Assembly: GCA_032158295.1 (NCBI GenBank)
Contig: CM063258.1
Location: 16,951,052-17,015,051 of the forward strand
Direction of reading: 5' to 3'
Length of the DNA stretch: 64,000 nucleotides
Origin: Pycnopodia helianthoides
Lineage: Eukaryota; Echinodermata; Asteroidea; Forcipulatida; Asteriidae
This document shows, piece by piece, positions 1 through 64,000 of the stretch. The position numbers and the translations under genes are program-made. The number at the start of each line of letters is the position of its first letter. Positions within the stretch are counted from its first letter, which is position 1. Under the pieces are notes generated by a model. It made no database searches, had not been told where the DNA came from, and worked only from the letters and a program-made list of their open reading frames with translations.

Positions 1-222
1 TGCCTAGAATGTAAATGATTCGTAAATAATCAAGATCTACAATTATGGTTGTCAATATTTCGAGGGCTCTTAGTCATAGCGCCCTCTAGGTAAAGAGGAG
101 ATATTGCTTAAATCACGGTTAGTACTTAATGCGAATTGCGAAAGCGAAAGCAAATTTTCTTGCGTTGAAAACAGCGCATTCTGGCTATTATTATGACTAC
201 TTTGCAATTGCTTTCCCGTTAA

Positions 223-633
223 AGGTAGGGTCATAGTTTGGGTTTTGTCGACGTAATGCTGATTTATAGGTCAAATTATCAACGAAGATACAATAAAAGT
301 CACCCGTGAAATTTTCAGCTGAAAACAGCGTCTTACTTGTTGAGAAAACAGAAAAAAAACCTGTCACGGTATTTTCATTAGGAATGTCGAACCCATCTAC
401 ATTTAGCGCGGTGACATCGGTTACCAACTGCATCTCTGGCCATAGCATGCACAAACGGACACTACGAAAATGTGAATTTCCCCCAAAAGCCTGCAGGTGA
501 TCTTTGAAATTGATTTCTTATCAACGGGGGCACTTCAGATGAAATCATTTTGCAGGATACTTACTACCATAATATAGTCGGACAAAATTTATGCACATTT
601 TTTCAGGGTCATTACCAAGGTATGACCCTACCT
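223..633. mobile_element. MITE with TTAA target duplication
   Basis: Left end TTAA|AGGTAGGGTCATA at 219-235 is mirrored by TATGACCCTACCT|TTAA at 621-637. The 411-bp element has no coding capacity. TTAA duplications plus an AGG terminus are as described for Kolobok-type DNA transposons; piggyBac relatives also use TTAA, so the superfamily is inferred. Confidence 0.7.
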
Positions 634-2325
634 TTAAAGGTAGTACGCTTTCGGTAACAGCTCAAAATCAGTGTCCCCATTTTGTTTGTTTCAACATATG
701 CATGAACAAACAAACCTGTGAAAGTTTATGCTCAATTGGTCGTCGAGGTCACGAGATAGTGAAAAAGAGACCTAATGTGTTTTTTCAAACATCTAGGTTT
801 TTATCACGCGTGATAAAAACTATTGTTTTACTAATTTCTCAGAAACGATAGCATTTTAGGCAGAAATATTTTAAGGAATCCTTTCTACCATTACTTACTT
901 TAAATCATGTAAGTTGTGTGTGAATCTGTGAACAGTTGTGTTTTTCGATCTTACCAATAGTGTACAGGGCCTTTAAGCGTGAATTGGGCTTTATTGTCAA
1001 GCATTGTCCATATGTTGAAATGGAAATTAATATTTTAGATTACCTTTAAAAACATTTGTATAAAGGAGACATACAAACTTGTTTTGTGCCGTTAAAGATT
1101 GTAGATTTTGATGTGACGTGACTTTGACTTTAGTTTACATTCCACTCACTGGCATTTTCCTTGAGCTTATAGTATGCACCCTATTCACGCACAGGTGAAT
1201 AAATAAAACTGTATTATCATTTGGTTTCGTTGTCAATGATTGTTTACTCTTCTAACAGGTCAGTTTTATCTGGTATCCTGTGTCATATTAAGACATTCAA
1301 GGTTAAACCATTAGAAAGCCAAATTGGTTGGAAGGAAATGCATTGCCCTTTCCCATACAACTGAGCAAATTAGGAAACAAGTTTTGTAAAATCACTCTCT
1401 CTGAAATATTGATTTGGTGGTGGTGGAGGATCGAAGGTTGGTAGCAGTGGTGGCTCTATGGGGTATTGGGGGGGGGGGTGTACGAGGGGCATTCCCCACA
1501 GTTACTTTATTTCTCCCCCATCCCTAATTTCCAGCCGATTTCCACACCTCAGTTTTCCCCGATGGCTGCAATTGAATTTAACCCCAAACCATTGCACACA
1601 TTAATGCAATTATGTTTGCGTCACACCAGCTCAAGAATAATGATGGTGTAAGTCTTTCATTGTGCTTAGTCAATGCGTTTTTAGCAGCACAACATTACAT
1701 TCAAAACTAACGTTTCACCCCCCTTTAAATTTAAGCTTTCCCCTTCCCCTCCCAAGACTAACAGGTCCGGCACCACCAGTAGACAGGATAAGGTTGTGAC
1801 TCGCTGGAACATTTGGATTGTTCTGATTTATGGATTGTTGGACTTTCAGAGGTCCATTCATTTCGCATAATTTGTGCGGCAACGTATTATACTATACATA
1901 TTTACACACTCAATATTAACAGCAGCCTCGTCTGCCGTCAAAATATATACTAGCAACGCTTTAATTACTGCTTTCCTTGCTCCATGATTTATTCCAACTG
2001 GTTGTTGAGCTAACTACAACCTTGATTTCATTGAAAGAACTAACTGCAACCGTGATTTTATTGAAAGAGAAGAAAAGGTTCTCAAATTTCACAGTAGGCT
2101 CTCAGTGTTTAGAGTGCATTCAACTATAAACTACAGGTCTCTTCTGTAGCTCCGTTTATATACAGTTTGCTATGTTGGCAGTTTCGGCAAACTTTGCAGT
2201 AAACTCGATTAACACTCCATGTGGCCTCATAACATTGGTAACGGTTCCATTGGGCTATGAATCGAACGAGCTTGTTATCTACAAACCTGTCAAGAGAAGT
2301 TTAGTAGATTATTCTTGGTGTTGTA
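634..2325. other. No gene recognised; one poly-G tract
   Basis: AT-rich unique-looking sequence. A G(10)-type tract lies near 1470 beside C-rich sequence, resembling low-complexity repeat debris. Nothing else is supported. Confidence 0.5.
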
Positions 2326-2535
2326 ATGAGGCGCAGTGTATCAGCTAGGATTAAGAGACTATCCCAAACAGATGAGGATGAAATATTACTAGTTCCGACA
2401 GTGGGAAGAAGAAAGAGTTCAATCCGCAATGAATTACCGAAACAGAATGTGTCTTTTTCTTTGCCGAATCCTAAGGGACTCATGAAGACGAGAATTATTG
2501 AAAAGAAAGTTATTGAGAAGGAGGAGGAAACAAAG
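2326..2535 (+). CDS. Candidate alternative first coding exon (70 codons)
   Basis: An ATG-started reading frame, basic then rich in K/E, begins MRRSVSARIKRL and reaches KEEETK before a plausible donor AAG|GTAGGC. A TAG stop lies in frame at 2305-2307, so translation cannot come from further upstream. The exon ends in phase 0, which matches the phase-0 acceptor of the TRPC exon at 27051. Joined, the channel would be about 1025 residues. No homology is recognised in the 70 residues. It could instead belong to an unrelated gene or be chance; the 24.5-kb intron is long but not impossible. Confidence 0.4.
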
Positions 2536-4980
2536 GTAGGCCCTAAAATTTAAGTTAAGTGCATTATCAGCATGGAAAGCACGGGGTGGCTGGAGGTGGT
2601 GGGTGCTTTGAACTTAGACCAATCGCTCGTTGATTTTGTTGACATGTTTAGGGTCTAATTTTCTGAAGATTTCAATTCTAACATCTTTTATTTAGTAAAT
2701 AAGATACTGAAGAAACATGTAAAAATAAATATTACCGCATGTAAATGCCTTTTAATATGTTTTAAGGCACCTGTATATACATGGAAAAACATGAAGTTTT
2801 TCAATAGAGGGTGACGCAAAACTACATGAACACCGTTGATTAATGGCAACAAACTATTTGGTTCAATGCATAATTTATATGAAGGCTTACCTTTCGTCTG
2901 GATATTTTGTAACCTATTCACGACTAAACCAAGGCTTAGCTGCCCCCCAGATTATCAATACATTGGCTGGCTGATGAGTTTCGCCAACGCTAAAATAATT
3001 TTTACCGTAAACTAATGAAAAAACAGGGTCTCGTATCGAATCGATTTCAGTACCCCCCTAAAAGGACTTAATCATGCATGCATGTGTAGTAACAAAACAT
3101 TATCTGCATCCGCGTATAGCAAAACATTTTCCGCATGGTGAACTTGTTTCTACTGGAGGTATTTTTCAACACAGACTCATTCTTACCGTGGGTCCTTTCT
3201 CTATGTTCTTACAATGCACTTTAAGAGTAACAGTTTTAAAACTATTAAGCTGACGACACTATAGCAATGCATTGACTATGTAATCCCGTCACTTGGATTT
3301 ATGCCATCACTCATGATAATGTTATTGTTCTAGTACCAGACCAACATCTAGGTAATGGTTATACGTTTATTCCACACCAAAGAGTTTCACGGGTCTCACA
3401 GTTTTCATAACATCTTTGGATAAGAATAGGCTTTTGAAACAACTTGAGGTAAGAATGGCGATAAATAAACATCATCTTGAAATTCAGCTTAAACAAGGCT
3501 TATATGGAGCAAATGACGTTGGGAAAACTATTGTATCTGTGTGTACATGGAGGAATAACCTCCATGTTGTGTATAACCGTTTGAAATCACAAACCATTAT
3601 AATAAATGTTAAGCTAAATGATGTAGCTCATTCTCTTTGAGAAAGACAATTTCCCTCTAAAGAATTAATCACTGTCAGAAAGGCATAAGACATAAATTCA
3701 AAGTAAACGTCACTTTATGTATATTTAAATATGAAAACCCCCACAACCAACCCTAGATAATATAATCTGCTGTAAATTGAGTTCATTCTATTGTAACCAT
3801 GGTTGCTGTTATCTACCAGTATTTATTTTTGTCAGTGCAGATGACAAATTTGCAGTTTCCAAATGTCACGTATTATCTTCAAACATGTTTTCGCCATGAT
3901 CCATTGATTACTGATCATTACAAAGTGCCCAACAGTCTAAAGTGTCAACAAACAGAATTCTTTTATTAGTTAATATTTCACAGTGAATAACAGGGTTCGG
4001 CAATAGGTATGTAATCCATCCACTCCAGGAACATACAGAACAGGTGTTGAACTGTCATCTAGTAAATAGCTAGAAAATCAAATTGTCTTTTTTTTAAAGG
4101 AGTTTTTGAAAGAGAAAAGGAAAATGAAACCATATATTCAAGTGATTTTGACAGATTTTCTTGTATATTTTTTACAGTTTATTTGACTTCATGATCCCTC
4201 CTTTCAGTAAAGCGTAGATTAAGTTTTTGCTTCAGGGTCAAAACACTTTCTGCTCCCCCTGTGAAAAGTGGATTCTGCAGACTAAATTGCACCTGTACAC
4301 TCTGGTATTTTGCTGCCATTTTTAAATTGATTTCTGACGTTCCCTGCTGTCGAATTGATTAATTTATTTCGTATTAAAATGGATGAGATTTCTAGGAGAT
4401 GTCGATGGTTGGGATTGTTTGATTTATAATGTCACCTTACAGTTTGTAGAATGAGGTTAATATTTCCAATACCACAGTCTCACGTTTTCATGGCAGTTAC
4501 CTTGTCGATGTGAACTATGAAATATTATAGTAGCCGACTTGTGCATCATTATAAAACAAAATTTTCAAAGAAAATATTATTCAATTTGTAAATAATTAAC
4601 TTAAATATATTGTAGGCCTATGTGTTCTTTTATTTATTAATAGCCTACTGTAGTGCGTAATACCTCATATTGTGGACTTCCTAACCTTTGAGGGAATGAA
4701 CTTATATCGTACCAGAATGTTTCCCAACCTTTATTAAAAAACTGAACGTTGCTGTACTTGGCCTACTTTTTTTTTAATAACACTGACCATTTTCGTATGA
4801 AATAACTCTTACGATTTACCCTCGGACGTCCTTGTAAAACGCAAAATTTATATAGTTGATCGTTAATTGTAGATTGTTGACCGTTGATCGTTGCCAAACT
4901 TAGTAAAATAATAGATATACAAACAATTAGTAAATGGCTTGACGTTTCGAGCCGATAGCAGAGTCTTTCTCGGGAGGCAA
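2536..4980. other. Non-coding, no feature recognised
   Basis: AT-rich sequence without recognisable exons, RNA genes or clear repeats. If the exon at 2326 is real this is intron. Confidence 0.5.
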
Positions 4981-4984
4981 ACAA

Positions 4985-5290
4985 ATCAATTAAAGATGCA
5001 ATTTTAATTTTAATTGAAATACGAAAACAATATTACACTAATGTGAATTTTATCGTTACCAACCCAAGTAAAGTAAAGTTGATATTATATTATCATCTGA
5101 AACGATACCATACTGACTTTTATCGTTTCCAGCCAAATTAAAGTAACAGTGATTTTTTAATATCGACTGAAATAAGAAAAAGATAACATACCAAGTGAAT
5201 CATATCGTTTCTAACTCAAGTAAAATTAACGATGCCTTTTTTTAAACGTCGATTGAATAATTATCAGAAAACGATAGCATACAATGTGAC
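4985..5290. repeat. Degenerate tandem repeat, about 80-bp unit
   Basis: Three imperfect units each carry a TTATCGTT(A/T)CCA-like start, an AAGTAAA-like core and an ACGATA-like end (near 5050, 5128, 5206). Divergence is high, so the array is old. Confidence 0.5.
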
Positions 5291-5636
5291 GTTTATCCAG
5301 TCCTTGAATATACTATTACAAATGCGATCCTCACAGAGGAATTCTAATTGGAAAAGAATGAGCGTAATTTGATTGGGTTTTGAAGTAATAGCTGTTGACA
5401 TTCCAGCAGGATTGGCCACAATATAAAACTAACTCGAAGAACGCCCCTCGCAAACGTCACCACCTGCACGAATTTCCGCAAAGTTGATTGGAACACTAGC
5501 TCTTATTCTGTTATTAGACTTTCTCTGTAAAGGAACTACTATTTTGATCGGGGTAGTTTTATCCAGATAACCGATGCTGTTATCGAATTGATATGTAATT
5601 GCGAAAACTTGTTGAATAAACTGACCAGGATTGCAC

Positions 5637-5702
5637 ATGGCTTCATTTGGTGCGAAAGACCCACTGCTTCAGCCATTGCCACAGGATGCTTTTCCCCCAA
5701 AG
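5637..5702 (+). CDS. Weak candidate first exon (22 codons)
   Basis: A short ATG frame (MASFGAKDPLLQ...FPPK) with G at +4 ends in phase 0 at AAG|GTATCA. A TGA stop lies in frame at 5622-5624. Its proline-rich hydrophilic sequence and phase would fit an alternative N-terminus for the TRPC gene. It is short, the donor is only fair and I see no homology, so this is speculative. Confidence 0.2.
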
Positions 5703-5931
5703 GTATCAACGGTGAGTTGTGTTACAGATTTGATAAAGTATTGGTGATAGTAATTAAACATGGAATCGTGGATCTGTCCTCTACATGTTATGTTGTGCTC
5801 TTAATAATGTCAAATTATATAAATATACTAGAGACAACATAATTGTAATCAATGACTCGTTTGTTCAAAGACTTGTTGGACGTAATCCACTTGGTTTGTC
5901 ATGTGTGGTAAATGATTTTAAATTGGAAGTC

Positions 5932-6833
5932 TACGGGTCTGAACAATGATGTGTTGATTTCGAAATATTTGAATGGATGGTCTTATCAATGATGTGTTGA
6001 ATTATACATTTTTTAATCGATGGGTTGATCAATGATGGTTGATTTACAAATATTTGAATCGATGGTCTGATCAATGATGTGTTGATTTGGAAGTATTTGA
6101 ATTTATGGTCTGATGTTGATTTAGAAATATTTGAATCGATGGTCTGATCAATGATGGTTGATTTACATATATTTGATACGATGGTCTGATCAACGATGTG
6201 TTGAATTGGAAGTATTTGAATCGATGGTCTGATAAATGGTGTGTTAATTAACAAATATTTGAATCTATGGTCTAATCAATGATGTGTTGATTTGGAAGTA
6301 TTTTACTCGATGGTCTGATCAGTGATATGTTGATTTAAAAATAATTGAATCTATGGTCTGATCAATGATGGTTGATTTGAAAATATTTGAATCGATGGTC
6401 TGATCGATGATGTGTTGATTTGGAAGTGTTGATTTGGAAGTATTTGAATCGATGGTCTGATCAATGGTGTGTTGATTTAGACATTTGAATCGATAGTTTG
6501 ATCAATGGTGTGTTGATTTAGAAATATTTGAATCTATGTTCTGATCAATTATTTGCTGATCTAGAAGTATTTAAGTCTATGTTCTTACCAACGATTCGTT
6601 GATTTATAAATATTTAATATACGTTTTGATCTCTTCTGTATTTGAGTTCGTCCAGGTCTGATCAGTGATTTGTTGATTTATATAAGTATTCGAGTTCATA
6701 CCAGGTCTGATCAGTGACAGAGTTGTCTGGTTGTCTGTTATTTAGGATTATTTGAGTCCATACCAGGTCTGTTCAGTGTTGTATTGATTTAGAAGTATTT
6801 GAGTTCATACCAGGTCTGATCAGTGATCTTTTA
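5932..6833. repeat. Minisatellite, about 43-bp unit
   Basis: Roughly twenty imperfect units built on GATGGTCTGATCAATGATGT followed by a TTGATTT and TATTTGAATC core; unit length varies from 42 to 44. After ~6560 the units become more diverged (CCAGGTCTGATCAGTGAT). The same repeat resumes at 7321 and 7564, split by two MITEs. Confidence 0.9.
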
Positions 6834-6945
6834 ACCCAAACCCTATAACCCTTCCCCTAACCCTTCCCCCAACCCTATCCCTAACCCTAACCCTACCCCT
6901 TCCCCTACCCCTATCTACCCGTACCCGTACCCCTACAGCTACCAT
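6834..6945. repeat. Degenerate telomere-like CCCTAA tract
   Basis: A run of CCCTAA, CCCTTA and CCCCTA variants (for example CCCTAACCCTAACCCTACCC), abutting the end of the minisatellite. The animal telomere repeat is TTAGGG, so this is an interstitial telomere-like sequence. Confidence 0.75.
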
Positions 6946-7148
6946 AGAACGTGCACGATGGTTGTGGTTCGTGGTTTAGCTTCATATGTCTGTTTGGTTA
7001 TATATCTCGTGTAAGTGAAGAATGCCTAGTAACGTGAACTAAGCACGCGCACAAGCAAACATTCCCTGCTAACCTGTGAAATACGCTTGACGTAAGCGCG
7101 AAATTCCCTGCTTCCGTAAGCGTCGATTCTTTGTTTACGGTAAGCAGA

Positions 7149-7320
7149 GCCATCATAAAGCCTGTAAGCACAAAACATTGCTAAGCACATAAAAATAATG
7201 CTTACTAGCCACATTCCATAAAGTTTACATTGTTGTGACTGGTGTCCCATTAATTTTTTGCTTAGCAAAGAAATTTGTTAAGCAGTATTTTCTGCTAAAC
7301 AGCTTTATGAAATTGGGCCG
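7149..7320. mobile_element. Foldback MITE, GGGCCCAATTTCAT family, copy 1
   Basis: The right end TTTATGAAATTGGGCC and internal TGCTTAGCA/TGCTAAGCA blocks match the other copies in this window. Left end CATAAAGCCTGTAAGCAC is shorter and degenerate. It interrupts the 43-bp minisatellite, which resumes at 7321. Confidence 0.75.
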
Positions 7321-7368
7321 AGGTCTGATCAGTGATGTGGTGATTAAGAAGCATTTGAGTCCATACCT

Positions 7369-7563
7369 GGGCCCAATTTCATAAAGCTGTTTAGCAGAAA
7401 ATAGTGCTTAACACATTTCTTTGCTAAGCAAAAAATGAGTAGGGTACCAGTCGCAACAATGTAAACTTTATGGAATGTTGCCTGGTAGCCAGTTTCTGTT
7501 AAGCAATATTTGAATGTGCTTCGCATTTTTGTTCGTGCTTACAGGCTTTATGAAATTGGGCCC
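7369..7563. mobile_element. Foldback MITE, GGGCCCAATTTCAT family, copy 2
   Basis: Complementary ends GGGCCCAATTTCATAAAGC and GCTTTATGAAATTGGGCCC enclose about 195 bp. It lies inside a minisatellite unit: ...GAGTCCATACC, element, AGGTCTGATCAGTG... Confidence 0.88.
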
Positions 7564-10500
7564 AGGTCTGATCAGTGATGTTTTTATTTGGAAGAATTTG
7601 AGTCCATAAGGCCTGATCAGTGATGTGTTTATTTAGAAGCATTTGAGTTCATAGTGTATGATTACTTACCAAGTGAATCCCTTCACATTCCTCGGTGATG
7701 TCAATGTGTAATTATTTGTATGCACCTAGCGGAGTGATTGGAGGTTTTCTTACATTAACACCAAGTAATGTTAATAAGGCGAGCATGCATTATTGCTGTA
7801 CTGGATTGTTATTGAATTTTGAGCAAATATCAGACGTTTTCAAACATTCCCAATGCTATACAGAAGGGTACTGGTAGCAGCAGTTTGACAAAATTATAAA
7901 CTAAGCTGTTTCAAAACGTTGGCCTTTTTAATTTTGCAAATGTTGCTTACGGTGTACTTTTTCCCACTCGTGGAATTGTGTAACCCGATAAGTCAGTAGT
8001 ACAACTTTACATCGTTTACATAAGTTTAGCTTCTTTTCAAGAAGTACCTAAAACCCATATTGCAACAACGCCCTCTTTTGAACTTAACTGTTTGAAACAA
8101 TAGTTGGGGTGAATCATCTGTTACACAAGTACGCCCTCTTGCGTTCTATTTGGGAAAAACTTACAATTAATAATAAACGTTTAGAAAAACAACACACGAG
8201 AATTCAATAGTAAAAGTCAAAATGACAACTACAGATTAAATGGAAGAAGATGCGCATCTACATAATGTGAACCACTATTTTATAAATAAATAAGTTGTCC
8301 ACATTTTTGTTTTTTTGTAAGTTTGACACATCTCTTTCGAAAATAATAAATGAATAAATGAAATTCTCAAACCACATTGAATCTATGTGGACTCGATAAG
8401 TATTACAATCCACAACAATCACTTCTTGAAAATATAGTGATATATTTTATATACAGATTTTAGGAAACATGCATGTAAGAATTGTCATGACGAACAAGTG
8501 GCGTCACCAGCCTGTTCAAAACCTTTTGACATTAGAAAATCGCAACACCGTAATTATTTCCGCTTCAATCTAAGTCAACTTCATGGGTCTTACAATCGTT
8601 TCAGCTCACAATGACGAAACTATTTCAAGCAAAAATCTCGTGTCGTATAAGTTGATTAAATTAATGCCATGACGTTAATTGTTACATCATTGACATCACT
8701 GGTCGTTAATATGCAAGAATGTACACTTTATTAAATGGTATCTAGTACACCTAAAGGTGCACTTGTTTCATCAGAGTAAACAACACTGACCAAAGTTAGA
8801 TACGTATCTCTACGCTCTATTTATCCCACATAATCATAGGTCTATCCAGCCCGCTGTGATGGGGGTCAAAATCCTGCTTTCATTTCATGGTTTAGTATAG
8901 AACCACAGCCCCAGCTTGTATGATATTAATGTCTTTGGACCCAGTTTGGCCAATGACTACACAAAAGGAAGCAAACTCGAGGGTATCTCTCAGGAGGTTG
9001 GGTTAACCCACCTTCTCCGGTCAAATAATCAATCTGAATATGCAGATAACCATTAAAAACAAATTAAAGATACTTTGACCATGCTTTGACCACGGAAAGA
9101 AAGGACCATCCATATACACACCTGGTGCTAGCAGCATGTGACCAACCGTACCGTGAAACTCAAATTAACAACCTGCTAACTTGTCGTCTTCTACGGTCAA
9201 TGAGCATTAGGTCCCTTGCGTATTTTGTTGGATTAAAAATAAATACATATTACAGCCCCGTTTGGCTCGGAAAAGACGTGGTATAAGACAAGACTTATCA
9301 TCAGACACGGTTGGTTGATTGTCAAGAAGTTTCATTATGGCAGGTTGTTGACAAGCTTAAGTTGAGTTAAGTACTGATGGTGCTTGCACGCCATGTTACA
9401 GTACCAAGCAACTAACCCATTTCACTGTAGGTGTCAATTTGGTATTGTATTTGAAATAAATGGAGTCGTATAACTTTGAACAAAACAATTAATGGGAATG
9501 ATGACTAGGATAGGATGGGTGCCCATTTAAGGACCGAAGAAACCTATCATAAACTGAAAATATTTACACTCATTGGTAGAATTGAAACAAAGCTGTGTAA
9601 CGTAACGTACGTCCAAAAAACCCATCCCAAGTACATGGCGACGTGTTTTAAGAAAATCGCGTGCAGAGTTGAACTACTTCAAGCTCGTGTTGATTCGGGG
9701 TCTGCTGAGTGCTTACCATTTCATCATTACCATTTTACTAGTTTTATTCATTACTTCTTGAAAACGAAACAAAATTACATATGCCTGCAGAGTGCAGTTG
9801 TAGGAATAGGCACGTAGGAAGGAAGTTTTAACAAGGAAGCCAGATTACATAATTGTAAACAGAGTCCTAACTGGGAAAAATGTAGGATGGTGGCTTCAAT
9901 GTGAGACTGAATTGCGAGCCCCAAGTGCAAATTAAGCCAGTGTGGCGTGGGGTCCGGCGCCCGCTGAAAGGCCCCGGGACAATTTGAGGTTGTACCATGG
10001 AGGAAGGATGCTCTCTGGTGCAATCTAGGCCATTTCAGAGAAACAATTTTTACCCTTTAAAATTCATCATATATAGAAGGCTTTAAAAGTAGGAATGTGT
10101 GCAAAAAAGATTTATCGAAATGTGTGGTTTTGACGGATTCGTCACTTCATCACAATTTATATTGACATTACCCTGAACCAACAAAAAAGCTCATATCATT
10201 GCATATGATGACGTACACATTCCGGTCATCTAGCGGATCAGTTCCGACTATACGCTTCCCATGGGCTTTTCCGTTCTAATCCCTCAACGTGTTTTTACTG
10301 ATATTTGGACGATGGGTAGGAACTTAACGTGTAGACAAACGGAGGTTCAAAATGGCATTGAGGCGTGACACATACGTGATGATGCTCACGCGCCCTGTAG
10401 AATTCCCAATGGTTTTCACACGTGGGATAATGAAAACACTGACCAAGACATCTGCGACTTAATTCAGCAGTTTCTTATCTTCTCTCTCGTCGTGGTTCCG

Positions 10501-11425
10501 TGTGTCTAAGTTAACCATTTTCTTAATAATATTATGGGTGACGTAGAGGGGTGACGTAGAGGGCTTATACAATTACAGTATTTTAATTACCGTACAAGGA
10601 GTCTCACGAACATGTCATTGAAGTCACTTCAATATCAAACATTCTCTATGATCAGCTGAACTTTTCGTATGAAACTTACACAATTGCAAGATTACATGCA
10701 ATGTGAAGTTGTAGAGAAGATGTGTGAAGTTTAGTCAAAAATAAAAATGTCCTTTCAATTTGTTTGATCGAGAAAGAATGAACACAGTTGGTAGGCAATA
10801 TTAATAGTTTGCAATGGTAAAAGACAAAATGTTTTACCAATTGGTATATATGTGCACTTGATTCAACTTAATAGCCTATACTAGGCACACGAGAAAAAGT
10901 CACGAGTAGTATATGCAGTGTTTGACACACTGCAGAAGTGAACCTTGCATGCGGATAAAATGTCAGCAACGCTTTTGAAACAATTACCGTATACTAATCT
11001 AATCAGTCACTCATTCAAAAAGTGTTCTTGTCAGATAAAATAAACATAAATATCAGTATATATCTATTAATCTAGAAACTATGTTGATTATTCCATTTGA
11101 TTTATTCCATTTATAGTCTGTAAGTTACATAACATGTCAAATCACCGCAGCAAGATATAAATAAGTTTATACTAAAAATATGATGTTTAAAGTTGGCTCA
11201 TATCAAAGTATTTGTTTGGCATTGAAAACATTTTAGATTGTCAGAATATTATAGTATAGTAGACCTAATAGTTCTGACAACTATATCCATGACAACCATA
11301 TCCATGTTCAAGTAATTTTCTTGTTTTGATTAAATTCAGAATAATTGAAGAGATGATGATTTGCTGCCGTCGGGATCAATCATCGTATACCTATTGCTTG
11401 TGTCTTAAGGTAAATAAAGTCTGAG
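7564..11425. other. Minisatellite remnant, then non-coding
   Basis: The 43-bp repeat continues weakly to about 7650. Beyond that, AT-rich sequence holds no gene or repeat I can support; the short ORFs show no recognised domain. Confidence 0.5.
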
Positions 11426-11458
11426 TCCAGAGTCCAGAGTACCGAGTACAAGTACATT

Positions 11459-11567
11459 GAGGTCCGAGTACAAGGACATTGAGGTCCGAGTACAAGTACA
11501 TTGAGGTCCGAGTACAAGGACATTGAGGTCCGAGTACAAGGACATTGAGGTCCGAGTACAAGGACAT
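11459..11567. repeat. 22-bp tandem repeat, five units
   Basis: Units GAGGTCCGAGTACAAGGACA+TT start at 11459, 11481, 11503, 11525 and 11547. The array passes directly into the 73-bp array, with which it shares GGTCCGA(G/A)TACA. Confidence 0.93.
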
Positions 11568-12030
11568 TCAGGTCCGAATACAGGGCCAAGTCCAGGTACC
11601 CTTTGGATGAGTCAGAGTCCAAAGTACCGAGACGATACACTCAGGTCCGAATACAGGGCCAAGTCCAGGTACCCTTTGGATGAGTCAGAGTCCAAAGTAC
11701 CGAGACGATACACTCAAGTCCGAATACAGGGCCAAGTCCAGGTACCCTTTGGATGAGTCAGAATCCAAAGTACCGAGACGATACACTCAGGTCCGAATAC
11801 AGGGCCAAGTCCAGGTACCCTTTGGATGAGTCAGAGTCCAAAGTACCGAGACGATACACTCAAGTCCGAATACAGGGCCAAGTCCAGGTACCCTTTGGAT
11901 GAGTCAGAGTCCAAAGTACCGAGACGATACATTCAGGTCCGAACACAGGGCCAAGTCCAGGTACCCTTTGGATGAGTCAGAGTCCAAAGTACCGAGACGA
12001 TACATTCAGGACCAAATACAGGGCAGAGTC
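11568..12030. repeat. 73-bp tandem repeat, about 6.3 units
   Basis: Units begin at 11568, 11641, 11714, 11787, 11860, 11933 and 12006, each starting TCA(G/A)GTCCGAATACAGG and containing GGATGAGTCAGAGTCCAAAG. Each unit holds the AP-1-type heptamer TGAGTCA (one unit has GAGTCAGAATCC after it). Seventy-three is not a multiple of three, so it is not a coding repeat. Confidence 0.95.
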
Positions 12031-13570
12031 CGGTAGTTAAACCCAAGCCCGAGTCCGAGAAATGTACAGTACACAGTAAACAAATAAATAAAAATACATT
12101 AATAGAATAAAATATACGATATGCACTATTCTCTACCAACTTAACTGACCTTTATTTATTGCAAAAAAATCTTTACAATGCATAGAATTATTGCAATGTT
12201 ACTCTTTTGATTATCTTAACTGCTATTTAAAAATTTCAATATTAACGAAGTGCCCGCCGACGTCACAGCGAAACTAAAAATAAATTTGTACCCGTCGGTG
12301 TGCTCTTGATTTATAACCTTTGACACGACACATTAACCCAAATTTTGCAAATCAAGAATTGCGTGGATTAAAAAAGAGGAATGTTTGGACGATAATAAAG
12401 GATGCATGCTCTATACTAATAATATTGCCAACAAATTGGAGTGACAAAGTTATGAGCTTAAACCTTAATATATGATTTTTGTCGAACCCTGGTTTTCTTG
12501 AAGTATTGAAACGTTTACGAACAGTGTGTAACACCTCGAACTAAGAGTATCTCATATATATATTGGCCTTCATCACTGGACAAGATCTGCTTCCGGTTTC
12601 AGACTGTTTAGTCTTTCATTATAAAAATATTTACATAATATTCCCTTCAGCAAATGTAACAAGATTGGATACATTAGATTAGGCCTGATCCCTCATTCTC
12701 AAATAACGTCCTTCGGAAAGTGGCGCGACTCACCCGTGGTGACAAGTTTAATTTACGCGCCACCGTCCTATCCGTTGAAACGTCGGCGGACGTGTGACTT
12801 CATTTCATGAAAGAAAACGAGTGAAGAGTACTTTAGCGGGTTGACGCGCACCAAAGTGCCAAATTGTAATAGGACCGTAATATTTTCCCACTCTATTTTT
12901 AGATTCCTTAAAAAATGCAAATACTTACAAAATGTATTTATTTGATGTAAATGTTCCCTTTCCGGAGGGGGCCAGTCGAGATTTCGTTGAATGTTTTTTT
13001 AAAAAGAATGTAATTAGATTGGAATAGTTTTGACCATTTGGAATATATAATAAGGACAAATATTCAGGAGCACATCGAAGTTTTATGTTTTTTTTTTTAA
13101 TGTGTACTGTTAATTGTGTTTATCGTTAATTGTACGTATTACTTCTTTTAGCTGGGGATACTGGTAGATCCTTTGGAAAGACACTTAAGGTTATGAGGCA
13201 CTTTTTTCAAAAGGATTTCACCCCGTTGGTATTATACGAGCATCAAACTAAATGGCAACACATTACTCTTAAAAGAATTTTGATAAAGGTGTTAGTGGTA
13301 CACCTTTGTCTTAGCTCAGCTGTGGAGATTTAGCTCAGTTGATGAGGAATGCATTGATGTTGGGTTCAGTTGGTTGAGAGACAGTGGTACTGTAGGACTG
13401 ACTTATCTCCTTTGGGACCCCATTGGGGTTACGTGGAACAGGCTACTGGATGTAAACCAATAACTTCTCGAAGAATCCAAACTTGTCTTAACTTTTAAAG
13501 GGGAAGATTCTTAACAGCTCATATTGAACCTCTTACGTGGGTTTTTGAAGTTCAAGTGAGTTGATCTAAA
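12031..13570. other. Non-coding upstream of the 13.57-kb exon
   Basis: AT-rich sequence with no recognised repeat. A tRNA-like A-box (TAGCTCAGTTGATGAGG) sits near 13332 but I see no matching cloverleaf. Any promoter for the 13571 exon would lie here. Confidence 0.45.
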
Positions 13571-13726
13571 ATGTCGTCTACGATTGAGTTAGGTTTGTTA
13601 GCAGCGGAAGAGGTTGAAGAAACAGATGAAGAGAGCAAAGAGTCTTCGGATCAAGATGAGGATGATAGTGGGTCATCAGAGGATGAAGTCTTTAAGGAAA
13701 ATGTGTCCTCCAAAAAGTCGAAGAAA
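13571..13726 (+). CDS. Candidate first coding exon, acidic N-terminus (52 codons)
   Basis: The ATG (A at -3; in-frame TGA at 13562-13564) opens a 52-codon frame dominated by E, D and S (for example EEVEETDEESKESSDQDEDD) and closing with a lysine cluster NVSSKKSKK. It ends at a strong donor AAA|GTAAGT in phase 0, compatible with the TRPC exon at 27051, which itself begins KKEKPESP. Joined, the channel would be about 1007 residues. The strong donor and the biased, protein-like composition make this the best of the upstream candidates. The acidic stretch is probably disordered and cytosolic. Confidence 0.5.
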
Positions 13727-14754
13727 GTAAGTACACCGAATCCCTCTCATCTTAGTTGTGTATCTGATTTGGAAGGACGGGGTGTGTTATCCATGTAGTG
13801 AACGACAATCATTGTAATACAACCATAGTTTGCAGTTCCAATAATTCATATCGAAGTTTCTTCGTTTTCTTCGAGTTATGTTTTTACATGGGTTAGGCTC
13901 GACCCCTTTGTCTTGGCGATGCTTGTTTGTGTATATTACTTATGGTACGATACTTGTGTCTATTATTAGTAAGATCTTTTGTTTTTCAAGTTTGAAGTAA
14001 GGTACGAGATTTTGGGTTTTGTCGACAGCTTGATGGTTGGGGCTCAGGGTTTGGCTACGATTCGGTCCGGGATACATTGAGGGCCGGCTTTTTTCCATCA
14101 CGGGCAAAGTATTTGGGCCGGACAAACGACAGCAGATCAAATCTGACTAAGGTCAATTCTGGGTGAAAAGTACCGTTTCAGTAATTTTTGGTTAGAAATC
14201 TCTTGCAAGCTGAGTTCCAATGGAAAGCGATTTATCGTTAGTTTTTTTTTCTTTACAAAAGTGCTTTTAAAAATTCAGAAAAGCTGCGAAATAAATGCAC
14301 AGCGATTCTTTGTACAGTGATTTGGTGCGTGTTTTCTGTTGCAAAGAACAACTTTTGAAAGCAACTGGCGAATCCCCAGGGACTTATTGTGCGCGTGTAA
14401 CAAGTAAACATGACAAATCAAGCAAGCATGCAATATTGAGGTCTTATTAACAATGCTTTTCGGAACGATCAATGGATAATATTTTGGGTTGGTTAGTCGC
14501 TTCTCAAAACAGGTCACCCTTCTTTTCGGAATACCACTGAAGAGTAGTATTGTATTATGAGGTCGGGGCTAGCGATAGCTAAGGATATGCGGAGAACCAA
14601 TACTGCATAGAAGGGGGAACAGGATATAGTAAAATGTGAAGTTTTCTGATGAAAACACTTTGCAAGAAACCAACAAGTTTACAATCGTTGAAGGGCTTGA
14701 TACGTCACTCAGATTTGGTGATCAATAAGGAACAATTTTAACATTATATTTTTT
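13727..14754. other. Non-coding, no feature recognised
   Basis: Follows the donor at 13727. No exon, RNA gene or repeat is supported. Confidence 0.45.
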
Positions 14755-14768
14755 ATATACTATGATTG

Positions 14769-14995
14769 TATGATCCAGACCCTGAACCTGATTTTGATTT
14801 TTGAGGCAGTATAGACCACGACCCTAAACGTTCCACAGACCCTTAATTTGATTCTAACTGTGATCAAACCCAAACCCGAAAGCTGATATTGATCCTGACC
14901 CTGACTCTTATAATGACTCTAATCCTAACTCATAGTCAAACATGACCCATCATCCTGACCCTAACCCTAACTGTAACCCTAACCCTTACCCATCA
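14769..14995. repeat. Degenerate CCCTGA/CCCTAA tract
   Basis: Scattered GACCCTGA, GACCCTAA and CCTGACCCTAACCCTAACTG motifs become denser toward 14955-14995. Composition matches decayed telomere-like or CCTGA-type repeats seen elsewhere in the window. Confidence 0.6.
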
Positions 14996-16610
14996 TTAAA
15001 CTTAAATAGACTTGTCATACTTGTATCTTCAAACCTATACTATACTGGCCTGTCCTGAGGCTTGAACCCCCAGATCTGTTATTTTATTCCTAAAAACCGG
15101 ACCCTAAAATGTGTACATAAGGATTTACTTTAGACCCCCAAATTGACAAAGCCCATCAGGATTCAGAAGGGGCAGTGATAGGTCATTTGCATGTTTGCTT
15201 CACTTGGTTAAGTAACTATAGTTAGTTGGGTTTAATAACATGCTGACGTAGTTTAGTAAGAAGATATGATTTTTTGTATATAGGTGATGTAATTTGACAC
15301 CTGATGACGTCACGATGACGAAAACGTGTTTTTCGTAAAGAGTTTCCCAGGCTGTATCGTAGCATTTGGTGAAATCCCACGGCATTTAACGGTTGTATGG
15401 TTGTATAAATGTGTTGAGTCATCATGATTAGATTGGTTACTATAATGATGCCAGTTTACCTTCCAACATGTAAATGATTTGATAACAATTACACTAAAAA
15501 TGTTGTGCAGAATGTACCATGGATAACATTATACTGGGGGTAACTGATGCTACATTGACGCTAGAATTAAAATAACATTCCACAAACAAGGCACTGGCTA
15601 ACTGATCCATTGCTGTAACATTTGCAATTGTGTTTGTGTTCAGTCCAAACCCATTATTTCCTAGTACAGCAGTCAAACCCATCATAAAATAAATATATAA
15701 CTGAATTAATAAATTCAATTAATCACGAGTCCCTGCTTGTTCCTATGATTTGATCTTATAAGCGAGAGAGTAAGACGGGGGAAAATAAAACCAAAAACAA
15801 AACAACGAAGTACAATGTAGGTCAACGGTGTCAAAATGTTAAAATGATTCCTACTTGAAACAAAGGAAATCCTAACTATTCAACATTATTTAACATGACT
15901 TTTCTCTTTAATAAGCTGTGTTAAGGCATTTTAATATTATTTTATTTTAAATGTTCATGATAAAAGTTTGCAAAGGAAACAAAAACTAACGACAGTCAAA
16001 CATTCCGGAACCCTTTGCTTCCTAACAACAACAAATGCATGCTTGGATGCGGTGTGATACGCTGTTTTGGCTCTGTTGATTTGCTTTTCAAAAGTAATTT
16101 GAAAGTTTAAATAATTTGACGTTGGGTTAATCTGAAAAACGTTTGCGTATCAATAAGGGTACCTTTGTAAAGAAAACAAATGTGTGATTAGGCCTAACTA
16201 TTGAGAAAATGAGATAGTGAAAAAAAAATCTAATTGTAATATTGTTTTGTAAAAACGTAAACAGTTTATCATAATTTCCATTAAATAGTTCAACCACCAC
16301 GTGTACTTTACTAAAGTGAAGAGTTGTGTAGAATACATATTCTGACTCGTCTAAAATATTAATTCCTTCACAAAACCAAACAATGAATAAAACTAGATAC
16401 ATCGGTTTCTCTTGCTGAATCCATTAATGCAATATATCAACAATAAGATGGGCGGAGTATAAGTCAGTGTTCGAACAAAAGCGTTTTATAAAATATTAGT
16501 AACACTGAAAACTTTCGTACAATAATGACATTATAAACAACCCAGTAAACTTTATATATTGTATAGTTATGTGAAGTTTTCATATGTTACATGCATTCAC
16601 TGGTAATGTG
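14996..16610. other. Non-coding, no feature recognised
   Basis: AT-rich; several short ORFs on the minus strand have no recognisable homology. Confidence 0.45.
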
Positions 16611-16618
16611 TGATTTAA

Positions 16619-17320
16619 AGGGTATGTACAACATTGGTAAGATTGAAAATATAATTTTCACAGACTTGCACATAACTTACATGGTATAAAGATGGTCATG
16701 GTGGAAACTTCCCTTGAAATAGTTTTGATCGAAATGTTACAGTTTTTAGGAAATGAGTAAAACAACTAGTCTTTATCGCGCGTGTCCAAAACCCGACGTT
16801 TGAAAACAGTGAAAACATATAACGGGTTTTTCTCACTCTTTTCTCATGACTCCAAAGACTGATTGAGCTTAATATTTCACAGGTTTGTTATTTCATGTAT
16901 ATGTTGGGTCACATAAAGTGCGGATACTAGTCTTTGAAAACTACCAATGTTGTACATGTGCAGGCCCGTAACCAGGGGGGGGGGAGGGGCGGACGCCCCC
17001 AAATAAAAATCCACCCCCAAATCTTTCACATTCGCCCCCCCCCAAAAAAAAACACCTGGTAACGGGCCTGGCAGGCCCGTAACCAGGGGGGAGGCGGGGG
17101 CAGACGCCCCCCCCCCAAATAAAATAAAATAAAATAAAATAAAATAAAATAATAAAAAAATAATTAAAAAAGTCCGCTCCCCGCCCAAAAAACCCCCCCA
17201 ATTCCGCCTCCCCCCAAAATAATTTTTTTCCCCTTCACATTCGCCCCCCCCCCCAAAAAAAATAACAAACAAACAAACAAACAAACCAAAATCCTGGTTA
17301 CGGGCCTGTACATGTGCTTT
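16619..17320. mobile_element. TTAA-flanked MITE, host of a nested insertion
   Basis: Left end TTAA|AGGGTATGTACAACATTGG and, before the insertion, CTACCAATGTTGTACATGTG form an inverted repeat. Internal sequence (ACTTCCCTTGAAATA; a final TTTCATGTATATG) parallels the element at 53133, so they are one family. The right end is decayed (GCTTTTATC). It is split by the hAT-like insertion 16961-17308. Confidence 0.7.
16961..17308. mobile_element. hAT-like G/C-homopolymer MITE with 8-bp TSD
   Basis: Ends CAGGCCCGTAACCAGG and CCTGGTTACGGGCCTG are perfect inverted repeats. The 8-bp duplication TACATGTG flanks both sides (16953-16960, 17309-17316). Inside, another head-to-tail pair of termini at 17059-17090 shows two elements fused in tandem. 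Long C and A runs (and AAAAT repeats) fill the interior. The 8-bp TSD with CAG ends fits the hAT superfamily. Confidence 0.88.
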
Positions 17321-18524
17321 TATCAAAATAATATCTTGTATAGTTACATGAAATGTGTATAATACCTGCACCAACCAGTACGATAATAATATACATCTTG
17401 ATGTTCAGATATTGTTTCTTTGGAAGTGAAATTCATAGAACGTCACCACGTGTCCCTGGGGAGCGTTTTCCTAAGAGATACCACACACGCGTTCAATTTC
17501 AATACGCTCCATTACCGATGTAGATATACATTGCTTGTAATAGTGCATTCTTTAACTATAGTACCGGCAACGGTAGGTGTCTCACCTTCATTTAGACGTG
17601 TCATATAAGACCGAAGTAGTGATATTTAAGAGTTCAGTTGAAGGACATTTTAAGTTGATGATAAGGTTCATTGAAACTTTAGACTGGTTGTATACAGAGA
17701 TGTAGTTTGTGCTACACAACTACTAATCATACCGTCTTACTGCTAGATGTTTGATAATTACAAGTTTGAACTTCTAGAGAGGAGTTTTGAGATTATTCGA
17801 CCTGCCCGCTGGAGGGACTTTATTTGGTTGCAATCTAACGGTGAGTGTTTGAAATTTGCAATATACGAAACCATGAGCTGTCAACCAATAAATGACTTAC
17901 TCGAGAATTGCGTGTAACAACTTAGGCCTACATTAACTTGATCGAAAATGAATCGCGTCTTAAAGATATATTGTGGACAAATACGTATCATGCCAAATCC
18001 GTCGCAGATTAAAAGAATTAGAAAAGTATAATCAATAATATAAATGTATGATATTATTATTATAATGAATCTTCTTAGTCAGTGCCTTTTCCAAGGATTT
18101 CCCTTAGAGGAAACGTTTAATGCCATTGACCTATCTCACCTGGTCAAATCCTTCGTTTTATTGTCAGTTTTGATGTCTTCATACAATTTAAAATAAATAA
18201 TGTAAAGCCCGTTTTTTATTGAGTTGTTATTTGATTTGGCAGTTGTATCGTTCTTGCAATTAGTGCCGGTAAATGACGGTTTTTGAGAATTAGAACTCGT
18301 GGTGATTTTTTAAATCCGTGTTATCCTTTTACCACAGGTCATCTTCATGTTCTAGTTAATACGTCCCTAATGAACATGCATGTGGTTTATTAAGTTAAAC
18401 ATTTTAGTTTAGTATATGAAGTCTGTTCCTTTTATGCAAAAAAACTACACTCGTGTATTTGCCAGAGTGAACTATACCCCGACCACTAAGAGACGACTTG
18501 AATTAGCCCGAGAACAAGAGAACA
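17321..18524. other. Non-coding; one exon-like ATG frame
   Basis: An ATG frame 17747-17840 (MFDNYKFELLERSF...) ends at a good donor G|GTGAGT, but in phase 1, which does not fit the TRPC acceptor at 27051. Nothing else is recognised. Confidence 0.4.
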
Positions 18525-18766
18525 GGGCCCAATTTCATAGAGCTGCTTAGCACAAAAATTTGCTTAGCATGAAATTTTTGCCTCGATAAAAACAGGATTA
18601 CCAGCCAAATTTCCACGTGATTTTCAGGATAAGCAAACAACAGCTGAATACCATTAACAAGCAATATGCAACAAATGGAAATTTGGTTGGTAATCCTGTT
18701 TTTATCAAGGAAGACATTTCATGCTAAGCATATTTTCATGCTTTGCAGCTCTATGAAATTGGGCCC
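18525..18766. mobile_element. Foldback MITE, GGGCCCAATTTCAT family, copy 3
   Basis: Ends GGGCCCAATTTCATAGAGCT and AGCTCTATGAAATTGGGCCC are perfect inverted repeats. Internal blocks TTGCTTAGCATGAAAT and AAAACAGGATTACCA are also mirrored, so most of the 242 bp folds into one hairpin. No coding capacity. Confidence 0.93.
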
Positions 18767-20440
18767 AGAGCTTTGTGTGTTATACAGGGTGGAGTAAAAA
18801 GAAGGAAACCCACTTCTAATGTAAATTTTACCTATCCATTATTGAGCATGATCAAAAAAATAAATTTAACGGTATTCAAATATCGATCTTTAAACATAAG
18901 TGACAACAAGTTTTTTGGGGTCTCTGAGACAAATAGCTAAATAATTTTATGTGGCAAACCTGGTCGTCAAGGGACGGATTCTATTCCATTCGTTTGACTG
19001 AGCTCCAGCGCTTGACTTGAAGACCCAAAACACTACACTTCAAACAATTGTTGTTAATGCGCACTGCGTAAATGTGGCAAATGCATTTTGCGCACAATGC
19101 GTTTTGCGCACAATGCGTTGAAAACAATCGCGTATAAGTCGGCAAACGTTTGCATTGTTCGCCTGAATTGAACGCAACACAGGCTCGCGGGTTTGAATTT
19201 CAAAACGGTGCTTGCGAAATCAATTTTTAAACGGAGAGTACAAAACCTAAAAACAACAACAGCAACGACCCGTAAATGTCTCAAAATAATATGTGAACAT
19301 CTCTAAACTAAGCATCTTTCAAAAAAGAAACAGGCAAAACGAACAGTTTATTGTTGACGCAGTTCTACATTCCAACACGTGTTACAGTTAAGCGGTTAAT
19401 TCATATTGACATCGGTTTGTTTTTATTAATGTTTAACTCACTGTGAGTCAATTAACTTAGTAATAACAACAATTTTAGCCATATCTTTCAACAGTCTACA
19501 ATTACAAGTCAGTAGTGCACGTTACACCGATAGTGTCACTTTGTTCAAGTTTATATATATAAATAAGCATCGCTTTTATCACTACCTGTAAAGCAGTTAT
19601 GACGAAATGAATATTTGATGACACGCATGCACGACCCTTAGCACAACTAGTAATTACAATAAATAGTTGATTATTTGAGGGAAAGAATATGAGGTTGAGA
19701 TGTTGGGTTTTCACTATGATTTTTTACATTTCACGGAATGTTTCTGTTGCAAATTTTGAATGAAAGAAAATGTGTACTGCACATTTTTGTACTTGAAGTT
19801 GTCGAGTTTTTAGATTAAAGCTCTTTTGCAGACTATATACTATTGCACTCCATTGTTTAAATCTGTATTTCGTTCCAGTAAGTTGAAGTGAAAAGCAGAA
19901 TGTTGATCCATTTATATACGGAATTACATGTTATTATTGCAGGCGTTGCTATGTCTACAATTCCAAGCAATATCCTCAAAAGATTTAGCACGAATTTATT
20001 GAGGTGTCACACCCCTGTACGGTCGTTGACCTTGTAGTTAGTGAGGTATGATTTCCTTTCCTTGACTGCTCGATTCAATGTCATTGTCTGAGATTACTGG
20101 CTCCTCCCCGCGAGGGATCCATTTGAGATCACATCATTCTTCCACTTCATGTCATTTCTTGTCGAGGGAATCGAGCATGAGAAAACATCATGGTCGATTG
20201 CATCCCACCCACAAGGCTGGAAATTGTTGTTGGTTTAATTCATTCCACACTACGTTTATTTGATCTTGATCATTTATTTAATTATATTCAAACAAAACAA
20301 AGGACGTACTCATTTGTAGTTTTACTACCATGATGCTACATTTTGAATTATATGAAATAACTTAGTTATTACTGAGGACAATAGTTTTTTCTTTTATCTT
20401 TATACATGATCTTCTTGAGATGTGTAATTTTATTTCAAAG
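18767..20440. other. Non-coding, minor short repeats
   Basis: A short TGCGCACAATGCGTT repeat occurs near 19080-19120. Otherwise nothing is recognised. Confidence 0.45.
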
Positions 20441-20444
20441 TGAT

Positions 20445-20878
20445 TAGGTCCGTAACCAGGATTTATTTTAATTTTTGTAATTTTAATTTTTATTTATTCA
20501 TTTATTTATTATTATTATTAATTTTTTTTTTTTTGGGGGGGGGAATGTGAAAGAAAAAGTACATCGGCGGGTTAGCACCGCCCGCCGCGCACCAACGCAC
20601 GGGGGTAGTCTGAGGGGTGATGTGCCTCCCTCAGAAGTTGGTGTTTTTTTTTGGGGGGGGGGGCGCGGGCCCCCTGGTTACGTACGGGCCTGAGACCATG
20701 TCTAGGCCAAGATGCATAGTTACGATGCGGACTTTTCTCTTTTCCGTGGGGGGGGGGCGGATTTATTTATTTATTTATTTATTTTTGGGGGGAGAGCGGA
20801 CTATTTTTATTTTTTTTTTTTTTTTTTTTTTTTGGGGGGGGGCGTCCCCCGCCCCCCTGGTTACGGGCCGGCCTGTAA
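20445..20878. mobile_element. hAT-like G/C-homopolymer MITE cluster
   Basis: Left terminus AGGTCCGTAACCAGG at 20445; right termini CCCTGGTTACGTACGGGCCTG-like at ~20673-20692 and CCTGGTTACGGGCC at ~20858-20871. This is the same family as 16961-17308, in a T(n)G(n)-rich, partly duplicated form. No clean target duplication is visible. Confidence 0.7.
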
Positions 20879-20879
20879 T

Positions 20880-23800
20880 CTGTAGACTCGTGTGTCCATA
20901 AGTTACATGGTTAGTTTTTTAAATTTCAGAGTGTTAAATAGCATACGGTGTAATTTATCATACGAGATGAACATCAGTGGCGTTGAAAATAATTGGCAAG
21001 ATGTTACTGCTGTTAGTCGAAGTTCAATATTGTATTCAAGGAAATTTCTTGTTCTTAGCGAGTTATCTCTTTGATGGTACCGGTCTATAATGAGGGTAAC
21101 AGAATATATTGAAGTGAGGCGTGTCTACTTTAATGAATGGTTCTGGTTGCTGGTCATACTGTCGTGTCAGGTCAATTCCGTGTGTTTTGGAAAAGATGAT
21201 CTCTGATTAAAGTTACCATGAAAAATGTCCACTTAACTCATCCAATTCTTGAAACTTATATGCCTTTTAAGTATTTTATCTTTAATCTTTTGGATAATTC
21301 AATTAATGTATTTAAGGTCGATTTCCGATTACAACATTGAGTTTTTTTGGGGAAGAGTTTGAGCTCGGCAGTGAAGTACTTTTGAATATACCATGCAATA
21401 CTAAGCAAAGGCAGATGTTTAGGCCCATTGCGGCATTGACCCTGATACTGATTCAAGTCTAAATGTTAGTTAATTAGGTAATAGTAAAGGTGAGGTTAAA
21501 CGATCATTCATGACGAAGAAATGTGTCGCCAGAGTAGCACTTCAACACTTACTTTAAAACTTGTTTTAAAAAGGACAACCATGCAAACGCCACTCTTTGT
21601 ACGTTAACAAGGTAATGGTCAGCAACATTATGGTGGCAATCTGTTTGTGCTGGATTGCATGCTTATCATTACTACTTAATTAATCAAGTAATTGTGATGA
21701 CAAAAACCCGATAAACTTTCAGGTTTAATTGTTATTTCATAAACATCCATTATTATAAAATGATACTTGTAACATAAAAAGGATTGTAATTTAATATCAA
21801 GTTTTGAATGACAACAACTCAATCAAAACACTATACTCTTTTAACTGCATAAGTTTGTCATTAGACTTGTATCAATTACCAGATGATTATCGTTATTTAT
21901 TCATAATTTGGTATAATTATGAATCCTAAAGTAATAAGGTGAGGTCGATGGAAATGAAATTCTCCTGGGCCAAATTACCTGGAAGCCTTGACGGCCATGC
22001 ATCTTCAAGTCACAAGGTCAGGGAATCTAAAAGCGTACACACACGTACCCATATTAGATCAACCATGATGTACTCAGGGCATTGTACAATGCTCTCATAT
22101 GTTTATTCAGTTCTGTTTACAGAGAGAAGTTTCTTAATTAAAGGAAGAAATGTGGTTCAGTTCAAGACTTTGAGACGAGACTTTACCTACGTTTTTGTTT
22201 TAATCAAGAAAGGCTAAAATTATAATTTAACGTATACATTTTTGTACAGAATCAGCTTAGTATACATCGATATTTTCCAAAATACACTATTTCTGAATTA
22301 TTTATAGTTATTACAAAATAAATAAAATTAAAATCTGGATCATTAATCGTTTCATCGTCAACAATCAATAAGTTAAACGAGTGGTATACCACTACTTCAA
22401 ATTTGTCCGATTGGCTTAATTCCTTCGGCAATAATGGGGAAAATGGAAACAAGGGTACAGCACATGACGTCAAGTAAGTTGTAGATCTGACAAGAGATTA
22501 AAATAAGTGTTTATTAAATCCGTCTGCCAATGCAAGAGTTATTTGCAGGGTTTGTTGTTGATGTAGAAGACCGAGCCCGCCATCACCGCCTGGAGGAGTT
22601 ATTTGCATTTTTTTTTTGGGGGGGGGGGACAGACATTATTAAACCCAACATTACATAACTAATTCAAGCTCATTTTTTCATTAACTCAAAGGGTTTAGTA
22701 ACAGTTCAATGACCTGTTTTAACGAGGAACGTTGAGTTTATAATCTGGAGTGTTTTTAAATATACTAGTAAAATGTTCCCCAACTACTAGTAAGTAAGAA
22801 ACATTTACTTTGAGAGGATGTACGATTCCAAACACCTCCAAAATATTTCGAAGGCACCCATTAAACATTTTAGACGCTATTTAATACAGTAATACAATCA
22901 ATTATCTTTTTATTCGATTATGCTTAGTTGCTTACTACATTCAAAAATCAATCAAAACAAATCCTTTTTATTGCCAATGAATTTCCAAACAAGGTTTGTA
23001 GGCCTATATTAATTTTAACTTGAATTTTGCCCGAACAATTGGGAGCATTTTTAAAACGATTTTACGACAGTCAAACAGCTCCAGTGGTAAAGGAAAACTC
23101 ATATGGTATCATGGCATCGACAACTCTCACCGGTATCAGAAAATTCTAAATTGCAAATGACGAAATGGGTTTTTGAAGATATTCAACACATTGCTTTCAA
23201 TAGCCTCGACACGTGGCTATTATGTTTAGATTGTTTGGCATTTTTTTGTGGTTAACGAAGTTGTCTTGCGGATGAAGATACAGTAAATTGTATCTAACTT
23301 TGCAAAATTCTATTAGAAAGGGAACTCTAGCGTCTACATGTTGCTTGTAGTTCTTTCTTTGCATTAAATATGTCACTGTTGATTTTATAAGAGAAATCGG
23401 TCTCCCTGAAATCAGTTAAGAACACATTCTAGTATTGTTTTGATTATAAAGAAGACTGAGTTGATCAATTATCAATGAAATTTTCACAAAAGCATTTAAT
23501 GGTATAAAACATAAGACACACAGTAGTTTCCATTGTACCATACGAAGTATAACTGTTGTCTTGTAAATGTTGGTCGTCTCTGGTTATACGCACAGTTGTA
23601 TTACACCAATCATGTCAGATAAAAAAACATTCAGCTTAATCACAACTCCCACCCTTTCCTTCCCTTGACAGCAAAGTAATGCCCCCCCCCCTCAAGCTGT
23701 ATGATAAGATCAGCTGTTTACATGTTCTTCGAACAAAAACTCGAAAGAACAAAATAGCAGACATGGTCCTTCCGCAATAAGAGTGACCCCCTTTATATTG

Positions 23801-26800
23801 GAAACACCTACAATGAAATAATTCACACACATGTTCATTTAAACTGTACAAATTATTACAAACTTGCACATTGTCGACCTCGTTTACAGTATCCTGTCAT
23901 CACTCCCTTCGTTACTTCTTTTAATCTTCTCCTTTCCGGTCTATTTCTCTAATAAAACAAGCCGTATACATGTTCACTACGTTTTATTCATATAACAGAT
24001 TGTAGATGACCTCCCGGTTGTGTTGAGGGCGTATTTTGCAGCTTTTCTCGTTTATTAGTCGGTCTGTAATTTGTCAACATTTCTCACAGGAGATAGTTTT
24101 TTTTGCTTAATTTGAAGGACACTTTATGTTTACTTGAGTCGTTTTTGTTAAAACGGCCTATGTTGAATCATTTGGAACGTCTCGAGCCTTGAAGTGGACC
24201 TGTATTGTCGGCAGACTGAACACCAGTTCAGGGACACCGTGTGATTGTATAGCTAGAAGGTTAGAGAAACATACCGTTTTGGCACGTTCAACTTTTGTCC
24301 CAAAATACACTGCCCATTATTACGCTTACGATTGAATGAGCGATGCGTATTACATAGGTGTACTCTGCAAATGGAACCGACGAATACTGTATTATAATAC
24401 CATCTGCATTGTGCACTCAATATGGTATGAGTTGGCCAACAGGCTGACTTTGTGTAATAAAGTATTAATTCTGAGGTACAACATTCATTCTGTACTACGG
24501 TCGTATTTCGGAACTCGGTTGTATCATCTATGCTTAAGAAGACGACGTTATAACCATGCCACAAGCAATGTGATGAAATGAAAATTGTACCAACCAGACG
24601 CTGAAATACAGATTTATACACCACACAAATTTTGCCTTTGGATATAAACGTACTCCACATGATTGAATTTTGCACCGTGATCTTTTTAAGAGTAAATCTC
24701 CAGGAGTTATTCGCTCGTCTTCACCACGTTCTGAATGGATTGTTTGACTTGGTGTTAGGTCAGTGCAGGAGATTGTTGTGGAACATTTCTAAAGATGTTT
24801 ATTAACAGTACATGGTAGCAACATATCAAAGTTTGAACGTCAGTGCATTGGTTATCAATAATATTCGCCAACATCGATCCCCTAAGACTTACTACGTAAG
24901 TATATCATTAATATTATTGAATTATCTTGACTCACGACTGGTTGTCCAGAACAATTATGTAAAACTTGCCACGGTTTTTTCAAGATGACCCATTTTTATG
25001 TTTTAACCATTGATTTATAAATAGTTTCAGGTCATGTACAGGCACCAGCCTCAAAGGTGGGTTCTGGTCTATCAATCTACCGAACATGTTGACATCTGAC
25101 TTTTTAATGAAGCGATTTATCTTAATGAACTATGCATAAATAGCTAGGTATATCCAATTGATTTTAACATCTAACTGATCTCAGTGTCGACCACTTTTTG
25201 CTTGTAGACCATTTGAAAAACAAACGTCATTCATAAACTTTCAAGTAAGTGTTTGTAAAATAATGCCTTTGAAATGATCTCATAAAGTAATTATTCACTG
25301 TTGTTCGTTTGATCTATTTATGCTACGTTATGGTAAAGGAAACTCCTGGCATATGAAATCACTCGTGAAATTTTCAATATCATTCAATTTCGTATTTCTT
25401 ATAAGCTTTCTTAAACCTATGCTATGTAGACATATCTAGAAAAATGTATAACGATTTAAAAAATATTTTTAAGATGACCGGTTTGTCTTAGTTCCTTGAT
25501 TTAAATCGAAATACTCAATTTTTTGTTATGATGAAAGTACAGTGGTTTTAGTTCACCATTCTTCAAGGAACAATTTACCACTTTGAATTAAATCAAGTTG
25601 TGTATGGAAAGCATATTATATGGCACAAGTGGTAACTATATTGGTAATTAACATCTCGGTTCATATTTCAGTGTTTTATGTTTCCCATAAAGACGTCCTC
25701 GTTGAAAATGATTTTCTTACTGTCCAATACCTGTGTATGACCTCTGTTAGAAAAGTTCTAATCTATGTGAGTACTTTGGCCTAGTGAAAATATCATGGTA
25801 CAGACCTTATCATATCGAGGCATCTTGTTTGTTTTCCCGACATGTCTAAATCGTTGCTTGAGGGAACCAAAAACCTCCCTTTAAAACGAAGAACTTGAGC
25901 TGTCGTTGTGTTTACACGGAAAGCCTAAAATTAATTCCCAAATGACAAAAAGGTCAAATGTATTTCAAGAACCAAACCGATTTTAAATTTGGATTTTACC
26001 CATCACAAAGTCTACTAGACGCACGACGTCATGTATTTAGCAGGTGGCTAATCATTGAGCAACATTCATTCTTTCTGATTGATAATTCAATAAGTGCCTT
26101 GTTGCTATTTATATTGCTCATAGACTGTCTGGTTTGGAACCGCGTTCTCAATACATAATCCAGACTAATGTATGTGATAATGATACTGTTGAACTACGAG
26201 TAATGAACCGTTGCTTCGGTCGTTTCAGCTTACTTTCTCTTTTAGAATATGTATCCATATTAAAAGTATACTCCATATGGTATTATTTACAGTATTTGAT
26301 CGAAGTTATTCTTCTCAAGTTGCAATAGCCTTGTAATAAATGGTGAATATCCTGACAGCTGATAATCCTTCTTCAAAAGCTTGTTTACAGCCACCAAGCG
26401 ATAATACCGGAACATTATATCAATGCATAAACAATTCATTTACCTTTTTTAATACAATCATGTTTAGGCCTTCAAGTTGAAGGCTTATGGGAACCAAACG
26501 ATAAGCGCTATGGTGACCGAGTTTCTAGACTAGTAATTGTAATGACTTAATTACATTCATAAAAAAGGTAATTGTCAAAATAGTAATTGCGAATACTAAA
26601 GTAATTAAAGTTCTGCTTTTGAATAAGAATCTGTAGTGAAGTTAATAACTTTTCGTGATAGTTTTAACTTAAAGAAGACTTCATCACTTCCCCATCCAAA
26701 GCGTCACCATAAATGCGAAAATCCTCGGGGAAATCAAGTGTTTTTTTGCAGATTGGAAGCTTAGGCCTGGTTCATCTGCAATGGAGCAAACGCTGGTGCA

Positions 26801-27050
26801 ATTTTCTGCAGCAGATTAAATTTTTAATTGAGTAACCTTTATTATGTTTATGCTTGTGAAACAACCTTGTTGTAATGTTTCCAGGTATTAAACATCTATA
26901 TTTTTTGAAAATGTATCAGCTAAATGTTCATGGAAGCCCATCTTGTATAAATTAATAAGTTAATTCCTTACCTGTTTTGTTTTTAACATGAGGTTGTTTT
27001 AACATAAAGCTTATAAACTTGTTTGACATGTATTTTTGTTCGCTTGGCAG
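20880..27050. other. Non-coding, possible first-intron sequence
   Basis: About 6 kb without a supportable gene. A T(9)G(11) junction at ~22611-22628 resembles the interior of the hAT-like MITEs. The 140-codon minus-strand frame at 24253-24675 has no recognisable domain. Confidence 0.5.
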
Positions 27051-27258
27051 AAGAAAGAAAAACCGGAAAGTCCGACAATGCAGCGACCCAACTTTTCTGA
27101 CCCTGCTTCGGTTGAGAGGCTTTTCATTCAAGCAGTAGAAAGAGGTGATCGTAAGGCCATTATCTTCGCCTTAGAGAATGCTCCCGATCTCAACATCAAT
27201 TGTACGGATCAGGATGACAGACCCGCTCTTCTCATCTCCATACAGAATGGCAATTCAG
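27051..27258 (+). CDS. TRPC: TRPC exon A: N-terminus and first ankyrin-like repeat
   Basis: Acceptor CTTGGCAG|AAG and donor TCAG|GTTTGA. It encodes KKEKPESPTMQRPNFSDP followed by VERLFIQAVERGDRK and LNINCTDQDDRPAL, matching the opening TRPC ankyrin pattern (FL.A...GD...V and NVNC.D..G..AL). The internal ATG at 27078 is a usable start if upstream sequence is UTR. It ends in phase 1. Confidence 0.9.
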
Positions 27259-30200
27259 GTTTGACAATAGCTATTTAATACCATAACCCTTAAACTGACA
27301 AATTTACTCAATTGAACACCCCTATATTTGCATGCTTAACTTAAAGTACGACAAAACTTGAATCATCTTAAATATCTTAAGGGATATTTCACAGAGTGCC
27401 ACATAACACATACAAATGAAACCATCGCAGTGTAAATAATGACACATTACCTTATGGCATGTTGCTTCAAACTGATTATTGAACCATGTCGAATACCAAC
27501 CACAAGTTTCTCTATGGGTAGGTTGACCTATTAAAGGCAACTTTTGATAACGGTCTAAGTGTACCTATACTGCTTTAAGAAATGAACTTTTCTTTACTTT
27601 TTCTTTGCTAACACTTATTTCAGATATCGTTCAGCTTCTATTGGATCACAACGTACAGTTGGGGGATTGTTTATTACGTGCAGTTGACGAGCAGTTCGTT
27701 CAGGGTGTTCGCCTAATCTGCGAACATATCAAAAAGAAGAATTTACCCGTATGTCATTCCTTTTCTTGTTAATTTGTTTAAACAAATCTTGTTATGGTTT
27801 AACCGCAATCTTTTAAATGTGTCTTCAAGTTAAGCTCGGTCAAAACTTCACTGTCCCTTTTACAGAAATTTATCATGACCCGGGGTGTAGTGAATTATTT
27901 TTAATTTGATGTCGTCCGCTGTAACGGATAGTAACTTTTTCATATAACAGAGCAGATGTATTTATTACTATTCATCATAATATGAACGAATTCAACTATA
28001 ACAGTTCAGTAACATTAGTTACATTGGTCGATAAGAAAACTTATTGCTGTATTTTGCTACGAATTTGAGAAATTTTGAAATTGTATATCATACTATACTG
28101 CAATATTGTTAAACATGCACGGAATTACACTTTTAATAATAAAGATACAGATCTTTAGGTTTTCGGGAAATCTATAAAAGAAGTTCTATTACAGTTTAAA
28201 CATCGCAGTAGTAACTTTTTTCGTCTCAGCTTTTATGAAATGTTGATGAGGATCAATTACAACTTAGTGTCGCAGCGTACACAGTCATTGACGTATGTAT
28301 AGGCAACAATCTGATCCAGAAGTCTAACGAGTTTAATCTTTTTTATAACATGTTTTTTACTTCCTTGGTTATTAGGAAGCTCTAAATTGCCGTGCCCTTA
28401 ACGGCGATTTTCACTTTGATGTTACACCCCTGGTCCTAGCAGCACAACACAATCATTTTGACATCATTCGAATTTTATTGGAGTATGGAGCGAGAATCAA
28501 AGATCCAAGAGAATACAGTGACGAAGCAGCGATGCACACATTGGAAAACTCCGTAGGGATGATAAATCTTTATAAGGTTTGTGACAAAAACATCCTTTTG
28601 CAATTTGCATTTAATAAATTTTGCTGAAAGATAACGTAAAATAGCCATGAAAGACTAGAATGATATCGTAAAATCATAAAGTCTTAAAAGCCACAGCTTC
28701 AAAAGAAGTTTTTGCAATCTGTAGTCCATTCTTCTGCCGTTTATTGTCAGAGAGATCATCACGTTTTTTGTTTTTGTAATTTGTAAATCACCATCTCAGG
28801 TCTTACTTATACGGAAACTTAAAAACAAATTTATTCCACAATTAAAAAAATTATATTTTACCACTCCCGTTTACAATTTTGAATGATGCATTTTGATATG
28901 TCGAATCAATATACTTACATGATATACAATTGCATTTTACACATTTATTTTGAAAAACATTTTTACACATTTGGAATAAATTTGTCTTTATCACACAAGG
29001 CACTTGCAAGTCAAGCCTACATCTCACAAACATCAAGCGATCCCTTCAGTACAACATTTGAACTTTGTTCTAAACTTCGTAAACTCGCTCTGACCAAGTA
29101 TGAATTCTGCGACCAGTTTCAAGAGTTAGCGAGACAGTGTGAGGACTTTGCAGCTGGTCTTCTAGACCAGGTGCGAGATTCCAATGAACAGGCTCTGATT
29201 CTCAACCATGATCCATACGGATGGAGTAATCCGTCCGAAGACCTTCAGACATGTCAGCCCAACAGAGTGAAAGCTGCAATATTTTTTGAACAGAGAAAGG
29301 TATGATATTACTGTTATAAACTCTTTCAAAATTTGTTTAAAGGAGTTAGTCAACGTGTACTTATTGGAATGTTTACCAAGTAGTTAATTGAACAGATGGT
29401 ACATAGTAACATGATATCTGTGGATGTTAATTACAACCTCTGTTATAATATTATATAAACACACAAACTGACTGAAGCAATTCGCAATGCATCTTTTATC
29501 TATTCCCACAGAAGAGACTTTAATGACACTTTTTACCAGATGTCATTTTCATCCGACATAACAAAATAAATAATAAAGAAAGAAAGAAAGAAATAATTAA
29601 AATGTTTGTTTCATACTTTACAAAATGATTTTGGGGTTCAAATTGTACTGCGACGTGGAACACCGTTGCCGAAATTTACAATGAACTCTACAGGTACCGT
29701 CGTTAAAAGATTAGGGGCCTATAGGTTTAATAAAAAATAAAAAAATAAATAAAAAAACCAATGCATCAAATCAAAGTCTATGCGCTGCTCTTACTAGATA
29801 CAACGACTTAATGACGTCACCACTGCGTCATTGTGACCTGTTTTATAAATGTATTTTTTATTTGTGGCGAGAGTTTGGGGCGCGTTTGTGGCGAGGACGA
29901 CTTGGTCGTGCGACTCCGTTTGAACACTTTTAGATGCCTTTGACGACGCTTGGGGTTAAAGGTAAAATGAAAACCTGAATATGGAAATAAGCCTATTTTG
30001 CACCATTTTTTAAAACAGAAATTTGATGAAGTGTTATGCACCTTTTGATGACGATATTTAAGATTTGTTGGTTCTCAGTGCGCCAATTTCGCTTCGCTGG
30101 CATTACCTCAAATGAAGAACACAATTTAAATAAATAATAATACACTTGTGATTAATTACAGTTTGTTGCTCATCCTCACTGCCAACAACGTCTAATCGAA

Positions 30201-33200
30201 CAGTGGTACCATGGTCTTCCTGGCTGGCGAGACCAAAGTTCATTCAAGTCTGGTTTGACCGTCTTGTTGATGGGTCTTAGTTTCCCGCTTCTCTCTATAG
30301 CTTACATTCTTTTCCCGTATGGCAAGCTTGGCAGGTTTCTACGCATCCCGTATGTCAAGTTTGTGTGTCACACTGCCTCCCAACTCTGCTTCCTTCTTCT
30401 CTTGTTGTACCAAACTATAGGTAAGTGGCAGGAAAAGATTCAAAACACTACAATGTTATGAAATTAGTTATTCTATTCTAGTAACAAAATCATTGTAACT
30501 AGCTAATTGTTACATAAGATTCAAAACACAAAATTCAAGAAAATTTTGTTTCAGTGTATCGTAGACCGTAAAAAAGAATGCAACAAGAGACCAAACTTAG
30601 AGACAGAAACACCGGGGTTTCCCCTACCCTTCCACTACGTACACGAGACCTAGGGCTTGTCCCATCCGAAGGACAAAGCAATTATGGTAAAGCATCTTGC
30701 TCACAAGTGCCACGACCGTGACTTGGCCCCACACTCTGCTGATCAGAAACATTGGAGCTTAAAGGAACACCTTGCCTTGGATCGGGCGAGTTGGTAAAAA
30801 AAGCGTTTGTTTTTGTAACCGTTTGTTATAAAATGCAATGAAAGTCGATACAATGACCCACACAAAATATGGCTCGAAATTGCGTGGTTTACTTTGCGAA
30901 CTAACACGGTCGGCCATTTTGTGGAGTCGAAAATTTGCCCGGTAAATGTTTTCATCCATCCTACAATCTAGCCTGTTTTAAGAGGAATATCAATACTTCA
31001 CTTCAGCTTTCATGGGGGTTTTCATATCACATTTTCTTCTCTGTAGCCCGTAACTAAGGATTGCTTTTACCTTGTTCGGGGCGAATCTGTAGTCTAAAAA
31101 GAGAATGTTAAAACAGAATGTACAGAATAAAAAGTATAAACCTTGGAGTGTAAGTATATGTTAATTGTCAAATTTATGTATTTATTTTACTTGTGTGTTT
31201 TATTTGAATCCTGTAGTTGAAAGCACATCTCACCCCTTGTCAGCATTAGCAGTGAGCAAAGCAGATGAAGAACGCACTTCAAGTGATTCAGTGTCAACTA
31301 CGACGGTCAAATCTAACCCACCTAGTATTATTATGCTGTTTATAGTGGCATGGGTTGCCGGTAATTAAAACATTTGATCGTTATCTTATTTAATTTTAAA
31401 AGAAAAATCAAAGTTAAATACTCATTCCTTAGTTGTGGTTAGAGTAATTTGTAATTTTTTTATTTGAAATACCAATTATCGAATCCATCCGATTCACAGT
31501 AATTTGTTCAGCAGGCTATTTCTTTTTCATACAGGGATGACGTGGTCCAAATGCAAGGAGCTTTGGTACAATGGCTCAAGATTCTTCAATAATCTCTGGA
31601 ACTATTTTGACTTCGTTACACTTGTGTTATACTGGACGGTCATAGCGCTTCTTTTCATGGTGTATTTTAAGGTACTGACTTGATAGTTTTTATGTGCTAT
31701 ATTTTTTCGAATTTATAATCATAGTAAGCGGACACAGTTTACTTTGGGAAAAGGATCATGCTTTATTATTTAAGATATTGTAATTCCTACTATGACATCA
31801 GAGCTTGTGTACACCATACCGAATTAATTGACTCACACACACCAACGGTGGGAAAATAGTTATACCTTTCGGAATTCACTAGAGTCTAAGCTTTTTAAAG
31901 ACTAATCACCGTTCAAAAGAGTAGCCATATCAATGAATTTGAAAATATTTTTTTTGATGACGACTTTTCCTTCTCGGTGGTTTTTAATGTAATGTAGTTT
32001 GGATTCAGGATGATTCAGGAGACGATCCTGAAATAGCGCTTTATATGAACAACAAAATATGATTACTCTTATTAAAATATTATTGTTTTTTATTTATTTT
32101 GTAAACCTATAGGCACAGCAAAGCGATCCAGCTCACTTAGTGGCTCGGTCACAGGAAGTTAATGTGACTTTAGGGCCGTCCTCTACGCTTGATCCATTCA
32201 CCCTTGAATCAAACGATGCTCCCGTCCAAGAAGGCTTAAAAGACATCGAAGAATCCCTAGATGTTATCTCAGGCAAGCTTGATCAGCTCATATCTGGACA
32301 GCAGATGATGACTTCTAATATGTCCCACGCGGTGTTAAAGGCAATGGCCAACAAGACCCGTCGAGGATTCAGACTGCCAGTAAGTTAAAAGTACTCTTGA
32401 AATGGGAAAAAGTTTCAAATATCACTTTTCTAAGAGATTTTGTGCCTTCAATATTAAGTAGTGAAATAAAATCACTTGTTCATTTCAGGAGGCAAAAGAA
32501 GGTGAAGATGGAGAGGAATACGAGCGTTTTACATGGCAGCCATATAACCCTATCCTAGTGGCAGAGGCATTGTTTGCCCTTGCGAAGGTCATGAGCTTTA
32601 TGAGAATGATCTGTCTGACCGTAGTTAACCGACATGTGGGACCTATGCAAATCTCCCTAGGTGGTATGATGATGGATATCGCCAAGTTTCTCTTCATATT
32701 CTGCTTTGTATGGTTTGCGTTCTCTCTAGGAATGAACCAGTTGTATTGGTACTATGCAAAGCATCTTAATCAACCCTTTGGAACGTAAGTCACTACTAAC
32801 TGTGTTTCCAGTTCAGTATTACGTAGACTCTAAGAAGTCCCGTTCAGACTATTGAAATGGTAGTGGGTCCGAGGGAATCGGTTTCGGCGAATCGGAATAA
32901 CCCTGAGTCTCTGCTAAAACATGTTGCTGACTCAAATTCCTGGTTAGTGTGTAAGTGGAGAGCAGGTTCCACTCCCAGTGAGAAGGGCCAAATCTCATAA
33001 AGCTGCTTAAGCATAAAAAGTAGCAAAGTAAAATAAAATTATGCTTACCAGAGTAAGATTACCAGCCAAATTACCATGTCACATGTACAATCTGTGACTG
33101 GAATCCTGCTTATTTTTGCTAAGCAGAAAGTTGTTAAGCAATATTTGCTGCTTAAGCAGCTCTATGAAATTGGCCCCTGGAAAGTGAGTCTGATCCAATG

Positions 33201-36200
33201 AAACCAGGCTCTAGGTCAAATCTGACCCGAGTCAATTTTGATCCGGGTCAGGTCTTAGTGACAACACTGTAACAATAGTACACAGAGGTACAGTCGGCAA
33301 ATGCACATATTTTATACACAGCTTTTACTTCCGTTATTAAACAAATTGATATAAATGGTTTTCGTTGTTTTCGTAATTAAGAATCACTTTTTGTCAAAGA
33401 TAATCTGCAGTGTTGTGCTATAAAGTGTCATTTCATTTTATTTTATGTCTGGTATCGTAAAATTTTATATCCGGAAACTGAAGCGTCTTACTTGTAACAA
33501 CTATATGCCTAGTCTTGATTGGCGACGTTCATTTTGTTTAACGTGGTGCGATATCGCAACACTAATAGGCCGATTGCCCTCTCCAAGTCACGTGACCTAT
33601 AGTGGGTATCTAACATCAACAAACAATGCGTCCACCATAGGAAAGTGTCGTTGTTGTAATGTACATGGTGATTGTTCCATTTATTTATTCGATCGAAGGT
33701 TTTCTTTCTCGAAATCTGTGAAGAATATTTCATTAAACCAGACCTCACCGGAGTGGCTGAATAAACCAGTAAGGACAGTTCCAGCAAGTTTCGGAAAATC
33801 TAAATATCCGCAAAGCACGTCTAATTTAAATGCTCACGATGTGCTCATCCGGGATCACACACTTTTGAACACAAGAGTGTCGCAATTTTGAAGCTGAAAT
33901 CATCCAAAAGGAAGAAAAGGCTTTCTAAAACTGTGATTTTTGTTTTGCTATTTGAAATTCCGCAAGGCTAAATATTAATTTCTAACTTTTATTAGGGCTT
34001 ACACTGATTTACACAACAAGCAAAATACCAGAGGGTGGATCGTCGTCCGACGCCGGTAGTGCATAACTCTAAATAAACCCCATTAATTTGTAATAGAATA
34101 CTCGTTATGTATGAAAAAGTCACTATGCTTTAAATCAACGTCACAACATACAACTTTAATAAAAGGGCTTAGTATAGTTGTGTTATTATTCACAAAAATA
34201 AAGCTGACTGTCGGCGTACTCGCTCTGCCACAACATAGTTTATTGCACGTCTGCCATCCGCTGAGATGACGTAGTACCCACTATAGGTCACGTGATGACA
34301 TGTAAACATTGGAAGCGCAATCGGTCTATTACTGTCCGCAACACGAATTACTGGAGAAGAGATATCTGTATCACACGAACATCGGTTGTTTCGATCCAGA
34401 TTTATAGACTTGCCCAGTCCTTCTGAGTCAGACTCCCAAACAGTCAATGTAGCGCCCTCTACAGGTGGCTAATACAAAAAACAGCGTCGCCAATCAAGAC
34501 TACTATGCCTACGTTTGGTTTATGTGCATTTCCATCCGTCTGAAGGTATTTGTTTCTTATGTTTTTTTTGCAGGCTTATGGAGACAATGGCAACCCTATT
34601 CTGGGCGTTATTTGGACTGCCAGATATCTCAATTGTCAATTTACCAGGAATTAACCACTTGTTCACTCAGGCAGTCGGTCAATTATTGTATGCTGTGTAC
34701 CACATCATAGCAATAGTAGTACTCCTGAATGTACTTATTGCTATGATGAGTAATACCTACACTCGCGTTGAGGTTTGTATCAACAAGTAAACATTTGTTT
34801 TGTAAATAAGTTGCAGTTTCGGGGCTGCTTTGAGGAATCATGACTCGCCGTGTCGTGGCCGAGCGGAAAACACTGGACACAAGCTCTTGTGTTTCTGACT
34901 AGCAGAGTGTGTGTGCTCGAATTCCGATCTTGATACTTGTGTCCTTGAGCAAGACACTTAACCATCATTGTTCCGTCCCTCGGATGGGTCGTAACCGTTG
35001 GTCCCGTGTGTTGCGTAGGGTAATGTACGCAAAGAACTTAGTTAAACTCATCGTTTAAGAGGAGTTCGCCCAGGGTTTCCTGGTATGGGTTTTCAATTTA
35101 TTTTTTGGTTATGCAAACTCGCCCCAAAAGGCTTAGGGCAACCATGAGTGAGGGAATGGCTCGTTGATCTACATCTCAGCAAAGCCATGGTTTCAAGCTC
35201 AAACATTCTGATAGGAGGAACCAGGTCGGGCAAACAGGTGGCACATTTACCATGAAAATATATAAAGAAAAGACAGAGGCTGGCTACAGACCTACGATGG
35301 GAAAGAGGTTGAAATGTTGATCCCAACCCTTCATCAACAGTATTTACAATACGCTTCTGCTTTTTTTTTTTTAAAAATAAAGATAAAAATTGACAGGCAG
35401 ACGCTCGGGCCCAAATGTGAGAATATTACTCCAATAGGGGTCGTATAGTTGTCTTACACAGGTAGAGAGTAGCATCAGGAGGTAAGAACTTCTGAGCTCG
35501 ATAGAGACAACCAACTCGCATGGAAGCACTTTTTGCAATGCCTGAGATATACATCTCCCAATTGGTATCTGCGGAGATGTCAAGTCCAAGAAGGCGAAAA
35601 TATAATACCGCAGGCAAAATCGCTGGACCCCCTTGTATATAAAACCGTTATATGGTGCTATGTAAACAAAAGGGTCTAAATTATTTCAAACATAGCTGCG
35701 CATACCTTTTAGAAAAAAGGTGTTGAGTGCTTTTAAACGCCCCGCCAGATGTGATCAAGCCGTTTATAAAAACTGCGTATTTCGTGAATGATAACCTTTT
35801 ATATCACATTAGCTCTAACAACGTCAGAGAGAAGAAAAATATAACTTGTATTATGTACCCAAATGGTAATGTTTCGCTATAAATACTGCTTTTGAAAAAA
35901 TGATTGTGTTGGATCGTAACGTATCCTTCATTCTAGGTCACTGCTTCGCTTTCCTTTAAAATCAATGCCCTAATTTACTATTATTGGTTACAGATGGATG
36001 CCGATATGGAGTGGAAATTTTCTCGCTCTAAGTTGTGGATGAGTTACTTTGATGAACTTGGGACGGTACCTCCTCCTCTAAACACCCTACCAACCCCCAA
36101 GACAGTGTACTACTTCGTCAGGTGGCTCTTCTGTGACGTGTGCTGCCGAGAAAATCTCGCCAAGAAATACAAGGTACAACATTGGATAATGGTCAGAGTG

Positions 36201-39200
36201 GGGTTTTGTATAAAACAGTATTTACACTATCAATTACAAATAAATGTAAAAAATTGTCGAAAATTAATTTTAAAATAATGTTTATCTGTTTAAAAATAAT
36301 TAACCGTGCCCACTTTAAAGTATAATTTGAAGATATAAGACGTTATTCATCCATACATTATTTGTGTATCCAGTATGACATTGCGTTTTTTTCATTTTGT
36401 GAACAGGAGAGGTTGCGGAGTATTGTTGATGAAAGACAAATGAAATTTCGGGTAAGTGGCTATAGCAACTGTAAGTTAAATAATGCTTTTACTAAGATAA
36501 GTCCCCAATTTACGGGGTTGACAAATAAGTGTGTATGTGTCATGTTTAATCCTCCGATGCAGTCGCAATTACCGTGAGCATTAGCACAGTACGGTCGCGG
36601 TTACAAACTTCATTGTATGTGAATATAACTACTGCAGAATATGTTTCGTACCATTCTTCAAGGTGATAATCATTTCAAAGGTTTATAGAATGCTTTAAAC
36701 AATAAACAATTCTTTTTGACTCTCCAATTATTAAAACACACCATGATTTAGCATGATTGATCACAACATATTTTTTACCCTACAATGAGCTGTCTGTTGC
36801 ACACAAACAAGGCCGGCTTCAGTCAAAGTGTCCTAGCCCCACCCACACACATCAATTGGGGTTTATTTATTGGTCAATACAACCGACACTGTCAAGTAAT
36901 GTCATAAAGGCAAGTATCACATGCAATGCCAAGGCCAGTCGCAACCAATCTCGCGTGCAAGCATATTGGCTGTTTTGTCACCAATATATGTGCTTGACCT
37001 TACCTGACCTGACTTATCCTTTTCCAGACCTGAGTATACTGAGTATACTGCATCTGATCTGACTGACCTGACCTGACCTGACCTGACCTGACCTGACTTA
37101 ACCTGAGTATACTCCAGACCTGAGTATCCTAAGTATACTTCATCTGACCTGACTTGACCTGACCAATCCTGTAGACCTGAGAGTACTGAGTACACTGCAT
37201 CTGAAATGACCTGACCTGACATGTTCTGACCTATCTTGAGTATACTGCAGACCTGGGTATCCTGAATATACCGGATGTGACCTGACCTGACCTATCCTGA
37301 CCTATCCTGCAGACCCGAGTATCCTGAGTATACTTCATCTGACCTGACTTGACCTGACCAATCCTGTAGACCTGAGAGTACTGAGTACACTGCATCTGAA
37401 ATGACCTGACCTGACATGTTCTGACCTATCTTGAGTATACTGCAGACCTGGGTATCCTGAATATACCGGATGTGACCTGACCTGACCTGACCTGACCTAT
37501 CCTGCAGACCCGAGTATCCTGAGTATACTGCATCGGATCTGACCTGACCTTACCTGACCTGACCTGACCTATCATGCATACCTGAGTATCCTGAGTATAC
37601 TGAATCTGACCTAACCTGACCCATCCTGAGGAAACTGCTGACCGGAGTATGCTGATTAAACTGCACCTGACTTGGACTTGGACCCGACTTGACCTGACCC
37701 GACCTGACCTGACCTGACATGACCCGACCCGATCTGACCCAACCTGACCCGACCTGACCTGACCTATCCTAAGTATACTGCAGACCTGAGTATCCTGAGT
37801 GTACTTGTTACTCCTGGTTTGACGTTGGTTCGTCACACACGTTAGTTGGGACTGATGATAAAACAAATCACTCGGCAACAATTCCTGAAGTATTTATCCC
37901 TGACCCAACTCTTAACCACAGCCCAAGATAGCAGTCGCTCTTTCCCAACTTTAAACCAATCAACTCCCTGAGGCTTGTCTGGTTACAGTGCCATATACAA
38001 CTGGGTCATGCAACACTAGCAAAACCCTTAGGACATGGAGTTAATGGGACTAACAGACTTTACGGTGCCACACTGAGTATATGCATTGTTTAATGCTGGT
38101 CTAATGTACTGGGCTATAATAAAAAGGACTTATTAACTTATATAATAGAAAACTAAACTTACTTTTGCTCCTCGAAATACATGTAGTTAGAAAAGTAAAC
38201 AAGTATCAATCCTAGCATCAGGACATTCTATAAAGTCTTGACTTTAAGAAATACAAAATTTATTAATCAAAGCATTACGGAGAAAACTAGTTGTTCCTTG
38301 ACTAAAAACCCATCATTGTTAAGGAAAAGTAACAAATAACGAGTGACTATGATGCTTAAAACTACACCAGGATGATCAAAGATTTAAAAAGGCAAATAAA
38401 TCATCTCATAGCAAAGCAAAAGTTCCAGAATGGTATCTATAGGTAATCTATATTTTATTAATTAACTATTGTATAAATTCAAATAAATTCCACATACCTG
38501 AAAATGAAAGAAACAGATAAACAATAGTGAGTTGGTTGCTGTTGAGTTGTTCACGAATAACTTGTATTTCGGTCATATATCAGAATTACTTGAAGATTAC
38601 AAGCACTGCCAACAATAGTGACAACAATAATGACTTTCATTTCATGAAAACATATAAAAATGGCACTTTTGAAAAGCGGTATATTTTGACAAATGTGACT
38701 TTGTTGTCATGTGATCATTTAAATGATCATCAGATCGTCGATTGTGCATAATAAAAAGACCATGGATAAAATGATGTTATTCCTACATAATATTTTACAA
38801 GTCTAAATATTTATGTGTACTAACCACCAAATTTCAAATTAATTTATCTAGCGGGACGCCCCGCTAGTTTTTACAATTAGATCTTCCTAATCATTATATA
38901 ATAATGTGATTTCTTTTTGAACAAAACGTGTTGTGTTTATTCGTTGACTGAGAGAAACAAGTTAAACTTCACTTCTTTTGTATTATATTACATTACACAG
39001 GAAGTATCAGAACAGGTTGTGAGACGTTACCACTTTGAGAAGCGCCACCAAGAAGAAGAAGATGACCAGGCAAACCTGTTGAATGAGCTCAAGCAGGATA
39101 TCTCTGGGTTTAAGTATGACATGTTCGAAGCCCTCTCTGAGATGGACAAAAAAATAAGAGAGGTAGATGCTAAGGTAAACAACAAGGACCTAGAGGAGGA

Positions 39201-39507
39201 AGGAGGCTTGGGAACAGGAATGTTTAAGGCTCTACAAGACGCCATGAAAGAACCAGAAAGAAGAGACAGTATGATATCAATGTCTTCTGGATGCTCTGTT
39301 GCTATGGTTGATATGAGATCTGCCAGGAATGATAACCAAACTCCCGAATGGATGGAGAATGATGACGACATAGAAATGACACCACTTGTTAATAGTACCA
39401 CAGCAAATAAAGAAGCTGAACAACCACGCAATGGTCAAGCTGCTGACCCACTAAAGTTTATTGACGATGATGATGCATTGGGTGCACATAGAAATACTGA
39501 AGTGTAA
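27051..39507 (+). CDS. TRPC: TRPC-family cation channel gene (13 exons, 5' end uncertain)
   Basis: Predicted receptor-operated, non-selective, calcium-permeable plasma membrane channel of the TRPC (canonical TRP) family. Exons: 27051-27258, 27624-27748, 28376-28576, 29000-29299, 30162-30420, 31217-31360, 31535-31671, 32113-32379, 32489-32784, 34574-34772, 35994-36173, 36407-36451, 39001-39507. All introns are GT-AG. From ATG 27078 (A at -3) the phases close exactly to 946 residues plus stop. Domain order (approximate residues from that Met): ankyrin-like repeats 1-170, TRPC linker 170-269, pre-S1 FVAHPHCQQ from 270, S1 333-355, S2 392-407, S3 425-448, S4 558-583, S5 598-623, LFWALFGL pore motif ~645, S6 673-698, TRP box EWKFSRSKLWMSYF from ~709, C-terminal helix and acidic tail ending NTEV. 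It mixes TRPC4/5-like features (PGWR, KF-CHTAS) with a short pore turret as in TRPC3/6/7, so I do not assign a subtype. The first exon opens in phase 0 after a splice acceptor, so more 5' coding sequence is likely. Confidence 0.95.
27624..27748 (+). CDS. TRPC: TRPC exon B: ankyrin-like repeat 2
   Basis: The acceptor ATTTCAG joins the phase-1 G to give DIVQLLLDHNVQLGDCLLRAV, the TRPC pattern 'VTELLL...GDALLLAI'. The exon continues to HIKKKNLP and ends in phase 0 at CCC|GTATGT. Confidence 0.9.
28376..28576 (+). CDS. TRPC: TRPC exon C: ankyrin-like repeats 3-4
   Basis: A 67-codon exon, phase 0 at both ends. It contains DVTPLVLAAQHNHFDIIRIL followed by GARIKDP, equivalent to the TRPC 'DVTPIILAA...IV..LL..GARI..P' segment. 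The Cys/His-rich insert seen here in many TRPCs is replaced by a short acidic stretch. Confidence 0.92.
29000..29299 (+). CDS. TRPC: TRPC exon D: linker helix domain
   Basis: A 100-codon exon, phase 0 at both ends. Diagnostic TRPC text: ALASQAYISQTSSDPFSTTF followed by LRKLA, then QCEDFAAGLLDQ. This helical linker lies between the ankyrin repeats and the membrane domain in known TRPC structures. Confidence 0.95.
30162..30420 (+). CDS. TRPC: TRPC exon E: pre-S1 and S1
   Basis: Begins with FVAHPHCQQRLIEQWYHGLP, the signature of the TRPC pre-S1 region. A hydrophobic pre-S1 elbow (LLMGLSFPLLSIAYILF) and S1 (KFVCHTASQLCFLLLLLY) follow. It ends in phase 1 at a consensus GTAAGT donor. Confidence 0.95.
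30600..30758 (-). repeat. tRNA-derived SINE fragment (same family as 34849)
   Basis: On the minus strand it reads GTTTCTGATCAGCAGAGTGT, then TTGTGAGCAAGATGCTTTAC and TTCGGATGGGACAAG, in the same order as the + strand copy at 34870-35010. It lies in the intron between exons E and F. Confidence 0.7.
30763..30955. mobile_element. One-ended TTAA/AGG element fragment
   Basis: TTAA|AGGAACACCTTGCCTTGG at 30759 looks like another TTAA-type terminus, abutting the SINE. I see no matching right end, so the right limit is approximate. Confidence 0.4.
31217..31360 (+). CDS. TRPC: TRPC exon F: S1-S2 loop and start of S2
   Basis: Phase 1 at both ends. The S1-S2 extracellular loop is about 38 residues, rich in Ser/Thr/Ala (ERTSSDSVSTTTVKS), then NPPSIIMLFIVAWVAG opens S2, matching the PPTI...W segment of TRPC4/5. 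Confidence 0.9.
31535..31671 (+). CDS. TRPC: TRPC exon G: S2-S3 linker and S3
   Basis: Reads GMTWSKCKELWYNGSRFFNN, then WNYFDFVTLVLYWTVIALLF. The WN..DF motif at the start of S3 is typical of TRP channels. The exon ends in phase 0 (AAG|GTACTG). Confidence 0.93.
32113..32379 (+). CDS. TRPC: TRPC exon H: 89-residue S3-S4 loop insert, frame-neutral
   Basis: Encodes the bulk of a long loop between S3 and S4, which is extracellular in TRPC structures. It carries three N-X-S/T sequons (NVT, NMS, NKT) and a heptad-like amphipathic stretch (GLKDIEESLDVISGKLDQLI). In vertebrate TRPC4 this loop is only about 15-20 residues. Length 267 and phase 0 at both ends mean it can be included or skipped without breaking the frame. 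Splice sites are CCTATAG| and |GTAAGT. Confidence 0.88.
32489..32784 (+). CDS. TRPC: TRPC exon I: S4 and S5
   Basis: After a short acidic lead (EAKEGEDGEEYERF) it reads WQPYNPILVAEALFALAK, then HVGPMQISLGGMMMDIAKFL and GMNQLYWYYA. These match the TRPC S4, S4-S5 linker and S5 (LVAEALFA, GPLQISLGRM, LNQLYFYY). It ends in phase 2 with a GTAAGT donor. Confidence 0.95.
32985..33176. mobile_element. Foldback MITE, GGGCCCAATTTCAT family, copy 4
   Basis: Degenerate ends GGGCCAAATCTCATAAAGCT and AGCTCTATGAAATTGGCCCC with internal GCTTACCAG and TGCTAAGCAG blocks. It lies in the intron after exon I. Confidence 0.85.
33511..34500. mobile_element. 990-bp foldback/TIR DNA transposon
   Basis: AGTCTTGATTGGCGACG at 33511-33527 is exactly complementary to 34484-34500. 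A second inverted block, CACGTGACCTATAGTGGGTA, pairs 33590-33610 with 34275-34295, and GGCCGATTGC-like blocks flank it. Non-autonomous: the frames inside (e.g. 33445-33891) show no transposase. It sits in the intron between the S5 and pore exons. Confidence 0.8.
34574..34772 (+). CDS. TRPC: TRPC exon J: pore helix, selectivity filter, S6
   Basis: Completes a Thr codon, then METMATLFWALFGL gives the conserved LFW pore motif. S6 is YAVYHIIAIVVLLNVLIAMM. The turret between S5 and the pore helix is only about a dozen residues and lacks the paired cysteines found there in TRPC4/5. It ends in phase 0. Confidence 0.95.
34849..35090 (+). repeat. tRNA-Ser/Leu-like derived SINE
   Basis: The head GTCGTGGCCGAGCGG resembles the A-box arm of tRNA-Ser/Leu; GCTCGAATTCCGATC is a B-box-like segment. 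The body has CCTTGAGCAAGACACTTAAC and CCTCGGATGGGTCGTAA. A second copy lies at 30600-30758 on the other strand. Confidence 0.75.
35093..35617 (-). pseudogene. Non-LTR retrotransposon reverse-transcriptase C-terminal fragment
   Basis: Minus-strand frames read LLGLDISADTNWEMYISGIA, then LYLCKTTIRPLLE (35426-35617) and, after a frameshift, STFQPLSHRRSVASLCLF and YFHGKCATCLPDLVPP (35093-35326). These match the region after the RT domain in Jockey/RTE-like LINEs (LG..IS.D..W...I, LYK..VRP.LEY, L.HRR.V..LSLFY..YHG). Frameshifted and truncated, in the TRPC intron before exon K. Confidence 0.65.
35994..36173 (+). CDS. TRPC: TRPC exon K: TRP box and proline motif
   Basis: Sixty codons, phase 0 at both ends. 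Starts MDADMEWKFSRSKLWMSYFD, the TRP domain following S6 (EWKFAR.KLWMSYF in the family), then TVPPPLNTLPTPK, equivalent to the conserved proline-rich LP.PFN motif. A CDVCC cysteine cluster follows. Confidence 0.95.
36407..36451 (+). CDS. TRPC: TRPC micro-exon L (15 codons)
   Basis: A 45-base exon (ERLRSIVDERQMKFR) between TTTTGTGAACAG and GTAAGT, phase 0 at both ends and therefore skippable in frame. It lies in the cytosolic helix region between the TRP box and the C-terminal coiled region. Confidence 0.7.
36995..37805. repeat. CCTGA-based minisatellite with 195-bp higher-order copy
   Basis: Pentamer CCTGA runs alternate with GAGTATACTGCAGACCTGAG-type spacers. A segment beginning TCTGACCTGACTTGACCTGA at 37143 recurs at 37338, an offset of 195. 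It fills much of the 2.5-kb intron before the last TRPC exon. Confidence 0.92.
37806..39000. other. Remainder of last TRPC intron
   Basis: AT-rich; no exon or repeat recognised before the acceptor at 39000. Confidence 0.5.
39001..39507 (+). CDS. TRPC: TRPC exon M: C-terminal helix, acidic tail, PDZ ligand
   Basis: Acceptor ATTACACAG. It opens EVSEQVVRRYHFEK, the counterpart of the TRPC V..LV.RY helix that precedes the calmodulin/IP3-receptor-binding region, then NELKQDISGFKYDMFEAL, matching ELKQDISSFR in TRPC4/5. A Ser/acidic tail (DDDIEMTP, FIDDDDALG) ends NTEV-stop, fitting X-S/T-X-V class I PDZ ligands. Stop is TAA at 39505. Confidence 0.93.
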   Translation, partial: EVSEQVVRRYHFEKRHQEEEDDQANLLNELKQDISGFKYDMFEALSEMDKKIREVDAKVNNKDLEEEGGLGTGMFKALQDAMKEPERRDSMISMSSGCSVAMVDMRSARNDNQTPEWMENDDDIEMTPLVNSTTANKEAEQPRNGQAADPLKFIDDDDALGAHRNTEV

Positions 39508-41885
39508 TACCACGATTCGCCCTCTGTATAGCAACCTCAGATGACAATCCACTTTTCAATTAAGATTAAGAGGAAACGTCCACCAGCTTCAGTCAAGATT
39601 CTGGCGTGAGGATGAAGCAGTACAATTATTTTCATTCGTCTTACATTTCAACCAATGTGTAAGGACTACTTGCATAGTTAATATAATTATAACAGCTAAT
39701 TTGAAATTTACGCTTACTAAAGTTGTTAATATTGTGTATTTTTAGAGGAGACGTTTTAGTTAAAGTGTACTAGGAATTCTTTAGATTCATGCAGGTGTCC
39801 TTTATTTCAAATGATATACCAATGTTTCCAAAAGCATAATTTATAACATTTCTATAGAATATTTGACACATTTTGATTGTCTGATTTAAAAAAAAATTCC
39901 CACCTTTGTATACTATTATAGTTTAATGTATTATCCGGAAATGCTTTCTCCTAATATTTCTAAATAGAGCTGATCACGTGGTAACGTTATGAAGCGACTG
40001 TGAGCTTAAATGAATGATATGTCTGTGGCCTGAAGAGTTCAATTAGTCCTTTACTGTTGCTTTCCAAAGCAGATCAGAAACCAACCTGTGAAAATGTCGT
40101 AAATGTATAAGTGTTACGTTTTCTAGAAAAATAGTAATGGTATAATATTCATTGTTATCTAGATAAAAACAAGAGCCGAGTTAATATTGGTAATATTATT
40201 GCAAATGACAGACCTAAATATTTCTCAGGACAATTTGTACTCGTATATTAGTGTATAAAAAGTAAGTTTTCAGATGAAAAATAGATCAATAACAATTATG
40301 TACCAAACTTTTAAACAACCTAACTGTCTAACGCCGGGAAAAATTTGTATCATTATTATTTAACCTTTTTCCGATTGCCAGGGGCATACTGCGAGGCCAC
40401 AGAAAGAGCAATGTGAAATGGTTCAAAATATTGTAGCCAAAATAGGTATATACAGACTTGAAGTCGGCCCCTTGCTGCTGCAAGCTGACCCTTTTTTATT
40501 ATTACTAATTCCAAACTCTTGAATAAGGATACCCTTCGAAATTATTTGTGAACAATAATACAAGTATTAATACATGCAATACAAATGGCTCCACGTGTAA
40601 TACCAAGAACTAAAACAAAACTCCAAACACCCCGCACCCCCAAATGTCACCAGAAGTACATAAAAGATGAGAACGTTTTCACAATAATGTTTGTACATTA
40701 TATTTTGTTTAGACTAAATTTTGTTGAATGTACAGCCTTGGTGAGATTTTTCGCATGTTTTGTTTTTGAAACGAAAACTAAAATGGGGGCCCTTTTCCAC
40801 CAAAGTTCTGTTCTGTGTTGTTTTTAGAAAAAACACAAAAATATTTGCTTTATTTACAATGTATGCTGGTATTTGGAACCACATAGGAATTGTAATTGAT
40901 TTTTGTTTTTATTATTCGATTCAAAGTTGTTTGTTATTGTGTTCGAATCTTCTCGTAAAGCACAGTGGAAGGTGTCATTTTACTTATTAAATTAAAGTTA
41001 ATGTATTGACACATTGTTAATGTGAATATGTGATGGATTAACAAAGTATTTTTTTCTGTTATTTAAGTTTCCGTTTCCCTTCTCCGGAGAAGTATTTTGT
41101 TTGCAAACAAAACGTAAATTCTGAACGTTTATCTATCATTTCACAAAGGTTTCCACGAATCAATTCTGTTATAGTCCAGTTTGACTTTTCCTCCACAGGT
41201 CAATTTTTACATTGTTTTGTGAACTGTTTTGCAATTATGCGTGATGCATTATAGAGTATGTTAGTTATTGACAGTTTTACTATTTTATTTTTATTGCAAC
41301 ATTTTAATGTAAAGAAAGTAATCCATACAAAATCTTAAAATTTTACTTTCAAACAGCTTAGCAGTATTTATATTATGCCTATATGATAATCATCTTTATA
41401 ATTTGTTACATTATGGTTTCTATGAAGATGTAGTTATTTACATTATTTAGGTGTGAAGATTCTATAATAATGAAACATGATGGAATATTTTTGTTCCGTT
41501 TTATTAAGAACTGATATTTAAGAAGATGGTTTTAACGTGTGAGAACCTGTATTTCACATGATTCTGAAAAAATAGTTCGAAAAGTTACATATCTTGGTCG
41601 ATTAGAAGAACTGTCCAATATTTTTTTTGTTTTACCTGTCTCCAGAGATTTAGTGTTAAAGCTGCGTTTGTCTTGATACAGAAATATCACTTTTGTTTAT
41701 ATTGTTTTTAGTGCTTTTCAGAGAAGCACATGTCAACTAAACGTACTGACATTTGTTAATTTGAAATATAAAACGCAACATTTATTTTACGTTGTTTTTT
41801 CCTTCTCGTGGATTAAATTTTTCTGTCAAGGGCTGTTTTAGGTGAATGAATATAAATCTATCAATAAAGAAAGTCGATGAAACGT
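39508..41885 (+). other. TRPC: Probable 3' UTR of the TRPC gene
   Basis: About 2.4 kb of AT-rich, non-coding sequence follows the stop with no recognised gene or repeat. The first convincing AATAAA is at 41863-41868. An ATTAAA near 40988 could be an earlier, weaker site. The UTR length is inferred. Confidence 0.5.
41863..41868 (+). promoter_or_regulatory. Candidate polyadenylation signal AATAAA
   Basis: AATAAA is followed within about 40 bases by a GT-rich stretch (GCGTATGTTGTTC), the usual layout of a cleavage and polyadenylation site. It is the first canonical hexamer I see downstream of the TRPC stop. Confidence 0.5.
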
Positions 41886-42189
41886 TTGCGCTGCGTATGT
41901 TGTTCATTTTTTTTTAAAGTATCGTCACCGATATTATTATTCAAACAAACAATAAAAGACACTCGACGGGATTCATGCACATTGTGATTCGGATGCGAAA
42001 TCTAGCTAGGTTATGGTTGTGAGATATGCTTTGAGAACAATGCATTGATTTAATAGCTAATTTCGTTTGCAGTAAAATGCTGTGATTCTTTAGGTGCCAC
42101 CCGGTACACTATTTTTTCTAGGGGACACTTCATGATAATACTTGTCTCATATTTTTTGTGCATCGATCGATTTATTCAAAAGAACGAAA

Positions 42190-42950
42190 TCTGGAAGCTC
42201 GGCGTGGGTCAACAAAATTCACTCTGCAAACAAAAAGTTGAAAAACCGATAATTTCTTACCGTCAATCAGAATCCTTAATCGGCATCGCCGTTCGGTAAC
42301 ATGGCTGCTTTCAATTGTAATGTAATTATTAGTATCCTGCACGCAACGCTTATTCACAGTGCGTGTTTTTAAACACGGAAATTCTTACTTTCGTGTATAA
42401 AAACATGAGCCGTTGGTTATTGTGAACCAGCGTTGCGCGTATCATAACATTGGAATTACCAGGGCCCAATTTCATAGAGCTGCTAAGCACAACAATTTGC
42501 TTAGCATGAAATTTCTTCCTTGATAAAAACAGGGTTACCAACCAAATTTCCATGTGTTACATATTGCTTGTTACTGGTATTCAGCTGTTATTTGCTTATC
42601 CTGAGAACGTGGAAATTTGGTTGGTAATCCTGTTTTTATCAATGAAGAAATTTCATGCTAAGCGAATTGTTGTGCTTAGCAGCTCTATGAAATTGGGCCC
42701 AGCACACGGCTTCCATTTTGGAGAGACCAAACTGGTTTGCTAAGCGCAACGCTGGTTCATACAAACCAACGGCTCGTGCTTCCATGTGGACCAGCGTTGC
42801 GTGCAGCATACCATAGATTACTAGGAGGCAGCCATATTTGTTACCGAATGGCGATGCCGATTCAGGATTCTAAATGACGTTAAGAATTTATCGTTTTTTG
42901 CAACTTTTTGTCTGCGGAGTGAAATTTAATTGACCCATGCCGAGCTCTTA
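42190..42950. mobile_element. Long foldback element split by a MITE
   Basis: Left arm (AAGCTCGGCGTGGGTCAA, AATCGGCATCGCCGTTCGGT, TGCACGCAACGC) is mirrored by the right arm (GCGTTGCGTGCAGCAT, ACCGAATGGCGATGCCGATT, TTGACCCATGCCGAGCTC). GCCGTTGGTT/AACCAACGGC blocks also pair. The GGGCCCAATTTCAT MITE (42462-42700) sits in the loop. Confidence 0.85.
42462..42700. mobile_element. Foldback MITE, GGGCCCAATTTCAT family, copy 5
   Basis: Perfect ends GGGCCCAATTTCATAGAGCT / AGCTCTATGAAATTGGGCCC; 239 bp; close to copy 3 throughout, including TGCTTAGCATGAAATTTCTT-type blocks. Inserted within the foldback at 42190-42950. Confidence 0.93.
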
Positions 42951-43790
42951 TGAGAGCAAGAACACATAGATCCAAATTTGGGCAAGATCCGGTTTCAAAA
43001 AATAACTGCAGGTTCATAAACGTTAAGGGCAAAAAGTTTCGAATAGAATTTTGTATATGACAACCTATGAGGTTCGTGGAGACGATAGCGGAACGAACCC
43101 AGCCTCGCTACCATGCTGAAAATGGCGCAGCGAGAACGACCACCCCTGGGGACGAGGCTGGAAAGAACCTCTTACTAGTTATAGCGCCCTCAATTAATGT
43201 AGTTTGGCGAGCGAGTTATCTATTTTAAAATAATGGCGGCGCCCATGACTGAGATGCTGCATGCTTCGGCATCTGATGAAAATTCACATGTTCAATAAAC
43301 CGTGTTTTGCAAACTCAAAATGTGGTTTGCAACTCGACAGTCAGGCAGGTAGCAACCTTGGCCCTCATTCGGGCGAGAGAGTTTCGTCGGAGACACACAA
43401 ATAGTGCAGAAACTAAGAAGTCAACCAAGGCAAGAAAAAGATCGAATCCGAGACGACGTCACGCAGGCGGGTAGGCGTAGGCTAATACCACTACCAGCAA
43501 GTCCAGTGCTCAACATGATAATCAGGAGCTGTCAGCATATGTCAGGAAGGTCAGACCATGGGCAAAGGTACGTCGGACAATAATCGGCCTTTACATATGT
43601 CGACATTTTAATTTTTATTCTGAAGATGAAGAAAGGGAAAAAGTGGGAAACAACTAACAATGTACTAAATTATTAAAAAAATCAAGAGCAGATGACAAAC
43701 GAATCAGGTAAGTTAGACTAAGTAAGATTACTCAACAAGGATAGGAGTAGTTATGAACTTAAGTGTAGCAACTAGCCCCATAAATAGGGC
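42951..43790. other. Non-coding, no feature recognised
   Basis: Moderately GC-richer sequence; no ORF of note and no clear repeat. Confidence 0.4.
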
Positions 43791-43792
43791 GA

Positions 43793-44776
43793 AAATGTGC
43801 GTGCTCGTTTTGGTGTAATTTATGAAGATAATCAGACCAGCATCCATGATGTTTGCTGGTGTGCATGCGCGCTGACATACAGCGCTATGGCGCTTAATGA
43901 CGACCTGTCTGTACTAGCTAGTTAGTCGGTGCTTCGTTAGTTTTCTTACTGTTGTTTACCTGGAAGTGATTTTGTCAGGTTTCTGAACAGCGCATGCGCA
44001 CCAGCAAACATCATGGTTGCCATTCAGTTTCATCGTAAGCTTGGGCGATACCACGATATTATCGAATATCGCGATACTAGTTCTGAAACGATTATGATAT
44101 CGGGTCACATTTTTTAAAATCGTGATATCGGTAAATCGCGATATCGTTAAGTATCGCGATGTATTTCCTAGCCAAAACGATCTTGCAACAATAAATCTCC
44201 TTGTCAAGACGATATTGCAACAATAAATCTCCTAGTTGAGGCGATTTGCTGCATCAAAGAGTTGCAAGTCACAGACCGCAACCGCAAGATTCCCCAACAG
44301 ATCCGATCCGACGGGGTTTAGTCTTCGAAAAAAACAACATCAAAGCCTTAGCGTTCAGGCGGTCTCACGCAGACGGGTGTTATCACGTGCGTTACAACGT
44401 GCGTGTTGCGGACGTGCGAGTAGCGTGATCTAATTAGTTATGCACACATAAAGAATAGTCTGTCATGCGCAGTTAACACATTAAACGTGTGTAAGTAATA
44501 GGCCCAGGTTTTCATACCATAGGTTTAGAGTAAAACCCGAAGAATAGGTGATTGGAACAACGGTATGAATGAGAAGTCAATCATAGCCATAACTCACACC
44601 GTGAGAATTGCAGTAGATTGACGCAAAAAAAAATAATCGCGATTATACCGAATACCGCGATATATTCTCGACGATATATCATGGCTGAGAAAAAGCGATA
44701 TCGCCCAGGGCTTATTTCATCGTGTCAGTATAGCCTTTGATTTTCTTCATAAATTACTCCAAAACGAGCGCGCACA
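43793..44776. mobile_element. TIR/foldback element carrying a nested hAT-like insert
   Basis: GTGCGTGCTCGTTTTGGTGT followed by AATTTATGAAGA (about 43798-43830) is complementary to TCTTCATAAATTACTCCAAA and ACGAGCGCGCAC (about 44738-44775). A second internal pair is ATGATGTTTGCTGGTG (43849) with CACCAGCAAACATCAT (43999). The element is interrupted by 44036-44714. Confidence 0.8.
44036..44714. mobile_element. hAT-like GGGCGATA element with 8-bp TSD
   Basis: Ends TAAGCTTGGGCGATA and TATCGCCCAGGGCTTA are inverted repeats. The 8-bp duplication TTTCATCG flanks both sides (44028-44035 and 44715-44722). The interior is rich in GATATCG palindromes near each end. Non-autonomous, 679 bp. Confidence 0.88.
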
Positions 44777-44878
44777 TAAAAACAAAAAAAATACTATTTC
44801 ACTGTGATGCAAATTTTTCATCTATTAAATTGTGTGGTAAACACTGCCTAAACATTGGATTTGTTCTGCCTCTAGCTA

Positions 44879-44957
44879 CCAGGCTTTCTTGGTGGTCAAG
44901 TTGGTAAATCATCTGCTCTAGAATGGCAAAGGTTGTGGGTTCGAATCCCACCCAAGT
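44879..44957 (+). repeat. tRNA-like sequence (SINE or tRNA pseudogene)
   Basis: GTGGTCAAGTTGGTAAATCA (A-box-like) and GTGGGTTCGAATCCCACCC (intact T arm and B box) are spaced as in tRNA. The anticodon arm (TGCT-CTAGAAT-GGCA) would give AGA but has wobble pairing, and the acceptor stem is imperfect. A related flank (CTATTAAATTGT...) recurs at 45078 without the tRNA. Confidence 0.6.
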
Positions 44958-44999
44958 AACATACTTGTGGATTTTCTTCACACAAGTCTGGAAAGTGAT

Positions 45000-46012
45000 G
45001 AGTTACAGTGCTTTGCATACATCGGTGTTAGGGTAAAAATAAAAAATAAAAAATTTATCCTCGATGCAAATTGATCAACTATTAAATTGTTTGGGTACCC
45101 ACTGCTTAAACGTAGGATTCAAACTAGCCTGAGTATCATTGACCTTTGCCTTTATCATGGAGCTGGAGACAGAGAGTCTGTTACCATCAGGGAACAGTTG
45201 TAAGACTTTACCACATGTCTGGTTTTACAAACAAATCACTGGATTAGAAATCATCTAAAAATGTGCCTCGGGCATCAGTTTTGATAGATACCTGCATCCT
45301 AAAAGAATTCTTCTGATTAAACGTCAGGCCACTAACTAATTTTTTGCATTATTTTTACTGATAAAAAATATTCATTTTGTTTTGAGGTGAAAATGCACTC
45401 GGTATAATTTCCTGTTGCTCAAGATTTTATTTTACCTGGAAAGAGCATTTAAAGACACCACAAATGACTGTTGCTTATTTTAGTTGCCGCGCTCTAATAG
45501 ACTAATGTGAATTAGTAAAAGCTCCCTGCATAAACAGTACATGTACTTTGTCTTTGTTATAAATAAATGAAAGTTATTTAAAAAGAAAGAAATAGGGAGA
45601 CCAGACCCGGCTCCTGTGACATCTGAGTCAATTCAGGGCCTAATCCTTGGATTGAAATCCCAGGAAATTCATTCCAATTTGTAACCCCCATCCATCCCAT
45701 CTTCGTTGATGCAATTTTCTTGAAAACATTCAGTATACTTTACCCCAGGGTTATCTCACTTAAAGCTAGTCCCAAGCAAAGAGGTACCAGAGTTGGCAAT
45801 TCAATTGTTAAGAGTCCAACCAGATTTTTTTTAAATCGGTAAATCAATGAAGTAAGAGACGAAATATAGTTAAAATTGTTTCCTTAACAGATGGAGATGA
45901 TTGAAGACAATCTAGCTGAGTATTAAATTTATTAATACCAATGAAACAGAGGTCAAGTCTTATTTTCAGGTTTTCTTTGTTGATTTGTTAAACATATTTT
46001 GATAATTTAGGG
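45000..46012. other. Non-coding, no feature recognised
   Basis: AT-rich; only the diverged flank duplication near 45055-45125 noted under the 44879 entry. Confidence 0.4.
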
Positions 46013-46110
46013 TCGAACAAAGAAAAATTGACTAAAGCGAGATTTGAACCAACCACCTCCGGTTTAATTTGCTGGCACTCTACCAACTGAACTATCAAAT
46101 AGCCCCTCTG
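46013..46110 (-). repeat. tRNA-derived SINE, copy 1 (inverted)
   Basis: Minus strand reads GATAGTTCAGTTGGTAGAGT (A box), AATTAAACCGGAG and GGTTGGTTCAAATCTCGC (B box), followed by CAATTTTTCTTTGTTC. Same order as the copies at 46157 and 59868. Confidence 0.8.
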
Positions 46111-46156
46111 CTGGCTGTCTCCCCATTTTGACAAATAGGGAAACCACCAGCATATG

Positions 46157-46245
46157 GCTAGATAGCTCAGTTAGTAGAGTGCCGGCACGTTAAACCAGAG
46201 TTCGCTGGTTCAAATCTCACGCTAGGCAATTTTTCTTTGTTCAAC
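46157..46245 (+). repeat. tRNA-derived SINE, copy 2
   Basis: GCTAGATAGCTCAGTTAGTA, then GCCGGCACGTTAAACCAGAG and GCTGGTTCAAATCTCACGC, tail CAATTTTTCTTTGTTCAACC. The anticodon loop is longer than seven bases, so a functional tRNA is unlikely. With copy 1 it forms an inverted pair only ~50 bp apart. Confidence 0.8.
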
Positions 46246-46402
46246 CCTAAGTTACTTTAAAAATACCCAGCCAGTTTCCCTTGTGGTTTATAACTTAAAT
46301 ATACTTTACTTTCGCATATATTTTGCATCGCTAAATTTTACTTTCCCAATAGTATAATAGTTTTTTTAGCCATAAACTATTTTAAACCAAAGCATTTGAC
46401 CC

Positions 46403-47100
46403 CCTGACTGACTGACTTGACTGCCCAATGACTTCATGACCTGACTGACTGACTGACCTGATAGACTGACCTGACCGATTGGCTGACCTTTTTGACTGAC
46501 TGACTTGACTGATTGACCTTTTTGACTGACTGACCCGAGTGACTGACCTGGCTGCCCTGACTGACCTGACTGACCTGACTGACCTGACTGACCTAACTGA
46601 CCTGACTGACTGACCTGACTGACTGACCTGACTGACTGACCTGACAGACTGACCTGACAGACTGACCTGGCAGACTGACCTGACTTGACTGAAATAACAG
46701 ACTGACCTAATAAACCAGACTTACCTGAGTGACTGACTGACCTGACAGGCTGACCTGACTGACTGACATGACAGACTTACCTGAGTGACTGACCTGACTG
46801 ACTGACCTGACTGACTGACCTGACAGACTGACTTGACAGACTGACCTGACTGACCGACATGACAGACTTACCTGAGTGACTGACCTGACAGACTGACTTG
46901 ACAGACTGACCTGACTGACTGACCTGACTGACTGACCTGACTGACTGACCTGACTGACTGACCTGACTGACTGACCTGACAGACTGACCTGACTGACCGA
47001 CATGACAGACTTACCTGAGTGACTGACCTGACAGACTTACCTGACAGACTGACCTGGCAGACTGACCTGACTTGACTGACATAATAGACTGACCTAATAA
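46403..47100. repeat. CTGA/CCTGA minisatellite
   Basis: Units of CTGA and CCTGA combine into 9-mers (TGACCTGAC) and 13-mers (CTGACTGACCTGA). A distinctive block GGCAGACTGACCTGACTTGA at 46669 recurs at 47056, an offset of 387, suggesting a larger duplication. Confidence 0.93.
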
Positions 47101-47390
47101 ACTAGACTCTTAAAAAAAAAATACAAAAGTTAACTGTGATTCATTTTTAAGTTGTTTTTTTGGTCTCTTGTCCGTGTGTTTTCTGTTAGTTAATTTCAGG
47201 GTACAGCCAGTTTCACTGAAGTAGGAAACAGAAAAAGGGGAATTAAAATCAGACAACTGAAAGGTATTCATTCCCTTTGTAGGTCATATTTGTGTAGAAG
47301 TCACTGACGTATGCCTAAACTTGCTGATTCCAATTATTGCAAGCACAGAATAATTTGGTAGACAGGACCTTGAATTCAAATCGACTCCAA

Positions 47391-47585
47391 GGTCCAATTT
47401 CATTGAGCTGCTTATCAGCACAAAAAGTAGCTAAGCACAACAAAAATATGCTTACCAGAATAAGGGTACCGGCCAAAAAACATGTCACATGTACCATTTG
47501 TGACTGGTATCCTGCTCATTTGTGTTCAGCAGAAAACTGTAAAGCAATATCTTCTGCTTAAAAGCAACTCTTTTAAATTAGGCCC
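47391..47585. mobile_element. Foldback MITE, GGGCCCAATTTCAT family, copy 6 (decayed)
   Basis: Ends GGTCCAATTTCATTGAGCTG and AGCAACTCTTTTAAATTAGG plus CCCA are degenerate; internal TAGCTAAGCACAACAA and CATGTCACATGTACCATTTG closely parallel copy 4 (32985). A further end-like fragment CAGCTCTGAAATTGGACCA is at ~47970. Confidence 0.75.
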
Positions 47586-48011
47586 AGTTGTCTTAATTTA
47601 ACAGAAGTGACGCCAATATAAGTAAACTTAAATATTTAAATGTATTTAAGAGGGCCCCGTAAGTGCAGACAGAATTCTGTGGTTAAAAGTGCCATGAAAA
47701 TGGGACCTTGTCTCAAAAGCCAAAATTGATTGCGGAAATTTGCAGATATTTAACGAATGCTGCTCTTACTATTGGCTAAGGGCTTTGAATGTCATGCTAA
47801 TACCCTTGGTGGGTAGTTAGCCATGTGTAGGCCCTATCGAGAGTCCTTGACTAGAGGCAGAGTTGCACCCTTCCTAGGGAAGAAAGGTATAAAGCCAGAA
47901 ATACCATGCAATTTATATTATTTCGCTCACCATTTGTGACACTATTGTCAAGTAATATTTTCTACTCATACAGCTCTGAAATTGGACCACAGTCGTAGTC
48001 AATTGTCTTAA

Positions 48012-48989
48012 AGGTACACACCGGCTTCGTTGGGCTATTTGGGCTACAAAATAGACTAAAACATGATTCCAAAGGTCTTCCTGAAATGGAGAAGATTGGT
48101 TCATAATAGAAACCATCAAATTTTTCCGTTTTCGAGCATTTTTCAAAAAACGAAGGTCACGTGACTTTTCAGAACCAAAATGTGGTTCCGAAAAGTCACG
48201 TGATCTTCAGAATTAGTTTTACTTCCAGCCGTATAAAAGTAAATTACTGAACCAAATTCAAGTATTTTTAAAAAAACAATTATTCATGAGTATTTGGCGA
48301 AAAAGACTATGTATTCAGTTTATGGATGCAAGTTGTAAATAATGATGAAAAATCGAACGTAAGATTCGCATTCAGAGAGTCCGTGCACGGAAGCGTGTTT
48401 TACGGCGCATCAGCGTGGGGAGCTAGTGGGTAAACCTTGGGGGCATGTCCCGCACAGCGGGTGCAGTGCTCGCCGGGCCAGAGAGACAAACCACGGAGGC
48501 ATGAACTCGGAGCCTGTGGAGGGGTTGGGAGTCAGACCATTAATTACATTTTGTTTTATGAGGGTTTTAATCTGTAGCCCTAGCTATTATCCCCTAACTA
48601 TTGTCACGTTACATGATGCCTGCGCTACACACGCGGCGGGACGACGACGAATAGCTGCACGGTGTGGATCGGACTGTGTTTATGTCGGTTTTTTAATTAC
48701 ATGTGAATTTGTGCTTGTTGGATATGAAGACTGGATCCTTATGCCTCGCCATTGTTATAATTAATACTTAAACAGATCACTAGTCTACTTAAAACAAAGT
48801 CACGTAAACTTGACAGTTGCAACGGCTGGAAAAGCGTATACGCTGACCTTTGACCGGGTTTTGGTTTTTTCACATTTTTCGTTAATTACGTGACATTTTG
48901 ATGATTTGTTTTTTACAACAACCATCGAAAAATTATTGTCTGTGATTCAACATCACTAAATTAGGTAAACAGTAAGCCGGTGTGTCCCT
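48012..48989. mobile_element. 978-bp TTAA-flanked DNA transposon, non-autonomous
   Basis: TTAA|AGGTACACACCGGCTT at 48008 mirrors AAGCCGGTGTGTCCCT|TTAA ending 48993. It contains a strong hairpin (GGTCACGTGACTTTTCAGAA with TTCCGAAAAGTCACGTGATC, 48151-48205). No transposase frame is seen. Confidence 0.82.
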
Positions 48990-49091
48990 TTAATTTTACA
49001 AAGTGTACTTATGTCATAAAATAAGTGAGAAAAAAAATGGTTTGTGATGTTGTCAATTTCTACCTAGGTATCATGTTGTTTTGATGTGCAG

Positions 49092-49200
49092 GATAATTTG
49101 GAAGAGAACACCCTGTACAACGACATTGTAGAGTTTTGTTACAAGGATAACTCTGTCTACTTCATCTGGGTATATTTGTGTTCGGACTTGCTCTCTCCTT
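49092..49200 (+). pseudogene. Isolated exon-like fragment, possibly frameshifted
   Basis: After a good acceptor (TTGTTTTGATGTGCAG|G) the frame reads DNLEENTLYNDIVEFCYKDN then SVYFIW. One base would need to be added near 49169 to continue into a hydrophobic run GIFVFGLALSFSYM before the donor ATG|GTAAGA. This looks like a relic or mis-assembled exon of a membrane protein. I cannot name the family. Confidence 0.4.
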
Positions 49201-49876
49201 CTCCTACATGGTAAGACTTATTTCTTAGCCAAACATTTTTTTATTTCTGAATAAATTTGTATTACATGATATTGCCTAGAAAGAGTGCTAACAAATTATG
49301 GGGTAAGCTATTAACTAAGGCTACTATGTAGGCAGGGCTAGATTATCAACAAGACAAAGTAGGCACTGTACTGAGGTGGGGACTTTAATAAAATGAAGCC
49401 TCATACTACAGAGAATGTACACAAATCCACACACACAAACCTGGACATCTTAACATCTTCCCATAGACTTTGTACACAACATTTCTTGTGGAGCATCCCA
49501 GTCTTAAGGATGCCCTCGTGGATACTTTTTATTTTTCCTGTTTTGTTTTTTCTTTTGTCTTCACTAAGTACCAAATATGAGCACAACAGGTATTAATGTG
49601 TTTGCATATCCTTTTAAACACCGCAGAGCCAGATGTGGTCAAAAAAGCATTCCACTTCGTGACCACCGAGTCCTTATGGCACCTAACTATTTCCTCTCTT
49701 GTTTACCATGGAGGCTCACTGGCACACGCACCAACAGTAATTTCTCAAAGTGTAAATTGTGCCCTCAATCTCATGCAGGCCCCGCGTGCGCGCTACATCA
49801 CCCCGGCAACTTCCCCTCGTCCCCTCCTTGGCAATTGCAGCAAGCATCCACGCATTCTTCAGTCCTAGATTCTGAC

Positions 49877-50490
49877 ATGGTCGATGAAAATGCTAAAATT
49901 TTGGACAAAATCTTTGCCGATAGTGGTTCCGACATGTCCTCTGACAATGATTCACCACATGATGTGTTGGAAGAAGACAGTGATGATGAGCCCATCGCCT
50001 CCACATCGACAGCTTCCTGTTCATCCCAGACCAAGAAGCCGAATTTCAGGTGTGGATGGCGTGAAGCAAATACACCCGGCGACCGCCTGTGCAATTTACA
50101 GCAAACACCGGGGCTACAGAAGACTTCAGTTCGTTCTCCCCCATACAAATCTTCAAACTGTACTTTTGTGAAGCAGTGTGGCAGATGATGGTAGATGAGA
50201 CAAATCGTTATGCTGATCAAACTTTGGGTGCGGGTGCAGAAAATCAGCGTGCTTGGAGACCAACTAATGTACCTGAAATGATGGCATTCGTGGCCCTACT
50301 TCTTTGCATGGGAATCAACAAAAGGCCTTGTTACCCCATGCATTGGTCCAGGTCTGAAATTCTATGAAGTCCCCTGTACTCAGCAACCATGGCTCATAAC
50401 CGATTTACTGCAATCCATTGATTTTTCCACCTCGCCAACAACAGAGATGTGGAGGACGACTCTACCTGTGGCAAACTTTCAAAAGAGGAT
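49877..50490 (+). pseudogene. piggyBac-type transposase fragment (broken)
   Basis: A Ser/Asp-rich N-terminal frame (MVDENAKILDKIFADSGSD..., to ~50050) is followed, after a frameshift, by FTANTGATEDFSSFSPIQIF, then VDETNRYADQ and FVALLLCMGINKRP. The same frame continues past a TGA (50365) into LYSATMAHNRFTAIH and FFHLANNRDVED, interrupted by a second TGA. This follows the piggyBac order FTG..G, SPL..F.LFF, IV.ETNRYA, F.G.L..MG, YS..M..NRF..I..FLHF.dN. The catalytic DDD region is absent; it is truncated at a G-rich repeat. Confidence 0.85.
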
Positions 50491-51135
50491 GGTGCTTCGA
50501 AAGAAAAACAATTGCGCTTTATAAATTCCTTATTTACATATAGGTTTATGATAGGTGTCAACTGAGGCGGGGGGGGAGGCAGGCGGGGGGGGGGGATGGT
50601 GCTTCGAAAGAAAAACAATTGCGCTTTATAAATTCCTTATTTACATATAGGTTTATGATAGGTGTAAATTTGAACAGTTCATTTCTTCCGACATTAAGGG
50701 TGGTAATGAATACTAGTTTGGATTTTATCAGTAATTTGGTTCCAGTTCATATTGTGCATTATCCAACTTCTCTTGTTTATTTTAGACAATATTTAATGTT
50801 AGTTCCTTCTTTACATATGAGTTCATGATGTAGGTGTTAATTTGCACAGCTCATTTCCTTTGACATTAAATGTGGTAACGAATAATAGTTTGGATTTTAG
50901 CAGTAATTTTGTTCCAAGTCATATTGTGCATAATCAAACCTCTCTTGTTTATTTTAGGCAATATTGAATGTTGAATCCTATGAGCGCCAACCAAACTTTC
51001 CAACATTGCGGCGGGTGGGGGGGGGGGGGGAGGATGTTGCTTCGAAAGAAAAACAATTGCACTTTTATAAAATTTGTTTACACACAGGTTCATGATAGGT
51101 CTCAATTGAGGCGGGGGGGGGGGTGTTTCGAAAGG
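50489..51135. repeat. Local duplications with poly-G tracts
   Basis: GATGGTGCTTCGAAAGAAAA and the following ~70 bp occur at 50489 and 50596 (107-bp offset), with a third diverged copy at ~51033 and a fragment at ~51120. Each is next to a G(8-15) tract. A second ~173-bp duplication (CATTTCTTCCGACATTAA at 50679, CATTTCCTTTGACATTAA at 50852) lies between. Confidence 0.8.
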
Positions 51136-52280
51136 AAATTATTGAAACCTTCTGTTTATTTTAGGTTTCAGAAACAACTTTTGAGAGGGAAATAATTTTC
51201 ATGCAGATTGGTATAAACAGTATTAGAATTATGTTAAGCTAGCACATTGAAACTACTCAATTTGGTAGTTATTGGTCATAATACCAAACCTTGAATATAT
51301 GTTTAAGGCAATTAATTAGTCAAAGGCAATATGCCAAAGGAAACAGTCATTTCATCATATACTTTATTGTCAACATTGGTTGCTTAGTACAAGTTGCATT
51401 CTGTGACTAGGACCTAGGCTAACCCCAATCTGCCTTGTGAGGGCGCTGGAACCTAAAACTTTACAGAATACTCTTGGTAACCAAGTAGTCATGTCGATGA
51501 AATTTCTCTGGTCACCATTGCATTAGTTGCAAGTATCTGTTGGTACTGAAAGGGTTATAATTGATGCACAAGTCGTCAGCATAAAATTATTTGCCATCGA
51601 TGGCTTATTAGTAAAACATAACTCTGGTTTGGATACTGTGTACAGTGGGTATCCACGAGTTGTGCCTTACTGGTATTAGCCTGGTGTCCACCATATCTCA
51701 TAATGGCTTTTTAGGACATGATCTAGGCAGGTGATCTGGTTTATAATGTAAAATACTTCTATTGTGATTGTCATTGTTCAAGCTATATCACAATCTGGCC
51801 CTTTCTTGATTTTTAGTGTTATTGTCAAACATTCTTGTACGAACAACATCATACTAGTCTACTAGTCTAACCTCAGTCTCAAACTTCTTGACCCCAACAG
51901 TTGATGTCATGGCATCATACCTTTGGCGAGAAGAAGGATATGAACTACCGGACTGATGATGAAATAATATGAAGATTAGTTGGACGAGGTGACAAAACTG
52001 CATCACAGAATTGATGAGGTGAATATATCTACAATTTATGCTCATTTCGTGAAAACAAGTAAATTTTTGTAGAAAATGTACTTCAATAGTAGGGTTTTAT
52101 TGCATCAGTGAGACAAGGTCATATAATGAGTCATGAACTTGTTACAGTTGCAAGGTCATACTTTTTCTATAACTGCACAAATGCATGCACAAAAATAATA
52201 AGTCAACTTAAAAATAGTTTAAGTTTTTGAAATGTCATTTTTTGAGTTAGCTTTAAAAAAATTAATGCATCCACATGTCT
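51136..52280. other. Non-coding, no feature recognised
   Basis: AT-rich, no supportable gene. It may be sequence inserted into or flanking the decayed transposon. Confidence 0.4.
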
Positions 52281-52281
52281 G

Positions 52282-52473
52282 TTGGTTGACAGACAAACTG
52301 ATATTGTCAAGAATTTAATAAATCGCTGCACTAAGTATGGTCGTCAGAGAACCATGTGGGGCTGTGGTGTGTGGTGCCCGGACTACTTCATTGGTTGCAA
52401 CTGTTATCAAATGTTAAACGGGGTGGCTGAGAATATTGCTGCAGTTGGTGGAGAGGACAGCATCAAGACTTGA
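52282..52473 (+). pseudogene. Cysteine-rich fragment, possibly piggyBac C-terminal domain
   Basis: Frame contains INRCTKYGRQRTMWGCGVWC followed by PDYFIGCNCYQML. The RC..x(n)..C..CP....C..CY pattern recalls the cysteine-rich C-terminal domain of piggyBac transposases, and a piggyBac fragment lies 1.8 kb upstream on the same strand. The match is by eye and weak. Confidence 0.3.
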
Positions 52474-53128
52474 ACCCTAGCCATGACAACAAGAAGCTCC
52501 AAGTCTCTGTCTGGTATCTGTATGAAGCTGCTCATGCATCATCCAATAATGGTGATGTTGCCACTGGAAATGGGAACTTATCAATTTTAACAGAGGTCAA
52601 TGATGGGGACACCTCTGATATTACAGTAGCAGTGGAGGCGAAGAACCCCCAATGCACTCTACAGCTACATTTATTGCTCAGAGAGCTGCTGTAGCTGAGA
52701 AGGCCACTGCAGCAACAGGTGGTGATAGTTGTCTTGCAGCACGCCCCAACAACACGCCCCCTATCAGCATGCAAGGTAATTATACCATAAGAGATGAAAT
52801 GCTGTCGAAAAAGATGCTGATTACATCTGACAATATCTAAAAGCTCTTGATAGTAGGCCAGCCAAAGTGTAAAATTACACTTTGGACGGCATAGTTTGTA
52901 AATGGCCTGCATCCATGCTAGATCTATTGTCAATAGCATGGGGAAGATGACTAGGGTGGATGCCACCCTCAATTTGGAATTTTAAGCTCATTTTGAGGTC
53001 AAAAATGTCAAAAAAAGTCAAAACGGGATTTTTTTGATTTTGCACCAAATTTTACCCCAAGTGGTAGCTCTATCTATAGAATAGATTTTTATCTTCATAT
53101 TGACATACCAAGCCTGTAAAACTAAGGG
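52474..53128. other. Non-coding, no feature recognised
   Basis: Several overlapping short frames on both strands between 52470 and 52972, none with recognisable homology. Confidence 0.4.
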
Positions 53129-53132
53129 TTAA

Positions 53133-53506
53133 AGGAACATTACAGAATTGGTAAGAAAAAAACTTGTAAAATATACTTTTTGATCACAGATTTACATAAA
53201 ACTTACACGGTCTAATGATGATAGTAGAAAACATCCCTTGAAATATTTCTGTCTGAAATGCCATATTTGATGAGAAATGAATAAACTAATTTTATGATTG
53301 GAGTTTATCGCTCAGTGAGCGTTTTATTCATTTGTTGAATCTATATATGATTTCATGCAAATGTGTATTTTCTCGTGACCCAAATGGCCGATCGATCTCT
53401 AACTTCTACAGGTTTGTCAGTTTATGTATATGGTGGTCGGATTAAATAAAGTGCTTACACTGCCAGCAACTGTTTTGTTATCAAAAACCAATTCTGTAAT
53501 GTTCCT
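53133..53506. mobile_element. TTAA-flanked MITE, 374 bp, near-perfect ends
   Basis: TTAA|AGGAACATTACAGAAT(TGGT) at 53129 is an exact inverted repeat of (ACCA)ATTCTGTAATGTTCCT|TTAA ending 53510. Interior resembles the MITE at 16619 (CCCTTGAAATA; ACAGGTTTGT...TTTATGTATATG). Confidence 0.9.
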
Positions 53507-53677
53507 TTAATCTTTTATCTTGTACACAAAATGTATAGTAAAATGAAAACTAAAAGTGTGATTTTTTTCTCGAAAAGTGCATATCTTGAGTATACCGAAT
53601 AAGTTTGCACTCCCTATCTCAAGGGTGCATATATATTTGTTCCAAGTAAATTTCTATTTCACACCTTTTTGTATGGT

Positions 53678-53765
53678 TTAAGGTGGACGATATCTCGATA
53701 TTATCGGCAATATTGATAATGTTGTTTTTTTAATTATCGAAATATCGCGAAGTTCACGACACTTA
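53678..53765. mobile_element. One-ended GATA-rich hAT-like fragment
   Basis: GGACGATATCTCGATATTAT followed by ATCGAAATATCGCG resembles the subterminal palindromes of the GGGCGATA element at 44036. No partner end is seen. Confidence 0.4.
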
Positions 53766-53836
53766 TTAAAAGACACGGTATTGTTTTCCAGAAAGCAACG
53801 CTTTTTCCCTTATAATTTTTTTTTTTTTAATGTATA

Positions 53837-54266
53837 ATGCCGTTATATTGGACACAGTTTATTGTTCCGTGTCATTATATGTTGGAAGGAAACTTTGGAC
53901 GCTATATGTGCGTCTTCCCTTCTAGCCATGGTTGTCTTTCTTTTTGGTATCGCCGAAGCAGCGTGAATAATTATGACGTAATGCTTCTCAAAGCGCTACC
54001 ATCCCATTGTATTTATCACCTTGATCCCGCGGATGTGCTTGCTCCTAATGTGGTAAACTTTATAGTTAGGGGTGCAGGAAGGGCGTGTAGCCGTGGGAAC
54101 GAAAAGGCAAGGGAAATTCCCTCGGTGATAAATCACCTCGTGGTCGGGAAACGTTGGGCAAACGTATTATTTTACACAACATGGGGGATCGGAATAAACA
54201 TCGAGGCACATGCTTGCAGAGATCGCAACGTTCAATCGTTGAAATAGAAACCATAAATTAGTTCTC
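53837..54266. other. Unassigned sequence upstream of the stem-loop
   Basis: A 136-codon open frame runs here (53837-54247), but its composition and lack of any recognisable motif make coding doubtful. It may be the body of the repeat that ends in the hammerhead-like and histone-like motifs. Confidence 0.3.
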
Positions 54267-54298
54267 CTGAAGACGAGCAGAGTATACTGTTCGAAACG
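54267..54298 (+). ncRNA. Hammerhead-core-like motif (retroelement relic)
   Basis: CTGAAGA, a 7-bp stem (CGAGCAG with CTGTTCG) closed by AGTATA, then GAAAC. This reproduces the hammerhead core order CUGANGA-stem II-GAAA. Such motifs are known in Penelope-like elements and retrozymes. Stems I and III are not evident, so self-cleavage is not claimed. Confidence 0.5.
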
Positions 54299-54311
54299 TC
54301 GAGACCAAACC

Positions 54312-54327
54312 GGCTCTTTTCAGAGCC
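54312..54327 (+). promoter_or_regulatory. Perfect histone-type mRNA 3' stem-loop
   Basis: GGCTCTTTTCAGAGCC forms a six-base-pair stem with a four-base loop, identical to the metazoan replication-dependent histone stem-loop, flanked 5' by CCAAACC and 3' by ACCA. TTCAAAAGAGA at 54336-54346 sits where the U7-binding histone downstream element should be. No histone coding sequence is present upstream. Confidence 0.7.
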
Positions 54328-54532
54328 ACCACTCCTTCAAAAGAGACATTTTACCCATGGTTGTACACTGTCCTTACTCTATGGTTGTACCCGCAAGTTT
54401 ACTATTCATATTTATATTTATAGTTTCTTTCATAAATTAATTGTGTCGGAACCAGTGAATAAAAGCACACAAAAATGTAAGCCGTTACGTTTTCATGGAA
54501 TATCCATACAATCATGTCTTGTTTGTTAATTT

Positions 54533-54600
54533 TATAATAATAATAATAATAGTGGCTTCTATATAGCACTTATATAGTGCTCATATCCGTCACTATCCGT
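54533..54600 (-). mobile_element. L2/CR1-type LINE 3' tail fragment
   Basis: AATAATAATAATAGTGGCTT followed by CTATATAGCACTTATATAG is the complement of the GCGCTTTATAAGTGCTG...TATTATTATTATT tail at the end of the LINE at 59520-59553. Only the tail survives. Confidence 0.55.
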
Positions 54601-54617
54601 CACTCAGTGACGCTCAT

Positions 54618-54740
54618 AGTCTTTATTTGCGACGCTGTTTTTTGTATTAGCCACCGGTAGAGGGCGCTACATTGACTGTTTGGGAGTCTGATTCAGAGGG
54701 ACTGGGCAAGTCTGTAAATCTGGATCGAAACAACGTCTTG
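54618..54740 (+). mobile_element. Terminal fragment of the 33.5-kb foldback family
   Basis: AGTCTTTATTTGCGACGCTG, TTGTATTAGCCACCGGTAGA and GGGACTGGGCAAGTCTGTAA match, in the same order, the right arm of the element at 33511-34500 (read on its minus strand). It ends near 54735. Confidence 0.75.
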
Positions 54741-54818
54741 ACGATTTTGGATTTGCTGCCCGGAAAAAACCAGGCAGACCAAAACAAGGCTAATTTGCAT
54801 AATTTATATTGAGGCGTT

Positions 54819-55301
54819 CAGGGGTGCACCCCACCAAATAGGAGAAAACAGAGCGTCGAGCTCATTAATTTTTTGTAGGCCATCAAAATATTCTATAATA
54901 GACATATTTGAGAGCCCCGAGAAAGTGTTTTAGTGTAAAAATGCCCAATTGAGACCTGGGGGTTGTTGACTTCCAGCTTGAGGTATTTTGGATGACATAG
55001 CTAGGCCCTGAAATAAATGGTCCTATTTGCTGAGAGGTGTAGGGACATTTTTCAAGATTGATGTTCGGACGTTTTGAAAATTACACCTGTGAAGGGGTGT
55101 TTTTACTTGGAGGGAGAATAACTCGACGGGCCCAGGGACTCCCCATATAAAATTGAGCAGAGAATAAAAGTTCAAGAGTCAATTAATAATTTTCCCTTTC
55201 AAGTTAAAAGCTGTGAGACTTTTAAGTATTTTTCGTGTATTTTGAATATTTAGCATTTTACACTGTGTGCTATGGGAAATTATTTGGTGGGGTGCACCCT
55301 G
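54819..55301. mobile_element. hAT-like MITE, 483 bp
   Basis: CAGGGGTGCACCCCACCAAA is the inverted repeat of TTTGGTGGGGTGCACCCTG. Flanking 8-mers GAGGCGTT and TTGGTGTT share five of eight bases, compatible with a decayed hAT target duplication. No coding capacity. Confidence 0.75.
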
Positions 55302-57870
55302 TTGGTGTTATTGTCATCAAAGTCAACCATTAGGGCGCCACCAACCGTCATATTTAAATTAGGTGGATCAAATAATATTGTTGATTTATTTTGATGATAC
55401 AAAAAAACTTCCAGCTACTACAGCAACCGATAGATTGCTCAATGGCAAAATCATTTGAAGGGTCAGTCTATTATGACTGGGGGAGCAAAGGTCGATCAAT
55501 TGGTTGATCAGCTGCTTTCTTAAATCAGTTGTTATCACTTTAATTTTGAACATCCAGCTGATATGGAGACTTCGTTCTGTACGGGATTTCCCTAATAGTA
55601 ATAATTATAAGGGCTTTCTCCACCATCAGGACGGCAGGATTAGGTGGGAGGGGTGGGTATGAACGAAAGAGGGAACAATCCACCTTAGTTTTAAAATTGT
55701 CATGAACAAATTTAATTACGAAATAGAAATACAACAAATGTATGGAGAAATCTTGACATTAGTAACGTTTTACTTTGATTATATAAAATCGATAACAAAT
55801 TACCCATATCTCAAGTCCTTGTTCTGAACTTTTGTAGAGTTCTTTTGCCTCGGAAAACCTCACTTTTATATGTCAATCTGTTTTAAATTCCACTATTTAT
55901 TTTATGAATACAGTTGGATGTTTTGAGCATCGCGTTTTGTCATTGCATGTTGGGCAGCTTCGTTTTTAAATAAAGGAAAGGCGCGCTGCAGCTATTGTGT
56001 AACGTATAATAACGTTCTAAGCAGCATACAGCAAAAGTGATTAGCCCTCGCAGTGGTCTTGGATGGTTCACTTCGCGGCAGAGTATCATAATGAGGTTTG
56101 TGCAGAGCACGGAACACGTACGAATGGCCCTTTCAAAACCACGGATTTTGGTTGGGCTTCGGCTTAGGGTCAGTAAAGTGAGTACATGTGAATTCAGTAT
56201 GGGTCTTCAAACAGATGGGCGGAGCCTAAGCTGAAGCCCGTGAGCTGGATTCGCGGTTTCGACAAGGGCCCACTCGTTGGTATTCTGCCTTTTTGTCCTA
56301 TCGTCTTTAGAGGTAGCCTGTGCGCGCTAGTTTCAATAATAAACGCACTCGACTACAGCTTCTGAACAACATGGCTGCCATCCATTAACCACTACACTAA
56401 TTTCTTCTCGTTTTGTGTTTGACTTTCCAAGTTTCTTCAGGGTCAAGGAAGAGCATTCTTTACTAAGAAAAACATAGTGGGTAAGTTGGAAAATATTTCT
56501 AAGGTACACCTTCCTAAATTCTTCATTTCCTATTCGAAAGGAAAAATAATTGAGAGAAGTGGCCTCGCACATGTTGCAAGGTCGCCATGATGGATTTGGG
56601 CAGAAATTCTTGGACAAAATAATTCATAGTGCTATTTCGGCATGTTTATTGAGTTCCAACGGATTATATAAGTACTTATTTGTAAGTTGCGTTTATTTTT
56701 ATGCAGTATTGTTATTTTTTTTTTTCATTTAAAAGGGGATGTGTGTCGTGACCACTGATATGGCCGGGGCGTTTATCTTGTCAAATGGTGGAAATGTCAA
56801 GTTACCTGCTCAAACTCTTTTGTAGAAATTAAAGTTCAATATCCTAAAGATATTGCTAATGGTGCATTATTCCAACCACCTGTATTAATTGAAATGTGCA
56901 GATAATTTTGTGAAGGAATTTAATTTGTGAAGTTATGTCATGTCAGTGAGTGCACCAAGCTTGAACAACCTCAAGCCACAACTGCCCCAATAAATACTCA
57001 TCGAGTCCATATAATTTAGTGAGAGTGAAATGATGTTTGAAATTTTATTTAGTTTTCATTCTATCTTTCTATACAATTTAAAATTGCTAGACTTGTAGCA
57101 TTGATCGAGACTCATTTTTTTGTAGTTAACTTTCACTTATTTTGCATGACATTATCCCCCTGCTGTTGTAAGATCACTGCTTTTGCAGCATTGGTGGTGA
57201 TTCCTGGTGGTGTTTTTTGTGGTTAGCTTTCATTATTTTGCATTAAAATTGCTGCATTACTTGGTTTCGTACGAAATTGTTCATTCTTTAGTGAGTGAGC
57301 TTCCACTTAAAATTGCACATTAATCCTATCCCCAGCTCTTGTTAAACTTATTTGCCTTGTCTTTAGTGAATAAGTTTAGATTTTTTCAAACAATATCTCA
57401 ATATTATTTACTGACTGATGCCCCCCAGCTTGTATACATTGTTTAATTTTTTGGATCTATCAGACCTCGTCCGCTAATTCCATTGTTTTTAAAAGTATTT
57501 TCTACAACTGATGATCTGAAGGAAACTTTGTGATTCACTTTCGTTTCATTTATTTGGCATGTACATTTGACATACAAAGTGCTTGACAGTTCCTTTTAAA
57601 ATTGCTGCATGTTTATGAATTTATCGTTAGGTAGTCAAACAATTTGCCAATTACAGCAAAGTGCAGGAAAATTTTAGATGAGAAAATTGATTTTTGTTTG
57701 CCTTTGTGGTCTAGAGAAGGAGTTGAGTCACTGGGGACTAACAAATCTTGAGTCACTTAGTGCTAAGTATTGTGTCACCTAAAGAATGTTGAAAATTACC
57801 TTATAGTTAACCGAACAAATGTATGGGCATGCTTACATAATGTACGTCTCAATACATGTACAGTACATAA
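55302..57870. other. Non-coding; one short hairpin
   Basis: TGGGCTTCGGCTTAGGG near 56152 pairs with GAGCCTAAGCTGAAGCCC near 56221. Otherwise AT-rich with nothing recognised. Confidence 0.4.
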
Positions 57871-57896
57871 GGATATATATATATATATATATATTA
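57871..57896. repeat. (AT)n microsatellite
   Basis: About 12 AT units just upstream of the truncated LINE. Confidence 0.9.
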
Positions 57897-57959
57897 TAAC
57901 TCTGGTTCTTGGCCGCCCCATTGTTTGTAAACTAATAACTTTGATTGGCTATAATTTTC

Positions 57960-59553
57960 CCTCCTTTTTCTGGATACCATCCCATTGTTCTTGAGATCCT
58001 AGCAGTACCCATCACACAAATTATCAATGCGTCCCTTTCAAATGGCGAGTTTCCCAAATCCTTCAAACATGCCTTAGTTATCCCACTCATCAAGAGGGCT
58101 TCCCTGGACTGCACAGACTTCGAGAACTACCGGCCTGTATCCAACGTATCATTCCTGTCAAAAGTTGTTGAGAAGGTGGTTGCAAACCGGCTTAACACGC
58201 ACCTACTCAGCAATAATCTACTTGAAACCACGCAATCAGTATACCGAAAGCATCACAGTGTCGAGACAGCACTCCTCAAAGTTCACAATGATATCATGCT
58301 AGCAGTTGACAACAAGAAAGTAGTTCTTCCTATTCTCCTAGATCTGTCAGCTGCTTTTGATACGATTGACCATGAAGAACTTCTGCACAAACTCCATGAC
58401 GACTTCGGTGTTAGAGGAGTTGCCCTAAGATGGTTCCAGTCATATCTGCATGATCGACTCAAGCTGTTATCATTAAAGGGTCATCATCAGATACTAAGGA
58501 TCTCAATTTCGGGGTTCCCCAGGGATCAGTTCTTGGCCCTCTGCTCTTCACACTTTACACCACTTCCATAAGTTGAATTGCTCAACATCATGGTCTTGAA
58601 GTTCACATCTATGCTGATGATACGCAGATACACACATCATGTAATCCAAACTCCCCCGGCAGTGAAGTAGAAGCAGTCAATCAGCTGACATCATGCATAA
58701 ACAAAATCAAATCTTGGATGTCAGCAAATTTGTTGAAGCTAAACGACAACAAGACAGAATTCATAGTTATTTGTTCTCCTCGTCTTAGAAGCAGACTCAA
58801 CACACATTCAATACAGATTGGTGATGCCCTCATTGCTCCCTCCCAAGGTGCGAGGAACCTGGGCGTTTTCTTCGACCAGAACTTGAACATGGACAAGCAC
58901 GTTTCAAATATATGTCAGTCATCTTTCTATCATCTCCGGAACATTGCAGCAATCAGAGGTGCACTTACCAGCCGAACAGCCGAGTGTCTTGTCCATTCCC
59001 TCATATCATCACGATTGGATTTCTGCAATAGTTTGTTATCGGGACTGCCACAACACATCATACACAAGCTACAATTAGTTCAGAATGCAGCTGCTCGCCT
59101 AATCACTGGAACTAAGAAATATGACCGCATTACACCAATACTTCATCAACTTCACTGGCTGCCCGTACAATTCAGAATTCAGTTTAAGATTATCCTACTC
59201 ACTTTTAAGGCACTTCATCAACTCGCTCCAATCTACAGCCGGGACATGATACACCTGCGTAGTATCAGGCCTGGTTTACGGTCCTCGGCTCTCTTACTTC
59301 ACGTACCTATATCCTGCCTCGCTAGCTATGGAGATAGAGCGTTCTCTAACATTGCACCTCGTCTGTGGAATGCATTACCGCTTGACCTAAGAACACAGCA
59401 TAATCTTGCAATCTTCAAACGACAGCTCAAGACTCATCTCTTCAAACGAGCATTTTAAATCCTGGACTTTGTCTTTGTGAACCGGTGCCCTTGAATGGCA
59501 GTTTTTGTCAGATACTGTGCGCTTTATAAGTGCTGTTTATTATTATTATTATT
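57960..59553 (+). mobile_element. L2/CR1-type LINE, 5'-truncated
   Basis: Reverse transcriptase from mid-domain: ENYRPVSNVSFLSKVVEKVV, HHSVETALLKVHNDI, LLDLSAAFDTIDHEELLHKL. A frameshift near 58480-58515 separates GVPQGSVLGPLLFTLYTTSI, then a TGA at 58574, then YADDTQIH (58610) which stays open to 59458 with LNDNKTEFIV, LGVFFDQNL, LVQNAAARLITGTKK, LHWLPVQFRI and PRLWNALPLDLR. The 3' end is GCGCTTTATAAGTGCTG plus a TTATT-type microsatellite at 59537-59553. The endonuclease and ORF1 are missing. Only one frameshift and one stop suggest a fairly recent insertion. Confidence 0.95.
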
Positions 59554-59610
59554 GTTCTTTGCCTCTCTTTTTTGCTATAAATGGATATGTTTTTCGTTTG
59601 TGCTTGTTTT

Positions 59611-59663
59611 TGCCTCTGACGAAGGTCCGGTTTGGATCGAAAGCTAAGGCCATCTACCCTACA

Positions 59664-59700
<37 letters not shown>

Positions 59701-59777
59701 TGTACTTGTTTGTACTTGTTTTATGCCTCTGAAGAAGGTCCGATTTGGATCGAAAGCTAAGGCCATCTACCCTACTC

Positions 59778-59817
<40 letters not shown>

Positions 59818-59820
59818 AAT
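59611..59820. repeat. Tandem pair with hammerhead-core-like motifs and (AT)n
   Basis: CTGACGAAGGTCCGGTTTGG + ATCGAAAGC (59616) recurs as CTGAAGAAGGTCCGATTTGG + ATCGAAAGC (59729). Each is followed by TAAGGCCATCTACCCTAC and a long (TA)n run. CUGANGA, a five-pair stem GGTCC/GGATC and GAAA give the hammerhead core arrangement. Confidence 0.65.
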
Positions 59821-59867
59821 AATAAACCACAAGGAAACTGACTTGGTACATTTTTTAAATGATTTCG

Positions 59868-59975
59868 GGTTGAACAAAGAAAAATTGACTAGAGCGGGAT
59901 TTGAACCAACGACCTCCGGTTTAACGTGCCGGCGCTGTACCAACTGAGCTATCTAGCCCTATGTTGGCGGTCTAA
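59868..59975 (-). repeat. tRNA-derived SINE, copy 3
   Basis: Minus strand: GGGCTAGATAGCTCAGTTGG, GCCGGCACGTTAAACCGGAG, GTTGGTTCAAATCCCGC, tail CAATTTTTCTTTGTTCAACC. The best-preserved copy, but the anticodon loop would be nine bases, so it is not a standard tRNA gene. Confidence 0.82.
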
Positions 59976-60780
59976 ATATGTATATTTTTGCATCTGAGAG
60001 TTGCCATTAGCCTTCTGCGTAAACAAACCCCCTCCTTGCTCTAGTATGCCATTTAACTGTTTGTAATCTGATGTGGAGCAAATACAATGTCTGCATATTT
60101 ATAGAAAAATAGGTTTTTAAACCATTGAAATTTCTACATAAAAACTTTCAAAATATTTTGTTTTATTCTGGTCATTCCCAACCCCAACCCCTTGGCTATA
60201 ATGTATGTACACCACTGGTCGGTATGTGTAAAATTAATAAGATTCTTCTTAAAGGAAGAAATGGAAATCAAATGCACTCACTCATTAGTCAGTCATCTTG
60301 TCAGTAATTTTTTGTGTTCTCCATCAATAATTACTGTTGCTATCCATCATGTTTTGAGCCTGAACAGAGTGTTTTTGGAAATACACAGCATGACAATGTC
60401 AAAGTTTAGTTTCATTTTGAATTGAATCAATTATACATCCTTCATAACCATTGCTTTTAGTATTACTTTTAAAATCTCACTTCTCTGTGAAAGATGTTTT
60501 TGATATTGCATGTGCCTTGCAGTCCATACATTTTGTCACTTTGTGGAATGTGGTCATCTTGTCGTAAACTGACAGCTTGAGTTATTTATCGAGGATATAG
60601 ATACTTGTACCTGTTGTACTTTAAAATGAAGATTTTGATTGATTTGATGCAATCATAGCCTGCTGTGGTAAATTTGCAGAGTGATCTACCTGTGAGCGAG
60701 TGCTTGGACGACCGGGGACTTCGGACCACTGAATGTTTTACTGGCGGGCGCTTCAGGTAGATTTTAGAGGTAAAAGCCTT
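59976..60780. other. Non-coding sequence before the tandem array
   Basis: AT-rich; near 60682-60700 ACCTGTGAGCGAGTGCTTGG weakly resembles GCCTGTGAGAGAGTGCCAAG of the array units, so a decayed unit edge may lie here. Confidence 0.4.
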
Positions 60781-63700
60781 TTGTTTGTTTATCTTTACCA
60801 TGTCAAAACATCTTGTCCACCTCCAGAGTTTAAGAGCCACACTGACGCTCAACTCCTTCCTGGCACGTTTCGATCAATCATTTCTGCATCTCATAACGCA
60901 AGATCATGTCACAACCATGCCACTCCATGTACACTTCAAACAATTTTTGTGAAATGTCATTTTGAGTCGAAGTTGTAGAATGTGTGAACTAATTATTTTT
61001 GTTTTCTGGTTTTTTACGGTCTCATCTGCCTGTGAGAGAGTGCCAAGTAGACGTGCGATGATTGTGTCCATGGTGGAAGAAGTATGAGTCCGAAGATGTG
61101 TTGCAGTCAGTCGCCGTTGCTCGTCTTTCAAATCATCCGGTCAGTTTTTTCTCTTCGAAAGAGGGTCACACCGACACTGTAACAATCAACCTTGGAAATG
61201 GATTGTCATTTGTGGTGCTAGAACTCAGAAAAGATCCCCTGCCCAATTCATGATTTGATTAAGAAAAATGACAATAAATTGCCCGCCAAGAAAATCGTAA
61301 AGCTAGCCAGAAGTTTGATCCAAGTGTGCTCACTTGTAAATGCTGATTCCTCTTTGCGAATAGGTTTTTGCATTACACTGAATTTGAGTTTTTTTTAGTG
61401 AAGGTTTGTTTTCTTGTTTGTTTATCTTTACCATGTCAAAACATCATGTCCACCTCCAGAGTTTAAGAACCACACTGACACTCGATTTCTCCCTGGCACG
61501 TTTCGATCAATCATTTCTGCATCTCATAACGCAAGATCATGTCACAACCATGCCACTCCATGTACACTTCAAACAATTTTTGTGAAATGTCATTTTGAGT
61601 CGAAGTTGTAGAATGTGTGAACTAATTATTTTTGTTTTCTGATTTTTTACGGTCTCTCCTGCCTGTGAGAGAGTGCCAAGTAGACGTGCGATGATTGTGT
61701 CCATGGTGGAAGAAGTATGAGTCCGAAGATGTGTTGCAGTCGTCGCCGTTGCTCGTCTTTCAAATCATCCGGTCAGTTTTTTCTCTTCGAAAGAGGGTCA
61801 CACCGACACTGTAACAATCAACCTTGGAAATGGATTGTCATTTGTGGTGCTAGAACTCAGAAAAGATCCCCTGCCCAATTCATGATTTGATTAAGAAAAA
61901 TGACAATAAATTGCCCGCCAAGAAAATCGTAAAGCTAGCCAGAAGTTTGATCCAAGTGTGCTCACTTGTAAATGCTGATTCCTCTTTGCGAATAGGTTTT
62001 TGCATTACACTGAATTGAGTTTTTTTTAGTGAAGGTTTGTTTTCTTGTTTGTTTATCTTTACCATGTCAAAACATCATGTCCACCTCCAGAGTTTAAGAA
62101 CCACACTGACACTCGATTTCTCCCTGGCACGTTTCGATCAATCATTTCTGCATCTCATAACGCAAGATCATGTCACAACCATGCCACTCCATGTACACTT
62201 CAAACAATTTTTGTGAAATGTCATTTTGAGTCGAAGTTGTAGAATGTGTGAACTAATTATTTTTGTTTTCTGATTTTTTACGGTCTCATCTGCCTGTGAG
62301 AGAGTGCCAAGTAGACGTGCGATGATTGTGTCCATGGTGGAAGAAGTATGAGTCCGGAGATGTGTTGCAGTCGGTCGCCGTTGCTCGTCTTTCAAATCAT
62401 CCGGTCAGTTTTTTCTCTTCGAAAGAGGGTCACACCGACACTGTAACAATCAACCTTGGAAATGGATTGTCATTTGTGGTGCTAGAACTCAGAAAAGATC
62501 CCCTGCCCAATTCATGATTTGATTAAGAAAAATGACAATAAATTGCCCGCCAAGAAAATCGTAAAACTAGCCAGAAGTTTGATCCAAGTGTGCTCACTTG
62601 TAAATGCTGATTCCTCTTTGCGAATAGGTTTTTGCATTAGCTGAAATTGAGTTTTTTTTAGTGAAGGTTTGTTTTCTTGTTTGTTTATCTTTACCATGTC
62701 AAAACATCATGTCCACCTCCAGAGTTTAAGAACCACACTGACACTCGATTTCTCCCTGGCACGTTTCGATCAATCATTTCTGCATCTCATAACGCAAGAT
62801 CATGTCACAACCATGCCACTCCATGTACACTTCAAACAATTTTTGTGAAATGTCATTTTGAGTCGAAGTTGTAGAATGTGTGAACTAATTATTTTTGTTT
62901 TCTGATTTTTTACGGTCTCATCTGCCTGTGAGAGAGTGCCAAGTAGACGTGCGATGATTGTGTCCATGGTGGAAGAAGTATGAGTCCGGAGATGTGTTGC
63001 AGTCGGTCGCCGTTGCTCGTCTTTCAAATCATCCGGTCAGTTTTTTCTCTTCGAAAGAGGGTCACACCGACACTGTAACAATCAACCTTGGAAATGGATT
63101 GTCATTTGTGGTGCTAGAACTCAGAAAAGATCCCCTGCCCAATTCATGATTTGATTAAGAAAAATGACAATAAATTGCCCGCCAAGAAAATCGTAAAACT
63201 AGCCAGAAGTTTGATCCAAGTGTGCTCACTTGTAAATGCTGATTCCTCTTTGCGAATAGGTTTTTGCATTACACTGAAATTGAGTTTTTTTTTAGTGAAG
63301 GTTTGTTTTCTTGTTTGTTTATCTTTACCTTGTCAAAACATCATGTCCACCTCCAGAGTTTAAGAACCACACTGACACTCGATTTCTCCCTGGCACGTTT
63401 CGATCAATCATTTCTGCATCTCATAACGCAAGATCATGTCACAACCATGCCACTCCATGTACACTTCAAACAATTTTTGTGAAATGTCATTTTGAGTCGA
63501 AGTTGTAGAATGTGTGAACTAATTATTTTTGTTTTCTGTTTTTTACGGTCTCATCTGCCTGTGAGAGAGTGCCAAGTAGACGTGCGATGATTGTGTCCAT
63601 GGTGGAAGAAGTATGAGTCCGGAGATGTGTTGCAGTCGGTCGCCGTTGCTCGTCTTTCAAATCATCCGGTCAGTTTTTTCTCTTCGAAAGAGGGTCACAC

Positions 63701-64000
63701 CGACACTGTAACAATCAACCTTGGAAATGGATTGTCATTTGTGGTGCTAGAACTCAGAAAAGATCCCTGCCCAATTCATGATTTGATTAAGAAAAATGAC
63801 AATAAATATTGCCCGCCAAGAAAATCGTAAAGCTAGCCAGAAGTTTGATCCAAGTGTGCTCACTTGTAAATGCTGATTCCTCTTTGCGAATAGGTTTTTG
63901 CATTACACTGAAATTGAGTTTTTTTTTAGTGAAGGTTTGTTTTCTTGTTTGTTTATCTTTACCATGTCAAAACATCATGTCCACCTCCAGAGTTTAAGAA
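60781..64000. repeat. Tandem array of a ~632-bp unit, continues past the window
   Basis: Unit starts (TTGTTTGTTTATCTTTACC) at 60781, 61414, 62045, 62677, 63311 and 63945: spacings 633, 631, 632, 634, 634. Units two to five differ only by scattered single bases and small indels; the first is more diverged at its start. Short frames recur in each unit on both strands (e.g. EGHTDTVTINLGNGLSFVV, HNARSCHNHATPCTLQ), but their conservation follows from the DNA identity and a one-base indel near 63766 changes the frame in the last unit. No homology recognised. Confidence 0.95.

What the first reader, a model, noticed from the sequence alone, without database searches (positions are those of the whole stretch)
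32113..32379. Frame-neutral exon adds a large glycosylatable extracellular loop to a TRPC channel
Exon H is 267 bases, phase 0 at both ends, and encodes most of a ~108-residue S3-S4 loop. In vertebrate TRPC4 this loop is ~15-20 residues. It has three N-glycosylation sequons and an amphipathic helix-like stretch. Skipping it would give a conventional short-loop channel, so one gene could make two channel forms differing outside the cell, a possible ligand or partner site. The exon and phases are read directly; the topology is from known TRPC structures; the splicing switch is inference.
Basis: partly seen in the sequence, partly recalled or inferred. Interest (0 to 1): 0.75.

Follow-up and report, generated by a model that had tools for sequence, protein, structure and literature searches.

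The report
Ancient long outer loop in starfish TRPC
A starfish calcium-channel gene has an exon for most of a large loop outside the cell; the loop is shared by a whole family of channels in echinoderms and acorn worms, and we found no sign that the exon is switched on and off.

Summary
The exon is real: 32113-32379, 267 nt, AG/GT borders, phase 0 at both ends, three sequons. The gene is a starfish TRPC channel, 93% identical to Asterias amurensis. The splice-switch reading is not supported. Of 69 ambulacrarian TRPC rows (isoforms and partial models dropped), 57 have S3-S4 linkers of 80 aa or more, 5 of 40-79 and 7 under 40; 18 chosen vertebrate and protostome rows have 8-19, a rotifer left out has 49. 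In trees built without the loop, 66 ambulacrarian rows form one clade (SH-aLRT 100); human TRPC3, linker 35 aa, falls outside. Five Apostichopus isoforms keep the loop; a search with the exon-skipped protein listed no loop-less orthologue (120 of 358 hits). The usual plan is a low-confidence, glycosylatable stalk, a long helix, often heptad-patterned, and a tail that is often dibasic. My reading: a constitutive exon for an ancient extracellular assembly or docking module. The tail site resembles a proprotein-convertase site, furin-type in 16 of 27 hemichordate loops, weaker here. Contacts and cleavage are untested inference. Seven literature searches listed nothing on this loop.

The parts
32113..32379 (+). 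Exon H: 89 codons of the 104-aa S3-S4 extracellular loop, phase 0/0
   Evidence: AG/GT borders, open frame, aligned by orthologues
32146..32169 (+). Stalk motif RSQEVNVT (R-[SAG]-Q-x(2,3)-N-x-[ST]) with the first sequon
   Evidence: 8 of 11 group-A loops, shuffles mean 0.03 max 2, 0 of 76 other rows; the motif was chosen after reading the rows
32224..32289 (+). Heptad segment VQEGLKDIEESLDVISGKLDQL (a = Leu, d = Val/Ile/Leu)
   Evidence: best a/d register z 3.1 over residue shuffles in the window; mean z 2.04 over 57 long loops
32236..32364 (+). Predicted long extracellular helix (window equivalent of P0001 residues 525-567)
   Evidence: AlphaFold2 model of the A. amurensis orthologue, mean pLDDT 87-89 at 531-550, 78 at 551-560
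32317..32325 (+). Sequon NMS
   Evidence: sequence
32350..32358 (+). Sequon NKT, overlapping the basic site
   Evidence: sequence
32353..32364 (+). Dibasic site KTRR at the end of the predicted helix, in a low-confidence stretch (P0001 563-570 under pLDDT 50)
   Evidence: [KR]R 40..9 residues before S4 in 38 of 57 long loops, shuffles mean 7.8 max 17
31535..31671 (+). Exon G: end of S2 to S3
   Evidence: alignment to TRPC4 and TRP-gamma of PDB
32489..32784 (+). Exon I: last 15 aa of the loop, S4, S4-S5 linker, S5
   Evidence: alignment to TRPC4 and TRP-gamma of PDB
5637..5711 (+). Exon 1 (MASFGAKDPLLQ..., 25 codons), by homology to P0001
   Evidence: tblastn 67% over 24 aa, E 2.5e-4; donor GTGAGT follows
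27051..27258 (+). Exon A (ankyrin repeats)
27624..27748 (+). Exon B (ankyrin repeats)
28376..28576 (+). Exon C (ankyrin repeats)
29000..29299 (+). Exon D (TRP_2 region)
30162..30420 (+). Exon E (pre-S1, S1)
31217..31360 (+). Exon F (S1-S2 loop, S2 start)
34574..34772 (+). Exon J (pore, S6)
35994..36173 (+). Exon K (after S6, TRP helix region, EWKFSR)
36407..36451 (+). Exon K2, 45 nt, ERLRSIVDERQMKFR
   Evidence: tblastn of P0001 and P0002, 16 aa 94%; AG/GT borders
39001..39507 (+). Exon L (C-terminal helix and tail, stop)

Best explanation
The exon is an ordinary, most likely constitutive exon of a starfish TRPC gene. It encodes most of an ancient extracellular module that sits in the S3-S4 linker of a large ambulacrarian TRPC clade. 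Shown by sequence and models: the loop is shared through most of the clade, and its plan is largely kept while its letters change fast (a low-confidence stalk with sequons, one long helix often with a heptad pattern, a low-confidence tail that is often dibasic, then S4). Inferred: the helix is an outside contact surface that pairs with the same helix of neighbouring subunits or with another surface protein, holding partners near the S3-S4 sensor-like domain and so setting assembly or gating. Also inferred, and less sure: a proprotein convertase may cut the basic tail on the way to the surface, leaving the helix as the free end of an S1-S3 chain and S4-S6 as a second chain.
For: Clade: 57 of 69 ambulacrarian rows have linkers of 80 aa or more (84-178), and 66 of the 69 form one clade (SH-aLRT 100) in trees built without the loop. 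Constitutive: no loop-less orthologue listed. Plan: heptad score mean z 2.04 over 57 long loops, positive in 54, 2 or more in 26; AlphaFold2 helix flanked by low-confidence stretches in two paralogues, P0001 525-567 and P0016 494-549; group A has Leu at a (23 Leu to 7 Ile/Val) and Ile/Val at d (23 to 3 Leu). Sequons in 56 of 57 long loops; for 49 of these, 48 against a shuffle mean of 36.2, max 45. Basic site: [KR]R 9-40 residues before S4 in 38 of 57 against max 17 in shuffles, and furin-type R-x-[KR]-R in 17 of 57 against max 4, 16 of them among 27 hemichordate loops, read as RVKR|SP, RSRR|AV, RHRR|AV and the like. Length is kept (96-107 aa in group A) while exon-H identity falls to 11 of 79 with a crinoid.
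Against: No RNA, protein or function data for this species. The basic site is absent near S4 in 19 of 57 long loops, including the ophiuroid and crinoid orthologues (P0012-P0014) and all eight long-loop rows of the third echinoderm group. The window's KTRR is not a furin R-x-[KR]-R. The heptad pattern is weak in that third group (z -0.0 to 1.7) and weaker in hemichordates (mean 1.60) than in groups A (2.28) and B (3.77). The Leu-a/Ile-d pattern holds in group A but not in group B (12 Leu to 17 Ile/Val at a) or hemichordates (28 to 25), and the rows are related, so the Fisher value is not a true probability; the shuffle tests share that weakness. Only two proteins were modelled, as single chains; no tetramer could be modelled. 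Fast divergence also fits a loose spacer.
Confidence: 0.5

Rival explanations
1. One reading: a regulated cassette exon; one gene makes a long-loop and a conventional short-loop channel.
For: Frame-neutral exon leaving a 15-aa linker; the upstream donor of exon G is weak by a crude count (6 of 9 consensus positions), as are those of exons A, B, J and K; Saccoglossus paralogue models P0057/P0058 differ by a 62- against an 11-aa linker.
Against: No short-loop orthologue among the listed hits of three searches; five annotated Apostichopus isoforms all keep the loop; separate genes with 18-aa linkers already supply conventional TRPCs in starfish (P0089, P0091, P0099); exon H has a good donor (7 of 9).
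Confidence: 0.07
2. The loop is an unstructured spacer that grew by drift, with sequons and basic residues of no use.
For: Fast letter change (34 of 87 with Acanthaster); low pLDDT for the stalk and tail; the basic site and the heptads are missing or weak in part of the long loops.
Against: Length held at 96-107 aa in group A; heptads, sequons and the basic site exceed shuffles; the motif R-[SAG]-Q-x(2,3)-N-x-[ST] is kept in 8 of 11 group-A loops (chosen after reading the rows).
Confidence: 0.22
3. Two-chain channel: the basic tail is cut by a proprotein convertase, and cutting changes gating, as furin does for ENaC (recalled).
For: R-x-[KR]-R in 17 of 57 loops and [KR]R in 38 of 57, 9-40 residues before S4, 17-22 before S4 in 8 of 11 group-A loops; the site lies in a low-confidence stretch at or after the helix end; the window's K-T-R-R fits the general convertase motif (K/R)-(X)n-(K/R), n = 0, 2, 4 or 6, quoted in PMC8037623 (passages).
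Against: 19 of 57 loops lack the dibasic; the window site is not furin-optimal and may carry a sugar at N of NKT; no cleavage data.
Confidence: 0.22
4. The loop is the TRPC3/6/7 extracellular domain, inherited from a common ancestor.
For: TRPC3 also has a long S3 and long S3-S4 linker forming an extracellular domain proposed as a sensor (PMC5967863, passages).
Against: TRPC3's linker is 35 aa by the same delimitation, and TRPC3 groups outside the ambulacrarian clade, with the short-loop rows (its branch is long); the window protein scores higher to TRP-gamma and TRPC4/5 than to TRPC3/6 in PDB.
Confidence: 0.08

Closest known systems
TRPC4/TRPC5 and insect TRP-gamma
   Same: Ankyrin repeats, TRP_2, six-helix ion channel, EWKF-type TRP region; best sequence matches in PDB and best structural matches of the orthologue model (TRPC1/C4, TRPC5, TRPC4)
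   Different: S3-S4 linkers of 8-19 aa in the 18 vertebrate and protostome rows (rotifer P0092, left out there: 49); here 104 aa
TRPC3/TRPC6 extracellular domain
   Same: Extended S3-S4 region outside the membrane; glycosylation noted in the extracellular region (PMC5967863, passages)
   Different: TRPC3's linker is 35 aa, holds no dibasic and scores 2.0 for heptads against 5.5 in the window; separate in the tree
ENaC furin processing; TRPML1 proteolytic cleavage
   Same: Channels reported as cut by proteases (ENaC recalled; TRPML1 from a reference title seen in PMC5676595)
   Different: Other channel families; cleavage here is only predicted
Four-stranded coiled coils of the GCN4-pLI type (Leu at a, Ile at d; rule recalled, Harbury 1993 seen only as a reference)
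   Same: Group-A heptads have that a/d distribution
   Different: Only about three heptads; pattern not kept in group B or hemichordates

Membership tests
TRPC channel | N-terminal ankyrin repeats and TRP_2 (PF08344) | tested here: met
   Pfam PF12796 E 8e-14, PF08344 E 1.4e-12
TRPC channel | Six-helix ion channel domain with LFW pore motif | tested here: met
   PF00520 E 8.3e-18; TLFWALFG aligned to PDB chains
TRPC channel | TRP box after S6 (EWKFAR type) | tested here: met
   EWKFSRSKLW aligned to EWKFARSKLW/EWKFARTKLW; one or two letters differ
TRPC3/6/7 subgroup | Groups with TRPC3 in a tree | tested here: not met
   66-row ambulacrarian clade at SH-aLRT 100 with TRPC3 outside (one TRPC3 fragment, long branch, 315 columns, quick method)
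Ambulacrarian long-loop TRPC clade (defined here) | Falls in the clade and has a linker of 80 aa or more | tested here: met
   104 aa
Proprotein-convertase substrate | Basic motif in an exposed luminal or extracellular segment | tested here: met
   KTRR fits (K/R)-(X)n-(K/R); low pLDDT in the orthologue. The furin R-x-[KR]-R form is not met in the window
Proprotein-convertase substrate | Actual cleavage | not testable with these tools
   needs protein
Parallel tetrameric coiled coil | Heptad repeat with Leu at a and Ile at d | tested here: inconclusive
   met in group A, not in group B or hemichordates
Alternatively spliced cassette exon | Transcripts with and without the exon | tested here: inconclusive
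   no skipped form among the listed proteins; no RNA of the species at hand

The most novel reading that the evidence does not exclude
Ambulacrarian TRPCs carry an extracellular, convertase-processed four-helix cap: one heptad helix per subunit joins in a tetramer above the pore. Cutting at the basic tail turns each subunit into two chains and frees S4-S6 from the cap, so maturation or extracellular proteolysis sets gating. No such extracellular assembly domain is known to me in TRPC channels.
Probability: 0.1. Interest if true: 0.8.

Novelty: new variant of a known kind. Interest (0 to 1): 0.42.

Why it matters
In the vertebrate and protostome TRPC rows sampled here the S3-S4 linker is mostly 8-19 residues long. 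A whole animal branch has turned it into a module of up to 178 residues with its own plan and kept it across many paralogues, while conventional short-linker TRPCs survive beside it. That gives a natural experiment on what an outside domain next to S4 does to a TRPC, and a clean test of whether extracellular proteolysis can control one. It also moves the finding from a guess about splicing to a lineage-wide protein feature.

Tried and rejected
Splice switch: no loop-less orthologue among listed hits. Common origin with the TRPC3 extracellular domain: not favoured. Glycosaminoglycan attachment in the window's gene: the acidic-cluster-then-Ser-Gly pattern is frequent in group B and some hemichordates ([DE]{2}.{0,10}SG in 18 of 49 loops, shuffles mean 7.6, max 16). 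Among the 11 group-A loops it fits the window, P0001 and P0013; in the window the Ser-Gly lies inside the predicted helix and is not at that place in Acanthaster or S. purpuratus, so I did not pursue it. Tetramer rule as proof: rejected, because group B and hemichordates do not follow it. Pfam on exon H alone: no family. Crude splice-site counts do not single out exon H.

Rows behind the counts. One search used 87 of the rows fetched. Of ambulacrarian rows I dropped the Apostichopus isoforms P0008-P0011, the partial or duplicate models P0024, P0058, P0132 and P0133, and P0064 (channel domain duplicated in the model). Of other rows I kept 18 and left out the rest, most of them vertebrate; left out too were the rotifer P0092, whose linker is 49 aa and ends in a basic run, and the mollusc model P0080 (152-aa linker with an insertion that reads like a mis-model). 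P0150-P0205 were tallied only: 54 at 9 aa, one at 16, one at 18. Four 'lgn' rows without an organism name (P0004, P0006, P0021, P0145) count as ambulacrarian by their place in the tree. Searches used 49 long loops, before the third echinoderm group was found; searches used 57.

Literature: searches listed no paper on long S3-S4 loops in ambulacrarian TRPCs, judged by title and start of abstract (one search listed 10 of 13 papers, 15 of 40; the other five listed every paper found). PMC13143021 was also searched for terms, and none of the passages shown deals with TRPC loops. The library lacks most subscription papers. Not possible: exon structure of relatives (no eukaryote genome collection; own-genome search did not complete), dN/dS, oligomer modelling.

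Full report

THE EXON. 32113-32379 is 267 nt with AG/GT borders and phase 0 at both ends. It supplies 89 of the 104 residues between S3 and S4, and 15 remain without it. Three sequons lie in it. Between the window and Acanthaster it keeps 34 of 87 residues, while the rest of the protein keeps 746 of 839.

IS IT A SWITCH? I looked for loop-less forms in three protein searches, the last with the exon-skipped protein itself (358 hits of 890 candidates, 120 listed). No listed orthologue entry lacks the loop. Five annotated isoforms of Apostichopus differ only at the N-terminus. The clustering at 90% identity may hide members, and no RNA of this species was available, so rare skipping cannot be excluded. 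One Saccoglossus paralogue has two gene models with a 62- and an 11-residue linker and 639 of 642 aligned residues identical; one of the models looks faulty elsewhere.

HOW WIDE IS THE LOOP? In one search the 41 ambulacrarian proteins of the first search had linkers of 84-178 residues and the 4 protostome ones 15-18. After two more searches, 69 ambulacrarian rows (isoforms and partial models dropped) gave 57 of 80 or more, 5 of 40-79 and 7 under 40, while 18 chosen other rows gave 8-19. A rotifer left out of that set has 49 (P0092), so moderate lengthening is not unique to Ambulacraria. A tree without the loop columns puts 66 of the 69 in one clade (SH-aLRT 100). The three left out are ordinary short-linker starfish TRPCs (P0089, P0091, P0099), which sit with vertebrate TRPC4/5 at support 89. 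With human TRPC3 added on 315 columns, the 66 stay one clade (SH-aLRT 100) and TRPC3, with a 35-residue linker, falls outside on a long branch. So the loop most likely arose, or was enlarged, before echinoderms and hemichordates parted, and was lost or shortened a few times; the unrooted count cannot prove the direction. These trees used the quick method without bootstrap, and vertebrate TRPC1, TRPC6 and amphioxus were not sampled.

THE PLAN OF THE LOOP. (1) Stalk: low-confidence in both models (P0001 491-523, P0016 452-491), with sequons in 56 of 57 long loops taken whole (for 49 of them 48 against a shuffle mean of 36.2, max 45). In group A a motif R-[SAG]-Q-x(2,3)-N-x-[ST] is kept in 8 of 11 loops (shuffles mean 0.03, max 2) and in none of 76 other rows; I chose it after reading the rows. 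(2) Helix: P0001 525-567 with mean pLDDT 87-89 at 531-550, and P0016 494-549 with 70-88. A heptad hydrophobic pattern exceeds residue shuffles: mean z 2.04 over 57 loops, above zero in 54, 2 or more in 26; by group 2.28 in A, 3.77 in B, 1.60 in hemichordates and -0.0 to 1.7 in the third echinoderm group (2.29 over the first 49 loops). In group A, Leu prefers a and Ile/Val prefer d, the pattern recalled for four-stranded coils, but group B and hemichordates do not share it. (3) Tail: [KR]R 9-40 residues before S4 in 38 of 57 long loops (shuffles mean 7.8, max 17) and R-x-[KR]-R in 17 of 57 (mean 0.5, max 4), 16 of them hemichordate (16 of 27). It is missing in 19, including the crinoid and brittle-star orthologues and all eight long-loop rows of the third echinoderm group. 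The window has KTRR at the end of the predicted helix. All shuffle tests ignore kinship, so they overstate the strength.

MECHANISM. Best reading: a constitutive exon encoding an extracellular assembly or docking module; the helix makes outside contacts, the stalk gives reach and sugar cover, and the tail may be cut by convertases. The anatomy rests on sequence and on two single-chain models; contact, oligomer state, cleavage and effect on gating are inference. I put the anatomy and clade part near 0.9, helix contact near 0.4, and cleavage near 0.2-0.25. TRPC3's extracellular domain, proposed as a sensor of external stimuli (PMC5967863, passages), is the nearest functional parallel.

VERDICT. 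What remains is a lineage-wide enlargement of a TRPC linker into a patterned extracellular module. Seven literature searches of an open-licence library listed nothing on it (listings only, some capped).

Noticed in passing
P0016, P0021, P0022, P0028 and other group-B and hemichordate loops: Loops of the paralogue group carry an acidic cluster followed by Ser-Gly (DDEDDFTPSGE, DDEDFTMASSGD, DDSDYISIDFSSGDE), reminiscent of glycosaminoglycan attachment sites (recalled); [DE]{2}.{0,10}SG in 18 of 49 loops, shuffle max 16.
   Followed up: partly
window 32755-32784 and 34574-34620: The pore turret (KHLNQPFGT) lacks the Cys pair seen in the TRPC4 chains (ETKGLSCKGIRCEKQ), so a turret disulphide is missing.
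   Followed up: no
P0135, P0140-P0143, P0145, P0148, P0149: A third echinoderm TRPC group has 87-108-aa linkers with a Cys after Leu-Thr/Leu-Ser in several rows, weak heptads and no dibasic near S4.
   Followed up: partly
P0092 (Adineta vaga), linker: A rotifer TRPC row has a 49-aa S3-S4 linker ending in VRRRD, outside the ambulacrarian set.
   Followed up: no
window 37074-37765: Minisatellite array of TGACC-type units in the intron before the last exon.
   Followed up: no
window 46403-47095: 13-bp tandem repeat CCTGACTGACTGA, about 53 copies.
   Followed up: no
window 57945-59458: Reverse-transcriptase-like open frames (FENYRPVSNVSFLSKVVEKVVANRL..., YADDTQI...), by eye a non-LTR retrotransposon remnant (name recalled, not tested).
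   Followed up: no
window 49568-50295: Open frame with an acidic stretch (SGSDMSSDNDSPHDVLEEDSDDEP) that by eye resembles the start of a piggyBac-type transposase (recalled, not tested).
   Followed up: no
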